Assembly: GCA_002688325.1 (NCBI GenBank) | Contig: NZCS01000031.1 | Location: 1-43,231, forward strand | Direction of reading: 5' to 3' | Length of the DNA stretch: 43,231 nt | Origin: an archaeon | GTDB taxonomy: Archaea > Nanobdellota > Nanobdellia > SCGC-AAA011-G17 > ARS1178 | In this document: positions 1 to 43,231 of the stretch, piece by piece | Position numbering within the stretch: the stretch's first letter is position 1 | Layout: each line of letters opens with the position of its first letter | Translations under genes and position numbers: made by a program | The notes under the pieces: model-generated | Seen by the model: only the letters and a program-made list of their open reading frames with translations | What the model was told of the DNA's origin: nothing | Database searches by the model: none

Positions 1-138
1 GATAGAAAAAATAGAATAGATTTACTAAATGGAGAGAAAAAATATGTTGGTTATACAACTTATGATGGAAGAGAATATTCATTTGGAGAATTAGTTAATA
101 TGTCGATAAGAGGTTTAAATAAAGCTTTACAGGTTTAA
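1..138 (+). CDS. 3' end of an unrecognised protein (partial)
   Basis: The frame is open from the first base and closes with TAA at 136-138, giving the last 45 residues of a protein (ending GLNKALQV). The fragment is polar and charged, with the stretch YTTYDGREYSFGELVNMSIRGLNK; no motif is recognisable. Codon use is AT-rich like the rest of the window, so it is probably a genuine gene tail. It converges on the hexapeptide transferase gene to its right, with a 57-base spacer. Function unknown. Confidence 0.6.
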   Translation, partial: DRKNRIDLLNGEKKYVGYTTYDGREYSFGELVNMSIRGLNKALQV

Positions 139-195
139 TCTTCGTGAGCAAAGCGAACCAGTTACAAATATATTTATTTTAAATTAAAAATTTCC

Positions 196-855
196 TTATT
201 CTTTCTCTCTAGCAGGAACACCAACAACAGTTACATTCTCTTCAACATCTTTAGTTACAACAGAACCAGCACCAACAACACTATCCTTACCTAACTTAAT
301 CCCAGGTAACAAAACAACACTAGAACCAATCCTTACATTATCTTCAATAACAGCAGGATTAGGTTTATACTCTCCTTCAACTCTCCCCATACTATTATCT
401 CCAGTACTATTAAAAAACGGACCAAAAAAAACATTATTCCCAATTCTACTACCTTCACTTGTCATACTATGACCTTGAAAAACACAACCACTACCAATAA
501 TATTATCCCATTCTATACTAACATAACTTCCAATCTTACTTCCTTCACCAACTTTACTATTTTCCCTTATCATCACATTATGTCCAGTTTCAACTTCTTT
601 CTCTAAAACCACACCTTCATATATTACAACATTACTTCTAATCAAACATCCTTCTTTAATCACACAACCTTCACTTTTTCCTATACCTTTCTCTTTTAAA
701 TTTTTCTTATGAGGAAATCCAATTACAGAATTATGACCTATAACTACATTCTTTCCAATTTTACTTTTACCTACAATCACAGAATTATCTCCAATCTCTA
801 CACTTTCATCTACTTCTGCTTCAGGATCAATAACAACATTCTTACCTAATTTCAT
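196..855 (-). CDS. Left-handed beta-helix (hexapeptide repeat) acyltransferase
   Basis: 219 residues made almost entirely of hexapeptide repeats of the form [IV]GxxxxIG (for example VEIGDNSVIVGKSKIGKNVVIGHNSVIG at the N-terminus and VRIGSSVVLLPGIKLGKDSVVGAGSVVTKDV near the C-terminus), which fold as a left-handed beta-helix. Such proteins, usually trimers, transfer acetyl or other acyl groups to amino or hydroxyl groups, often on nucleotide sugars. The internal GFPHK segment and the C-terminal VVGVPARE are typical of sugar O/N-acetyltransferases of the WbpD/NeuD kind. The ATG overlaps the stop of the upstream FkbH-like gene by 4 bases (ATGA), so the two are co-translated. The acceptor cannot be named from sequence; a surface glycan sugar is likely. 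Confidence 0.85.
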   Translation of the reverse strand: MKLGKNVVIDPEAEVDESVEIGDNSVIVGKSKIGKNVVIGHNSVIGFPHKKNLKEKGIGKSEGCVIKEGCLIRSNVVIYEGVVLEKEVETGHNVMIRENSKVGEGSKIGSYVSIEWDNIIGSGCVFQGHSMTSEGSRIGNNVFFGPFFNSTGDNSMGRVEGEYKPNPAVIEDNVRIGSSVVLLPGIKLGKDSVVGAGSVVTKDVEENVTVVGVPAREKE

Positions 856-1862
856 TTCATCTCAACCCCCAAATACTCAGGAAAACCCATTACTTCTTCA
901 CTAAAATCAAACTCATAACTATGAATTCCATCCTTTTTCCCTACTTTCCTAAAACCTCTTTTCTCAAACAAAGGTTTCATTCTCCAATTACTTTCTGTTT
1001 CTTTAACATAACCTCTTACCTTACTAACTTTTTCTTCTTTTCCTTTCTTCAAAATCCCAACAACCAAAGCTCCACCAATACCTCTTCCCATTGTCCTACA
1101 AGAAACAGTTAAATCTCTTATACTCCAAAATTCATTCATAGTATCAATTATTGCTTCACCAATTATCCCATATTCACCAAACCTATCTTTTAACTCAACA
1201 ACAAAAACTCTATCATTATTAACTTCATAACTTTCTTTTAACTCTTCTAATTTATATCTATTAGAAGTAGCATTCAATTCATTAGTTCTATTCAACAACT
1301 GAACAACTCTTTCCCAATCACTATCCTCAACTTCTCTTATCACCATTTTCATTTCACATTTTTTCAAAAATTCCTTATAATCACCTTTATGTTCCTTCTC
1401 CCCTTTCTCTCTTTCTCTTTGTTCCTTCAACAACCTAACTCTATCTTCTTCTAATAATTCTTTTATCCCATCAACTTCTAAAACATCCAAAGGATCTTCA
1501 AAATATAAACTTTTAACACCTATCAAACTAACTTCCTCTCTTTGAAACGCATCATCATCAACAAATAAAACTTCTTCTTTACTAACATTAAACTTCTCCA
1601 TTAATTCTAAAACATTTTTACTTTTCAATTCCCAATTTATTTTCAAATCTTCAAAAAACTCTAACAATCCAAATTCTTTTAACTTTTTCTCTCCATCCTC
1701 AAAATAATTCTTACTACAAACAACATTTTTAATTTCTCTTTTTTTTAACTCCTTCAAAACTTCCTTACTTCCTTCTTTCAACTTTACTTTTTCCTTATCT
1801 TTATAGTATACACTACCTTCCCATAAAGTATTATCCAAGTCCCAAACCACCATCTTTATCAT
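852..1862 (-). CDS. FkbH-like protein: HAD phosphatase-type domain plus GNAT domain
   Basis: 336 residues. The N-terminal half starts with the HAD nucleophile motif DLDNT (D8, D10) followed by LWEG, as in FkbH/HAD-IIIC proteins, and has the distal acidic motif VDDDAFQREEV near residue 100. The C-terminal half (about 170-330) is GNAT-like, with LTVSCRTMGRGIGGALV as the acetyl-CoA loop. FkbH-type proteins load or transfer three-carbon glyceryl units in polyketide and glycan synthesis, or help make modified sugars. The partner acyltransferase overlaps its 3' end. The likely role is attaching a small acyl group to a glycan precursor; this is inference. ATG is at 1862; an alternative Met lies 3 codons further in. 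Confidence 0.8.
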   Translation of the reverse strand: MIKMVVWDLDNTLWEGSVYYKDKEKVKLKEGSKEVLKELKKREIKNVVCSKNYFEDGEKKLKEFGLLEFFEDLKINWELKSKNVLELMEKFNVSKEEVLFVDDDAFQREEVSLIGVKSLYFEDPLDVLEVDGIKELLEEDRVRLLKEQREREKGEKEHKGDYKEFLKKCEMKMVIREVEDSDWERVVQLLNRTNELNATSNRYKLEELKESYEVNNDRVFVVELKDRFGEYGIIGEAIIDTMNEFWSIRDLTVSCRTMGRGIGGALVVGILKKGKEEKVSKVRGYVKETESNWRMKPLFEKRGFRKVGKKDGIHSYEFDFSEEVMGFPEYLGVEMK

Positions 1863-1947
1863 AATTATAAAAAAATTATACTTTCTACATAAACTTTACT
1901 ATTTCTTGCTTAAATAATTTAAGAAATTTAACTGTTTAAAATTGAGA

Positions 1948-2901
1948 TTACTTCCAAAACCCACTAAAAATATCTTTTGCTTCAGGAGTAATAGAATATA
2001 TCAATCCTAATAACCCAACAGAAGTAGCACCCAAACCAACTGCAATTCCTTTTTTAACTAAAGGACTTTGTTTTCTTATTAAATCAGGATAAGAAGTTCT
2101 TTCACATTCTTCAACACCAATCAAATCTCTAAAAACATCAGTTGCATATCCCCACCAATCACCTGTAACAGCACCATACACAGTAACAAAAATACTTGCT
2201 TTAACTAATTCATCTAAATCACGAGATCCAGCAAGGAAATAAAAACCAGGAGTAGTTGTCAAATTCCAACCAGCTAAAAAATATTTATCATGTTTTGTTA
2301 TTACATCTTCTTCCTTATCAGTTACATTAAAAACTTTTCTAGAATAATCCCTACATCTTGCCATAATACTTCCCATACCACCAAAAGCCAAACCAGTACC
2401 TAACAAACGAGCATTCATAGAAACTTTATCAGACATCCCATTCCATGTAACTTCAGAAATAGCAAGCAAAGGATGATTTAAAGCACAAAGAGCAGTACAA
2501 TCAGATACATGTTTCCAAAAATTTTCCCTAACCCATCTTTTCCCTTTATCCACATAATTTTGCTTTGTTCCAAAACCAACACAAGCATTTTTTGCAACAT
2601 CTCTAATTTCTTCTTCATAAACATCCTCATCTCCATCTTCAAGGACACTTAAAACAGCAGTTTCAAATAAGTCTTGTTTCTTTCTACTAAATTCTATGGG
2701 AATCCTAAGATTAGAAACAGCATCATCTAATGAGTTCATTTCTTGAAAATCACCACTTCCACTCATAACTTCTTCCACAATTCTTGGTTTAATTAACCCT
2801 TCTCTTAAACTTTCTTCAGTAACATCTTCTAAACTACCATAAGCTACTTCTAATATTCTATTCCCTTCATTTTGTTTATATAACTCAGTTACATTTGGCA
2901 T
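1948..2901 (-). CDS. Hypothetical protein, possible C-terminal membrane segments
   Basis: 317 residues, not recognised. The first 100 residues are acidic and charged with no signal peptide. The middle (about 140-190) has HVSDCTALCALNHPLLAISEVTWNG and a glycine-rich GTGLAFGGMGSIMARC stretch. The C-terminus has two mildly hydrophobic segments, around SIFVTVYGAVTGDWWGYATDVF and GIAVGLGATSVGLLGLIYSITPEA. This could be a two-helix membrane protein with a large cytoplasmic domain. It is read on the same strand as the 807-residue exported protein upstream, 75 bases away, so the two may be one transcription unit. A poly-A/T-rich spacer of 85 bases separates it from the FkbH gene. Confidence 0.6.
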   Translation of the reverse strand: MPNVTELYKQNEGNRILEVAYGSLEDVTEESLREGLIKPRIVEEVMSGSGDFQEMNSLDDAVSNLRIPIEFSRKKQDLFETAVLSVLEDGDEDVYEEEIRDVAKNACVGFGTKQNYVDKGKRWVRENFWKHVSDCTALCALNHPLLAISEVTWNGMSDKVSMNARLLGTGLAFGGMGSIMARCRDYSRKVFNVTDKEEDVITKHDKYFLAGWNLTTTPGFYFLAGSRDLDELVKASIFVTVYGAVTGDWWGYATDVFRDLIGVEECERTSYPDLIRKQSPLVKKGIAVGLGATSVGLLGLIYSITPEAKDIFSGFWK

Positions 2902-2975
2902 TTTATAATAATTTTATTAGACCTCTTTTCTAGAAAAACACAACAAAATTCACTTTATAAAACTTTCTCAAAAAT

Positions 2976-5399
2976 CTATCTACTACACGTACCCACTAAA
3001 GTACCTTCAATAGTATGCTCTCCACCAGCTAAAGGATTATCTAACTGATAAAGTAATCTAGCACTAAGACCTCCACTTGGACCTAAAAGAATGTTAATTC
3101 TTGCTCCAAATCCTGGTGCTTCATTTAACTTTTGAATAGCATCTAAACTCCAATAACCATCAGATAATGATGCTTGCCATTTAAGAAGACGTCCATCCTT
3201 AAATCCATCTTCCATAGCAAAATGAAATTCACTTACAAATGTTCCAGGAATCAAAGGTATATCCCATTCTGTTTGAACTAAAGCAGATTGGCCGTCTTTA
3301 TCTGTATAATCTGCTCCAATAACTAAAAGCTTTTCATCAAATCCAAAAACCTTACCTAAATCTCTTCTTCCTTTAATACGAGATATTTCCCCATCATACA
3401 TAAACGTAATACCATGGTCTGCATAAACTAAACTTGGATCATTACCAGTCCTAATACCTACTGGGAATCCATGGTATTGTGCACTTACAACAAGCTCAAG
3501 ACCTTCAGTAGGGTCTGCTGATTGTACTTCTTCAATACTTAAATAATCTTTAGGGTCATCAGGGTCAACAAGCTTAACTCCTCTAACAAGAGGACCATCA
3601 AAAAGAGACACACCATAATTTGGAAATAGCAGGCTTTTTGCATCAACACCATTAACAGTCTTTACTAAATAAGTTACATTTTTTAATTCTGGTGAAGTTA
3701 CTTTTAAATTCCCGTTTTCTCCATTTTCATCTGTTGCAAAACTAACAAGTTCACCTACTACAAAACCTAAGCTAGATGTATTTAAAAGTTCATTTGCCTT
3801 ATAAAAGAATCTTCCACCTTCAATAGCACCAATATCAACCAATGCAAAATCTGGCCCAAACCCTAATTGAGAGTTTAAAGGACTTAAGTCAAATACAGTT
3901 CTTTCTCCAGCAGAATCAACCATATGACCTAGTTGATAGCCTTGATGTTTTAATATTGAAGTCTGAGAATTTAAAGCTTCTCTACGAAAAAGAGACCATC
4001 CATCAACAGCAGGATCTCTATGTAACACTTCATATATTTTCTCTACTTGATCACGTAATACTCGTGCTTTAGAATTTTTTAAATTTAATTGAACAGAAGT
4101 TCCTTCCCTACGTACTTTATCTGGCGCTACACCTAAAAATCCTGTTCGAATATTCAACTCATCATTAGGACCAGCAACAATAGTTGTACCAGTCTCATCC
4201 TGTGCAAAACCAATAACACCTTGATAGGCAGCACTATAAAAATCTCTTTGTATCATATGTCCTTCAGGATCACGTATGTCAGTTTGCCTTAATCCAAAAC
4301 TAAAAGGACCTTGTGTAATACCTTGTTTCTGTGTGACTGACTGCACTGCACCAAATCCAAGATTATTACTCACTAACATATCAATTAAATCACTTACCCT
4401 TGGTGGTTTTTCCAAATTCATATAGTAATAATACTCAGCAGCACCTTGTGCTTTCTTAGATTTGATTATAGCTTTCTCTTGTTCTGCTTCAACTGCTGCC
4501 ATAGCATCCATATCTGTTAAAAGAATTAACTGCGATCTAGATAAATTTCCATCAACATCATATTTTGTTTCTGTTCCTGTTTCCACAGAAGTTTCACCAA
4601 ATGCTGCACTAAGATGTTCACTTCTTAAACCTGCTCTTATATTAGTTTTACTTATATAAGTTGCATTAACAACACCAGTAAGTTCCATGTTAGCATTTTC
4701 TAAATTAAATGGTATTGGTACAAGTCCTAATTGTTCTGGTGTTTGATAAGTTCTGGCTGGACTAGTATGATGAGTAACTTTTCCTTCTTGTTTTTGTTCT
4801 CTGTTAAATTCAATTTGTTGTGGAGTTCTTTGTTTTTTTCTTTTTTTACCACCAAATTCAACTTCTTGTTCATGTACAAATTCACCACCTTCATTATACT
4901 CTTCTAAAGATGGTTCAATAGCTTGTATTGCTGCTGGTTCTAAAGATAAATCAGTAGTCTGTACTGTTTGTTCTAAATGAGCTTCAGTAGAAGGTGTTGC
5001 ATAAATTTGAGAATCTATTGGTAGCCCTTTAATAAGTTCTATCTTGGGTGTAGATGTCATTAACCCATTATCTTCAACAATCTGTTCTAAATCTGAATTA
5101 GATGCCCTTACTCCTGGCACTAATTCAACATTCATTAAAGAACTACTATCTCTACCATCCATAAGGTCTTGTGCTCGATAGATTATACCTTCATTTTCTC
5201 CGTTTTTTTCTGATGGTCTTAATTCATGCAATAATCTAGGTTCAACAACATTAGGATTCTCTTTTGGAGGATTATATGTCTCAACAGGAGGATCTATATT
5301 TGCTAATGCTTCTGGACTATCAGCACTACTCTTATAACTTACCATACCCAAACCTAATGACATCCCCATCCAAAGAACTAAATTTCTTAAGTTTTTCAT
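2976..5399 (-). CDS. Large exported protein of unknown family
   Basis: 807 residues. The N-terminus (MKNLRNLVLWMGMSLGLGMVSYKSSADS) is a clear Sec signal peptide with a likely cut near residue 26. The mature protein begins with about 180 acidic, Pro-rich, low-complexity residues, then a basic KKRKKQR patch (about 186-192). From about 220 onward it is a mixed domain rich in alternating polar/apolar strands, including a long C-terminal part with many short beta-strand-like segments (for example LLVIGADYTDKDGQSALVQTEWDIPL and GARINILLGPSGGLSARLLYQL). It has no membrane anchor and almost no cysteine. The C-terminal strand pattern resembles beta-rich secreted or barrel-like proteins, but no family can be named. 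Base composition is slightly less AT-rich than its neighbours. Confidence 0.7.
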   Translation of the reverse strand: MKNLRNLVLWMGMSLGLGMVSYKSSADSPEALANIDPPVETYNPPKENPNVVEPRLLHELRPSEKNGENEGIIYRAQDLMDGRDSSSLMNVELVPGVRASNSDLEQIVEDNGLMTSTPKIELIKGLPIDSQIYATPSTEAHLEQTVQTTDLSLEPAAIQAIEPSLEEYNEGGEFVHEQEVEFGGKKRKKQRTPQQIEFNREQKQEGKVTHHTSPARTYQTPEQLGLVPIPFNLENANMELTGVVNATYISKTNIRAGLRSEHLSAAFGETSVETGTETKYDVDGNLSRSQLILLTDMDAMAAVEAEQEKAIIKSKKAQGAAEYYYYMNLEKPPRVSDLIDMLVSNNLGFGAVQSVTQKQGITQGPFSFGLRQTDIRDPEGHMIQRDFYSAAYQGVIGFAQDETGTTIVAGPNDELNIRTGFLGVAPDKVRREGTSVQLNLKNSKARVLRDQVEKIYEVLHRDPAVDGWSLFRREALNSQTSILKHQGYQLGHMVDSAGERTVFDLSPLNSQLGFGPDFALVDIGAIEGGRFFYKANELLNTSSLGFVVGELVSFATDENGENGNLKVTSPELKNVTYLVKTVNGVDAKSLLFPNYGVSLFDGPLVRGVKLVDPDDPKDYLSIEEVQSADPTEGLELVVSAQYHGFPVGIRTGNDPSLVYADHGITFMYDGEISRIKGRRDLGKVFGFDEKLLVIGADYTDKDGQSALVQTEWDIPLIPGTFVSEFHFAMEDGFKDGRLLKWQASLSDGYWSLDAIQKLNEAPGFGARINILLGPSGGLSARLLYQLDNPLAGGEHTIEGTLVGTCSR

Positions 5400-5496
5400 T
5401 GAAATACTACCTATAAGACTTCAAAACACTTAAATTTATCGAAAAAATATTAAAAAAAATAAAAAAAGAATAATTTTGTACTTTTTTACTTAAACT

Positions 5497-5775
5497 CTAA
5501 AATTCTTCTGAGTCTTCTTTAGTTTCAGATTCTTCTGTACTTTCTTCGCTTGCTTCTGTTTCTTCAGTTCCAATTTCACTACCTTTTTGAAGCAATGTAA
5601 CGTTTTGTGCTTGTACACCTTTATCTGTTTCAGTAGGTTCAAAAGATACTTTATCTCCTTCTCTTAAAAAAGTTCCGTCCAAAGCTGAATTGTGAACAAA
5701 GTAATCTTTGCCGTCTTCGCCTTCGATGAAACCATATCCTTTATCTCTACTAAACCATTTTACTGTTCCTTCCAT
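5497..5775 (-). CDS. Cold-shock domain RNA-binding protein with acidic tail
   Basis: 92 residues. Residues 1-66 form a cold-shock domain: MEGTVKWFSRDKGYGFIEGEDGKDYFVHNSAL contains RNP1 (KGYGFI) and RNP2 (YFVH), followed by the typical EGDKVSFEPTETDKGVQAQNV. The last 25 residues are a Glu/Ser/Thr-rich acidic tail. It binds single-stranded nucleic acid and is expected to act as an RNA chaperone. Such proteins are patchily distributed in archaea and often look acquired from bacteria. The gene has an unusually strong Shine-Dalgarno (AGGAGG) for this window, which fixes the start and fits high expression. Confidence 0.93.
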   Translation of the reverse strand: MEGTVKWFSRDKGYGFIEGEDGKDYFVHNSALDGTFLREGDKVSFEPTETDKGVQAQNVTLLQKGSEIGTEETEASEESTEESETKEDSEEF

Positions 5776-5780
5776 GTTTT

Positions 5781-5786
5781 CCTCCT
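5781..5786 (-). promoter_or_regulatory. Strong Shine-Dalgarno of the cold-shock gene
   Basis: AGGAGG lies five bases upstream of the ATG on the minus strand. Most genes in this window have weak or no Shine-Dalgarno and appear leaderless, so this full-length site stands out and supports the chosen start. Confidence 0.75.
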
Positions 5787-5879
5787 AATATTAATTAATT
5801 GTTCAATTTTACTCGAACACTAAATAAACTCATTATATACCCCTTTTTAAAGCTTTTGGGTAAAAAAAGAAAAAATTTA

Positions 5880-6203
5880 TTATTCTCTTTTTCTCATTCC
5901 TTCTGGTATAGAAAGTTCTCCATAAACAATATCAATTAAACCTTGTACTGATTCTCTAGTATGTTCTGGTGCTTCTGGAAAACCATAAGTTGAGATACCA
6001 ATTTTCACACATCCAATAGATGTTTCACCACCAACATGTTTTACTTCGCCAATACCTTCTAATCTTAGAGGTCTTGACCTACCTTGTTTATGTCTTTCTA
6101 ATCCATCCATATAATCTAATATTGCTTTGTATGTTTTCATACTCAAATTTAATTCTATAAAATCCCTAAAAGATTCATCATTTTCTCCCATTTTTTCACT
6201 CAT
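5880..6203 (-). CDS. Hypothetical small protein
   Basis: 107 residues, soluble, no membrane segment or signal. The N-terminal half is helical and charged (ESFRDFIELNLSMKTYKAILDYMDGLERHKQG). The C-terminal half is more strand-like with GCVKIGISTYGFPEAPEHTRESVQ. No known motif. It is a single gene between the VOC gene and the cold-shock gene. Codon use matches the neighbours, so I take it as a real lineage-specific gene of unknown function. An alternative start lies 4 codons downstream. Confidence 0.55.
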   Translation of the reverse strand: MSEKMGENDESFRDFIELNLSMKTYKAILDYMDGLERHKQGRSRPLRLEGIGEVKHVGGETSIGCVKIGISTYGFPEAPEHTRESVQGLIDIVYGELSIPEGMRKRE

Positions 6204-6265
6204 TTTCTTCTCCCATCACCCCTATAACTCAATAAAAACAACTTCTTTTTAAAACTTTCTAAACA

Positions 6266-6649
6266 TCACTTAACCTCTACAAACTCAATTAAAACCCCCA
6301 CATCCTTAGGATGTATAAAAGCAACCTTACCTTCATATGCTTCAACAGGTTCTACAACAACTTTACAACCTTTTTCTTTTAAATTTTTAACAGTTAAATC
6401 AATATCACTAACTTCATAAGCCATATGATGAAAACTTTCACCTTTTTCTTTTAAATATCTACTAACCCCATTTTCTCCAACAGGTTCAACTAATTCCATT
6501 TTAACATCTCCCAAATCAAAAAACATAATTTTAACCTTCATATTTTTATCTTCATAAACTTCTCCTGATTCAACTCCAAATATTTTCTCATACTTCTCTT
6601 TACTTTCTTCTATATTCTCAACAACAATACCAATATGATGTATCTTCAT
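6266..6649 (-). CDS. VOC-fold (glyoxalase/methylmalonyl-CoA epimerase-like) protein
   Basis: 127 residues with the two beta-alpha-beta-beta-beta repeats of the vicinal oxygen chelate fold. Likely metal ligands are H5 (HHIGIV), E52 (KMELVEP), H74 or H75 (FHHMAYEV) and E122 (LIEFVEV), the pattern of methylmalonyl-CoA epimerase. That enzyme interconverts (R)- and (S)-methylmalonyl-CoA using a divalent metal. No mutase or carboxylase lies nearby. Instead the gene overlaps the upstream glycosyltransferase by 4 bases (ATGA), so a role in modifying a small metabolite for glycan synthesis is equally possible. The family is secure; the substrate is not. Confidence 0.8.
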   Translation of the reverse strand: MKIHHIGIVVENIEESKEKYEKIFGVESGEVYEDKNMKVKIMFFDLGDVKMELVEPVGENGVSRYLKEKGESFHHMAYEVSDIDLTVKNLKEKGCKVVVEPVEAYEGKVAFIHPKDVGVLIEFVEVK

Positions 6650-7785
6650 TTATACACCTCTTTAGTTTTTTCCAATATCTCATCCCAGCTAAAATTTTTA
6701 GCTTTCTCTTTATTATTCTCACTAAATTTTTCACTTAATTCTTTATCATCTAACACTTTTAATATTTTTTCTTTTAAATTCTTCAAATCTCCATAATCAA
6801 CAAAAAATCCATTTTCTCCATCTTTCATCTCATAAGGAATTCCATTTACAGGACTTGCAACAACAGGCAAACCAGAAGCATATGCTTCAAACAACGTCAA
6901 CGGTAAACCTTCTCTATAACTTGGTAAAACATAAACATCAGAGCCTTGGTAAATCTCAGCTAATTTTTCTTTACCTTTTACTGCTCCCAAAATATGAATT
7001 CTTTCTTCTCCATCTCTTATTTTTTCCATTTCTTTTAACATACCTTCATCCGGACCTACAAAAACAAAATCCATATCTCTCTCTTTTAAAATATCCTTAG
7101 CAACTTCCACTAATTTCTCAGGACCTTTAGTAATATGTAACCTTCCTAAAAATAATACAATTTTTCCTTTAAATTTCTTCTTAAAATTATTATCTTCAAT
7201 TTCTTTAAAAAATATTTTATCCATACCATTTGGCAAATATATAATCTTATCTTGTTTAGCTCCCCATTTTTTTAATTGATCAAATTCCCAAGGTGTAATA
7301 GATATAATTTTATCTGCAAACTTCAAAGTTAACCTTCCCCAACTTAAACCAGCTAACGTAACTGCTAATCTTGCTAATAACGGTCTATGTTTATCAGTCC
7401 ATGGACTATGAGTAGTGTGAACATATCTTATTCCTCTTATCTTAGCAATTAAACCAGCCATGAAATTACAAAAATGACCAGTAACATGACTATGTATAAC
7501 ATCAAAATCTTCTTTCCATAACTTCCCATAATCCAACCATATTGTTCCTCTATCAGAAACATGAAATAAGTGATAACCTCTATGTACTTTCAAACCTTCA
7601 AATTCCACTTCTTTCTCTTTTAATCTACATGATTTCCCTTCTGAATATTCTTTTCTACCACAATCTGAAGTAAATACATGAACCTCATGACCTTCTTTAA
7701 TTAATCTTTTCCCTAATTCATAAACCACTTGTTCTACTCCTCCAACTACAGGAAAGAAGAATGGTGCAACAAAAGCTATTTTCAT
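6646..7785 (-). CDS. GT4-family glycosyltransferase
   Basis: 379 residues of the GT-B fold. The N-terminus (MKIAFVAPFFFPVVGGVEQVVYELGKRL) carries the GGVE loop of family 4. The C-terminal Rossmann domain starts near IVLFLGRLHITKGPEKL and has the nucleotide-sugar site SYREGLPLTLFEAYASGLPVVAS with the E-x7-E arrangement. It transfers a sugar from a nucleotide sugar to a glycan or lipid acceptor at the cytoplasmic face of the membrane. It is co-translated with the VOC gene. The promoter is shared in sequence with that of the radical SAM gene near 10.2 kb (25 identical bases). Donor and acceptor unknown. Confidence 0.92.
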   Translation of the reverse strand: MKIAFVAPFFFPVVGGVEQVVYELGKRLIKEGHEVHVFTSDCGRKEYSEGKSCRLKEKEVEFEGLKVHRGYHLFHVSDRGTIWLDYGKLWKEDFDVIHSHVTGHFCNFMAGLIAKIRGIRYVHTTHSPWTDKHRPLLARLAVTLAGLSWGRLTLKFADKIISITPWEFDQLKKWGAKQDKIIYLPNGMDKIFFKEIEDNNFKKKFKGKIVLFLGRLHITKGPEKLVEVAKDILKERDMDFVFVGPDEGMLKEMEKIRDGEERIHILGAVKGKEKLAEIYQGSDVYVLPSYREGLPLTLFEAYASGLPVVASPVNGIPYEMKDGENGFFVDYGDLKNLKEKILKVLDDKELSEKFSENNKEKAKNFSWDEILEKTKEVYK

Positions 7786-7802
7786 CTTAATTTTTATAAT
7801 TT

Positions 7803-7827
7803 AACTGTTCTTTATATGGATTTCTAT
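7803..7827 (-). promoter_or_regulatory. Promoter block of the GT4 gene, copy 1 of an exact 25-bp repeat
   Basis: On the minus strand this block contains a TATA-like ATATAAAG followed by AACAGTT and ends 17 bases before the GT4 ATG. The same 25 bases recur at 10202-10226, 16 bases before the preferred radical SAM start. The spacing puts the transcription start very near the ATG in both cases, as expected for archaeal near-leaderless mRNAs. Confidence 0.65.
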
Positions 7828-7909
7828 AGTGTTTTGCTATTAAAGTTTAGTTACTTTAGAATAGTTATAGATAGAAAAGTTTATAAAAGAAAAAACAACT
7901 TATTTTATT

Positions 7910-8881
7910 ATGAAATATGGAATTATATCAGATATTCATAGAATACCAGTATCTTCTGTAGAAATAGCAAAAGATATGCTAATGGAACAAGGAGTAGACA
8001 AATTAATATTAAATGGAGATGTTGGGGATAGAAAAGAATCCATACCAGCTAGCCAAAATCATTTGGGCTCTATTTTAACTATAGTTGGAGAAAGTGGATT
8101 AGAAACTTTTGTTCAACCAGGATCACACGAAACATTATTAGCTTTTGGACCAGTTATAGATCATTTTTCTGATACATATCCTATGATAGACACTACTAAA
8201 GATCCAAAATCAGAACAACCAGACCATGATTTAGTATTTTTACTTGGTTCTGATTTTCTTTGTGGTGGAGAATATGAAATGGGAAATGAAATTCCTTCTG
8301 GAAGATATATTAAAACTGAGAAAGGATTATTACAATTTGAAACTTTAGATCAATATATGCATGCAATACAACAAGGATATAGGCAAGGAGCAATGCAATA
8401 TGCAAACATGCAAGATTTAAGAGATTTAGTAACAGACCCAGATAAAACTGTTGTAGTTTGTCATGTTCCTAGAAAATTTGATAATCTTGAGACTGCAGTG
8501 GATGTAGCAGAATTTGGAGAAGCAACAGAAGATTTTAAATTAGGAGAACAAGAAATACAAAAAAGTTCCATTTTTCCAGGACCAGTTGCAGAACAAGTTA
8601 TTCAAGCAGGATATCCAGTTACATTAAAAAGAGAAAATAGAGGAAACGAAGAACTAAGAGATTTATACACTGAATTAGGAATCACTAAAGCAGTTACAGG
8701 TCATTTTCATGAATCATTTCACAGAGCACATGATTTAAATTGTAATCCATTACCTCAAAGACAACTAACAGATGAATTATTCTGGAATGCAAGTTGTTTA
8801 GATTTAGGGGCTATTGGAATTTTAACAGTTGAAGATAATAAAGTTGCTTATGAAAATTTAAAACTACATGAACACCTATAA
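7910..8881 (+). CDS. Calcineurin-like metallophosphoesterase
   Basis: 323 residues. The five metallophosphoesterase blocks are visible: SDIH (D8, H10), NGDVGD (G36, D37), GSHE (71-74), VVCHVPR near 185, and GHFHE near 265. They bind two metal ions for hydrolysis of a phosphate ester. There is no signal peptide or membrane segment, so it is cytoplasmic. The substrate cannot be told from sequence. A TATA box (TTTATAAAAG, around 7878-7887) lies about 25 bases before the ATG, so the mRNA is probably leaderless. It is flanked by the glycan-synthesis genes but read on the opposite strand, so it is not necessarily part of that pathway. Confidence 0.88.
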   Translation: MKYGIISDIHRIPVSSVEIAKDMLMEQGVDKLILNGDVGDRKESIPASQNHLGSILTIVGESGLETFVQPGSHETLLAFGPVIDHFSDTYPMIDTTKDPKSEQPDHDLVFLLGSDFLCGGEYEMGNEIPSGRYIKTEKGLLQFETLDQYMHAIQQGYRQGAMQYANMQDLRDLVTDPDKTVVVCHVPRKFDNLETAVDVAEFGEATEDFKLGEQEIQKSSIFPGPVAEQVIQAGYPVTLKRENRGNEELRDLYTELGITKAVTGHFHESFHRAHDLNCNPLPQRQLTDELFWNASCLDLGAIGILTVEDNKVAYENLKLHEHL

Positions 8882-8883
8882 CC

Positions 8884-10185
8884 TCATTTCTTAACACCCC
8901 TAAAATCTCTTCTTTTCATCTGTTTCAAAAAAGGATAAAACCCATTTTTTAAAATTTTAAACTTAAACATTCTCCCACATATATACTTACTTCTCAAATA
9001 ATACTTCTTATATAATTTCTTCTTTATCTCAACTAATTCTTTCCAAGTAAAATCAGTTCCTATCTTCCCAGCATTCTTCAAACTTTCATCCCAACTATCT
9101 TCATCAATCAAACCTTCTCTTTTCCCTAACTCATAAATCTCAGTACCAACATAAGGAGTCATGATACTAACTAAAAAATAATCTAAATCTAATTTTTTTG
9201 CAACTTCAAAACTTTCATCAATAGTCTCTCTTGTTTCTCCAGGACTTCCAATAATAAAATATCCTCTTGTACTTATTCCAATTTCTTTACAATCCTTAAC
9301 AACTTCCTTAACTTTTTCAATCGTAATACCTTTCTTCAAACTTTTCAATATTTTTTCACTTCCTGATTCAATACCTAAAGAAACCATATGACATCCTGAT
9401 TCATACATCTTTTCTAATAATTCTCTATCACTAGTATCAACTCTAAACTGACAACTCCAACTAATTCCTAAATTATTAATACCTTCACAAATCTCCAAAG
9501 CTCTGTCTCTATCCATGCTAAATAAATCATCTCTTATCCAAACTTCTTTAATTCCTTTCTCTTTTATATCTTTAAACTCTTCAATCACATTTTTAGCACT
9601 TCTACTTCTCCAAACATGACCAAAAACTTCGTTGTAACAATAAATACATTTAAACGGACAACCTCTAGAAGTTATCAACATAGTATAAGGTTTTTTCTTT
9701 GCTAAAGGATTATAATATTTATCATTTTTAATTAAATTTCTATCTGGAAAAGGTAATTCATCTAAATCTCTTATCAATTCTCTTTTTTCATTTCCATACA
9801 AACCTTTTACATTTTTCACATCTTCATTTTTACTTAACTTCTCAACATAACTTTTAACTGTTAATTCAGGTTCACCAATAACCAATTCTCCATATTTCTT
9901 AAAAATTTCAGGAGTAGAAGTAACATGAGGACCAAATATCAATTTTTTACCTTTTATTTTTTCCAAACATTCAAATATTTTCTCCATATTCAAAGGAGGA
10001 TTATTATAATAATCTACACTCGCAGTACTAACTATATTCAAATCACTTTCTTCCAATTCTTCACTAAAATTAAAATCTACCAACTTTACTTCATGTTCTT
10101 TTAACAAACTAGCAATATAACCCAAAACTAATGGAGGCAATATTGAAGTTTCTTCTGATGGTAAATTAATCAAGTTTATTTTCAT
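8884..10185 (-). CDS. B12-binding-domain radical SAM protein
   Basis: 433 residues from the chosen ATG. The N-terminal 130 residues have the cobalamin-binding Rossmann pattern (LPPLVLGYIASLLKEHEVKLVDFN). The radical SAM core follows with RGCPFKCIYC, giving the CxxxCxxC for the 4Fe-4S cluster, and the later GIESGSEKIL and YFIIGSPGETRET blocks. Such class B-type enzymes carry out methylations or ring/chain chemistry on lipids, hopanoids, antibiotics or cofactors. The frame is open 17 codons further upstream, but only with a TTG start that overlaps the promoter. The ATG at 10185 fits the promoter repeat at 10202-10226. The setting among glycan and flippase genes suggests a lipid or glycan substrate. 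Confidence 0.88.
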   Translation of the reverse strand: MKINLINLPSEETSILPPLVLGYIASLLKEHEVKLVDFNFSEELEESDLNIVSTASVDYYNNPPLNMEKIFECLEKIKGKKLIFGPHVTSTPEIFKKYGELVIGEPELTVKSYVEKLSKNEDVKNVKGLYGNEKRELIRDLDELPFPDRNLIKNDKYYNPLAKKKPYTMLITSRGCPFKCIYCYNEVFGHVWRSRSAKNVIEEFKDIKEKGIKEVWIRDDLFSMDRDRALEICEGINNLGISWSCQFRVDTSDRELLEKMYESGCHMVSLGIESGSEKILKSLKKGITIEKVKEVVKDCKEIGISTRGYFIIGSPGETRETIDESFEVAKKLDLDYFLVSIMTPYVGTEIYELGKREGLIDEDSWDESLKNAGKIGTDFTWKELVEIKKKLYKKYYLRSKYICGRMFKFKILKNGFYPFLKQMKRRDFRGVKK

Positions 10186-10201
10186 AGAATTAAACAAATT
10201 A

Positions 10202-10226
10202 AACTGTTCTTTATATGGATTTCTAT
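10202..10226 (-). promoter_or_regulatory. Promoter block of the radical SAM gene, copy 2 of the exact 25-bp repeat
   Basis: Identical over 25 bases to 7803-7827 and in the same position relative to the gene. On the minus strand ATATAAAG reads as the TATA box and AACAGTT lies between it and the start. This supports ATG 10185 as the true start of the radical SAM gene. Confidence 0.65.
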
Positions 10227-10270
10227 CCTCAAGCAATAATTATATAAAACCCAACATTTCTACCAAAACC

Positions 10271-11602
10271 ATGAAAGGAAAAAAAGAAACAATATACACA
10301 TTTTTATTCATCATTTTATCTAAAGTTCTAACCTATGTAATGCTTTTAGTTCTTGCTAATTTTTTCATAAAAGATATTTATGGAGAAGCATCTTTTTTCA
10401 TGTCTATCTTCTCAATTATAATGTTTTTCACTTTACTAGGAATCCCAACTATAACAGTACCATGGATTATAAAAAAGAAAGACACACATTCAGTTTTCTA
10501 CTTCTTATTATTTTTCAACTTAATCTTAACAATCATAGGTTTAATAATTTCAATAAAATATCCTATGATCCTACCATTAATCATCATGCTTCCATTCTTA
10601 TTCATCAGAGGTTTTGCAAGAACTTTCCTAAGAGTAAAATACAAATATCACTTACTCCAATTTCTTAATGCTCTTTATCCATTTTTCGCTATCATTTTCC
10701 TTTTCATACTAAAAGAACATCAAACTTTAGGAATTTTATTCTCTTACTCCTTAAGTTACATCCTAAACTCAATTTTTATGTTTTTACCAGTTAAATCAGA
10801 AATATTTTCACTTTTCAAGAAATTCTCTTTAAATTTAACAACAATAAAAGCTTACATAAAAAAAGGATTAATAGTTTCTTCTATTTCTCTATCTTTTCTT
10901 TTCCTAGGATGGATTGACTCTACAATTTTAGGATTTCTTTCAACATACAAAAATGTAGCTCAATATAACATAGCAGGACCATTATCAAATATTATTGCAA
11001 TCATTCCATCCTCATTATCATTCTTCTTACTTACAAAATCTTCAGAACTAAAAGATTCAAAACCAATCTTAAACTCAACCTTAAGAGTTTCTTTCTTCTT
11101 ATCATTCCTAATAGCTATAACTTTAAATTCATTTATTTTCTTAATCACAAAAATTTTCTTCCCAAAATACATAGGAATAGAATTTTATTTCATGATTTTA
11201 TCAATAGGTTTAATTTTTTACTCTTTATACTCTTTAATTTACACAAATCTAACAGCTCAACTAAAACCAGAAAAAGCACTAATACCTATCTTATCAGCAG
11301 CAATTCTAAATATAATCTTAGATATAATTTTAATTCCAAAATTTAACCTAACAGGAATCACAATCGCAACAACCCTATCACATCTACTAGCATTTTCATT
11401 ATTATCTTTCAAAACAAAAATTTCAAGAAGATTTATCCTAATCCTACCTTTAATTTTACTAATTCCATTCTCATTTTACTTAAAATTTTACGGTTTACTA
11501 CTATTACCAATAGCAATTTTCTTAATGTTAATCCTAAAAATCACAAAAAAACAAGATTTACTATCTATTTTAACAACTTTCAAATCAATTTTAAACAAAT
11601 AA
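10271..11602 (+). CDS. Polysaccharide/lipid-linked glycan flippase (MOP superfamily)
   Basis: 443 residues with about 12 to 14 predicted membrane helices across the whole length. The N-terminus (KETIYTFLFIILSKVLTYVMLLVLANFFIKDIYGEASFF) is typical of Wzx/RfbX and MATE-like exporters, where the first helix and the yGxa motif follow a charged start. These proteins move lipid-linked oligosaccharides across the membrane. It is divergent from the radical SAM gene and followed by a CDP-alcohol phosphotransferase-like gene. This is consistent with a cluster for surface glycan or glycolipid assembly (inference). Confidence 0.85.
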   Translation: MKGKKETIYTFLFIILSKVLTYVMLLVLANFFIKDIYGEASFFMSIFSIIMFFTLLGIPTITVPWIIKKKDTHSVFYFLLFFNLILTIIGLIISIKYPMILPLIIMLPFLFIRGFARTFLRVKYKYHLLQFLNALYPFFAIIFLFILKEHQTLGILFSYSLSYILNSIFMFLPVKSEIFSLFKKFSLNLTTIKAYIKKGLIVSSISLSFLFLGWIDSTILGFLSTYKNVAQYNIAGPLSNIIAIIPSSLSFFLLTKSSELKDSKPILNSTLRVSFFLSFLIAITLNSFIFLITKIFFPKYIGIEFYFMILSIGLIFYSLYSLIYTNLTAQLKPEKALIPILSAAILNIILDIILIPKFNLTGITIATTLSHLLAFSLLSFKTKISRRFILILPLILLIPFSFYLKFYGLLLLPIAIFLMLILKITKKQDLLSILTTFKSILNK

Positions 11603-11663
11603 CTTAATTATATATTTCTCACTAACTAAATACTTTTATACTCTTTTTTCTTACTTTTTAACA

Positions 11664-12323
11664 ATGCCAACAATAAAACAAATAAGAAAAACTCAACCAA
11701 AATCAGCAAATAACTTAGATAAATATTTTCATAGATTTATTTCAGCATACACCACTAAATTCTTTCTTTCTTTAAACCTAACAGGAAATCAAGTTACTAT
11801 TATCTGGATTTTAACAGGAATTATATCATCTTTATTCTTCTTAAAAGGTTCTTATTTTTTATCTTTGATAGGAGCATTAATACTTTTATTATCTTTCATT
11901 TTAAATTTTTCAGATGGAGAAGTTGCAAGATACAACAAACAAACATCAGTTAATGGTTTTTATCTAGATTGTGTAGGACATTTTATTGTAACTACGACAG
12001 TTATAACTGCAATTTCATTTGCTTTATTCTATAAATTCTCTTCCCTAATTTTCTTAATTTTCGGATTTTCAACAATTATCTCTTTACTTTTAATCAGAAT
12101 GGCATCTACAGAAAAATATGAAGTTTTACAAACAACAAAAACCAAACCTAAAAAATCTAAAAAACAAACAAAATCAGACCTAATTGTCTTACTAAATCCT
12201 GTTTATCTAATCTTAATTTTTTCTATTTTCAACTTACTACCTTTACTAATAACTTTATATGGAATATTCTTACCTTTATTCTTTATCAGAAAACTATATA
12301 AAGAGTTCAAATATGGTTTTTAA
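11664..12323 (+). CDS. CDP-alcohol phosphatidyltransferase-like membrane protein with altered acidic motif
   Basis: 219 residues and about five to six membrane helices. The family signature D-x2-D-G-x2-A-R-x8-G-x3-D-x3-D is present as N81-F-S-D84-G-E-V-A-R-x8-G98-x3-D102-x3-H106. So the first and last of the four metal/catalytic aspartates are Asn and His. The enzyme class joins a CDP-linked lipid or alcohol to a second alcohol in phospholipid synthesis. With N81 and H106 it may be a variant subfamily with a different metal site or substrate, or it may be inactive. It sits with the flippase and the SMR-type protein on the same strand with short spacers. Confidence 0.8.
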   Translation: MPTIKQIRKTQPKSANNLDKYFHRFISAYTTKFFLSLNLTGNQVTIIWILTGIISSLFFLKGSYFLSLIGALILLLSFILNFSDGEVARYNKQTSVNGFYLDCVGHFIVTTTVITAISFALFYKFSSLIFLIFGFSTIISLLLIRMASTEKYEVLQTTKTKPKKSKKQTKSDLIVLLNPVYLILIFSIFNLLPLLITLYGIFLPLFFIRKLYKEFKYGF

Positions 12324-12338
12324 AAAATGAGGAGAAAA

Positions 12339-12698
12339 ATGTCAGCAATAATATATATTTTCATTTCAATCATCTTAGCAGTCACAGGACAATTTTTATT
12401 AAAAAAAGGAATGAATAAAATAGGAACAATTTCTTTATCACAATTATCTTCTAACTTATTTAAAATTTTTACAAATATTTATATTCTAACAGCTTTACTA
12501 GTTTTTGTTATATCTTTTTTAATATGGTTAACTGTTTTATCAAAGTTTGACTTATCATACGCATACCCATTAGTTTCAACAGGATATATCTTAGTAGCTC
12601 TAGTATCATTATTTTTCTTAAAAGAAAATATCACGTTATCAAGATGGTTAGGAATTTTCTTAATAGCTATCGGAAGTTATGTTTTAACTAGAACTTAA
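12339..12698 (+). CDS. Four-helix SMR/EamA-type membrane protein (ArnE-like)
   Basis: 119 residues and four membrane helices. The C-terminal half FDLSYAYPLVSTGYILVALVSLFFLKENITLSRWLGIFLIAIGSYVLTRT matches the small multidrug resistance/EamA pattern (AYP, KExxS/T, G-x2-L-I-x-G). ArnE-like members flip lipid-linked sugars such as aminoarabinose-phospholipid, which would fit the neighbouring flippase and phosphotransferase. The first ATG of the frame is at 12327. I prefer 12339 because GAGGAG lies six bases ahead of it. The gene begins almost directly after the phosphotransferase stop, so one transcript is likely. Confidence 0.8.
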   Translation: MSAIIYIFISIILAVTGQFLLKKGMNKIGTISLSQLSSNLFKIFTNIYILTALLVFVISFLIWLTVLSKFDLSYAYPLVSTGYILVALVSLFFLKENITLSRWLGIFLIAIGSYVLTRT

Positions 12699-12699
12699 A

Positions 12700-12990
12700 A
12701 TGCCAATAAAAGAAACAGAATACGGAAAAGAATGTCCAATAAGGATTTTTGAATTAGAAGCAATGGGACAAACAATAATCTATACTACAGATCCAGTTGA
12801 ATCATGTTTAAGGTGTAATTTTGGTGATCAATCAGTTGAAAAATTTGACTTAGAAAAAATATGTCAATGTCCTGAAGGAATGACTTACAAAGAATATGTT
12901 AGTCTAGGATCACAATACCAAGAAACAGAAGGACCACATACTAAAATAGGATTTAGAAAATTTGTAGAACAACAATTAGTTAGAACTTAA
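12700..12990 (+). CDS. Hypothetical protein with paired cysteines
   Basis: 96 residues with no membrane segment. Four to five cysteines are arranged as C12, then CLRC (about 46-49), then CQC (about 64-66), in a short protein, so a zinc or iron-sulfur site is possible. The start is one base after the stop of the SMR gene, suggesting the same operon. It overlaps the convergent secD end by 4 bases. The family is not recognised. Confidence 0.6.
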   Translation: MPIKETEYGKECPIRIFELEAMGQTIIYTTDPVESCLRCNFGDQSVEKFDLEKICQCPEGMTYKEYVSLGSQYQETEGPHTKIGFRKFVEQQLVRT

Positions 12991-14492
12991 TTCTTCAACA
13001 ACTTCTCAATCATACTAGCGAAAGCAGGTCTCGTTACAAATACCCCAATTGTAACTCCAATTATTGTTGTTAATGCAAAACCTCTTACTAATCCTGCACC
13101 AGCATTCCACAAAGGCAACATTGCTGCAACAGTTGTAAAGTAAGCAACAAATATAATAAAGAATGCTTTCTTCAATTTATCTTTCCAATCATAAGCTATA
13201 TCTCCACTCATTACTTCATCTGTAATAACAATCTGATCATCAACACCAGTACCAACTGATGCTAATATTCCAGCAATAGCAGCTAAATCTAATCTCCATC
13301 CAATAAACGCAGCAACACCAACAATAATAAATATCTCACTCATCATTGTTATAACTGCAGGTAAAATAATTTTAAAATTTCTATATCTAATAAATATAAC
13401 AACAGCAACAGACAATATTGCTAAAGCACCAACTAAAAATATATTTCTAAAAAACTCTAAACCCAATCTTGGAGAAATACTATCCATCTTAACAATTTCC
13501 AATTCAAAAGGCAAACTACCAACCATTAATATTGTTTGTAATTTATTCATGTTTTTCAAAGCATCATCTAATGCTTCATCCCTATTAACACCACTTCCAG
13601 GACCACTAATTAATATATCCGCAGTCTCAACACCTTTTAAATCAGCACCAATAAATAAACTATCAACTAACTCTCCATCCAAATAAAAATCAATTTTTTT
13701 ACTCAAATATCTTCCATTACTCTCATTTGCTTCTAACTTTCCTGTTAGTTCTGCATGTTTTTTCGCAGCTTCATTACTCAAAGTAACTCTAAATTCAAAT
13801 CTACACTGTTCTTGATTTCCTTCAACAGCACCACACTGACTTACACCAGAACAACTTCCATCATCCTTACAAACATTCTTAATATCTTTTTTTTCTCCAA
13901 TAAAAACAATATCTTCACCTATTTTAGCTTCGAATTTACCTTGTTGTCCTATCAACTCTCTAACTTCATCTTGTGTTGCTCCACTTATCTCAACTAATAA
14001 AAATTTATTTCCTGATAAATCATTAGCTTTTCTAATATTCAAATCACTTAAACCATAAACATCTAATCTCGTCTTCATTATACTATCTAAATTATCCATT
14101 TGCTGATCACTAACTTTCTCTTTAGGTTTTAACAAAACTCTTGTTCCACCTGCTAAATCCAAACCCTTTTTTATCTTACTTTTATCAACTTCTTTAACTA
14201 TAATATTCAAACTATTACCTAAATAAGCATAATTACTTCTATCTGTACTAATATCAATTTTCTCACCAAGAACAACATCACTAAAATCCTCTAAAGTTTC
14301 TATATTCTTACCATTTATTATCTTTATAATCTCTCCACTACCCATTCCTTGATCCAATAACTCTTCCTGATTAACTTTAACTACTTCAATACCTTCTTTC
14401 CAAGGAGTAGGCTTAATAGCTACTACAGTTAATAATAATACAACTATTAAAATAATCATTCTCCAATCCGAAAATATTTCTTTAATTTTCAT
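12987..14492 (-). CDS. secD: Protein-export membrane protein SecD, archaeal type
   Basis: 501 residues. One N-terminal helix (MIILIVVLLLTVVAIKP), a large outside domain with KKGLDLAGGTRVLLKP as the SecD signature, and a C-terminal block of five helices ending GFALTTIIGVTIGVFVTRPAFASMI. The helix motif GVDDQIVITDEV is the archaeal form of the proton-relay segment. SecD works with SecF to drive late steps of Sec-dependent export, using the ion gradient. It is the last gene of a secF, unknown gene, secD operon. The frame extends two codons further to a TTG, but ATG 14492 is the natural start and overlaps the preceding gene by 11 bases. Confidence 0.95.
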   Translation of the reverse strand: MKIKEIFSDWRMIILIVVLLLTVVAIKPTPWKEGIEVVKVNQEELLDQGMGSGEIIKIINGKNIETLEDFSDVVLGEKIDISTDRSNYAYLGNSLNIIVKEVDKSKIKKGLDLAGGTRVLLKPKEKVSDQQMDNLDSIMKTRLDVYGLSDLNIRKANDLSGNKFLLVEISGATQDEVRELIGQQGKFEAKIGEDIVFIGEKKDIKNVCKDDGSCSGVSQCGAVEGNQEQCRFEFRVTLSNEAAKKHAELTGKLEANESNGRYLSKKIDFYLDGELVDSLFIGADLKGVETADILISGPGSGVNRDEALDDALKNMNKLQTILMVGSLPFELEIVKMDSISPRLGLEFFRNIFLVGALAILSVAVVIFIRYRNFKIILPAVITMMSEIFIIVGVAAFIGWRLDLAAIAGILASVGTGVDDQIVITDEVMSGDIAYDWKDKLKKAFFIIFVAYFTTVAAMLPLWNAGAGLVRGFALTTIIGVTIGVFVTRPAFASMIEKLLKN

Positions 14493-14973
14493 AAACAAAC
14501 TCCGGTGTTTCTAATTTAATTCCATGTCTTTCTAATGTTTCTTCTCTATATTTATGCCCACATTGAGTAAGATGTAATAATTTTTCTTGTATTCTTTCTC
14601 CTAATTCCTTGTCTACACCATTATCACTTTCAACAAAAACTTCTAAATCAGATTTAATTTCACCCAATAAATCCCTAACTTCAAATAAAACCCTATAATC
14701 TTCATCATTTTCATCTAATCTATCAAAAGGTAATTCTCCATAGTTTTTTTCTAACCATGAAATATTCTCATATATCCCACCAATAACAGTTTCATCAAGT
14801 GTAACATCTATTGCTCCATGAATCCACCACTGTAAACCACTAATAACATTACCAAATCCACTATCTTCTTCTTCAATAGTTAACTCTCTACCTAATTCTC
14901 TTACTTTCCTCTCTCTTCTCCTCCACCAACTCAGATAGCATTCACATAACAACTTTATTTTCTCTCTATCCAT
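14482..14973 (-). CDS. Unknown soluble helical protein between secF and secD
   Basis: 163 residues from ATG 14973; an upstream in-frame ATG at 15009 would lie deep inside secF and is less likely. The protein is charged and helical, with a Trp-rich stretch (LSWWRRRERKVREL) and GLQWWIHGAIDVTLDETVIGG. It has no signal, no membrane helix and no known motif. The start overlaps the secF stop by 8 bases and the stop overlaps the secD start by 11 bases. It is therefore translationally coupled to both, which argues for a real gene and possibly a role linked to the Sec machinery. This is inference; archaeal secD and secF are normally adjacent. Confidence 0.65.
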   Translation of the reverse strand: MDREKIKLLCECYLSWWRRRERKVRELGRELTIEEEDSGFGNVISGLQWWIHGAIDVTLDETVIGGIYENISWLEKNYGELPFDRLDENDEDYRVLFEVRDLLGEIKSDLEVFVESDNGVDKELGERIQEKLLHLTQCGHKYREETLERHGIKLETPEFVYEN

Positions 14974-15829
14974 CTTTTCTCCTACTATACCAATATAAAA
15001 TTCCAGCATTCATGAAATATGTACTAATCACATCAACAAACAAACCAATTAAAATTATCAAAAACATCTGCTTCAATATCAATGAATTTGAAAAGATAAA
15101 AGCAACAGATAAAGCAACAATAGTAGTAACTGTCATTGTCAAACCAGTTTTTACACCACCAATCATTCTTTCAAATAATCCACCTTCTTTTCTCTTCAAC
15201 ATTCTAGTTGTCAACAAAACATCTGTATCAATACTATATCCCAACAACAACAAAAACGCAGCAACACCAGCAGTTGAAATTCTTATCCCAACCAAATCAA
15301 CAATTGCTAATGTAATAACTAAATCTAATATCGCAGCAAATATAACAGCAATACTAGGAATAAAACTTCTAAAAGCAACAAAAACAACAAATGCCATGAA
15401 TAAAAACGCAAATAAGATAGCTTTCAACATTTCCTTATAAAAACTCTCTCCTAAACTACTTCCTGTGATCTCAACACTAAAATCTTCACTACCAAATACA
15501 CCATATTTTTCTTCTAAAACACTTTTTAATTTCTTATCATCCACATCACCCGATTCAATAATAAATCCATTCAATTTTCCAACAGTACTCAATTCTCTCA
15601 CTAAAACATCATCAAACTTCCCATCTAAAAATTCTTCCAATTCTAAAACATCCACATTATCAATATAAACAGTAGCAGTTAAACCACCTTTCAAACTTAC
15701 ATCTTTATTTACTATATCTCCAGTTTTTGAATTAAAATCATAAATAACTACTAAACTTATAACTAATAATAAAATAGGTATTACAAAGAACTTCTTATAA
15801 TGTTTCTTATAAAATTCCTCATTAATCAT
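14966..15829 (-). CDS. secF: Protein-export membrane protein SecF, archaeal type
   Basis: 287 residues. A first helix (FFVIPILLLVISLVVIYDF), an outside domain beginning KDVSLKGGLTATVYI, then five helices. The conserved LLLGYSIDTDVLLTTRML is the archaeal SecF version of the GYSxxDT motif, with the ion-coupling Asp. It forms the SecDF complex that helps proteins leave the Sec channel. First gene of the operon with the soluble unknown gene and secD downstream. Length is normal for archaeal SecF. Confidence 0.95.
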   Translation of the reverse strand: MINEEFYKKHYKKFFVIPILLLVISLVVIYDFNSKTGDIVNKDVSLKGGLTATVYIDNVDVLELEEFLDGKFDDVLVRELSTVGKLNGFIIESGDVDDKKLKSVLEEKYGVFGSEDFSVEITGSSLGESFYKEMLKAILFAFLFMAFVVFVAFRSFIPSIAVIFAAILDLVITLAIVDLVGIRISTAGVAAFLLLLGYSIDTDVLLTTRMLKRKEGGLFERMIGGVKTGLTMTVTTIVALSVAFIFSNSLILKQMFLIILIGLFVDVISTYFMNAGILYWYSRRKDG

Positions 15830-15881
15830 CTTTTAAAGTGTTTTACTAAGCTTTATAAAGTTTATTCTTTTTAATAATAAA

Positions 15882-16409
15882 ATGATCCAAATCTTAAGAT
15901 TAAACCACAGAATTCACAGAGATGAAAGACTAACCACACATGTAGCCTTAACTGCAAGAGCATTCCTATCATCTAAACTATACTATTCAGGACAAAAAGA
16001 TTCTAATTTCGAAAATTCAATAAAAAAAGTAAATAAACAATTTGGTTCTAAATTTACAACAGAATATACTAAAAATCCTTTAAAACTTATCCAAAATAAA
16101 AAAAAATCTAAGTTTACAATTATTCATTTAACTGCTTATGGCTTACAATTACCAAAAATACTTAAAAAAATTAAAAACAAAAATATACTAATCATAGTAG
16201 GAGGATCAAAAGTAGAACCAGAATATTACAAACTATCAGACTTTAACATTTCAATCACATCTCAACCAATTTCTGAAGTTTCAGCTCTAGCAGTTTTCTT
16301 ACATGAATTCTTAAATAAAAAAGAACTAACTTCTACTTTCAAAGACGCAAAAACAAAAATTATTCCTTCTGAATTCAAAAAAGTAATCAAGAATAAAGAA
16401 AATCAATAA
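15882..16409 (+). CDS. trm56: tRNA (cytidine(56)-2'-O)-methyltransferase aTrm56
   Basis: 175 residues of the SPOUT (knotted) methyltransferase type. Diagnostic blocks are LRLNHRIHRDERLTTHVALTARAF at the N-terminus, TIIHLTAYGLQLP in the middle, and ILIIVGGSKVEPEYYKLSDFNISITSQPISEVSALAVFL, which forms the SAM-binding knot. The enzyme puts a 2'-O-methyl on C56 in the T-loop of archaeal tRNAs and so stabilises the D-loop/T-loop contact. It is archaea-specific, a good marker for the taxonomic domain. Its 3' end overlaps the convergent toxin-like gene by 23 bases. Two tRNA genes in this window have introns within or beside the T-loop on which it acts. Confidence 0.92.
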   Translation: MIQILRLNHRIHRDERLTTHVALTARAFLSSKLYYSGQKDSNFENSIKKVNKQFGSKFTTEYTKNPLKLIQNKKKSKFTIIHLTAYGLQLPKILKKIKNKNILIIVGGSKVEPEYYKLSDFNISITSQPISEVSALAVFLHEFLNKKELTSTFKDAKTKIIPSEFKKVIKNKENQ

Positions 16410-16803
16410 TATCTTTAGTATTCAAAACTTCAACATTTTTTAACTTCTTTAATTTCTTATCATCAGACCATAAAACAGAATTAGGATAAGCTAAAACAGA
16501 AGCAACAAAAGCTACATCATTAATATCTATCTTTTCAACCAATTTTAAAGCATCTTCTCTATAAGAATACAAAACTTCATCAGGTACAAACACAATTTTT
16601 TTCAATATTAAATTAAATAATTCACCAAAACTTTTTTCATCCATCCCAGATTTTCTAAATAAATCACCCTTATACTTTTCCATTTCTTCAAATATCACTA
16701 AAGGAAACAAAAAATAACTATCACTAATCAAAATAATTTTTCTAGTAATAGAATCTTTGATTAATGCAGAAAACAAAATATTAGAATCTATAACTATATT
16801 CAT
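16387..16803 (-). CDS. PIN-domain RNase, VapC-like toxin
   Basis: 138 residues. PIN-fold acidic residues are visible at D6 (VIDSNILFSAL), E39/E40 (FEEMEKY), D96 region (IDINDVAFVASVLAYP) and the SDDKKL segment near 113-116. PIN toxins cleave RNA, often tRNA or rRNA, with Mg2+. The paired upstream gene overlaps it by 4 bases (ATGA) and encodes a small antitoxin-like protein, so this looks like a type II vapBC module. The 3' end overlaps trm56 on the other strand. Confidence 0.85.
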   Translation of the reverse strand: MNIVIDSNILFSALIKDSITRKIILISDSYFLFPLVIFEEMEKYKGDLFRKSGMDEKSFGELFNLILKKIVFVPDEVLYSYREDALKLVEKIDINDVAFVASVLAYPNSVLWSDDKKLKKLKNVEVLNTKDIIDFLYS

Positions 16804-17021
16804 GCAAGAAACCTCTTAGTGGCTAAACGCTTTATTTTCTTACTAAACTTCTCTACATCTTCTTTTGTCAATTTACTTTTACTAGCTAGCCTATTTGCTA
16901 GTTTCAAGGTTTCTAATTTACCAATAAAAGCTTTTCTGGCTACTTCACTCCATTTAATTTCTGAAAACTGTTTCATTTCATCTTGCATTTCATCCGGAAT
17001 TGATAAAGTCATATTTCCCAT
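16800..17021 (-). CDS. VapB-like ribbon-helix-helix antitoxin
   Basis: 73 residues. MTLSIPDEMQDEMKQFSEIKWSEVARKAFIGKLE is the ribbon-helix-helix pattern (a short beta-strand, then two helices with WSEVAR). The C-terminal half is a basic helical tail that should bind the PIN toxin. It precedes the toxin and overlaps it by 4 bases, the usual vapBC order, with autoregulation expected. An alternative start lies three codons downstream at MTLSIP. Confidence 0.82.
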   Translation of the reverse strand: MGNMTLSIPDEMQDEMKQFSEIKWSEVARKAFIGKLETLKLANRLASKSKLTKEDVEKFSKKIKRLATKRFLA

Positions 17022-17110
17022 ATTATATCACCACAAATAATTATGTGTTCACACATATTTAAAACTTTCGGAAATTTTACTTCAAACAGTTAAATCATCA
17101 AAACATAATA

Positions 17111-17118
17111 TTTATATA
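17111..17118 (+). promoter_or_regulatory. TATA box of the PKD surface-protein gene
   Basis: TTTATATA stands about 30 bases ahead of a GAGGTG ribosome-binding site at 17144-17149 and ATG 17155. Transcription is expected to start near 17137-17143, giving a short leader that carries the Shine-Dalgarno. An AACAGTT heptamer lies upstream near 17087. Confidence 0.6.
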
Positions 17119-17154
17119 CTAAACTCACTATTTTCTACTAAAAGAGGTGTATGA

Positions 17155-19629
17155 ATGAAAAAATATTTAGTCCTATTCTTATTACTATTAATTCCATTAA
17201 CTTATGCAAATTCTTTAGAAATTAATTTATTAACAGATACATTTGGAATCAATAAAGAATTAAAAGGAGATATAATCTTAAATTATAATCAATCTTTAAA
17301 CCCTTCAACAAGAATTAATGCATACATAGACAATTCTAAATCATCAAAACAATTAAAAAAAATATTAGACAATCAAACAATTCCATACACTTTAATCTCA
17401 GGTTTATATGATATTGCAGATCCATTCTCAACAAAAATAACCCAACATGCTTTAGTAGGAATAAAAGTCCCTTTAGACTCAACAATTACATCTTCACAGA
17501 TAACATTTGAAAGAGTCAACACCCCACCAACAATCTCAATTAATATAGGAAATGATACTATTTGGGATTATTTTGGAGAATTCTTACAATTTGATAATTT
17601 CATATTACCAAATACAACTTTAGAACTAACAGAAGATGGAACTCAATTACTTCCAGGAATTTCAAAGGATTATTGTGAAATAATTAATTTATCTCAATCA
17701 AAAAAATTCTCTGTATCAGTACATTACGAAGCATTATCAGAAAGAGCAGATTTATTTGCTACTATCTTAAATAATAGATTACAAAAACAAGGAGAATGTA
17801 AACTACCAGATGAATTAACAAGATCATGGCATTCTTGTGAAATAGATTTAGTAAACCCAATAAAAGAAAAACATTTAGTATGTGTAAATGTAAAAGGAGG
17901 ATTACCAAACGAAAGATATTACAGATTATCTTATCAAGAAAATTTACAATCACAAGGACAAATTTGTAAAAATCAATGTGATTCACAACCAAATGATTTT
18001 TTAATAAAAATAAAACCAGGAATTTTTAACAAAACTTTATCAAGTTCAACAATTTTCCAAGAATTCCAAAATTCATTAAATGATTTTTTAATTGATTGTC
18101 CTTCAAAAGATAATATTAATTGTATAATCCCATTATCAATCAAAGCAGATAAAAATATCTTAATAAAAAATCCAGAAATTATTTATCAAACTCAAACAGA
18201 AATCAAATCAACAAACAAATTACATGAATTAACACCAATAGAAGAAGAATTAATTTTAAACCCTAATACAAGAATACCATTACAATCCTTACAACTATCT
18301 TCAGATGAACTTGGCATTCATGAATTAGAAATAGAATTTTTAAATATAAAAAACCAAACAAACTTTACTATTTCAGATATTCCAACAGCAGAGATTTATA
18401 GTTCTAAAAACAAAGCAATTGCAGGAGAAAGAATTATTTTTTCAGGAAACAATTCTTTAGAAGTTGACTCTCCAATAACAAATTATGAATGGGACTTCGG
18501 AGATAATTCAACAGATTCAGGAATAACAACACAACATGCTTATTCAGAAGAAGGAACTTACACAGTTACTTTAAAAATTAAAGATTTTGATAATTTCCAA
18601 GATACAACAACAAGAACAATAACAATAGAATCTTTAAAAGATGTTACACAATCATTAATAGATGAAATAGAAGAAGACATATTATCTACACTATCTAATT
18701 TCGAAACATCTACCGAACAATCCATAACAACTTTAAATCTATTAACAAAAGTTCAAAATTCAAAAAATAAATTAGAAGATTTAAAAGCAAGAGTAACCGA
18801 TGCTTCTGATTCACAATTAGAAACAATTTATTCTTCTTTAAACAATTTAAAAACAGAAATACCAAAAACATTAATTATAATTTCACAAATAACAGATTAT
18901 CAAAAATCATCAGAACAAGATATTAATGATGTTTTAAACTTATTAAACTCTCAAACAGATTCATCAGTTTTACTAACTCTCCAAAATAAAATAACAACAA
19001 GAGCAAATATAAAAATAATAAGAGTAATTTATCAAGATAATGAAAAACAAGAATTCACAATAATAAATAAAGAAGTAAACCCAAGAACAACATTAACTAA
19101 TATCTACTTAATAGAAAAAATACCTTCTTCAATACAATCAGACATGAGAAATTTTAAATTTTCTTCAATTCAATCTTCATATAAATCAGAATATTCTTCA
19201 TTCACAGGAGAAAAATTCACTTATGTTATCCAAGGAAATATTCTAAATCAAATAAATGACATAAGAACTGTTTTAATATCTAAATTATTACTAACTCCAA
19301 AATGTGGGAATAATGTATGTGACTCAGATGAAAATGAAAACACTTGTTCAGAGGATTGTCAATCAAAAACAGCAAATTATACACCTTTTATAATTGCTTT
19401 AATAGTTCTAATAATAGGATTTTTAGTTTACAAATTTATTCTACCAAAACTACCTTTTAAGAAACAAAAAAAACAACCATTTAAATCTTTAAGAAACCTA
19501 ACTGCTTTACAAACATATGTAAAAAATTCTTTAGCTAAAAAAACACCAAAAGTAGAGATAAGAAAAAAACTATTAGCAAGAGGATGGAAAAAAGACCAAA
19601 TTGATTATGTTTTTAAGAAATTAAAATAG
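17155..19629 (+). CDS. Large membrane-anchored surface protein with PKD domain
   Basis: 824 residues. Signal peptide MKKYLVLFLLLLIPLTYANS. A long beta-rich outside region with scattered Cys follows. A PKD domain lies at about 410-495, with TNYEWDFGDNSTDSG as its WDFGDG-like core. Next come a helical, partly coiled-coil region (about 500-590), a Cys cluster CGNNVCDSDENENTCSEDC (about 717-735) of the CGxGxCExGE type, and one membrane helix (FIIALIVLIIGFLVYKFIL). The short basic cytoplasmic tail ends in the amphipathic motif IRKKLLARGWKKDQIDYVFKKLK, a shape I recognise from many DPANN surface proteins. It is probably an adhesin or cell-envelope protein. A clear TATA box and GAGGTG site precede it. 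Confidence 0.82.
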   Translation: MKKYLVLFLLLLIPLTYANSLEINLLTDTFGINKELKGDIILNYNQSLNPSTRINAYIDNSKSSKQLKKILDNQTIPYTLISGLYDIADPFSTKITQHALVGIKVPLDSTITSSQITFERVNTPPTISINIGNDTIWDYFGEFLQFDNFILPNTTLELTEDGTQLLPGISKDYCEIINLSQSKKFSVSVHYEALSERADLFATILNNRLQKQGECKLPDELTRSWHSCEIDLVNPIKEKHLVCVNVKGGLPNERYYRLSYQENLQSQGQICKNQCDSQPNDFLIKIKPGIFNKTLSSSTIFQEFQNSLNDFLIDCPSKDNINCIIPLSIKADKNILIKNPEIIYQTQTEIKSTNKLHELTPIEEELILNPNTRIPLQSLQLSSDELGIHELEIEFLNIKNQTNFTISDIPTAEIYSSKNKAIAGERIIFSGNNSLEVDSPITNYEWDFGDNSTDSGITTQHAYSEEGTYTVTLKIKDFDNFQDTTTRTITIESLKDVTQSLIDEIEEDILSTLSNFETSTEQSITTLNLLTKVQNSKNKLEDLKARVTDASDSQLETIYSSLNNLKTEIPKTLIIISQITDYQKSSEQDINDVLNLLNSQTDSSVLLTLQNKITTRANIKIIRVIYQDNEKQEFTIINKEVNPRTTLTNIYLIEKIPSSIQSDMRNFKFSSIQSSYKSEYSSFTGEKFTYVIQGNILNQINDIRTVLISKLLLTPKCGNNVCDSDENENTCSEDCQSKTANYTPFIIALIVLIIGFLVYKFILPKLPFKKQKKQPFKSLRNLTALQTYVKNSLAKKTPKVEIRKKLLARGWKKDQIDYVFKKLK

Positions 19630-19689
19630 AAAAACTTTATAAAAGCAAAATTCTCTATTATTCTTATGCGCCGATAGTTCAACGGTTAG

Positions 19690-19708
19690 AGAACTAAAAT
19701 TCGACTAA
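19690..19708 (+). other. tRNA-Gly intron 1, 19 nt, position 22/23 (D-arm)
   Basis: A small bulge-helix-bulge can be drawn: central helix GGTT with GACT (two G-U pairs), 5' bulge AG^A, 3' bulge AA^A, inner stem GAA/TTC around loop CTAAAA. The outer helix is weak, so this is a relaxed motif. Excision restores D-stem GTTC/GAAT. The exact cut could shift by one base without changing the product. Confidence 0.75.
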
Positions 19709-19738
19709 AATTCTGGCCTTCCAAGCCAGCGATCCGAG

Positions 19739-19768
19739 AAACATCAGAAAAACTTAGATGTTCGGAAT
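19739..19768 (+). other. tRNA-Gly intron 2, 30 nt, position 53/54 (T-arm)
   Basis: A full bulge-helix-bulge is visible: outer helix CGA/TCG, central helix TCCG/CGGA, 5' bulge AG^A, 3' bulge AT^T, inner stem AACATC/GATGTT with loop AGAAAAACTTA. Cutting two bases into each bulge joins CCGAG directly to TTCGAAT, restoring the T-arm exactly. Confidence 0.88.
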
Positions 19769-19853
19769 TTCGAATCTCGGTCGGCGCATTTTCTTTACTT
19801 TATCAGTTAAATTACCAAAACTATTTAAGTAAACAATATTTACTAATTTTAAA

Positions 19854-20045
19854 ATGGATTGGTTTGAAGCATTAGTTGAAGTATATGAAAAAAGAAAAAG
19901 AGAAGAAGGAAGTGAGTGGGATGAAGAACCCCGAATTGTAGAATATTCTAATTTTATGAGTGGACCTTTAACCGTTTCTGGTGTTGATGCTTTAGGAGAA
20001 AGAGCCCCCCTTCCAATAGAATATCTTGTTGGCGATGAAGAGTAA
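19854..20045 (+). CDS. Hypothetical small acidic protein
   Basis: 63 residues, soluble and acidic (EKRKREEGSEWDEEPRIVEYSN), no recognised motif. It stands alone between the tRNA-Gly gene and the PIG-L gene. The A/T-rich upstream region has plausible TATA-like sequence, and a hairpin/poly-T element begins 10 bases after its stop. The terminator position and codon use support a real gene, but evidence is thin. Confidence 0.5.
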   Translation: MDWFEALVEVYEKRKREEGSEWDEEPRIVEYSNFMSGPLTVSGVDALGERAPLPIEYLVGDEE

Positions 20046-20055
20046 TTCTCATTGA

Positions 20056-20077
20056 TTTTTTGGTTAAGCTTTTTTAG
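20056..20077 (+). repeat. Dispersed hairpin/poly-T element, copy A (probable terminator)
   Basis: TTTTTTGGTTAAGC followed by TTTTTTAG directly after a short gene. The same core recurs at 22206-22237, 25075-25107 and 27870-27902 and in variant form at 23281-23321 and 41716-41747. Archaeal termination uses oligo-T tracts, so this copy probably ends the 63-residue gene's transcript. Confidence 0.6.
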
Positions 20078-20120
20078 TCAAAACAAAACTATTTTAAACA
20101 TATAATTCTTATTAAAAACA

Positions 20121-20762
20121 ATGAAAGAAAACATCCTAGTAATATGTTCACATTCAGATGATGAATTCGTTGCATTAGGTGGAACTTTATTCAAATATGC
20201 AAAAGATAACCATAACATCTTAACTATCATCTTCTCACACGGAGAAAAATCCTTACCTCACTTACAAGAAGAAATCGTAAAACAAGAAAGAATAAAAGAA
20301 ACAGAAAAAGCAACAAAATTACTAAAAAGAACAACAATCTTCTTAGATATCCCAGAAAATCAATTCTCAAAAAATAAATCTAAAATAAAAACACAATTAA
20401 GAAAGATTATAGAAGAATTTAAACCAACAAAAATCTTCACACATTCAAAAACAGATGTTCATAAAGATCACAGAGATGTAAATGATATTGTTCTATCCTT
20501 AAAAATAAAAGAAAAAACACATCTTTACACTTTTGATGTCTGGAATCCAATGAAAGTTTTAAACATCTTCAAAATAGAAGATTTACCTAAATTATACGTA
20601 GACACAACAAAAACACATAGCTTAAAAATAAAAGCTTTAAATCTTTTCGAATCACAAAAACCATACATAACATCCTTACTTCCTTTTTTACATATTCAAG
20701 AAAGACTAAACGGCATGAAAAATGATTGTAAATACGCAGAGGTTTTTGATAAAATAAAATGA
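20121..20762 (+). CDS. PIG-L/LmbE family N-acetylglucosaminyl deacetylase-like protein
   Basis: 213 residues. The zinc-binding motif HSDDE (11-15, the usual form is HPDDE) and the second site HKDH (114-117) are both present, with the family's Rossmann-like N-terminus (ILVICSHSDDEFVALGGTLFKYA). These enzymes remove the N-acetyl group from a GlcNAc-linked substrate such as GlcNAc-phosphatidylinositol, or from thiol precursors. The stop overlaps the following MurG-like glycosyltransferase start (ATGA). A two-step process of GlcNAc transfer and deacetylation on a lipid or small acceptor is therefore a reasonable inference. Confidence 0.88.
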   Translation: MKENILVICSHSDDEFVALGGTLFKYAKDNHNILTIIFSHGEKSLPHLQEEIVKQERIKETEKATKLLKRTTIFLDIPENQFSKNKSKIKTQLRKIIEEFKPTKIFTHSKTDVHKDHRDVNDIVLSLKIKEKTHLYTFDVWNPMKVLNIFKIEDLPKLYVDTTKTHSLKIKALNLFESQKPYITSLLPFLHIQERLNGMKNDCKYAEVFDKIK

Positions 20763-21775
20763 AGGTATTATTTTTTATAACAGGAATCGGATATGGAGAC
20801 ATAATAAGACAACATGCAATTATAAAACAACTAAATGCTAAAATAAAAATAGCAACATATCACAAAGGTTATGAATATTTCAAAAACAAATACCCAACAA
20901 CAAAAATTCACAGTTATAAATTCCCAGATAAATCATTTAAACTAAAACCCTTCTTATTTTTTATAGATAATTTATTTTCCTTACCTTTACAATTTATAGA
21001 TCTAATTAGATTATACTTTATTTCTAAAAAATTCAACCCAGATGTTATTGTTTCTGATTTAGAACCTTTAGCAATCCCAATTTCAAGATTATTAAAGAAA
21101 AAACTAATAACTATTTTTGGAACTCAACCTTCTATTCTAAAAGAAGTAAAACCAAAATCTATTTTTCTTAAATTACAAAAATTATACTTACAAAAACTAT
21201 ATTCTTATGGTCAACTAGTAATCCCATCTTTAACAGGTTCTTCTAAAAATTCAATAAATCCAATAGTAAGGGAATCAAAAGGAAAATTAAATTTAAAAAA
21301 GAAACCAATATTAATCATGCTTGGTGGTTCTCAATTTGGAATAACAGTAGCTGATGAATTAATTAAAATCCTACCTTCTATAGATGAAGATTTTATTATT
21401 TTTGGATACAAAAAAGATTTTAAAGAAAAAAATATTAAATGTTACAAATTCAAGGAAAACTTCCTAGATTATTTAAAAGCTTCAAAAGCAGTTATTACTC
21501 TAGCTGGCCACTCAACATTATCAGAATTAGTTGTTTACAAAAAACCATCTTTAATATTTCCAATACAAAATCACTTAGAACAACAAATAAATGGATATGT
21601 AATGCAAAAAAATGGATTAGGTATGGTTAAAAACTTAAAAGAAATAGATTCTGAAATTCTTAAAAAATATATCTTGGAATTCTTAAAAAAAGAAAACAAA
21701 TTTGAAGAAAATCTTAAAAAATTAAATATAACTGGTGATGGTGCGAAAAAAGCAGCTGAAATCATACAAAGTTAA
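20759..21775 (+). CDS. MurG/GT28-like glycosyltransferase
   Basis: 338 residues of GT-B fold. The N-terminus MKVLFFITGIGYGDIIRQHAIIKQL lies in the acceptor-binding domain. The C-terminal domain has PILIMLGGSQFG and the donor-binding stretch VITLAGHSTLSELVVYKKPSLIFPIQNHLEQQINGYVM, including the HxxQ-type HLEQQ-N typical of GT28/UDP-GlcNAc transferases. It should act on a membrane-associated acceptor. It is co-translated with the PIG-L deacetylase (4-base overlap). The product could be a deacetylated GlcNAc glycolipid; this is inference. Confidence 0.82.
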   Translation: MKVLFFITGIGYGDIIRQHAIIKQLNAKIKIATYHKGYEYFKNKYPTTKIHSYKFPDKSFKLKPFLFFIDNLFSLPLQFIDLIRLYFISKKFNPDVIVSDLEPLAIPISRLLKKKLITIFGTQPSILKEVKPKSIFLKLQKLYLQKLYSYGQLVIPSLTGSSKNSINPIVRESKGKLNLKKKPILIMLGGSQFGITVADELIKILPSIDEDFIIFGYKKDFKEKNIKCYKFKENFLDYLKASKAVITLAGHSTLSELVVYKKPSLIFPIQNHLEQQINGYVMQKNGLGMVKNLKEIDSEILKKYILEFLKKENKFEENLKKLNITGDGAKKAAEIIQS

Positions 21776-22126
21776 TTATTCCCATTCTCCATGACAAAGT
21801 AAATATTCTGTAACCACATCTCTAGCATCTTCTTCAATACTTTCTGAACTAGGTTTATCTTTTAACCAATCAAAATCCATTAACCAATCATACGCACTTA
21901 CTATACTATGTAAAGCTCTACTTATCCCATGATGACCAAAATGAGTAGTTTCTATACTATCTCTATAATCTCCGTATTCTTCTTTAATTTCTTCTTTCAA
22001 TCTCATTACTTCTTCTTCATTCCAATCACAAAAACCAATATAAGTGATTACATCATCTAAATCATCAGACAGTTTTTTCAATCTATCAAGTTCAGGATAT
22101 ATTAAATTCTCTACAACATCTGCCAT
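21776..22126 (-). CDS. Hypothetical acidic helical protein
   Basis: 116 residues, acidic and helical (LDRLKKLSDDLDDVITYIGFCDWNEEEVMRLKEEIKEEYGDYRDS), with a HFGHHG stretch in the middle. It has no membrane helix and no known motif. The stop is directly next to the stop of the convergent MurG-like gene with no spacer. The start lies near the tRNA-Arg 3' end, 56 bases away. Function unknown. Confidence 0.6.
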   Translation of the reverse strand: MADVVENLIYPELDRLKKLSDDLDDVITYIGFCDWNEEEVMRLKEEIKEEYGDYRDSIETTHFGHHGISRALHSIVSAYDWLMDFDWLKDKPSSESIEEDARDVVTEYLLCHGEWE

Positions 22127-22181
22127 ATTTTTTTAACTATAATCTAACTTTATAACTATTATTGTAATTAAGAACATAAAT

Positions 22182-22298
22182 CGGACCCGATGAGACTTTC
22201 TAACCTTTTTTGGTGAAGCTTTTTCCTAAAAAGATTCTTTGAACTCACGACCTACAGATTAGGAATCTGTCGCTCTATCCTAGCTGAGCTACGGGTCC
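22182..22298 (-). tRNA. tRNA-Arg (anticodon CCU) with a 42-nt T-loop intron
   Basis: On the minus strand, acceptor GGACCCG pairs with CGGGTCC, discriminator G, no encoded CCA. D-arm is GCTC-AGCTAGGATA-GAGC, anticodon arm ACAGA-TTCCTAA-TCTGT (anticodon at plus 22261-22263), T-stem GTGAG/CTCAT. The T-loop is interrupted; removing 22196-22237 gives TTCAAAT, a normal seven-base loop. A TATA-like TATAAATTT lies about 20 bases upstream of the 5' end. Confidence 0.92.
22196..22237 (-). other. tRNA-Arg intron, 42 nt, position 59/60, similar to the dispersed hairpin element
   Basis: Bulge-helix-bulge: outer helix is the T-stem (GAG/CTC), central helix TTCA/AGAA with one A-A mismatch, bulges AA^G and AG^T, inner stem AATCTTTTT/AAAAAGGTT with one G-U. 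Most of the intron (22206-22237) aligns with the intergenic element at 27870-27902, sharing AATCTTTTT, AAAAAGCTT and ACCAAAAAA in the same order (minus strand). Confidence 0.85.
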
Positions 22299-22364
22299 TT
22301 ACAAAAACAGTTAAATTTATACATTTTTAAACTTTTTTAGAAAAATAACCTAAATGATGGTTAT

Positions 22365-23213
22365 TCAAGGCAACTTCATAACAATCTTCCCATCCTTCAA
22401 AACTCTTACTAAACCACCACTCTCACTTACAACAACAGCTATACTCCCTGTTTTTTTAGTTATAGCAGCACAACTTCTATGTCTTCCACCTAAACCCTTC
22501 AATTCTATACCAAACGTATCCACATCAATATACGCTCCTGCTCTTGCAATAACTCCTTTTTCATTTACTACAAAAATTCCATCCAATTGTGCAAATTCCT
22601 TTATTGTTTCCTTAATATCAGGATCTAATATATTCTTCTTTTCATCCTCATAACCAGCAAAAGGATTTATTATCAATTGTTTAGTATATCTTAAAATACC
22701 TCCTTCATCTCCAATAACAAAAGCAGTTCCAATTTTCCTTCCTTCTCTACCTTCCCTTCCTAATTCCAAACAAATATTTAAAATTGTTTCCAAAACATTC
22801 GTATCTATAAATTCTGCTAATTCGTGCATGGAAATATTAAAAAAAATCTTATCTACATCAAAAATAAACATTAAAGCTTTATAACCTCCACCCATAGATT
22901 CATCCTGAACACAAACTACCTTATCTCCTTTCAAAATATATTCTTTTTTAACAGCTTCCATCAAAACTTCTTTTATAGGTACAACAGAACCAATTGAAAC
23001 CTTATTAACTTCTGTTGTATATTCTAATCTTTTGTAAGAATCTTGATTTTTTCTGAAAATTGTTACCCTAACATCTAACTTATTATCTTCATCATACTCT
23101 TTATTTTCTTTTTGTGCTATGGAAATTATGCAATTTGAGTTAATATCTCTTGCAATTTTAGCAGCTGCATTTCCAACTACTTTTCCAATTTGTTTTTCAA
23201 TAAAGTTCTCCAT
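22365..23213 (-). CDS. dacZ: Diadenylate cyclase DacZ (c-di-AMP synthase), archaeal type
   Basis: 282 residues. The C-terminal half is a DisA_N-type diadenylate cyclase domain with GTAFVIGDEG, LDGIFVVNEKGVIARAGAYIDV and GGRHRSCAAITKKTGSIAVVVSESGG. The RHR motif is intact, while the usual DGA reads DGI. The N-terminal half (1-135) is a domain specific to archaeal DacZ, with a Lys-rich strand region. The enzyme makes c-di-AMP from two ATP, a second messenger linked to osmotic and potassium control. It is a single gene; a hairpin/poly-T element and the lipoprotein gene lie upstream. Confidence 0.88.
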   Translation of the reverse strand: MENFIEKQIGKVVGNAAAKIARDINSNCIISIAQKENKEYDEDNKLDVRVTIFRKNQDSYKRLEYTTEVNKVSIGSVVPIKEVLMEAVKKEYILKGDKVVCVQDESMGGGYKALMFIFDVDKIFFNISMHELAEFIDTNVLETILNICLELGREGREGRKIGTAFVIGDEGGILRYTKQLIINPFAGYEDEKKNILDPDIKETIKEFAQLDGIFVVNEKGVIARAGAYIDVDTFGIELKGLGGRHRSCAAITKKTGSIAVVVSESGGLVRVLKDGKIVMKLP

Positions 23214-23280
23214 TAGTTTTAGAAAGAAAAGGAAAGTTAAATAGTTTTTGGAAGTTAAAGATAGATATTGGAATGTATTT

Positions 23281-23321
23281 GTAACTGTAAGCTTTTTTAG
23301 AAAAAAAGATTAAACAAAAAA
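23281..23321 (-). repeat. Dispersed hairpin/poly-T element, copy C (terminator of the lipoprotein gene)
   Basis: On the minus strand, eight bases after the lipoprotein stop codon, there is TTTTTTGTTTAATC, a run of seven T, then CTAAAAAAGCTTACAGTTAC. The T run and A run form a hairpin, and the end AAGCTTACAGTTAC is identical to that of copy D at 25075-25107. Confidence 0.55.
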
Positions 23322-23328
23322 GAATATC

Positions 23329-24237
23329 TTAAAATTTTTCATACTCTAAACTTTCAACTTCTAAAATGTATTCTTTTTCTCCAGTTTTTCCTTCTAACAT
23401 ATCCTTTAAAATACCAACAGCATATTCACCAATTTTAGAAGGAAAACTAAGTTTATTAATATCATATTCTCCAGATTTTAAAGAACCAATATTTATATCC
23501 ATATTACGGAACAATTCTTTTGGTTTATTTTTATGTTTAGTATACACTTTTATTCTATATCTAATATAAGAAGAATAATCATTCCCAACATTTTTAGTTT
23601 GAATTTCAATATTTCTAAAATATACATTTTTTGTTGCTAAATCAGTTATTGAATTAACACCCATAACCTTAGCACATAAAGCAGCCACAATCCCACTAAT
23701 ATCTCCTACCGATACTTCTCCACCATATATTGCAAGACATCCTAGAATTGGTAATATTTCATTTTTAAGTGTTTCATCCCAATGACCTTCATTTTTAATC
23801 ACATCTATTTCTATTTTCGCACTATTTACATTTAAGGGATTAGGATCTTCGTTATCATTATATCTATCTTTATCAGTATTTCTATCTAATGGATCAGTTT
23901 TCATAATTTTATATTCTTGGTAATCACTTAATGTGTCTCCATCAGAATCATGTAATTTAGGATTAGTTCCTAATTTTATTTCTTCAACATCACTTAAACC
24001 ATCATTATCACTATCAACAGTTTCACATTTATTATTCAAACATTCATAATACTTTCCACAATCTTTTATTTTATATTCCCCAGAAATACAACAATCAAAA
24101 GGACAATCTTTAATTTCTGGTTCTTTTTTTATATCAACAACACTCCCGCCAGTTGGATTATCATTAGAACATCCAGAAAACATAAGAATCAATAATAAAA
24201 ACAAAATTATTCCTAAAATTTTATATTTCTTCCACAT
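23329..24237 (-). CDS. Lipoprotein with Ca-binding (thrombospondin type 3-like) repeats
   Basis: 302 residues. Signal and lipobox are LLLILMFSGC-SN with the cysteine near residue 23. A Cys-rich segment follows (CPFDCCISGEYKIKDCGKYYECLNNKC). Three calcium-binding-like repeats then run over about 75-135 (DSDNDGLSDVEEIKLGTNP, HDSDGDTLSDYQEYKIMKTDP, NTDKDRYNDNEDPNP). The remaining 165 residues are a less recognisable mixed domain. Cell-surface anchoring by lipid is likely. Repeats of this kind bind Ca2+ and stiffen surface proteins. Partner and role are unknown. Confidence 0.8.
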   Translation of the reverse strand: MWKKYKILGIILFLLLILMFSGCSNDNPTGGSVVDIKKEPEIKDCPFDCCISGEYKIKDCGKYYECLNNKCETVDSDNDGLSDVEEIKLGTNPKLHDSDGDTLSDYQEYKIMKTDPLDRNTDKDRYNDNEDPNPLNVNSAKIEIDVIKNEGHWDETLKNEILPILGCLAIYGGEVSVGDISGIVAALCAKVMGVNSITDLATKNVYFRNIEIQTKNVGNDYSSYIRYRIKVYTKHKNKPKELFRNMDINIGSLKSGEYDINKLSFPSKIGEYAVGILKDMLEGKTGEKEYILEVESLEYEKF

Positions 24238-24309
24238 AAATTAATAGTAAATCATATTAGATATATAATCTTTATCTTTTTAATACTCACAAAAAGATAA
24301 TTCTTTCAA

Positions 24310-24324
24310 GGGCGGTGGGTGGGG
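24310..24324 (+). other. G-run island, possible G-quadruplex
   Basis: GGGCGGTGGGTGGGG stands alone in a roughly 28% GC surrounding, in the spacer between the 109-residue gene's stop and the lipoprotein gene's start (both minus strand). Four G-runs of at least two allow a two-tier G-quadruplex on the plus strand; the transcript from these genes would carry the C-rich strand. Confidence 0.45.
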
Positions 24325-24349
24325 TACGATTTACAAAACCTTTTCCACT

Positions 24350-24679
24350 TTATTCAACAACCCCAAAACCATTAAAATAAACTTCCCCTTCTTCCAAAAC
24401 TTTCTCAACAACATAACTTCCTTTTGTATAAACTTCTCTATCTTTAAGAAAATGAACAACATTTAAAATAGTTATACTTGCTAAAGGCATACTTAATTCA
24501 CTACCATCAGTTTCAATTAAGGGAATTTCACCTTCTAACCAATAATTTCTTTGACCTTTTTTAAGAAATTCATAAACTCTACCTTCTTCTAATCTCCTGG
24601 GAATACATTCTTCTAAACTTCTACCACAATCAATATTCCTTAAAGCCAAATCCGGATTAAATTCTACTTTTATTCCCAT
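24350..24679 (-). CDS. Hypothetical small protein
   Basis: 109 residues, soluble, mixed strand/helix, no cysteine pairs beyond two scattered Cys (DCGRSLEECIPRR). There is no signal or membrane segment. It begins 67 bases from the divergent 105-residue gene, so the two share a short promoter region. No known motif; function unknown. Confidence 0.6.
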   Translation of the reverse strand: MGIKVEFNPDLALRNIDCGRSLEECIPRRLEEGRVYEFLKKGQRNYWLEGEIPLIETDGSELSMPLASITILNVVHFLKDREVYTKGSYVVEKVLEEGEVYFNGFGVVE

Positions 24680-24746
24680 TTACTTTTAAAAAACAATTAA
24701 CTTTATATATTTTTACCTATTTTCAACTGTTTATGGGGGTTAAAAA

Positions 24747-25064
24747 ATGACAAATACACACATACATCCACCAACAATAGAAACTTTAAAAAATCCAGGT
24801 TTTCAACCATATTTAGATATAGCAAGAAAAGTTTATAATGATGAATTTCAGGAAGGAATACCAGAACCTAATTACGAAGGATTAGAAAATCGTGGACAAG
24901 AGGAATTTTTAGCTGTAATCATTGGTACTATAGAACCACAAAATGAATTACTTGGTTTAAGAAGAGAAGGTAAAACAGATACAGAACGAGCCAGAAAACT
25001 TATAGAAGGTGAAGATTGGAGAAAGGAATGTCTTGAGTATTTATTTGCCCATATTGAAGACTAA
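24747..25064 (+). CDS. Hypothetical small protein
   Basis: 105 residues with a His/Pro-rich start (MTNTHIHPPTIETL), then acidic helical segments (LRREGKTDTERARKLIEGEDWRKECLEYLFAHIED). No known motif. A TATA-like TTTATATAT lies near 24692-24700 and a GGGGG run eight bases before the ATG could act as ribosome-binding site. It ends just ahead of a perfect hairpin with poly-T. Confidence 0.6.
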   Translation: MTNTHIHPPTIETLKNPGFQPYLDIARKVYNDEFQEGIPEPNYEGLENRGQEEFLAVIIGTIEPQNELLGLRREGKTDTERARKLIEGEDWRKECLEYLFAHIED

Positions 25065-25074
25065 TTTTTTTCTT

Positions 25075-25107
25075 TTTTTTGGTTAAGCTTTTTTAAAGCT
25101 TACAGTT
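25075..25107 (+). repeat. Dispersed hairpin/poly-T element, copy D (bidirectional terminator)
   Basis: A run of T, GGT, then TAAGCTTT (25084-25091), TTT, and AAAGCTTA (25095-25102), a perfect 8-bp stem with a 3-base loop, then CAGTT. It lies between two convergent genes ending at 25064 and 25116, where a terminator working both ways is expected. Confidence 0.65.
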
Positions 25108-25115
25108 ACATTACC

Positions 25116-26894
25116 TCAACCACTAAAAACCTCAACATTCTTCTTCTTATCCAAAGCCTTCAAAACATTCTTTCCTAAATCACTTTTCTTACTAACTTTA
25201 ACTTCACCTTTCTTACTTACTATTCCTGAAAACAAAAACTCTCCATCAACATAAAAATCTACATTACCTTCACTATTAACATTAAATATTATATATTTTC
25301 CTTTTTCATAAACCTCATAATCAATTTTCTCCTTACCTTCTAACTCATTAACATCTATTCTAACACCTAATTTTTTCTCAATTTTCTCAATATTTTTACC
25401 CTGTTTTCCAATTATCCTACTCACACTACCTGAAGGAACAAACACTTTAACCCTATTACTATCTACAATTTCAACATTAATTCTATCTACATACTTACTA
25501 AATTCCCTTTCAATTTCCTTCTCAGCTAATTTATTTGTAGCTTTTTTCTCTTTTGAAACTGGAATAACAACTGTACTATCTCCAAAACTATAAATTTCAT
25601 ATTCCAACTTCCCATCTTCAAAATTCTTAACCTCAACAACAGGCCTTGCTAAATCACTTTCAGTCATTCCCGAAGGAACCTTAACCATTATACTTAATGA
25701 ATAAACTTTCTCTACATTACCTTTCTCAACAAATAAGATTGTATCTAAAACACTAGGAATCATTCCTGAATCCAATCTTCCAATAAATCTCTGAATAGCA
25801 TCTATAGGACTAGCGGAATGCATTACTCCAACACAATCACTTCCAGCCAACCTTAAATCTATATACAATTTAAAATCAGGAGTATCTCTAATCTCATCAA
25901 ATATCAAATTATCAGGTCTTGTCAAAAATAATATATCATGCAATTCTTCACTTGAAGTAAAATTCTTACTATATTGCGTAATATCATCAGGTAAATCTAA
26001 ATCTCTTGGACTTTCAACTGTCTTAACTATTCTCCCTTGTTTTAAATAATCTTCAGCAATAGCCATTGCAAATGTACTTTTTCCTGAACCAGTTTCACCA
26101 GCAATAATAATCCCTCTTGCTTTTGTCTTAACTCTCTCACTAATCGCTTCTGGTAACTTATATTCATCTAAATTTAACTTCTTCAAAGGTTTAACAGCAG
26201 TTATCTCCCAACCATCTGAAACAGGAGGTTTAGTAATAACAATTCTATAATTTTTATATTGAACAATCGTACTTCCTCTCCTAGAAATTTCCACAAAACT
26301 ATCTTTATCCATGTTAGTCTTCTCTACTATATCCTTAGCCATTTCTTTTATTTTTTCATTATCATATTTTTCCTTACCTTTAACTAATTTCCAATTTCCA
26401 GGCAAACCTTTCTTCATTACAACTATACAATCACCTTTCAAATGCACACTCATTGTCTTATCATCAAATAATTTTTCAATTTCTAATTTTTTAATAGGTT
26501 TCTTAAATTCAAAAAACTTAACCTTCATACCAAATGCTTTAGCACTTTCAGCCTGAACCCTATCTGCAGTTATTAAAACCGCATCTTCATTATATGCTAA
26601 TTCTCTTATCAAAGCATCTATCTCACCACCAGGCTTAGCATACTTCATCTGATACGAAGTAGGTCTCTCACCCACAAATTCAATCTCTATTTTCCCATCT
26701 TTTTTTAAATTCTGTAAATTCTGTAACTCCTCTAAACCCATCATTCCTATCTCTAAACCTTTATTTGCTTGATTTTCTAACTCAGAAACAACAGCTCTAG
26801 GAATTAAAATTCTACCTTCTATTTCCTTTTTCTCTACTAATTTACTAACAACTCGTTCAATTACTACAGAAGTATCAACCACATATATAACCAT
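25116..26894 (-). CDS. PIN-ATPase-KH protein (PINA/VirB11-like ATPase)
   Basis: 592 residues. Domains in order: PIN (1-125, acidic residues D7, E38/E40, D93, D111); a linker; a secretion-type (PilT/VirB11-like) ATPase with Walker A GETGSGKST (266-274), LIFDEIRDTPDF as Walker B and a VGVMHSASPIDAIQRF block; and a C-terminal KH-type domain with IIGKQGKNIEKIE. This order matches archaeal PINA, a hexameric DNA-dependent ATPase reported to promote Holliday-junction migration. The C-terminal 80 residues after the KH resemble a small strand-rich cap. It is preceded by two tiny membrane-protein genes on the same strand, 2 bases from the nearer one. Confidence 0.9.
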   Translation of the reverse strand: MVIYVVDTSVVIERVVSKLVEKKEIEGRILIPRAVVSELENQANKGLEIGMMGLEELQNLQNLKKDGKIEIEFVGERPTSYQMKYAKPGGEIDALIRELAYNEDAVLITADRVQAESAKAFGMKVKFFEFKKPIKKLEIEKLFDDKTMSVHLKGDCIVVMKKGLPGNWKLVKGKEKYDNEKIKEMAKDIVEKTNMDKDSFVEISRRGSTIVQYKNYRIVITKPPVSDGWEITAVKPLKKLNLDEYKLPEAISERVKTKARGIIIAGETGSGKSTFAMAIAEDYLKQGRIVKTVESPRDLDLPDDITQYSKNFTSSEELHDILFLTRPDNLIFDEIRDTPDFKLYIDLRLAGSDCVGVMHSASPIDAIQRFIGRLDSGMIPSVLDTILFVEKGNVEKVYSLSIMVKVPSGMTESDLARPVVEVKNFEDGKLEYEIYSFGDSTVVIPVSKEKKATNKLAEKEIEREFSKYVDRINVEIVDSNRVKVFVPSGSVSRIIGKQGKNIEKIEKKLGVRIDVNELEGKEKIDYEVYEKGKYIIFNVNSEGNVDFYVDGEFLFSGIVSKKGEVKVSKKSDLGKNVLKALDKKKNVEVFSG

Positions 26895-26896
26895 TT

Positions 26897-27145
26897 TTAC
26901 ACCTTATACTCCTTAACATCATCAACTAATTTTATAAAACTTTTTTCTAATCTATTAAATCTTTCTTCTAAAAATTTACAACTTACATCTCTTTTTGTAT
27001 TTCTTGAGTTATTTGTAAATAAAACAGTTAAAATTAAAACTAAAATTGCTTGTTCAAATGTAGGAGAATTACCAAAAGCATACCAAAAAACAAAAACTGC
27101 AGATATTATAACTAAAATCAAAATTATTATATTTTCTATTTTCAT
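26897..27145 (-). CDS. Small membrane protein
   Basis: 82 residues with two hydrophobic segments (IIILILVIISAVFVFWYAFG and AILVLILTVLFTN), followed by a charged, probably cytoplasmic helical tail (NTKRDVSCKFLEERFNRLEKSFIKLVDDVKEYKV). It starts 3 bases after the stop of an even smaller membrane ORF and ends 2 bases before the PINA-type ATPase ATG. The three form a tight operon; a membrane anchor role for a partner is conceivable but unproven. Confidence 0.65.
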   Translation of the reverse strand: MKIENIIILILVIISAVFVFWYAFGNSPTFEQAILVLILTVLFTNNSRNTKRDVSCKFLEERFNRLEKSFIKLVDDVKEYKV

Positions 27146-27148
27146 AAT

Positions 27149-27256
27149 CTAACCACCTTTAAAAAAAGATGCTACCAATAATATAACACCCAAACCTATC
27201 AAAATCCAAATCGCAACATCATTAAACTCAACTTTTTTCATTATTTCTACAAGCAT
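27149..27256 (-). CDS. Tiny single-helix membrane protein (35 residues)
   Basis: The frame reads MLVEIMKKVEFNDVAIWILI, then GLGVILLVASFFKGG and TAG: a short polar start, one membrane helix, and a KGG end. An alternative ATG lies five codons in. AGGTGG in its last codons doubles as ribosome-binding site for the 82-residue gene that starts 3 bases later. The hydrophobic pattern and tight coupling support translation, but the ORF is short and unnamed. Confidence 0.5.
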   Translation of the reverse strand: MLVEIMKKVEFNDVAIWILIGLGVILLVASFFKGG

Positions 27257-27266
27257 TTACTTCTTT

Positions 27267-27809
27267 TTAAACCTTTCTTAAAAAAACTAAAAATCCTGTA
27301 TGTCCTAACATCATATTTTTAGGTCTAGCCCTTCTTTCATCAATAATCCACTCTCTTTCTATTACTTCAATCATTTTAACAAATTTTAATTTAGTTTTCT
27401 CTACTAATTCCTTAACTTGAGTAATATTTGGTGAATAACAAACTAAAAACCCATTTTCATTCAAATTTTTATCCAAATTATAATCCCAAGGATTTGCTAA
27501 ATCTAATATTATAACATCAACTTTCTCTTTTGCCTTTTTCACATCTTCATTCTTCAAATCTATATTTCTAATCTTTAATTTTTTAAAATTTTCTTTAGCA
27601 ATTTCATAAAAATCCTCTCTTCTTTCATATCCATAAACTTTTTTAACAACTCTACTTAAATGAGCAGCTAACATTCCACTTCCTGTTCCTGCTTCCATAA
27701 CTTCTGATTTCTTACCCATACCAGTATTAACTATTATTGCTCCTATATCCTTACTAATCATAACAGCAGGTCCTCGTTTGATTTTTCTTACTTTATCTAT
27801 AAAATCCAT
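27267..27809 (-). CDS. trmI: tRNA (adenine-N1)-methyltransferase TrmI (m1A57/58)
   Basis: 180 residues. Rossmann-fold methyltransferase with SAM motif EAGTGSGMLAAHLSR, preceded by KIKRGPAVMISKDIGAIIVNTGMG and followed by VIILDLANPWDY (the DLxxPW motif) and NMMLGHTGFLVFLRK, which are signatures of archaeal TrmI. The enzyme makes m1A at position 57 and/or 58 of the tRNA T-loop. It is shorter than typical TrmI (about 250) because the small N-terminal domain is almost absent. It lies beside the tRNA-Leu gene, and trm56, a second T-loop enzyme, is also in this window. A TATA-like TTTATATAG stands about 30 bases before the ATG. Confidence 0.9.
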   Translation of the reverse strand: MDFIDKVRKIKRGPAVMISKDIGAIIVNTGMGKKSEVMEAGTGSGMLAAHLSRVVKKVYGYERREDFYEIAKENFKKLKIRNIDLKNEDVKKAKEKVDVIILDLANPWDYNLDKNLNENGFLVCYSPNITQVKELVEKTKLKFVKMIEVIEREWIIDERRARPKNMMLGHTGFLVFLRKV

Positions 27810-27869
27810 ACTTCTAAAAAGAATAAAAGGCTATATAAAATTATCTAACTGTTAAAAGAAAAAGGAATA

Positions 27870-27902
27870 TTTTTTGGTTAAGCTTTTTTTCTAAAAAAGA
27901 TT
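27870..27902 (-). repeat. Dispersed hairpin/poly-T element, copy E (after tRNA-Leu)
   Basis: Starts one base past the tRNA-Leu 3' end. On the minus strand it reads AATCTTTTTTAG, a run of seven A, GCTTAACC and six A. On either strand it shows an oligo-T run with an adjacent hairpin (CTTTTTT/AAAAAAG). It is the closest relative of the tRNA-Arg intron. Confidence 0.65.
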
Positions 27903-27949
27903 ATGTGGGCGACAGGATTCGAACCTGCGTAAGCACTAAGCTAACAGGG

Positions 27950-27963
27950 ATCTCATATGTGAT
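27950..27963 (-). other. tRNA-Leu intron 2, 14 nt, position 37/38 (canonical site)
   Basis: Minus-strand ATCACATATGAGAT. Central helix CTCA/TGAG is perfect, bulges AG^A and AT^C. The outer helix is the anticodon stem ACAGG/CCTGT, which becomes complete only after intron 1 is removed. Confidence 0.75.
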
Positions 27964-27970
27964 CTTGAGC

Positions 27971-27982
27971 TTAGACATTATT
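27971..27982 (-). other. tRNA-Leu intron 1, 12 nt, position 30/31
   Basis: Minus-strand sequence AATAATGTCTAA. Central helix GGAC/GTCT (one G-U), bulges AG^A and AA^G, and an inner loop of only five bases (ATAAT), so the motif is minimal and the outer helix is weak. Excision completes anticodon-stem strand ACAGG. Confidence 0.7.
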
Positions 27983-28050
27983 CTGTCCCGTTTGACCACT
28001 CCGGCACGCCCACATACAAGTTCTACAATAAACCAACTTTATAAATATTT

Positions 28051-28083
28051 GGGTGACTACATTTTTTTATTTTTGTGGTCACC
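28051..28083. repeat. GGTGACxAC repeats at the 3' end of the Fic gene
   Basis: Plus strand GGGTGACTACAT (28051-28062) overlaps the Fic stop codon and lies just upstream of the tRNA-Leu TATA box. TGTGGTCACC (28074-28083) is an inverted copy inside the last Fic codons. They match the two copies in the Fic promoter (29020-29061). Confidence 0.6.
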
Positions 28084-29007
28084 TAATTCTTTTTTCAAAT
28101 TTTTATATTCCTTAAGAATTAATTCAACAGTTAACTTAATATCTCCTTTTTTCTGGTATTCTTGTAATGATTTGTAATATTCCATTCTATTTCTCATACT
28201 AATATTCACAGGAGGTAACTTATTCTTTAATAAAATATTATTCAATAACAATCTCCCAACTCTCCCATTACCATCAACAAAAGGATGTATATTCTCAAAT
28301 TGGTTATGGATTATTCCAGCTAATAATATTGGAGGATACTTATTTTTATATTTTTTATACCATTCAATTAATTCTTCCAATAAACCTTTAACTCTATTGG
28401 CAGGAGCACCCATATGAACAACATTACCTCTTCCATCTCTAATAACAACTTCCTCACCTTTTTTCCTAAATTTACCCGCAAAATCCTTAGAATTTTTAAA
28501 AACTATCAAATGTAATTTTTTAATCAAAGAAACAGAAATATGCTCTTTACTCTTTCTTATAAATTTAATCGCTTCTGCAACACCATAAGTTTCTGAAATA
28601 TCTTCTTTTCTTATATCATAAGGCCATTTATCTTTCTCTAAAACTTCTTTAACTTCTTTTTCATTTAATTCAGAACCTTCAATAGCATTTGTATTATATG
28701 TAAATAATTCTGTAAATAATTCCCATTTTTCTTTTGAAAATTTTATTTCTATTCTTTCTTTTTCTAATTCTTTGATTAACTTTACTTCTTTCTCAGTTAA
28801 CTCATATTTTAAAGGATCTCTTATTAGTTTATAACTCTCAATTTGTTCTTTTATAATTTCTTCTGCTCTTACTTTTAACTTTTCTATTTGCTTCTTACTT
28901 AAATCCATACCCAAATATCTTCTAATCTTCTTTACTTTCTTTCCTTCTCTAAATGAATGTGTTAAATAATATTTTTTCTTTTTTCCTATATCTCTAACTT
29001 CTATCAT
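28057..29007 (-). CDS. Fic-domain protein (AMPylase-type)
   Basis: 316 residues from ATG 29007. An in-frame start further upstream (29094) would run through the promoter and add an unlikely hydrophobic leader. The catalytic loop HPFVDGNGRVGRLLLNN matches HPFxxGNGR. An N-terminal segment has TNAIEGSELNEKEV, the TxxxIEGN/S-type inhibitory or substrate-binding helix found ahead of Fic cores. It transfers AMP or another nucleotide moiety onto a target protein. The first 60 residues are basic. The promoter has a TATA-like TTAAATA and two GGTGACCACA repeats, one between TATA and ATG, so autoregulation is likely. It is divergent from a zinc-ribbon-like gene. Confidence 0.88.
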   Translation of the reverse strand: MIEVRDIGKKKKYYLTHSFREGKKVKKIRRYLGMDLSKKQIEKLKVRAEEIIKEQIESYKLIRDPLKYELTEKEVKLIKELEKERIEIKFSKEKWELFTELFTYNTNAIEGSELNEKEVKEVLEKDKWPYDIRKEDISETYGVAEAIKFIRKSKEHISVSLIKKLHLIVFKNSKDFAGKFRKKGEEVVIRDGRGNVVHMGAPANRVKGLLEELIEWYKKYKNKYPPILLAGIIHNQFENIHPFVDGNGRVGRLLLNNILLKNKLPPVNISMRNRMEYYKSLQEYQKKGDIKLTVELILKEYKNLKKELGDHKNKKM

Positions 29008-29019
29008 ACATATATAATG

Positions 29020-29061
29020 GGTGACCACATATTTAAGCTTTTCTGTTTTTAGGTGACCACA
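29020..29061. promoter_or_regulatory. Twin GGTGACCACA operator-like repeats in the Fic/129-residue divergent promoter
   Basis: Exact 10-bp copies at 29020-29029 and 29052-29061, 32 bp apart (about three helical turns), same orientation. The first sits between the Fic TATA (minus strand, about 29030-29037) and its leaderless ATG. The second sits just upstream of the TATA-like CTTTAAAAAG of the 129-residue gene. A regulator bound here could act on both promoters. Confidence 0.6.
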
Positions 29062-29095
29062 AAACTTTAAAAAGATTAAGATATTGTAACTCAAA

Positions 29096-29485
29096 ATGAC
29101 TAAATCAAAAAGAACAATATCTAGAAAATGTGTAGTTTGTGGAAAAAGAATTAAAATAATTGTTTACAAGGATGGACATTACAATAATGGTCATTACTTT
29201 AACAAATTAAAAATTCCAATAGGAAAAGGTCAAAATAAAAAAGTTGGAACAACTAAAGTATTAGGGAAAACAATAGATGTTGTAAAATGGACAGGAAAAG
29301 AAAAAGAAGTAGAATATTGGGAATGTAATAAATGTTATGAAGAAGCAATACATGAAAACTGGTTAGAAGAAACAATTGAAAAACTATATGGTAAAAAATG
29401 TAAGGATTATAATAAAAATTGTGCATGTTGTCAAGCATGGGAAATATACAATACAATAATTGAAGATAATAGAGGATTACTTTAA
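29096..29485 (+). CDS. Hypothetical protein with several CxxC motifs
   Basis: 129 residues. Cysteine pairs at CVVC (12-15), CNKC (about 77-80) and CACC (about 109-112), with an extra Cys in KKCKDYNKNC and several His, suggest one or two zinc-binding ribbons. No catalytic motif is recognised. ATG lies about 25 bases after a TATA-like element, so the mRNA is leaderless. It shares a short divergent promoter region, including the GGTGACCACA repeats, with the Fic gene. Confidence 0.65.
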   Translation: MTKSKRTISRKCVVCGKRIKIIVYKDGHYNNGHYFNKLKIPIGKGQNKKVGTTKVLGKTIDVVKWTGKEKEVEYWECNKCYEEAIHENWLEETIEKLYGKKCKDYNKNCACCQAWEIYNTIIEDNRGLL

Positions 29486-29539
29486 ACATTATTTTCTTTC
29501 ACATAAATCTTTATAAACCATGTAATTATCAACTATCTA

Positions 29540-29776
29540 ATGGCAAAATCTATGAAATTCAAAGAAGAGGATGGAACAGAGTATAAGATATCTTTTAGTG
29601 AAAAAGTACAAATGAAAGTACTTAATGAACTAAGAAGAAATACTGTTTGGCAAAAAAAAGGATTTTATGCTAAGATGGCTTTATTTATCTTATTACTATT
29701 AATTTTCTTAACATTTATCTATGTATTATACAGATTAGATGTAGTTGACTTTTTCACAACAATTTTGTATAGATAG
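29540..29776 (+). CDS. Small C-terminally anchored membrane protein
   Basis: 78 residues. The N-terminal 40 are polar and basic (FKEEDGTEYKISFSEKVQMKVLNELRRNTVWQKK). One long membrane helix follows (MALFILLLLIFLTFIYVLY) and a short end. No signal peptide, so the N-terminus should face the cytoplasm. Unknown family. It sits ahead of the ABC operon but has its own spacer of about 90 bases. Confidence 0.6.
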   Translation: MAKSMKFKEEDGTEYKISFSEKVQMKVLNELRRNTVWQKKGFYAKMALFILLLLIFLTFIYVLYRLDVVDFFTTILYR

Positions 29777-29826
29777 TCAGTTAAAACAGATACATTTATA
29801 AGCTAATTTTTCACTTTATTTATATA

Positions 29827-29858
29827 AGAGGTGTATCCTCTAAGTTAAATTCTTAGAG
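29827..29858 (+). promoter_or_regulatory. Two overlapping hairpins in the ABC operon leader
   Basis: Hairpin 1 is AGAGG-TGTAT-CCTCT (29827-29841). Hairpin 2 is CTCTAAG-TTAAATT-CTTAGAG (29838-29858), a perfect 7-bp stem. They share CTCT, so they exclude each other. Hairpin 1 would hide a GAGGTG site. A TATA-like CATTTATAAG near 29793-29802 would place the transcript start just before hairpin 1, while another TTTATATA at 29819-29826 would start it later. Which is used is not known. Confidence 0.45.
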
Positions 29859-29869
29859 TTTTAAAGAAA

Positions 29870-30544
29870 ATGAAAACTGTCCTAAACTTGAAAGATGTAT
29901 ATAAAATATACAAGATAAATGATATAGAAATACCTGCTTTACAAGGTTTAAATTTAGAAGTTAAAGAAAAAGACTTCATAGCAATCATGGGTCCATCTGG
30001 ATCAGGAAAATCTACAGCTCTAAACTCAATAGGAGCTTTAGATATCCCAACAAAAGGCACAATAAAATTAGAAAATCAAGATATTTCAAAATTACCAGAA
30101 TCAAAATTATCTCAGATTAGAGGTAAAAAAATAGGTTTTATTTTTCAACAATTTAACCTGATACAAACACTATCAGCATTAGAAAATGTAATGTTACCAA
30201 TGCTATTCCAAAAAGTTCCAGAAAAACAAAGAATAGAAAGAGCAAATAAATTATTAGAATTAACAAAAATTGATCATAGAGCTAAAAACAGACCAGGTCA
30301 ACTTTCAGGTGGAGAACAACAAAGGGTTGCAATTGCAAGAGCATTAGCAAATGATCCAGATATAATTTTAGCAGACGAACCAACTGGAAACTTAGATTCA
30401 AAAACAGGAAAACAAATAATGGATTTGTTAAAAGAACTAAATAAACAAGGAAAAACAATAATACTAATCACACACGATAAAGACCTAACAAAATATGCTA
30501 ATAAAGTTTATAATTTAAAAGATGGAAAATTTATTGGAGGATAA
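29870..30544 (+). CDS. ABC transporter ATP-binding protein, MacB/LolD type
   Basis: 224 residues. Walker [10 protein letters not shown] (41-49), Q-loop [16 protein letters not shown], signature [15 protein letters not shown], Walker [14 protein letters not shown] and switch LITHD are all intact. It is the energy-supplying subunit for a FtsX/MacB-type permease, encoded two genes downstream (32096-33310). First gene of a four-gene operon with short or overlapping spacers. Such mechanotransmission ABC systems act on envelope substrates rather than importing solutes. Confidence 0.95.
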
Positions 30545-30547
30545 AAA

Positions 30548-30946
30548 ATGAAAACAAATGGAGTATCATATTTAACTGAAAGAGTAGATGAAGAACACTT
30601 ACCTGTTATCAGACAAGCAATAGAAGATTTACCAGAAGGGTGTTTAACATTAGCATTCCCAACATTAGATCAGCTTGTTGTTGTTAATTATAATTCTCCA
30701 AATGATATAATCAGAATAGCTGTTGGTAGCACAGAAATAGATAATCCAGAAGATCATGTTAGTGAGATACGTTTGGATTTAGATAATCCAGCAAATGTTG
30801 TATATGCTGTTATAACTTCAAACCAACCGGGAAACCCATTTGTTGGCACTATATTTAGAGTAGAATTTAATGGACATAGTTATTCATTTGATCAAGCATA
30901 TTACCATTTAGAAGAACATAAAACAAAACCATTAGGAGAAAAATAA
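30548..30946 (+). CDS. Unknown protein inserted in the ABC operon
   Basis: 132 residues, soluble, rich in strand-like segments (GCLTLAFPTLDQLVVVNYNSPNDIIRIAVGSTEID), no signal or membrane helix, no recognised motif. It starts 3 bases after the ATPase stop and ends 1 base before the next ATG, so it is part of the operon. Base composition is slightly less AT-rich than its neighbours. Function unknown; it could regulate the ATPase, but nothing in the sequence proves it. Confidence 0.65.
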   Translation: MKTNGVSYLTERVDEEHLPVIRQAIEDLPEGCLTLAFPTLDQLVVVNYNSPNDIIRIAVGSTEIDNPEDHVSEIRLDLDNPANVVYAVITSNQPGNPFVGTIFRVEFNGHSYSFDQAYYHLEEHKTKPLGEK

Positions 30947-30947
30947 A

Positions 30948-32099
30948 ATGAAAAAAATACTATTAATATTACTAATTTTACTAGCTTTACCATTAGCTTC
31001 AGCTAGTTTAGACGACGTAAATATTGAATTAACACAATCACCTGATTCAGTTACACCAGGAACATTTTTCAATATTCAAATAAAAGCAACAAACACAGGG
31101 ACAACTGATCTAAATGTTAAATTCACTCTAGAAGAAGATGATCCATTTACAATAGATAACAACGAAGTTAACCTAAATATTCCAGCACAATCATCTGTTT
31201 TACTAAATTTCAACATAGAAACTGACTCAGATGCAAACACAGATTTTGAAGAATTAGAATTAACATATGAAACTTCAACAAAAGACCTAACAAAAATATT
31301 CAACATCAACGTTCAAGCTATTGAAACAACTTTAGTAGTTACTTCAGTTCAATCAACACCAGAAAGAATAGAACCTGGTTCATCTGCACAAGTATTCATT
31401 AGAGTTAAAAACAAAGCTTCAATATCATTAAGAGATGTTACTGTTAAATTAGATCTATCATCTAATGAATTACCATTTGCACCTCTAACTTCTGTAACAG
31501 AACAAAGAATTAATTCTTTAAAGAAAAATCAAGAAACAGAATTAACATACAATATCATAACTTTAGCAGATGCAGAAGCAAAACCATACAAAATACCTTT
31601 GTTAATAACATATTTTGATGAACAAGGAACACAATTTACAAAATCAGATGTTATTTCATTAATTATTGATTCAACACCAATATTAGATTACACTATTGAA
31701 GAATCTAAATTAGTTGAAAATAAAAAATCTACTGTTACAATAAAAATAGTTAATAGAGGTTTAACAGATGTAAAATTCCTAAATGTACAACTACAACCAA
31801 ATAATTTCCAGTTAATATCACCACAAACAGTTTATTTAGGAAATATTGACTCAGATGATTTTGATTCAATTGAATTTACTTTAATACCTCAAAAAGATGC
31901 ACAATTACCATTAACAATAACATATAAAGATTCAAACAACAAAGACTACACAAAAAACATCTTCTTATCTCCAAAAGTACATTCAATACAAGAAGCAAAA
32001 CAAACTGGATTAGTAAAAACATCTAAAGCAATATACATAACACCTATTTTGTTACTAGGATTAATATATATTGCATATAGAAAACTAAGGAAAAAATGA
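30948..32099 (+). CDS. Exported protein with CARDB/NPCBM-like beta domains and a C-terminal anchor
   Basis: 383 residues. Signal peptide MKKILLILLILLALPLASA. Three repeated beta-sandwich domains of about 100-110 residues each are recognisable by TPGTFFNIQIKATNTGTTDLNVKF, EPGSSAQVFIRVKNKASISLRDV and VENKKSTVTIKIVNRGLTDVKF. This is the adhesion-like pattern of NEW3/CARDB families in archaeal envelope proteins. One C-terminal helix (YITPILLLGLIYIAYRKLRKK) anchors it. Its stop overlaps the permease ATG by 4 bases (ATGA). It is likely the outside partner of the ABC system, as are COG1361-type proteins in archaeal operons. Confidence 0.85.
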   Translation: MKKILLILLILLALPLASASLDDVNIELTQSPDSVTPGTFFNIQIKATNTGTTDLNVKFTLEEDDPFTIDNNEVNLNIPAQSSVLLNFNIETDSDANTDFEELELTYETSTKDLTKIFNINVQAIETTLVVTSVQSTPERIEPGSSAQVFIRVKNKASISLRDVTVKLDLSSNELPFAPLTSVTEQRINSLKKNQETELTYNIITLADAEAKPYKIPLLITYFDEQGTQFTKSDVISLIIDSTPILDYTIEESKLVENKKSTVTIKIVNRGLTDVKFLNVQLQPNNFQLISPQTVYLGNIDSDDFDSIEFTLIPQKDAQLPLTITYKDSNNKDYTKNIFLSPKVHSIQEAKQTGLVKTSKAIYITPILLLGLIYIAYRKLRKK

Positions 32100-33310
32100 T
32101 TTTAGATTATTTTAAGTTAGCTTTCAAGAATCTTAGGGCTAGAAAACTAAGATCTTGGCTAACTATGCTTGGAATATTCATAGGAATTGCTGCAGTTGTA
32201 TCTCTAATATCTTTAGGACAAGGATTACAAGATTATATTGCAGAAGAATTTGAACAGCTAGGCTCAGATAAAATAATCATACAACCAAAAACTTTAGGAC
32301 CACCAGGTTCTGCTACAAGTGAATCTTTAATTCTAACAAGTAAAGACTTAGATATCGTTAAAGATGTTAGGGGAGTTAAATGGGCAGTAGGTTTCTTAGT
32401 AAAACAAGGACAAGCAACATTCAGAGATGAACTTGGAATAGGTTTTGCATCAGGTTCAAGTTATAAAGATGAAAAATTTTTGAATGAATTAGACTTTTTC
32501 AAAATTATAGAAGGAAGACAATTAAAAAAAGGAGATAAATTCAAGGTTGTTGTTGGTTATAATCACGCTTATGATGATATATGGGAAAAACCAGTCAAAA
32601 TTGGAAACACAATTCAAATAGAAAATCAAGATTTTAAAGTAATAGGTATAGTTGAAAAAATAGGAAATCCAATTGATGATGCTATCTTACACATTCCAAA
32701 AGAAACTTTAAGAGAATTATTAGATGTAAAAGATGAAGAAAGTCAAATCTTAGTAAGAACTGAAAAAGGGTTCAATCCAGAAGAAGTAGCAGATTCAATT
32801 GAAAGAAAATTAAGAAGATCAAGAGGAGAAAAAGAAGATCAAGAAACATTCAATGTTCAAACATCTTCAGAATTATTAAATTCATTTCAAACAATTTTTG
32901 CAGTAGTTCAAGGAATCTTAGTTGGAATAGCAGCTATTTCATTATTAGTTGGAGGGGTAGGAATAATGAATACAATGTATACTGCTGTTTTAGAAAGGAC
33001 AAAAGAAATAGGTATCATGAAAGCTATCGGAGCTAAAAACTCAGATGTTTTATTATTATTCTTATTAGAATCAGGAATCTTAGGTTTAGTTGGTGGAATA
33101 ATTGGTGTTTTTATAGGGATAGGTCTAAGTAAAACAGTAGAAATAATAGCAGCACAAGCTTTAGGATCTCCATTAATACAAGCATCATTCCCTATATCAT
33201 TACTAATAGGGGCTTTAGCATTCTCATTCATAACAGGTTCTCTTTCAGGAGTATTCCCAGCAATTCAAGCTTCTAAATTAAAACCAGTAGATGCTTTAAG
33301 ACATGAATAA
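32096..33310 (+). CDS. MacB/FtsX-type ABC transporter permease
   Basis: 404 residues. First helix at about 20-45 (KLRSWLTMLGIFIGIAAVVSLISLGQGL), a large outside domain (MacB-PCD type, 50-270), then three C-terminal helices with the FtsX motifs GILVGIAAISLLVGGVGIMNTMYTAVLERTKEIGIMKAIGAK and GVFPAIQASKLKPVDALRHE. It forms the membrane part of the ABC system with the ATPase at 29870. The probable function is envelope transport or mechanical signalling to an outside partner, here the CARDB-like anchored protein. Confidence 0.93.
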   Translation: MILDYFKLAFKNLRARKLRSWLTMLGIFIGIAAVVSLISLGQGLQDYIAEEFEQLGSDKIIIQPKTLGPPGSATSESLILTSKDLDIVKDVRGVKWAVGFLVKQGQATFRDELGIGFASGSSYKDEKFLNELDFFKIIEGRQLKKGDKFKVVVGYNHAYDDIWEKPVKIGNTIQIENQDFKVIGIVEKIGNPIDDAILHIPKETLRELLDVKDEESQILVRTEKGFNPEEVADSIERKLRRSRGEKEDQETFNVQTSSELLNSFQTIFAVVQGILVGIAAISLLVGGVGIMNTMYTAVLERTKEIGIMKAIGAKNSDVLLLFLLESGILGLVGGIIGVFIGIGLSKTVEIIAAQALGSPLIQASFPISLLIGALAFSFITGSLSGVFPAIQASKLKPVDALRHE

Positions 33311-33341
33311 CTTTTTATACTTCTTTTTATTATTATAACAT

Positions 33342-33869
33342 ATGGAAGAATTACAAGAATTTGAAGAAGAACCATCTATTCTAAAAAAAGTATTACTAAT
33401 CATAGCATCAATCATAGTAGTATCATTATTATTATTTTACTTCTTAGTATCACCACAAGCAAAAAATGTTCTTTATGGTTTCATAGAAAGTTCTAAATTA
33501 GAAAATCAAACATTACAGATAGATAAAATCACAAAAATAATTTTCAATAATGAATCTTTAACCGTTTTAAATAATTTATATGATCAAAATTTAGATAAAG
33601 AATTTAAAGTATGTCTAAAAGGAACTAAAACAAACAACATATATTACATACAAGAAACAATACAACCAAAAACATTCTTACAAGAATTTAACAGAGTAAT
33701 ATCAGAACCATGCTCAAAAGATTTCTTAGTTTCCCTACACACTCATCCACTAAAACATTGCTTACCATCTCAGATAGATATAAAAAACTTTCAAAACTTT
33801 AAAAGAAAAAATTCAGATGCTTTACTAGCTATCATGTGTGAAAAAGACAGATTTAATATTTATATTTAA
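33342..33869 (+). CDS. Membrane-anchored JAMM/MPN metalloprotease-like protein
   Basis: 175 residues. One N-terminal helix (14-36, VLLIIASIIVVSLLLFYFLVS), then a domain on the outer side of the membrane. The domain holds the JAMM signature H133-T-H135-P136 and S143-x-x-D146, plus upstream glutamates (near 105) that could be the catalytic Glu. JAMM enzymes hydrolyse isopeptide or peptide bonds with Zn2+. Being outside the cell suggests a role on surface peptides rather than ubiquitin-like proteins. A downstream partner is not obvious; the ABC permease gene ends 31 bases upstream. Confidence 0.8.
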   Translation: MEELQEFEEEPSILKKVLLIIASIIVVSLLLFYFLVSPQAKNVLYGFIESSKLENQTLQIDKITKIIFNNESLTVLNNLYDQNLDKEFKVCLKGTKTNNIYYIQETIQPKTFLQEFNRVISEPCSKDFLVSLHTHPLKHCLPSQIDIKNFQNFKRKNSDALLAIMCEKDRFNIYI

Positions 33870-33928
33870 AATGAATTAACCATTTTAAAATAGAAATACT
33901 TATAAACAACCTATATTTCCCTTTTCCC

Positions 33929-34753
33929 ATGTCATTAACAGAACAATTAAACAAAGGTTATGAATTACCAATAAAACCCTATACAGGACCAATACCTTTA
34001 ACAATACCAGCTATTAAATTAGATGGAAGAACTCCGGCAGATGGAGATTATATTCTTAAAAAAAGATTAGAAGCATTACACTCACAAGATAAAGAAAGAA
34101 TAACTACATGGTGCAATCATTACTTTGACACACCAGATTTAATAGCAACTTTAGAAGATGAAGTAAAATTTCAACCAAACTCACCATTCTTAATAGGAAT
34201 TCAAGGTATTGTGGATAATCAAGTTGTTATAGATGCAGAAGTTTTAGCACAAGGAGTAACTGATATTGATTTATTTGGTGAACCAACATCCACACAAGCA
34301 ACATATTCAAAAGATGGACAAGAAACACAACATACTGTAGGAAATGTAATCTTATTATCTTACAATGGAATTTCAATTTCCTTAACACCAGAACAATTCC
34401 AAGCAATAAAAACAGAATCTTTCAAAAGACCAGAAAATACTAATAGAGATTTACCATTAGATCAAATAATTGAAGGAGATCAAGTAATTCATCCTATATG
34501 GTCTCAATATGATCCAGAAACAATTCTTCCTTTAACAGAAGCAATCTTTGCTTTTGCTAAAACAGAGTATGGTTTTGATACAAATATGGGATTATGGTTA
34601 CCTGAAGAAACAGATCCTGCAGAACTTCGTGCTGCTTGCCTGGGTAGGCTTGGCGTTAGTTCTTGGCTTGGTGGTAATGTTCATCTTGGCGTTGGCTATG
34701 CGTGCTTGCTTGGGGTAGCAAATGTCGCCGAAGGCGACGCAAAAAAAATTTGA
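33929..34753 (+). CDS. Unknown protein whose C-terminus is replaced by a GC-rich insertion
   Basis: 274 residues as now read. The first 230 (MSLTEQLNKGYELPIKPYTGPIPL through GLWLPEETDP) are soluble, unrecognised and AT-rich like the window. The last 45 residues (AELRAACLGRLGVSSWLGG onward) come from a 55% GC stretch and look like non-native sequence rich in Leu/Gly/Val. A plausible natural C-terminus, FEPYTEAIQSMTNEQPF and ending LLAKNPE, lies in another frame just downstream. So the ORF is most likely a gene interrupted or frameshifted by the insertion. Confidence 0.6.
   Translation: MSLTEQLNKGYELPIKPYTGPIPLTIPAIKLDGRTPADGDYILKKRLEALHSQDKERITTWCNHYFDTPDLIATLEDEVKFQPNSPFLIGIQGIVDNQVVIDAEVLAQGVTDIDLFGEPTSTQATYSKDGQETQHTVGNVILLSYNGISISLTPEQFQAIKTESFKRPENTNRDLPLDQIIEGDQVIHPIWSQYDPETILPLTEAIFAFAKTEYGFDTNMGLWLPEETDPAELRAACLGRLGVSSWLGGNVHLGVGYACLLGVANVAEGDAKKI
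34617..34743. mobile_element. GC-rich (55%) island inside the 33929 gene
   Basis: From 34621 to 34740, 66 of 120 bases are G or C, against about 28% around it. It contains repeated CTTGG/TTGGC words, a hairpin GCCT-GGGT-AGGC near 34638, and at its right end a perfect stem GTCGCC-GAA-GGCGAC (34724-34738) followed by a run of eight A. Its length must be 1 modulo 3 to explain the frame change. The boundaries are approximate and no target duplication is evident. Its nature (mobile element, repeat or assembly chimera) is open. Confidence 0.45.
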
Positions 34754-34853
34754 ACCCTACACAGAAGCAATACAATCAATGACGAATGAACAACCATTTA
34801 TCACAACACCAGATGGAAGAACTTATGCTTTATTAGCAAAAAATCCAGAATAA
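34746..34853 (+). pseudogene. Detached C-terminal coding fragment of the 33929 gene
   Basis: Read in the frame ending with TAA at 34851-34853, this gives KFEPYTEAIQSMTNEQPF, then ITTPDGRTYALLAKNPE. It has normal protein composition and codon use for this genome and no start of its own. It is best explained as the original C-terminus, thrown out of frame by the insertion or by the A8 run. Confidence 0.55.
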
Positions 34854-34858
34854 TTTAA

Positions 34859-37003
34859 TCACTTATATTTCTTCATCAACAAAGAATTTGTAACTACACT
34901 TACACTACTAAAAGCCATTGCACCACCAGCAATTATTGGATTTAACAACCAACCAGTAAACGGATACAAAACTCCAGCAGCTATAGGAATCCCAATACTA
35001 TTATAGAAAAACGCCCAAAATAAATTTTGTTTAATCTTCTTCATAACATACTCACTTAATTCAATCGCACCAACAACATCTCTCAAATCTTCTTTAATCA
35101 ATACAACATCTCCAGCTTCAATAGCAATATCTGTTCCTGAACCAATAGCAATACCAACATCTGCCTGAGTCAAAGCAGGAGCATCATTAATCCCATCTCC
35201 AACCATTCCAACTTTCAAATCTTTTTGTAATTTCTTAACCTCTTTACTTTTTTCTCCAGGTAAAACTTCTGATAATACATTCTTAATCCCAACTTTCTTA
35301 GCAATAGCTTCACCAGTTATTTTATTATCTCCAGTCATCATTATAACATCCTTACCTAATTCTTGTAATTTTTCAACAGCACGTTTAGAAAATTTCTTTA
35401 AAGTATCAGCAACAGCAATCAAACCAACCATTTCTCCATCAACAGCAACAATCATAACTGTCTTCCCTTCTTTCTCTAACTTCTCAATTTTTTTATCATC
35501 AAATTCAATTTTCTTATCTTCCATTAATTTTCTATTACCAACAACAACTTTCTTACCTTTATACAAACCTTCAACACCCATCCCAGTTATACTTTTAAAT
35601 TTTTCAACTTCACCTAACTTACCTTTATATTTCTTAACTATAGCTTCACCTAAAACATGTTCAGATTTTTTCTCAACAGCAGCAGCATATTCTAAAACAT
35701 CACCAACAACATCAGTAACTTCTGGTTCACCTTTAGTTAAAGTTCCAGTCTTATCAAAAACAATTACATCTAATTCATGAATTTTTTGTAAACTTTCAGC
35801 ACTCTTAAACAATATTCCTTTCTTAGCTCCAATACCAGTCCCAACCATTATTGCAGTAGGAGTAGCCAAACCCAAAGCACAAGGACATGCAATTATTACT
35901 ACAGCAACAAACACAGTTAAAGCAAAACCAACACCTCCAACAAGATACCAAACAACAAAACTAATTAATCCAATTAACAACACTATAGGAACAAAATAAC
36001 TAGATACAACATCAGCTAATTTCTGAATAGGAGCTTTACTTCCTTGGGCTTCTTCAACTAATTTAACTATTTGACTCAAAACAGTATCCTTACCTATTTT
36101 AGTAGCTTTAAAATTAAAACTACCAGTTTTATTAATAGTACTTCCAATAACTTCATCATCTTTTTTCTTTTCAACAGGCATACTTTCACCAGAAATCATA
36201 CTTTCATCAACAAAAGAATGTCCACTAACTATTACACCATCAACAGGTATTTTTTCACCAGGCTTAACAACAACTACATCCCCAACTTTTACATCTTCAA
36301 TATTAATCTTAACTTCTTCATCATTTCTAACAACAATAGCAGTTTTAACTTGCAAACCCATTAATTTTTTAATAGCTTCAGAAGTTTTTCCTTTAGCAAC
36401 AGATTCTAAATATCTTCCTAATAAAATAAAAGCAATTAATATTCCTGCAGTTTCATAATACAACTGATGATTTCCATAACCACTTCTACCTAACCAAATC
36501 ATGATACTAACAAACAAACTATACACATAAGCACTTCCTGTACCAATAGCAACTAAAGTATCCATTGTGGCTGATTTACTTTTTATAACAGCACTAAAAC
36601 CTCTTGTATAAAATTGATAACCAACTAAGATTATAGGAGTTGTTAATAAAAATTGCACTAAAGCTAAATTTTTCTCAAATATTTCTGGAATTCCTAAACC
36701 AACATGAGGACCCATTGCAAAATACAATAAAGGAATACTAAGAATTATAGCAACGATAAATTTAAATTTTCCTTCTTTAACTTCTTTTTCTCTTGCATCT
36801 TTCTCACCATCTTTAATAATTCCATAACCAATACTTTTTATCACTTCTATTATTTTACTTTCAGAAAATTTTCCTTCAACTTCAGCACTTTCAGTACCAA
36901 AGTTAACACTAGCTTTAACACCTTTAATTTCATTTAAACTTTTTTCAATACTAGCTGCACAAGATGCACAATGCATTCCAGATATTTTAATAATTTTCTT
37001 CAT
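34859..37003 (-). CDS. copA: Copper-type P1B ATPase (CopA-like)
   Basis: 714 residues. One N-terminal HMA domain with MHCASC (C12, C15), an eight-helix membrane part with ion motif CPC (373-375), actuator SGES (271-274), phosphorylation site DKTGT (417-421) and GDGIND hinge. This is the Cu+ export type. The usual HP dipeptide of the nucleotide-binding domain reads HV here (SEHVLGE, 447-453). It pumps Cu+ (or Ag+) out of the cytoplasm. It is the last gene of a metal operon with the DUF2318-like protein, a 41-residue Cys peptide, an HMA membrane protein, a ferredoxin-type protein and a membrane regulator. Confidence 0.95.
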
Positions 37004-37035
37004 TTTTAATATAAAAACAACAATAATATAAAAAA

Positions 37036-37467
37036 TTACTTAAATCTATACCTACCTTTCTCCAAATCAGACTCTTTAATCACTAATTTATCTCCTTTTA
37101 CTTCACTAGGTAAGTAACCTGGCCAACATCCACCACCAGCTTTATTTTTAGTACCTAAACCACTTATTGCATATTTATTACCACAATTATTACATACCAT
37201 AAAATCTCCCTCTTGACTATATCCTTTTTTACTTCTGTAACAAACATCACACGCATCAAAAGCAGTTTTTACATCATCTCCATCTCTAATAGCAAAAAAT
37301 TTAACTGTTACACCTTTAATTTCTTCTTCAAACCATTTAGCTTCTTCTGTTATTTCATCTAAATCAATTTCTACTTCCTCACTTCCAAATGCTCCAAAAC
37401 CTTTAGTAAAAACCCCAACACTTAACAAAACCAATACAAATATTCCAATAAACCATATCTTTTTCAT
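37036..37467 (-). CDS. Membrane-anchored DUF2318-type metal/iron-sulfur protein
   Basis: 143 residues from ATG 37467; the frame continues five codons up to another ATG, but GGAGG lies just ahead of 37467. One N-terminal helix ([17 protein letters not shown]), then an outside domain with [47 protein letters not shown], the CxxC..CxxC..GGCWP arrangement of the DUF2318 family found with metal-uptake and cupredoxin systems. It is translationally coupled to the 41-residue gene (ATGA overlap). It could bind Cu or Fe outside the membrane ahead of CopA; this is inference. Confidence 0.87.
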
Positions 37468-37589
37468 TTTAAACCTCCACATTTACAATCATCTATATGT
37501 CCACTACAACATCTTTCCTTATTATCCAAAATTTCATTTTCTACTTTTAAATTTTTATATGCTTTGTACATTAATACTAAATCATTCAT
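37464..37589 (-). CDS. Tiny cysteine-rich protein (41 residues) in the metal operon
   Basis: Reads MNDLVLMYKAYKNLKVENEI then [21 protein letters not shown], with C27, C28, H31, C35 and C37 near the C-terminus. A longer upstream frame exists but would overlap the HMA gene in another frame. GGAGG just ahead of ATG 37589 lies inside the HMA gene's last codons and sets this start. The Cys/His cluster fits a small metal carrier or chaperone for the neighbouring copper system. The stop overlaps the next ATG (ATGA). Confidence 0.65.
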   Translation of the reverse strand: MNDLVLMYKAYKNLKVENEILDNKERCCSGHIDDCKCGGLK

Positions 37590-37590
37590 C

Positions 37591-38472
37591 TTAACCTCCA
37601 CAGCCACAAGCACTTGTTCCACTACAACTAGTACCTCCACAACTGCTACAAGTTGCTCCTTCTTGTGCAACTTCATTACTTCCTAAAGTTCCACTTTCTG
37701 AAATTTCACCTTCCAACACAGTTGCTTTATACGTCTCAAATACTTCTAATGCTAATATTTCTTCTTCTGTTGTCTTACTTGAATCATACTCGACATCAAA
37801 TACATTAGGAAAACTAAATCTTACATTCCCAACACCATCTATTGTTTTCAACTCTTCTGTTATCAAAGGAGCATGTCCAGGACAAGGAATCTTAACTTTT
37901 AATTTCAACCCACCATCCAAACCAACAACAGCACCAGTAGGCATTGCAGAAACATTAGCTAACAAAGGAAAAATAAACATAAATAAAACTAAATTTATTC
38001 CAATTGTTGAACCATACATTCCAGTTAAGTACTTCCATTTCTTCTTCATACCCTTAAAACTCAACAAACCATTCTTTCTTAAATAAATTCCAGAAGATAT
38101 TGTAGCAAACAATAAAGATATTGCAATTAAAACATGAAAGAAATACCATTTCATTAACAAAGGTTTAAAAAACTGCATTAAAAAAGTAACTCCTAAAATA
38201 GAACCAATAATAAAAGCAATACATCCTATATGGGGAATTATTCCATACATTAAACCAGTTAAAATTGTTTTTTTCTTTCCATCAGTAGAATAACCAAGAT
38301 CATTAATTTTCTCTTTTATTTTTTCTAAATCACCTTCATAATCAACAATAACTTTATCCTCAGTTAAATCTACTTTTACGTCTTCAACCCCTTCTAATAA
38401 ACTTAATTCATTCTCAATTTTTTCAACACAACTTTTACAAGTCATACCTTTAACATTTATTTCTTCTTTCAT
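37591..38472 (-). CDS. HMA-domain membrane protein with cysteine-rich tail
   Basis: 293 residues. N-terminal HMA domain with MTCKSC (C12, C15), four to five membrane helices (about 78-185), a second HMA-like fold (LKVKIPCPGHAPLITEELKTIDGVGNVRFSF) with CPGH instead of CxxC, and a C-terminal tail rich in Cys and Gly (CSSCGGTSCSGTSACGCGG). It looks like a membrane metal carrier that may hand Cu to CopA. A leaderless start is supported by TATA CTTTATAAAG at 38494-38503, 26 bases upstream, with a perfect palindrome just beyond. Confidence 0.82.
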   Translation of the reverse strand: MKEEINVKGMTCKSCVEKIENELSLLEGVEDVKVDLTEDKVIVDYEGDLEKIKEKINDLGYSTDGKKKTILTGLMYGIIPHIGCIAFIIGSILGVTFLMQFFKPLLMKWYFFHVLIAISLLFATISSGIYLRKNGLLSFKGMKKKWKYLTGMYGSTIGINLVLFMFIFPLLANVSAMPTGAVVGLDGGLKLKVKIPCPGHAPLITEELKTIDGVGNVRFSFPNVFDVEYDSSKTTEEEILALEVFETYKATVLEGEISESGTLGSNEVAQEGATCSSCGGTSCSGTSACGCGG

Positions 38473-38493
38473 ACAATTTACAAAAATGAAACA

Positions 38494-38503
38494 CTTTATA
38501 AAG
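38494..38503 (-). promoter_or_regulatory. TATA box of the HMA membrane-protein gene
   Basis: CTTTATAAAG, about 26 bases before ATG 38472, the spacing expected for a leaderless archaeal transcript. This gives the copper export genes an internal promoter inside the operon. Confidence 0.6.
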
Positions 38504-38509
38504 AAATAT

Positions 38510-38525
38510 GTGAAACTAGTTTCAC
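38510..38525. promoter_or_regulatory. Perfect 16-bp palindrome GTGAAACTAGTTTCAC, candidate operator
   Basis: Reads the same on both strands and ends at the stop of the ferredoxin gene, 6 bases from the TATA box of the HMA gene. A TGAAAC half-copy lies again near 38487, on the other side of the TATA box. A dimeric regulator such as the winged-helix protein at 39322-39783 is a natural candidate to bind it. Confidence 0.55.
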
Positions 38526-39325
38526 TGCTTATTACCTTGCACAGTTACAATCTCTGTTTTTACTTCAATATCCTTTCCAGACTTCTTAACAGCCTCTTCA
38601 GCAATACTTTGTAAACCAAAACAACAAGGAACTTCCATAGTAACCACAGTTACACTTTTTACATTACACTCTTTTATTATACTTCCTAACCTATCACTAT
38701 AATCACTAACTTCATCTAATTTTGGACAAGCAATAACTAAAGACTTACCTTTCAAAAAATCACTATGAAAATTTCCATAAGCAAAAGGAACACAATCTGC
38801 TGCTATTAACAAATCTGAATCCTCAAAATAAGGAGCAGGACCAACTAAATGTAATTGAACAGGCCATTGCTTTAATTCTGATTCTTGTTTTTTTATCTCA
38901 GAACTTTCTTTATCTCTAAAATCTTGCACAGCAGTTCCAGGACAACCTTGAAATTCTTTTTCTTCAATTTTTCCAATTGGATTCTCAATTCCATTCTCTT
39001 CTAAATATTCTTCTGCTTCCTTCAAATATTTTTCTTCATTATGTTCTTTCAAATGTTCTAAATGGGCTTTAATAACTTCTTTACCTTGTTTAACAATCCT
39101 TTCCATTACTTTTTTCTCATCATAAGCTTCTGCTTCTCTTTCAACTACCTTAATTGCATCTTGAGGACAAGCACCAATACAAGCACCTAAACCATCACAA
39201 TAAATATCACTAATAACTCTCGCCTTACCGTCTATCATTTGCAAAGCTCCTTCTGGACAATCTGGAATACACAAACCACAACCATCACATTTCTCTTCAT
39301 CAATCTCAACAATTTTTCTTATCAT
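38522..39325 (-). CDS. Ferredoxin-domain iron-sulfur protein in the metal operon
   Basis: 267 residues. Two 4Fe-4S clusters of ferredoxin type at [12 protein letters not shown] (13-24) and [12 protein letters not shown] (about 43-54), then a helical region and a C-terminal domain with further Cys ([19 protein letters not shown]) resembling the ferredoxin-like proteins often found beside metal-stress and hybrid-cluster genes. It is probably an electron donor or a metal-responsive redox protein; the exact reaction is unknown. The start overlaps the stop of the upstream regulator by 4 bases. Confidence 0.85.
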
Positions 39326-39783
39326 TTTAATATCACCACATTAGTCATCCCTCTTCTTTTTCTCTCTATTAAACCTTTCCCTTCTAACTTATCTAATATT
39401 CTAGTAACTTTAACTTTATTTAATTCTGTTCTTTCAACTAATTCAGATTGAAAAATACTCTCTTCTTTTACAATTTCATCAAAAACTTTTTTATAATCTT
39501 CATCAAAATCTTTCATAATATCTCTATAATCTTTCTTTTCTATCTTAACTTCTTTTTTTCTATCTCCAAAAAATACTAAATACAAACCAATTAAAATAAT
39601 AAAAACCATTATCCCAATACTAATACTTGTTTGAAAACTAATAGTCCCATACATTGGACAACTTGGTCCATGAGTACAAGTTTCTCCAACAATCTCTTTC
39701 AAAGTTTTATTAAAAATATAAATAATAAAACCTACCAAAACAGATATACCAACAATTAATAATCCAACATTTCTGTTATTCAT
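39322..39783 (-). CDS. Membrane-anchored winged-helix regulator with a Cys/His/Met outside loop
   Basis: 153 residues. Two membrane helices (about 6-24 and 54-72) bracket a loop, CTHGPSCPM (C36, H38, C42, M44), that should face outside because the DNA-binding domain must be inside. Residues 90-153 form a winged helix ([44 protein letters not shown]) of MarR/ArsR-like shape. It leads the metal operon. The protein seems able to sense a metal outside and act on DNA inside in one chain. TATA-like TTTATATAG lies about 30 bases upstream. Confidence 0.83.
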
Positions 39784-39851
39784 ATAAATTCTCTTAAAAT
39801 ATATACTATATAAAACTAACCTTTAAATAACTTTTAAACTTCTTTTAAAAA

Positions 39852-40436
39852 ATGAAAAAATTATTGTTCTTATTATTACTATTTATCTCAGGATGTTTTA
39901 CTTCTAATATTGTTCTAGAAGGACCATTCACAGTTGTAAAAGTAACAGATGGAGATACTTTAGATATAACAAATCAAGAAACAATAAGATTATCAGGAAT
40001 TAACACACCAGAAACAGGAGAATGTTATTATCAAGAAGCTAAAGATGCTTTAACAGAACTAACTTTAGATAAAGATATTTTTTTAGAAAAAGACAAAACC
40101 AACAGAGGAAAATATGGAAGATTACTAAGATATATTTACATAAATGATTTATTAATAAATTCTTATCTAGTTGAAAATGGATATGCACGTGTTTATGATA
40201 AGTATGCATACGACACAAAAAGATATGAAGAATTAAAAGAAAAAGAAAAAATTGCTATTTCTAAAAATTTAGGAGTTTGGTCTTGTGATAATAAAATTAA
40301 AGATTGTTTATTTGTAGCTTCTAAAAATTCAGATAAATTACACAAACCAGATTCTAAATATATAAAAAGAATAAAACCAGAAAACTTACTTTGTTTTAAA
40401 ACTTTAGAAGAAATACCTGAAAAATATTTGAAATAA
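39852..40436 (+). CDS. Exported staphylococcal-nuclease-like lipoprotein with a zinc-finger-like tail
   Basis: 194 residues. Lipobox LFISGC with C15. The SNase core follows: VTDGDTLDI (D33, D35), RLSGINTPETGE (R46, E54), KYGRLLRYIYI and VENGYARVY. After the fold comes CLFVASKNSDKLHKPDSKYIKRIKPENLLCF, a short metal-binding-like domain of the type (Y/F)VASKNSxxYHxPxCxxA.. often fused to secreted nucleases; here the third ligand Cys reads Asp/Ser. It cleaves DNA or RNA outside the cell and is probably used to scavenge nucleotides, which suits DPANN biology (inference). Confidence 0.85.
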   Translation: MKKLLFLLLLFISGCFTSNIVLEGPFTVVKVTDGDTLDITNQETIRLSGINTPETGECYYQEAKDALTELTLDKDIFLEKDKTNRGKYGRLLRYIYINDLLINSYLVENGYARVYDKYAYDTKRYEELKEKEKIAISKNLGVWSCDNKIKDCLFVASKNSDKLHKPDSKYIKRIKPENLLCFKTLEEIPEKYLK

Positions 40437-40449
40437 CCAAAACTTTTAT

Positions 40450-40479
40450 ATATCAGTTGATATTTATATCACTTGATAT
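40450..40479 (+). promoter_or_regulatory. Twin-palindrome operator of a toxin-antitoxin operon
   Basis: ATATCAGTTGATAT (40450-40463) and ATATCACTTGATAT (40466-40479) are two near-identical palindromes 16 bp apart, the second covering the first two bases of the antitoxin's ATG. A TATA box TTTATATA at 40444-40451 overlaps the first. Binding would block both transcription start and, on DNA, the start region, as expected for autorepression. Confidence 0.75.
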
Positions 40480-40753
40480 GCAAATACAACTAAAAAATAG
40501 AGGATATACAGAACAAAGATCACCCACACTAAACACAGTTCTAATGATAGAAGAAACTTTAATGAATATCAATGAAGTTATTACAATAGCAGAACTTAAA
40601 AGAAAATTACCAAAACAAGTAATGCATCAAACTTTAATGAAAATTATAGATTATTTAGACTATAGTGGAAAAATAATTTGGTATGAAGATAAAATTCTTT
40701 GGGCTTTTAATCCAGATAGTAAATTAAAAAATAGAGGTTTAAAAGTTAGATGA
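40478..40753 (+). CDS. Winged-helix antitoxin-like protein
   Basis: 91 residues from ATG 40478. The frame also opens at a TTG at 40457, inside the operator, which is unlikely. MIEETLMNINEVITIAELKRKLPKQVMHQTLMKIIDYLDYSGKI has a winged-helix shape. The C-terminal tail is basic. It overlaps the RelE-like toxin gene by 4 bases (ATGA) and carries the twin-palindrome operator in its promoter, so it should be the DNA-binding antitoxin of the pair. This antitoxin type is not one of the common named classes. Confidence 0.75.
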   Translation: MQIQLKNRGYTEQRSPTLNTVLMIEETLMNINEVITIAELKRKLPKQVMHQTLMKIIDYLDYSGKIIWYEDKILWAFNPDSKLKNRGLKVR

Positions 40754-41124
40754 TTAAAAAACCAGTTTCAATAGAATTAATCGAAGATGCTAAAGAAGCT
40801 TATGAAAAATTAAACAAAATAATCGGAGAACAAAAACTTAAAGGAAAAACAACTTCTGAAGAAATTAAATTATGGAAAGGAATACAAAGATCTTTTGATT
40901 TAATACAAGAAAATCCTTTTTATGGAAGAAATGCAAAAAAGAAACAAATTCCTGAAATTTATTTGATTAAACATGAGGTTAAAAATTTATTTATTGTAGA
41001 TTTACCCTTATTTTGGAGAATGATTTATACTTTAGAAAGTGATAAGATAGAAATAGTTAGTTTTATTTTAGATATATTTAATCATAAAGATTATAATAAA
41101 AAATTTGGATTTAAAGGAAAATAA
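40750..41124 (+). CDS. RelE/ParE-superfamily toxin-like protein
   Basis: 124 residues. The C-terminal half KNLFIVDLPLFWRMIYTLESDKIEIVSFILDIFNHKDYNKKFGFKGK matches the RelE/ParE ending (R-x-x-Y, then I-x-x-x-I-L-D-I-x-x-H-K-x-Y). These toxins cut mRNA on the ribosome or block gyrase. The residue pattern does not decide between the two. It is paired with the winged-helix antitoxin upstream through a 4-base overlap. Confidence 0.8.
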   Translation: MIKKPVSIELIEDAKEAYEKLNKIIGEQKLKGKTTSEEIKLWKGIQRSFDLIQENPFYGRNAKKKQIPEIYLIKHEVKNLFIVDLPLFWRMIYTLESDKIEIVSFILDIFNHKDYNKKFGFKGK

Positions 41125-41145
41125 GAAATAATCTAACTGTTAAAA

Positions 41146-41667
41146 TTAAAACTTCCTAATAATTTCCTTACTCAAAATAGAATTAGGTATTACTATAACT
41201 TCTTCTCCACTTCTTATCTGAACTTCAGTTAAACTTATTTTTTCAACCTTCCCTTCTATATCACCAATTTTAACTCTTTCACCTTTCTCTAATAATTTCC
41301 TATGTTGTATAACAAAACCACTAATAACATTTGGAATAAAATCTTTAATAGCTAAAATAATAAAAGCAACTATAAATAACAATATAACTCCTAAAATAAT
41401 ATATAACATTGTACTTGCTAATCCTAATTGATTTAATGCGATTATCAAAGCAACAAAATAAACTAAATATTTACTCAAAGAACTTAAAAATTGCTCTATA
41501 GGCCAATCTAATTTTAACTCTTTTTTAATAATATTATTCAATTCAATCTCTTTTAAAACTTTTTTAACTAAATTACTCAAAAATCTACCTAAAATTAACC
41601 CAATTAATAAAATAGTTATACTTGCAACTAACTTAATAGCTGTAAACGGAATATCTAAACTTACCAT
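41146..41667 (-). CDS. Minimal MscS-type mechanosensitive channel
   Basis: 173 residues, only about half of the usual 280+. Three helices (about 8-30, 62-83, 88-110) and the MscS beta domain (DFIPNVISGFVIQHRKLLEKGERVKIGDIEGKVEKISLTEVQIRSGEEVIVIPNSIL) are present, with the pore-lining helix ending at KDFIPNVISG. The cytoplasmic vestibule is cut short right after the beta domain. It should form a tension-gated channel that releases solutes during osmotic shock. Archaeal minimal MscS proteins are known. The stop is near the convergent toxin gene. Confidence 0.82.
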   Translation of the reverse strand: MVSLDIPFTAIKLVASITILLIGLILGRFLSNLVKKVLKEIELNNIIKKELKLDWPIEQFLSSLSKYLVYFVALIIALNQLGLASTMLYIILGVILLFIVAFIILAIKDFIPNVISGFVIQHRKLLEKGERVKIGDIEGKVEKISLTEVQIRSGEEVIVIPNSILSKEIIRKF

Positions 41668-41715
41668 AAAAATACCCTATTTTAAGAATATAAAAAGGTT
41701 TTGGAGTGATATAAA

Positions 41716-41747
41716 TGTAAGCTTTTTCAAAAAAAGGTTAACAGTTA
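41716..41747 (-). repeat. Dispersed hairpin/poly-T element, partial copy F
   Basis: On the minus strand, TTAACCTTTTTTTGAAAAAG, then CTTACATT. It shares AAAAAGCTTACA and the AAC-rich flank with copies C and D but lacks the longer GGTTAAGC-TTTTTT core. It lies between two divergent genes, so a terminator role is less clear here. Confidence 0.4.
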
Positions 41748-41803
41748 AAAATACTTTTTCTCAAACAATAAACCTTTTAAAACACTCTTTCTTACTATTC
41801 TTA

Positions 41804-42844
41804 ATGACAAAAGAAGAAAAAATCAAAGAATTAGAAGAAGAATTAAGAACTACAAAATACAACAAAAGAACACAACACCATGTAGGTTTAATTAAAGCGA
41901 AGATTGCAAAACTAAAACAACCTTCCTCATCTTCAAAATCCATAAAACCTCTATTCTCAGTTAAAAAAACAGGAGATGCAACAGTTATTTTAATAGGACC
42001 ACCATCAGTTGGAAAATCAACATTACTAAATAAAATCACAAATGCAAATACAAAAACAGCAGCTTACCAATTTACAACCCTAAAACCAATTCCAGGTATC
42101 TTAAACTACAAAAACTCAAAAATTCAACTAATAGACTTGCCAGGAATCATAGAAGGAGCTTCAGAAGGTAAAGGAAGAGGTAGAGAAGTATTATCAACTC
42201 TAAGAAATGCAGACTTAGTAATAATCTTACTAGACCCAAAAACAATTAAATTAAAAGAAAAAATAGAAAAAGAACTAGAACAAGCTAATATAAGACTTAA
42301 CAAACAACCACCAAAAATAAAACTAACAAAAGAACAAAAAGGTGGATTAAAAATACATTCTAACCTACAAAAAGAAACAGTTACTTCTATACTAAAAGAA
42401 TTTAAAATACAAAACGGAGACATAACAACACATAATGTAACAATAGATCAACTAATAGATTTCTTAGAAGGAAATAAAGTATATATCCCATCTATAACTG
42501 TAATTAATAAATCGGATTTACTAAAACAAAAAACACCCTTCTTAGAAATTTCAGTTACAAAAAACAAAAACCTAGACAAATTAAAAGAACAAATATTCAA
42601 TAAATTAGATATTATGCAAATTTTCTTAAAACAAGTAGGAAAAGAACCAGATTTAGAAGAACCATTAATAATAAAAAATAATTCAACAATAAAAGATGTA
42701 TGTCTAGACCTACATAAAGATTTCTTAACAAAGTTCGATTTCGCAAGAGTTTGGGGATCTTCAGTAAAACACGATGGACAGAAAGTTTTAAAAACAACAC
42801 ATTTATTAAAAAATAAAGACATTTTAGAGATTCACTTAAAGTAA
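41804..42844 (+). CDS. DRG-family GTP-binding protein with TGS domain
   Basis: 346 residues. A charged N-terminal helix with the family's YNKRTQHHVGLIKAKIAKL, then the G domain: G1 GPPSVGKSTLLN (near 67), G2 TTLKPIPGI, G3 DLPGIIEGASEGKGRG, G4 NKSD (near 243). A TGS domain closes the protein (PLIIKNNSTIKDVCLDLHKDFLTKFDFARVWG, KHDGQKV and DILEIHLK). DRG proteins associate with ribosomes and aid translation. It is one of the most conserved archaeal proteins and supports the archaeal origin of this window. Confidence 0.95.
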   Translation: MTKEEKIKELEEELRTTKYNKRTQHHVGLIKAKIAKLKQPSSSSKSIKPLFSVKKTGDATVILIGPPSVGKSTLLNKITNANTKTAAYQFTTLKPIPGILNYKNSKIQLIDLPGIIEGASEGKGRGREVLSTLRNADLVIILLDPKTIKLKEKIEKELEQANIRLNKQPPKIKLTKEQKGGLKIHSNLQKETVTSILKEFKIQNGDITTHNVTIDQLIDFLEGNKVYIPSITVINKSDLLKQKTPFLEISVTKNKNLDKLKEQIFNKLDIMQIFLKQVGKEPDLEEPLIIKNNSTIKDVCLDLHKDFLTKFDFARVWGSSVKHDGQKVLKTTHLLKNKDILEIHLK

Positions 42845-42856
42845 TTCTTAATCATA

Positions 42857-43231
42857 ATGATATCGCATCTAGAAAAACCTCATAAAAAAGAAGATTTACT
42901 TAGCGTGCTCCACCCATACGTAAAAGAATGGTTCTTTAAAACTTTCAAAGAATTTTCTCTACCACAGTTATATGGAGTTCTAGAAATTCATAATAAGAAT
43001 AACATTTTAATTTCAGCACCAACAGGAGGAACAAAAACATTAACATCTACATTAGCTATTATTAATGAATTAGTTATTCTAGCAGATAAAAAACAATTAA
43101 AAGACAAAGTTTATTGTATCTATTGTAATCCTCTTCGAGCATTATCAAGAGATATAGAATTCAACCTACAAAAACCACTAGAAGAAATAAAAAAAATTGC
43201 AAAAAAACATGGAAAAGATTTAGAAATCAGA
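42857..43231 (+). CDS. Superfamily 2 (Lhr/DEAD-like) helicase, N-terminal part (cut by the window end)
   Basis: 125 residues from ATG 42857, 12 bases after the DRG stop, running off the window. Features are a Q-motif-like FSLPQLYGVLEIHNKNNILISAPTGGTKTLTSTLAIINELV and motif Ia YCNPLRALSRDIEFNLQKPLEEI with the archaeal Lhr-type PLRAL. So it is a probable ATP-dependent DNA/RNA helicase of the Lhr group. The Walker A reads APTGGTKT rather than APTGxGKT, with Thr in place of the last Gly, which is unusual. Domains beyond motif Ia are outside the window. Confidence 0.82.
   Translation, partial: MISHLEKPHKKEDLLSVLHPYVKEWFFKTFKEFSLPQLYGVLEIHNKNNILISAPTGGTKTLTSTLAIINELVILADKKQLKDKVYCIYCNPLRALSRDIEFNLQKPLEEIKKIAKKHGKDLEIR

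Follow-up and report, generated by a model that had tools for sequence, protein, structure and literature searches.

The window, by which we mean the whole stretch of 43,231 nucleotides that was analysed, is contig C31 of a draft archaeal genome (606 kb in 36 contigs, 27% GC, 72% complete), and the closest named genome found was that of a Woesearchaeota archaeon (48% identity in one GTPase). On its minus strand, positions 22298-22182 can be read as a complete tRNA-Arg(CCU) gene with a 7-bp acceptor stem, a D-arm, the anticodon arm ACAGA-TTCCTAA-TCTGT and a GTGAG/CTCAT T-stem, and 42 nt (22237-22196; Table 1) split its T-loop behind TTCAAA. Rfam detected the tRNA with 31 bits; ARAGORN called no tRNA genes in the window. 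Without positions 22237-22196 the loop reads as a normal TTCAAAT and the product is a 75-nt tRNA-Arg(CCU) like those of intron-free relatives, which bears out an earlier sequence-only reading of the window that had proposed a 42-nt T-loop intron giving a standard loop when removed. An intron-containing tRNA-Gly-like gene at 19668-19788 (+), whose insertions lie in the D-loop and close to the T-arm, was also recognized by Rfam and not by ARAGORN.

Table 1. Exons, intron and copies of the repeated element in the window.
Feature	Position	Strand	Remarks
tRNA-Arg(CCU) 5' exon, ends GTGAGTTCAAA	22238..22298	-	
T-loop (59/60) intron, 42 nt, GAATC...AGAAAG	22196..22237	-	relaxed bulge-helix-bulge by inspection
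Element copy within the tRNA-Arg intron, AATCTTTTTAGGAAAAAGCTTCACCAAAAAA	22206..22236	-	
tRNA-Arg(CCU) 3' exon (TCTCATCGGGTCCG)	22182..22195	-	
Full element copy	27870..27902	-	about 2 nt past the 3' end of an intron-containing tRNA (ends near 27904)
Full element copy, arm plus core variant (AAGC...GATTAAAC)	23289..23321	+	adjoins the stop codon of ORF 24237-23329 (-)
Core copy (AAAAGCTTAACCAAAA), short arm, between convergent ORFs	25077..25092	-	12 nt from one stop codon, 23 nt from the other ORF
Core copy, no clear T-rich arm	20058..20073	-	12 nt from a called reading frame's 3' end

By inspection, a relaxed bulge-helix-bulge (BHB) can be drawn at 59/60, with a 3' bulge AG|U, a 5' bulge AA|G and then an inner helix, its central helix being UUC:GAA (3 bp) plus an A.A mismatch. 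RNAfold placed an intron stem, AAUCUUUUU/AAAAAGGUU, atop the T-stem (z -3.65); it formed the T-stem and inner helix and left the central 3 bp of the BHB open. The comparison of related tRNA-Arg(CCU) genes that the sequence-only reading had in view yielded about eight, all from other families, that have no intron at this T-loop site. This means that the insertion was either gained in the source lineage or lost in the others.

Most of the intron resembles a sequence found elsewhere in the window. The copy at 27902-27870 (-) is 33 nt long, compared with 31 nt in the tRNA-Arg intron, and the two differ by one T, one A, AGA/AGG and CTTA/CTTC, so that the likeness noted earlier is that of a near-copy with few differences. 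The consensus of the element is AANC-T(4-6)-loop-A(4-6)-GNTTNANC-A(4-6), about 31-34 bp in length, where GNTTNANC is an 8-mer and the loop has 1-6 nt, being longer in relatives of higher GC. Copies were counted by regex scans against reversed-pattern and first-order Markov controls. In the source genome, the 16-nt core AAAAGCTTNACCAAAA occurs exactly 18 times and at up to one mismatch 24 times (0 for the reversed pattern), and the full regex has 27 matches versus 0-1 in five first-order Markov genomes. The 33-mer of 27902-27870 had no match with up to 3 mismatches in 100 shuffles, and it is found identically at two unrelated loci of the source genome (27902-27870 and C25:19713). The genome-wide search for the core thus confirmed a dispersed family; the suspicion that the similarity was just low complexity, which had been tied to unrelated introns in relatives together with a lack of further copies, fails on the copies present throughout the genome.

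Two further features accompany the copies of the source genome. A core variant, CGTTNACG, is often arrayed in tandem with the main core (C6 14655-14573, C6 50545-50500, C13 17031-17080 and C35 2194-2135), and a TAACTGT box lies immediately 5' of many copies (in the window just before 23289 (+), and at C13 27496, C13 33433, C16 6866 and C16 160).

We compared 145 genomes of relatives and, separately, a phylum-level sample of 371, all of them draft assemblies. Among the relatives, the element was counted 60 times in G013, 55 in G030, 22 in G063, 21 in the source genome, 20 in G069, 17 in G049 and 15 in G136; most of the others were near zero, as was the reversed control throughout. At least one copy was present in 95 of the 371 phylum-level genomes, which are not independent of one another, compared with a total of about 11 matches, counted by eye, for the reversed control. 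The family is spread over Woesearchaeota/Pacearchaeota-type archaea, and its copy number is patchy. Each genome or family examined has its own commonest core (GCTTAACC in the source genome, GTTTAATC in G030 and GCTTTACC in family f27), with fixed letters kept across distant lineages and three variable positions. Such conservation is more suggestive of selection for recognition than of purely parasitic descent, and to that extent counts against the reading preferred below. No match to the strict pattern was found in viral contigs, and a looser pattern gave 1-2 copies in each of 17 contigs, which is not distinguishable from chance.

Within tRNA genes the element is found repeatedly. More than 25 other tRNA genes of relatives carry it in D-loop, anticodon-loop or T-loop introns, some of them twice, the D-loop and anticodon-loop cases being in Ser, Glu, His, Asp, Gly and Lys tRNAs (identities assigned by eye). 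A search for TTCRA followed by the element, which can detect sense copies only, added about 15 T-loop introns from the class; all of them carry the element in sense and end in GAAAG|T or similar. All three T-loop introns seen in the source genome contain the element (Arg-CCU, Gly-GCC and Tyr-GUA), and the anticodon intron of its Ser-UGA gene contains an antisense copy. Element density is higher in T-loop introns than between genes (Poisson P 1e-5). The sequence-only reading had asked how transcription passes an oligo-T run inside a tRNA gene; since sense runs of T4-T6 recur in more than 15 T-loop introns, they are evidently tolerated. An unbiased survey, limited to tRNAs with the stem letters GGGTTCRA...GAAAGTCCC, found T-loop introns in 99 of 378 genomes; their bodies are mostly other than the element, and no antisense copies stood out in this list. 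Since 59/60 introns are widespread and mostly without the element, the element does not account for this intron position in general; it occupies some of the introns, chiefly those of lineages with many dispersed copies. The intron may therefore precede the element. Either the element entered existing T-loop introns or it seeded some new ones. A tRNA-Tyr(GUA)-like gene in the source genome (contig C6, locus L077 1380-1516) has two introns, one at the anticodon and one in the T-loop with an element variant.

The element is also found outside tRNA genes. One 23S rRNA gene carries it within a 174-nt insertion, near the region in which archaeal LSU rRNA introns are known (sites near 1923-1931; PMC6125680), and two antisense copies lie in the P3 loop of RNase P RNA. 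A third genome (L250) shows a similar picture, with no Rfam match. Further copies immediately follow the 3' ends of tRNAs. The majority of copies in high-copy genomes are intergenic. A few copies are in frame within proteins, mostly at termini or in charged tails. The tail KPFSEKALPK of a TopA-like protein (identified by eye) contains an in-frame element in two genera (L213 1041-1601 and L278 556-1107), one of which has a second element copy. Two proteins of the source genome (L085, C14 5349-6092 (-), and L105, C35 13240-14502 (-)) have KKEENLLEKDSAKE in common, encoded in both by an identical element copy.

In all five introns that were folded, the T-rich left arm of the element pairs in the minimum-energy structure with A-rich sequence towards the intron's 3' end and not with its own hairpin partner. 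In the tRNA-Arg intron, the partner of the left arm is the second A-run of the element followed by GGTT. Among 136 copies, the N1/N2 stem pair is often mismatched and is never C-G or T-A. On account of these mismatches, and since the hairpin is outcompeted in introns, we make no claim for a conserved RNA hairpin as the unit.

We consider it rather likely that the intron body is a copy of a dispersed palindromic element that lodges in, or seeds, BHB introns. This proposal draws directly on the family and its distribution, the orientation of the copies, the predicted fold and the intron-free relatives. The element is found where extra sequence is tolerated, namely in BHB introns of tRNA, the 23S rRNA insertion, RNase P P3, gaps between genes and protein tails. 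In a tRNA loop, its T-rich left arm and the A-rich 3' end of the intron would form a helix bringing the exon ends together; this would be the inner helix of the relaxed BHB, and the splicing endonuclease could then excise the insert. Since its ends can pair, the element may be pre-adapted to persistence as an intron within tRNA loops. Judging from the folds, an insert with such pairing ends would probably be spliceable. The tRNA-Arg(CCU) precursor is presumably spliced, and insertion is the putative route into tRNA genes. The earlier idea that a mobile hairpin became a tRNA intron thus stands in so far as the intron body is a member of a genuine dispersed family, but not as an origin of 59/60 introns generally. 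We are more tentative about a wider version, which falls somewhat short of likely, in which a short non-coding palindromic element creates tRNA and rRNA introns phylum-wide, the pairing of its ends giving rise to the BHB helix upon insertion.

The reverse direction, in which tRNA introns are the source and moved between tRNA genes, with some escaping to gaps, rRNA and coding regions, seems unlikely to us. Intron transposition is an accepted phenomenon (PMC4033280; PMC4090602), the element is common to T-loop, D-loop and anticodon introns of different tRNAs, and in low-copy genomes many of the copies with a readable context are in tRNA introns. However, the mostly intergenic copies of high-copy genomes have neither intron ends (GAAAG|T) nor an obvious BHB, those in RNase P RNA are antisense, and T-loop introns in the phylum are mostly of other sequence. 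We likewise hold it improbable that the element is a functional 3'-end element (a bidirectional terminator or an mRNA/tRNA 3'-processing site) that came to lie in introns by chance or for processing. Its sense T(4-6) runs, with T-N8-T on the opposite strand, and the copies behind tRNA 3' ends would suit such a role, as would the 16 of 29 intergenic copies of G030 within 3 nt of a stop codon versus 6.8 expected (P<1e-4), a statistic picked post hoc, after the mean distance to stop codons had shown nothing; the TAA of the element is often itself the stop codon there. The mean distance did not differ from random placement, being dominated by a few long spacers that hold unannotated tRNAs. Against this, the effect is weak in the source genome (P 0.03 at 10 nt and 0.29 at 3 nt), three copies of which lie between divergent genes, many intergenic copies are between tandem genes only 6-80 nt apart, the T-runs are often just 4-5, and a strong sense-strand terminator would carry a cost for the more than 15 tRNA genes concerned. 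The alternative offered in the sequence-only reading, that tRNA-derived hairpins spread as terminators, is the less supported of its two, and "terminators" does not cover the family, many copies of which separate tandem genes or lie inside genes for structural RNAs.

A DNA-level motif, either a protein-binding or uptake-type site or a former of intrastrand triplexes, maintained by molecular drive or selection without transposing, is decidedly unlikely, although the fixed core letters, the A-run spacing and the genome-specific core dialects would favour it. A.A-T triplexes are weak, which speaks against the triplex form of this account. In 38 copies with stems of at least 7 bp, the A-run past the core mirrors the purine strand of the stem (mean 2.71 positions versus 1.18 by permutation, P<1e-4), which is the geometry of Y-R-R intrastrand triplexes, where a third purine run mirrors a stem strand (PMC4666352). 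This signal comes mostly from family f27, whose Y stem, R stem and mirrored third run recall the PIT elements, and that of the source genome and G030 was not significant (run-length correlation), so the mirror geometry is a lead only. Unlike PIT elements, the present element is A/T-rich and has a conserved 8-nt spacer, and the signal elsewhere is weak or untestable. That the likeness arose by chance among the A/T runs of a 27% GC genome is almost certainly wrong: the element is indeed A/T-rich, but low complexity is ruled out by the near-zero reversed-pattern and Markov controls.

Rickettsia palindromic elements (RPEs) are short dispersed palindromes that lie between genes and in frame within proteins. 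The element resembles them, and fits an RPE- or REP-like family, in that one genome holds many dispersed short palindromic copies that are mostly extragenic or, when within proteins, in frame; it differs from RPEs in its sequence, in the domain of life and in being also the body of BHB introns. REP/BIME sequences with RAYT (Y1) transposases are short extragenic hairpins often near gene ends (PMC2817692, PMC3116915). The element shares with them the extragenic hairpins, the position often beside gene ends and the genome-specific dialects, but has no consistent Y1 transposase and lies also within tRNA genes. A Y1 (PF01797) transposase was absent from G030, G049, G069, G136 and the source genome (the last being 72% complete), and was found in G011 and G017, two genomes that lack element copies by the pattern used; a REP-RAYT origin was therefore rejected, Y1 presence being uncorrelated with element copies. 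No target-site duplication was obvious in copies looked over by eye, no transposase tied to the element was found, and the filled and empty tRNA-Arg(CCU) sites compared come from different families, so that insertion is a putative route.

The positions (tRNA 59/60 and LSU near 1923-1931, PMC6125680) and the predicted splice geometry are those of known archaeal BHB introns, but here the body is a dispersed genomic repeat. In Thermoproteales, movement of introns between tRNA genes is reported, according to two reviews (PMC4033280, PMC4090602), and similar introns likewise occur in different tRNA species and positions within one lineage; unlike those introns, the present element also stands between genes, within a 23S rRNA gene and proteins, and antisense in RNase P RNA, and its hosts are Woesearchaeota-like DPANN. 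No description of the element was found in the open-access literature searched. Our data suggest that tRNA introns can arise from small dispersed repeats. Being both intergenic and an intron body, the element is a concrete, datable candidate source for tRNA introns, and it makes intron gain testable by comparison of close relatives with filled and with empty sites. tRNA genes split by such repeats may be overlooked when small archaeal genomes are annotated.

T-loop intron bodies without the element also recur among tRNA genes, both within and between genomes, in G074, G054 and G047, in G318 and G254, and in G013 and G042. These may be further intron families that are spreading.

What the first reader, a model, noticed from the sequence alone, without database searches (positions are those of the whole stretch)
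27904..28013. tRNA-Leu with 12-nt and 14-nt micro-introns that may need ordered splicing
Seen: removing 12 nt at 30/31 and 14 nt at 37/38 gives a proper class II tRNA-Leu(CAA). The central helices pair (GGAC/GTCT and CTCA/TGAG), but the 5-bp stem that forms the outer helix of intron 2 exists only after intron 1 is gone. Established: archaeal tRNA introns are rarely this short, and BHB cutting needs both bulges to be exposed. Inference: the endonuclease must accept a minimal inner loop of five bases, and splicing is likely sequential.
Basis: partly seen in the sequence, partly recalled or inferred. Interest (0 to 1): 0.7.

Follow-up and report, generated by a model that had tools for sequence, protein, structure and literature searches.

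The report
tRNA-Leu gene with two tiny introns
In a tiny archaeon, one leucine tRNA gene is interrupted by two very short introns that relatives also carry, and the group appears to splice such unusual introns with a single simple enzyme that current rules say should not manage it.

Summary
The minus strand at 27904-28013 encodes tRNA-Leu(CAA) with a 12-nt intron at 30/31 and a 14-nt intron at 37/38. An unbiased intron search returns this as the best parse, and 0 of 200,000 shuffles reproduce it. Relatives in the same order (Woesearchaeota by record titles) support both introns. Fifteen tRNA-Leu genes from nine families have a 30/31 intron; eleven of those also have a 37/38 intron. With boundaries set by exons alone, the 30/31 central helix pairs in 60 of 60 cells, and pair 27 uses all four Watson-Crick types.

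Introns of 12-14 nt are ordinary in archaea. Splicing 30/31 first is favoured but not obligatory: the anticodon stem can form around a bulged intron 1 at about 2 kcal/mol cost.

The larger point lies outside the coordinates. Of 61 genomes searched, 57 carry exactly one EndA gene, of M. jannaschii alpha4 type without the CSL/ASL loops. The two tRNA sets examined nevertheless have many non-canonical introns, including a tRNA-Leu(UAA) with four. Published rules say alpha4 enzymes cannot do this. Splicing itself is inferred; no RNA data were available.

The parts
27904..28013 (-). tRNA-Leu(CAA) gene (110 nt; 84 nt mature)
27971..27982 (-). intron 1, AATAATGTCTAA, 12 nt, position 30/31
   Evidence: same-position introns in 14 other tRNA-Leu genes of the order
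27950..27963 (-). intron 2, ATCACATATGAGAT, 14 nt, position 37/38
   Evidence: also present in 10 of the other 14 genes with a 30/31 intron
27985..27988 (-). exon strand (25-28, GGAC) of the central helix of intron 1
   Evidence: 60/60 cells paired across 15 genes
27973..27976 (-). intron strand (GTCT) of the central helix of intron 1
27966..27969 (-). exon strand (32-35, CTCA) of the central helix of intron 2
27952..27955 (-). intron strand (TGAG) of the central helix of intron 2
27965..27967 (-). anticodon CAA
28038..28045 (-). TATA-like box TTTATAAA, 24 nt upstream of nucleotide 1
   Evidence: sequence; position judged by eye
27893..27898 (-). T-run downstream of the gene, likely terminator
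   Evidence: sequence; judged by eye

Best explanation
This is a working tRNA-Leu(CAA) gene whose transcript carries two minimal introns of the archaeal bulge-helix type. The cell's one splicing endonuclease (EndA, gene on contig C32) cuts both. Each intron's 4-bp central helix joins exon bases (25-28 for intron 1, 32-35 for intron 2) to intron bases, with cuts two nucleotides 3' of each helix strand. Intron 1 is a bare 4-bp hairpin (8-nt loop) next to the D stem and has no outer helix. It is probably removed first, because bases 27 and 28 cannot sit in its helix and in the anticodon stem at once. Once it is gone, 27-31 pairs with 39-43 and gives intron 2 a standard outer helix. RtcB would join the exons. 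Shown: gene, introns, covariation, single EndA, RtcB present. Inferred: expression, cutting, order, ligation. The wider inference is that EndA in this order, though of alpha4 type by gene count, length, fold and lack of CSL/ASL loops, accepts relaxed motifs at many tRNA positions.
For: Top parse and unique solution; 0/200,000 shuffles. Same introns in relatives: 15 tRNA-Leu genes with 30/31, 11 of them with 37/38 too; orthologs with either intron alone or none. Helix: 60/60 cells paired at the true register against 5-33/60 at shifts of 1-3, and 0/10,000 partner shuffles reach 60 (mean 50); pair 27 is A-U, G-C, C-G or U-A. EndA: one PF01974 match in own genome; 58 of 61 genomes have one or more, 57 of them exactly one; PF02778 agrees. 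In single-contig relatives G031 and G005 a profile that finds the N. equitans beta subunit in the PDB (E 8e-18) finds no second copy up to E 10. EndA aligns to M. jannaschii EndA over residues 32-189 without a gap and its model is closest to 1a79. RtcB present. Non-canonical introns throughout G000 and G031.
Against: No RNA data, so expression and splicing are not shown. The computed minimum-energy fold of the precursor is not a cloverleaf (-38.5 against about -25 kcal/mol), so the energies bear weakly on order. The genome is 72% complete, so a second EndA subunit could lie in the missing part; the relatives argue against this. The profile does not detect crenarchaeal beta subunits, so a very divergent beta subunit in the whole order is not excluded.
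Confidence: 0.88

Rival explanations
1. A single larger intron with a different fold, such as ARAGORN's tRNA-Ile(AAT) with one 26-nt intron.
For: ARAGORN with introns allowed reports it; the finder's second-best parse is also an AAT reading with one 35-nt intron.
Against: It scores lower than the two-intron parse (44.4 against 47.2). Intronless orthologs keep the exon CTCAAG, not AATAATG. A Leu-type class II arm with A73 and an A34 Ile anticodon would be anomalous in archaea (established knowledge).
Confidence: 0.02
2. A decayed or pseudo-tRNA whose insertions are not removed.
For: Only one Leu(CAA) gene was found, in a 72%-complete genome; UUG codons could be read by Leu(UAA) instead.
Against: Every stem of the mature form is intact, the intron helix covaries across nine families, a TATA-like box and a T-run flank the gene, and eleven genes in the order share the two-intron form.
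Confidence: 0.05
3. EndA here is in fact a heterotetramer like that of N. equitans, with an unrecognised beta subunit, so nothing about the enzyme is unusual.
For: Among solved structures the family profile scores best against the N. equitans catalytic subunit. It has the invariant Trp (W186) that the N. equitans, S. tokodaii, M. kandleri and ARMAN-2 chains show at this column, where M. jannaschii has Tyr.
Against: 57 of the 58 genomes with EndA have exactly one copy. G031 and G005 show no second match up to E 10 with a profile that does find the N. equitans beta subunit. The N-terminal domain, lost in some heterotetramer subunits, is kept.
Confidence: 0.25
4. Strictly ordered splicing: intron 2 cannot be cut before intron 1 is gone.
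For: Bases 27 and 28 are needed by both the intron 1 helix and the anticodon stem, and intron 2 has only pair 31:39 as outer helix in the fully folded precursor.
Against: With intron 1 bulged out, pairs 27-30:40-43 plus 31:39 form at about 2 kcal/mol cost (-23.6 against -25.6). Relatives with a 37/38 intron alone or a 30/31 intron alone exist.
Confidence: 0.35

Closest known systems
Multi-intron archaeal pre-tRNAs (Thermoproteales, N. equitans, ARMAN, Caldiarchaeum, Asgard Atabeyarchaeia)
   Same: Two or more bulge-helix introns per tRNA, at canonical and non-canonical positions. 30/31 is a published insertion point (PMC4090602).
   Different: The described lineages with an assigned enzyme have (alpha beta)2, epsilon2 or loop-bearing EndA. 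Here the order encodes one loop-less alpha-type subunit. The intron pair (12+14 nt) is at the short end of the known range.
M. jannaschii alpha4 EndA (PDB 1a79)
   Same: Same length class, gapless alignment over residues 32-189, closest solved fold, single gene per genome.
   Different: Reported to cut only strict BHB at 37/38 (PMC6379350, PMC4033280). The Woesearchaeota enzyme must serve D-loop, 25/26, 30/31, 53/54 and 59/60 introns, and it has Trp at the column where M. jannaschii has Tyr.
A. pernix unspliced tRNA-Lys(CUU)
   Same: A pre-tRNA without the helix flanking the central helix on the exon side, like intron 1 here (PMC4307357).
   Different: Cut by a crenarchaeal (alpha beta)2 enzyme with the CSL loop.
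N. equitans split tRNA-Lys joined at 30/31
   Same: Same position, 30/31 (PMC4090602).
   Different: Trans-spliced halves with a heterotetrameric EndA; here an ordinary cis intron.

Membership tests
Archaeal tRNA intron of the BHB/relaxed BHB kind | removal restores a complete tRNA | tested here: met
Archaeal tRNA intron of the BHB/relaxed BHB kind | 4-bp central helix, exon to intron, cuts two nt 3' of each strand | tested here: met
   4/4 pairs in both introns; covariation for intron 1
Strict hBHBh' motif | outer and inner helices flanking both 3-nt bulges | tested here: not met
   Intron 1 has no outer helix and only a 5-nt inner loop; intron 2 has a 7-nt inner loop and a full outer helix only after intron 1 is removed (sequence)
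Archaeal tRNA intron of the BHB/relaxed BHB kind | cut by EndA and joined by RtcB in the cell | not testable with these tools
   genes for both present; no RNA or enzyme data
alpha4-type EndA | single ~180-aa catalytic subunit with N- and C-terminal domains, one gene per genome | tested here: met
   189 aa; PF02778 and PF01974 both matched once; single-contig relatives G031 and G005 have one copy
alpha4-type EndA | homotetramer | not testable with these tools
   inferred from gene count only
Broad-specificity EndA with CSL or ASL loop | inserted loop with conserved Lys next to the active site | tested here: not met
   The family profile shows gaps of 11 residues against S. tokodaii EndA and 7 against ARMAN-2 in this N-terminal stretch and no gap against M. 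jannaschii EndA; that these gaps are the CSL/ASL is inferred
(alpha beta)2-type EndA | second, structural subunit gene | tested here: inconclusive
   none found in G031 or G005 up to E 10; the profile detects the N. equitans beta subunit but not crenarchaeal ones
(alpha beta)2/epsilon2-type EndA | Arg + Trp pair that grips the first bulged base | tested here: inconclusive
   W186 and R159 are invariant in 24 sequences and Trp aligns with the N. equitans, S. tokodaii, M. kandleri and ARMAN-2 chains; equivalence to the published contact residues is inferred

The most novel reading that the evidence does not exclude
A whole order of Woesearchaeota splices relaxed, non-canonical and stacked tRNA introns (up to four in one tRNA) with a homotetrameric, loop-less EndA. 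This would break the rule that alpha4 enzymes accept only strict BHB motifs at 37/38 and that broad specificity requires a beta subunit or an inserted Lys loop.
Probability: 0.55. Interest if true: 0.72.

Novelty: new variant of a known kind. Interest (0 to 1): 0.55.

Why it matters
EndA type is used to explain where tRNA introns may sit, and to argue how archaeal and eukaryotic splicing enzymes evolved. A lineage with one plain subunit and many odd introns would show that specificity can broaden by small changes within the alpha subunit, or by relaxed substrate context, and that this enzyme state need not evolve through subunit duplication. The 12+14-nt pair is close to the geometric minimum for such introns and makes a compact test substrate for order and minimal recognition.

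Tried and rejected
Tried: ARAGORN default and with introns: nothing, then the wrong isotype. Rfam with E-values on 27850-28080: only a sub-threshold tRNA-Sec match (21 bits against cut-off 47), which is the class II shape and not a Sec tRNA. Nearest-neighbour folding of the precursor does not give a cloverleaf and was used only to compare named conformers. Rejected: single 26-nt intron and pseudogene readings (see rivals). A first helix count that required 4/4 pairs by construction was replaced by one with boundaries set from exons only. Literature: the open library held one paper with both 'Woesearchaeota' and 'tRNA intron', on group I introns by title and abstract, and no paper found describes this enzyme-intron pairing; subscription papers could not be searched.

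Full report
WHAT IS THERE. The sequence holds, on the minus strand at 27904-28013, a tRNA-Leu(CAA) gene with two insertions (coordinates). Removing AATAATGTCTAA (27971-27982, between positions 30 and 31) and ATCACATATGAGAT (27950-27963, between 37 and 38) gives an 84-nt class II tRNA with a perfect acceptor stem, a perfect anticodon stem ACAGG/CCTGT, loop CTCAAGC and A73. A TATA-like box lies 24 nt upstream and a T-run just downstream.

IS IT MORE THAN CHANCE. ARAGORN finds no tRNA by default. With introns it proposes tRNA-Ile(AAT) with one 26-nt intron. I wrote a finder that scores cloverleafs after removing zero, one or two introns of any position, requiring only a 4-bp central helix; its best parse is the two-intron Leu(CAA). 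Dropping the helix requirement and asking only for a paired anticodon stem and a Leu anticodon leaves exactly one solution, 12 + 14 nt. Shuffling the anticodon region gives the structure in 0 of 200,000 trials at fixed positions and 0 of 20,000 at any position.

RELATIVES. Neighbouring genomes are Woesearchaeota by record title; the genome has 606,505 bases and is 72% complete. Among tRNA-Leu genes of the order fifteen have an intron at 30/31. They come from G000, G054, G027, G015, G060, G013, G058, G031 (three genes), G026, G008, G038, G041 and G044, nine of the twenty families sampled. Eleven also have a 37/38 intron; other genes carry only a 37/38 intron or none. With boundaries fixed by exons alone, bases 25-28 pair with the intron in 60 of 60 cells. 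Sliding the intron strand by 1 to 3 bases gives 5 to 33 of 60. Exchanging intron strands between genes gives 50 on average and never 60 in 10,000 trials. Pair 27 occurs as A-U, G-C, C-G and U-A. That is direct evidence of a selected helix. The relatives have longer 30/31 introns (17-36 nt), several with an inner helix; the window's 12-nt version lacks it and is the shortest of the set.

HOW IT WORKS, MOST LIKELY. The 37/38 intron has the usual geometry (CTCA:TGAG). The 30/31 intron uses bases 25-28 and therefore competes with the D stem at 25 and with the anticodon stem at 27 and 28. I compared named conformers of the precursor at 37 C: both intron helices formed -25.6 kcal/mol (D stem kept, three pairs in intron 1); anticodon stem formed around a bulged intron 1 plus intron 2 helix -23.6. 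Intron 1 first is thus favoured, since it needs nothing from intron 2 and its loss creates the continuous outer helix for intron 2, but the reverse order is not excluded. These energies are weak evidence: the unconstrained fold is a non-cloverleaf at -38.5. Intron 1 has no outer helix in any state, so its cutting depends on relaxed recognition. A. pernix tRNA-Lys(CUU) is a published case without the exon-side flanking helix (PMC4307357).

THE ENZYME. The own genome has one EndA gene (189 aa). Of 61 genomes searched, 58 match PF01974; 57 have exactly one copy and one has two. PF02778 gives the same picture, extra hits being far below cut-off. In the single-contig relatives G031 and G005 a profile of 24 EndA sequences finds one copy each up to E 10, although the same profile finds the N. 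equitans structural subunit in the PDB at E 8e-18. It does not list crenarchaeal beta chains, so a very divergent beta subunit is not excluded. The protein aligns with M. jannaschii alpha4 EndA from residue 32 to the end without a gap. Its model (mean pLDDT 85.8) is closest to that structure (TM 0.81/0.89). Insertions seen in S. tokodaii (11 residues) and ARMAN-2 (7 residues) in the N-terminal domain are absent; I infer that these are the CSL and ASL. Trp186 and Arg159 are invariant in the order. The N. equitans, S. tokodaii, M. kandleri and ARMAN-2 chains have Trp at that column and M. jannaschii has Tyr; the published Arg+Trp pair of (alpha beta)2 and epsilon2 enzymes (PMC12397907) probably corresponds. 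RtcB is present.

WHY THAT MATTERS. Reviews state that alpha4 and alpha'2 enzymes accept only canonical BHB motifs, and that relaxed motifs need (alpha beta)2 or epsilon2 enzymes, usually with a Lys loop (PMC6379350; PMC4033280; PMC4090602; PMC12397907). Here the tRNA sets hold many non-canonical introns. In G000: Lys(UUU) 37/38 + 53/54, Thr(GGU) 22/23 + 37/38, Phe 25/26, Gly(UCC) 22/23 + 53/54, and D-loop introns. In G031, a single contig of 829,411 bp: Lys(CUU) 53/54, Ala(UGC) 59/60, D-loop introns in Phe, Thr, Arg and Pro, and 30/31 in three Leu genes. G031 tRNA-Leu(UAA) has four introns (15, 21, 24, 17 nt); its exons equal those of the one-intron ortholog of G000 except one acceptor pair. 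The published maximum I found is three (PMC4033280); Asgard genomes are also reported rich in multiple introns (PMC11291895).

Sequence reading fully right; strand not stated (it is minus). The claim of unusual shortness is wrong (range 11-129 nt, medians mostly 12-25). Ordered splicing is plausible, not forced.

LIMITS. No RNA or enzyme data. The own genome is incomplete. Subunit state is inferred from gene count. G031's completeness is given as 95% with one contig; circular closure was not tested. Some 37/38 helices in relatives have three or two of four pairs, so those boundaries rest on the exons. The catalogue of other non-canonical introns in G000 and G031 comes from my finder's best parse, checked by ortholog comparison only for the Leu genes.

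Noticed in passing
L174 (G031:C1:105000-105500, + strand): tRNA-Leu(UAA) with four introns (15, 21, 24 and 17 nt at D-loop 15/16 and 22/23, 30/31 and 37/38); exons match the one-intron ortholog of the window's genome except one acceptor pair. Literature maximum found is three.
   Followed up: yes
window 22182-22298 (-): tRNA-Arg(CCU) interrupted by a 42-nt intron at 59/60 in the T loop (22196-22237), central helix 3 of 4 pairs; Rfam sees only a truncated tRNA.
   Followed up: partly
window 19668-19788 (+): tRNA-Gly(UCC) with two introns, 19 nt at about 22/23 and 30 nt at 53/54, central helices 4 of 4 each.
   Followed up: partly
window 22206-22232 (-); G000:C17:7110-7136; eight further places: A dispersed AT-rich repeat (TTTTTAGGAAAAAGCTTAACCAAAAAA; 10 copies with up to 3 mismatches in the genome, control 0). 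One copy lies inside the tRNA-Arg 59/60 intron, one inside the tRNA-Ser(UGA) intron, and others or degenerate copies lie next to tRNA genes; it may be how some introns were gained or lengthened.
   Followed up: partly
L054, L066, L074, L077, L125 (relatives): In several relatives the 37/38 intron of tRNA-Leu(CAA) has TAAG opposite CTCA, a C-A mismatch at base 34, as if the intron had been fitted to a UAA or UAG anticodon. Unexplained.
   Followed up: no
L096, L101, L104 and others against L001: The basic N-terminal tail of EndA (MAKKKKK in the window's genome) varies much in length and charge across the order.
   Followed up: no
window 28057-29094 (-): Protein upstream of the tRNA gene carries a Fic-like motif HPFVDGNGRVGRLL (motif recognised by eye).
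   Followed up: no
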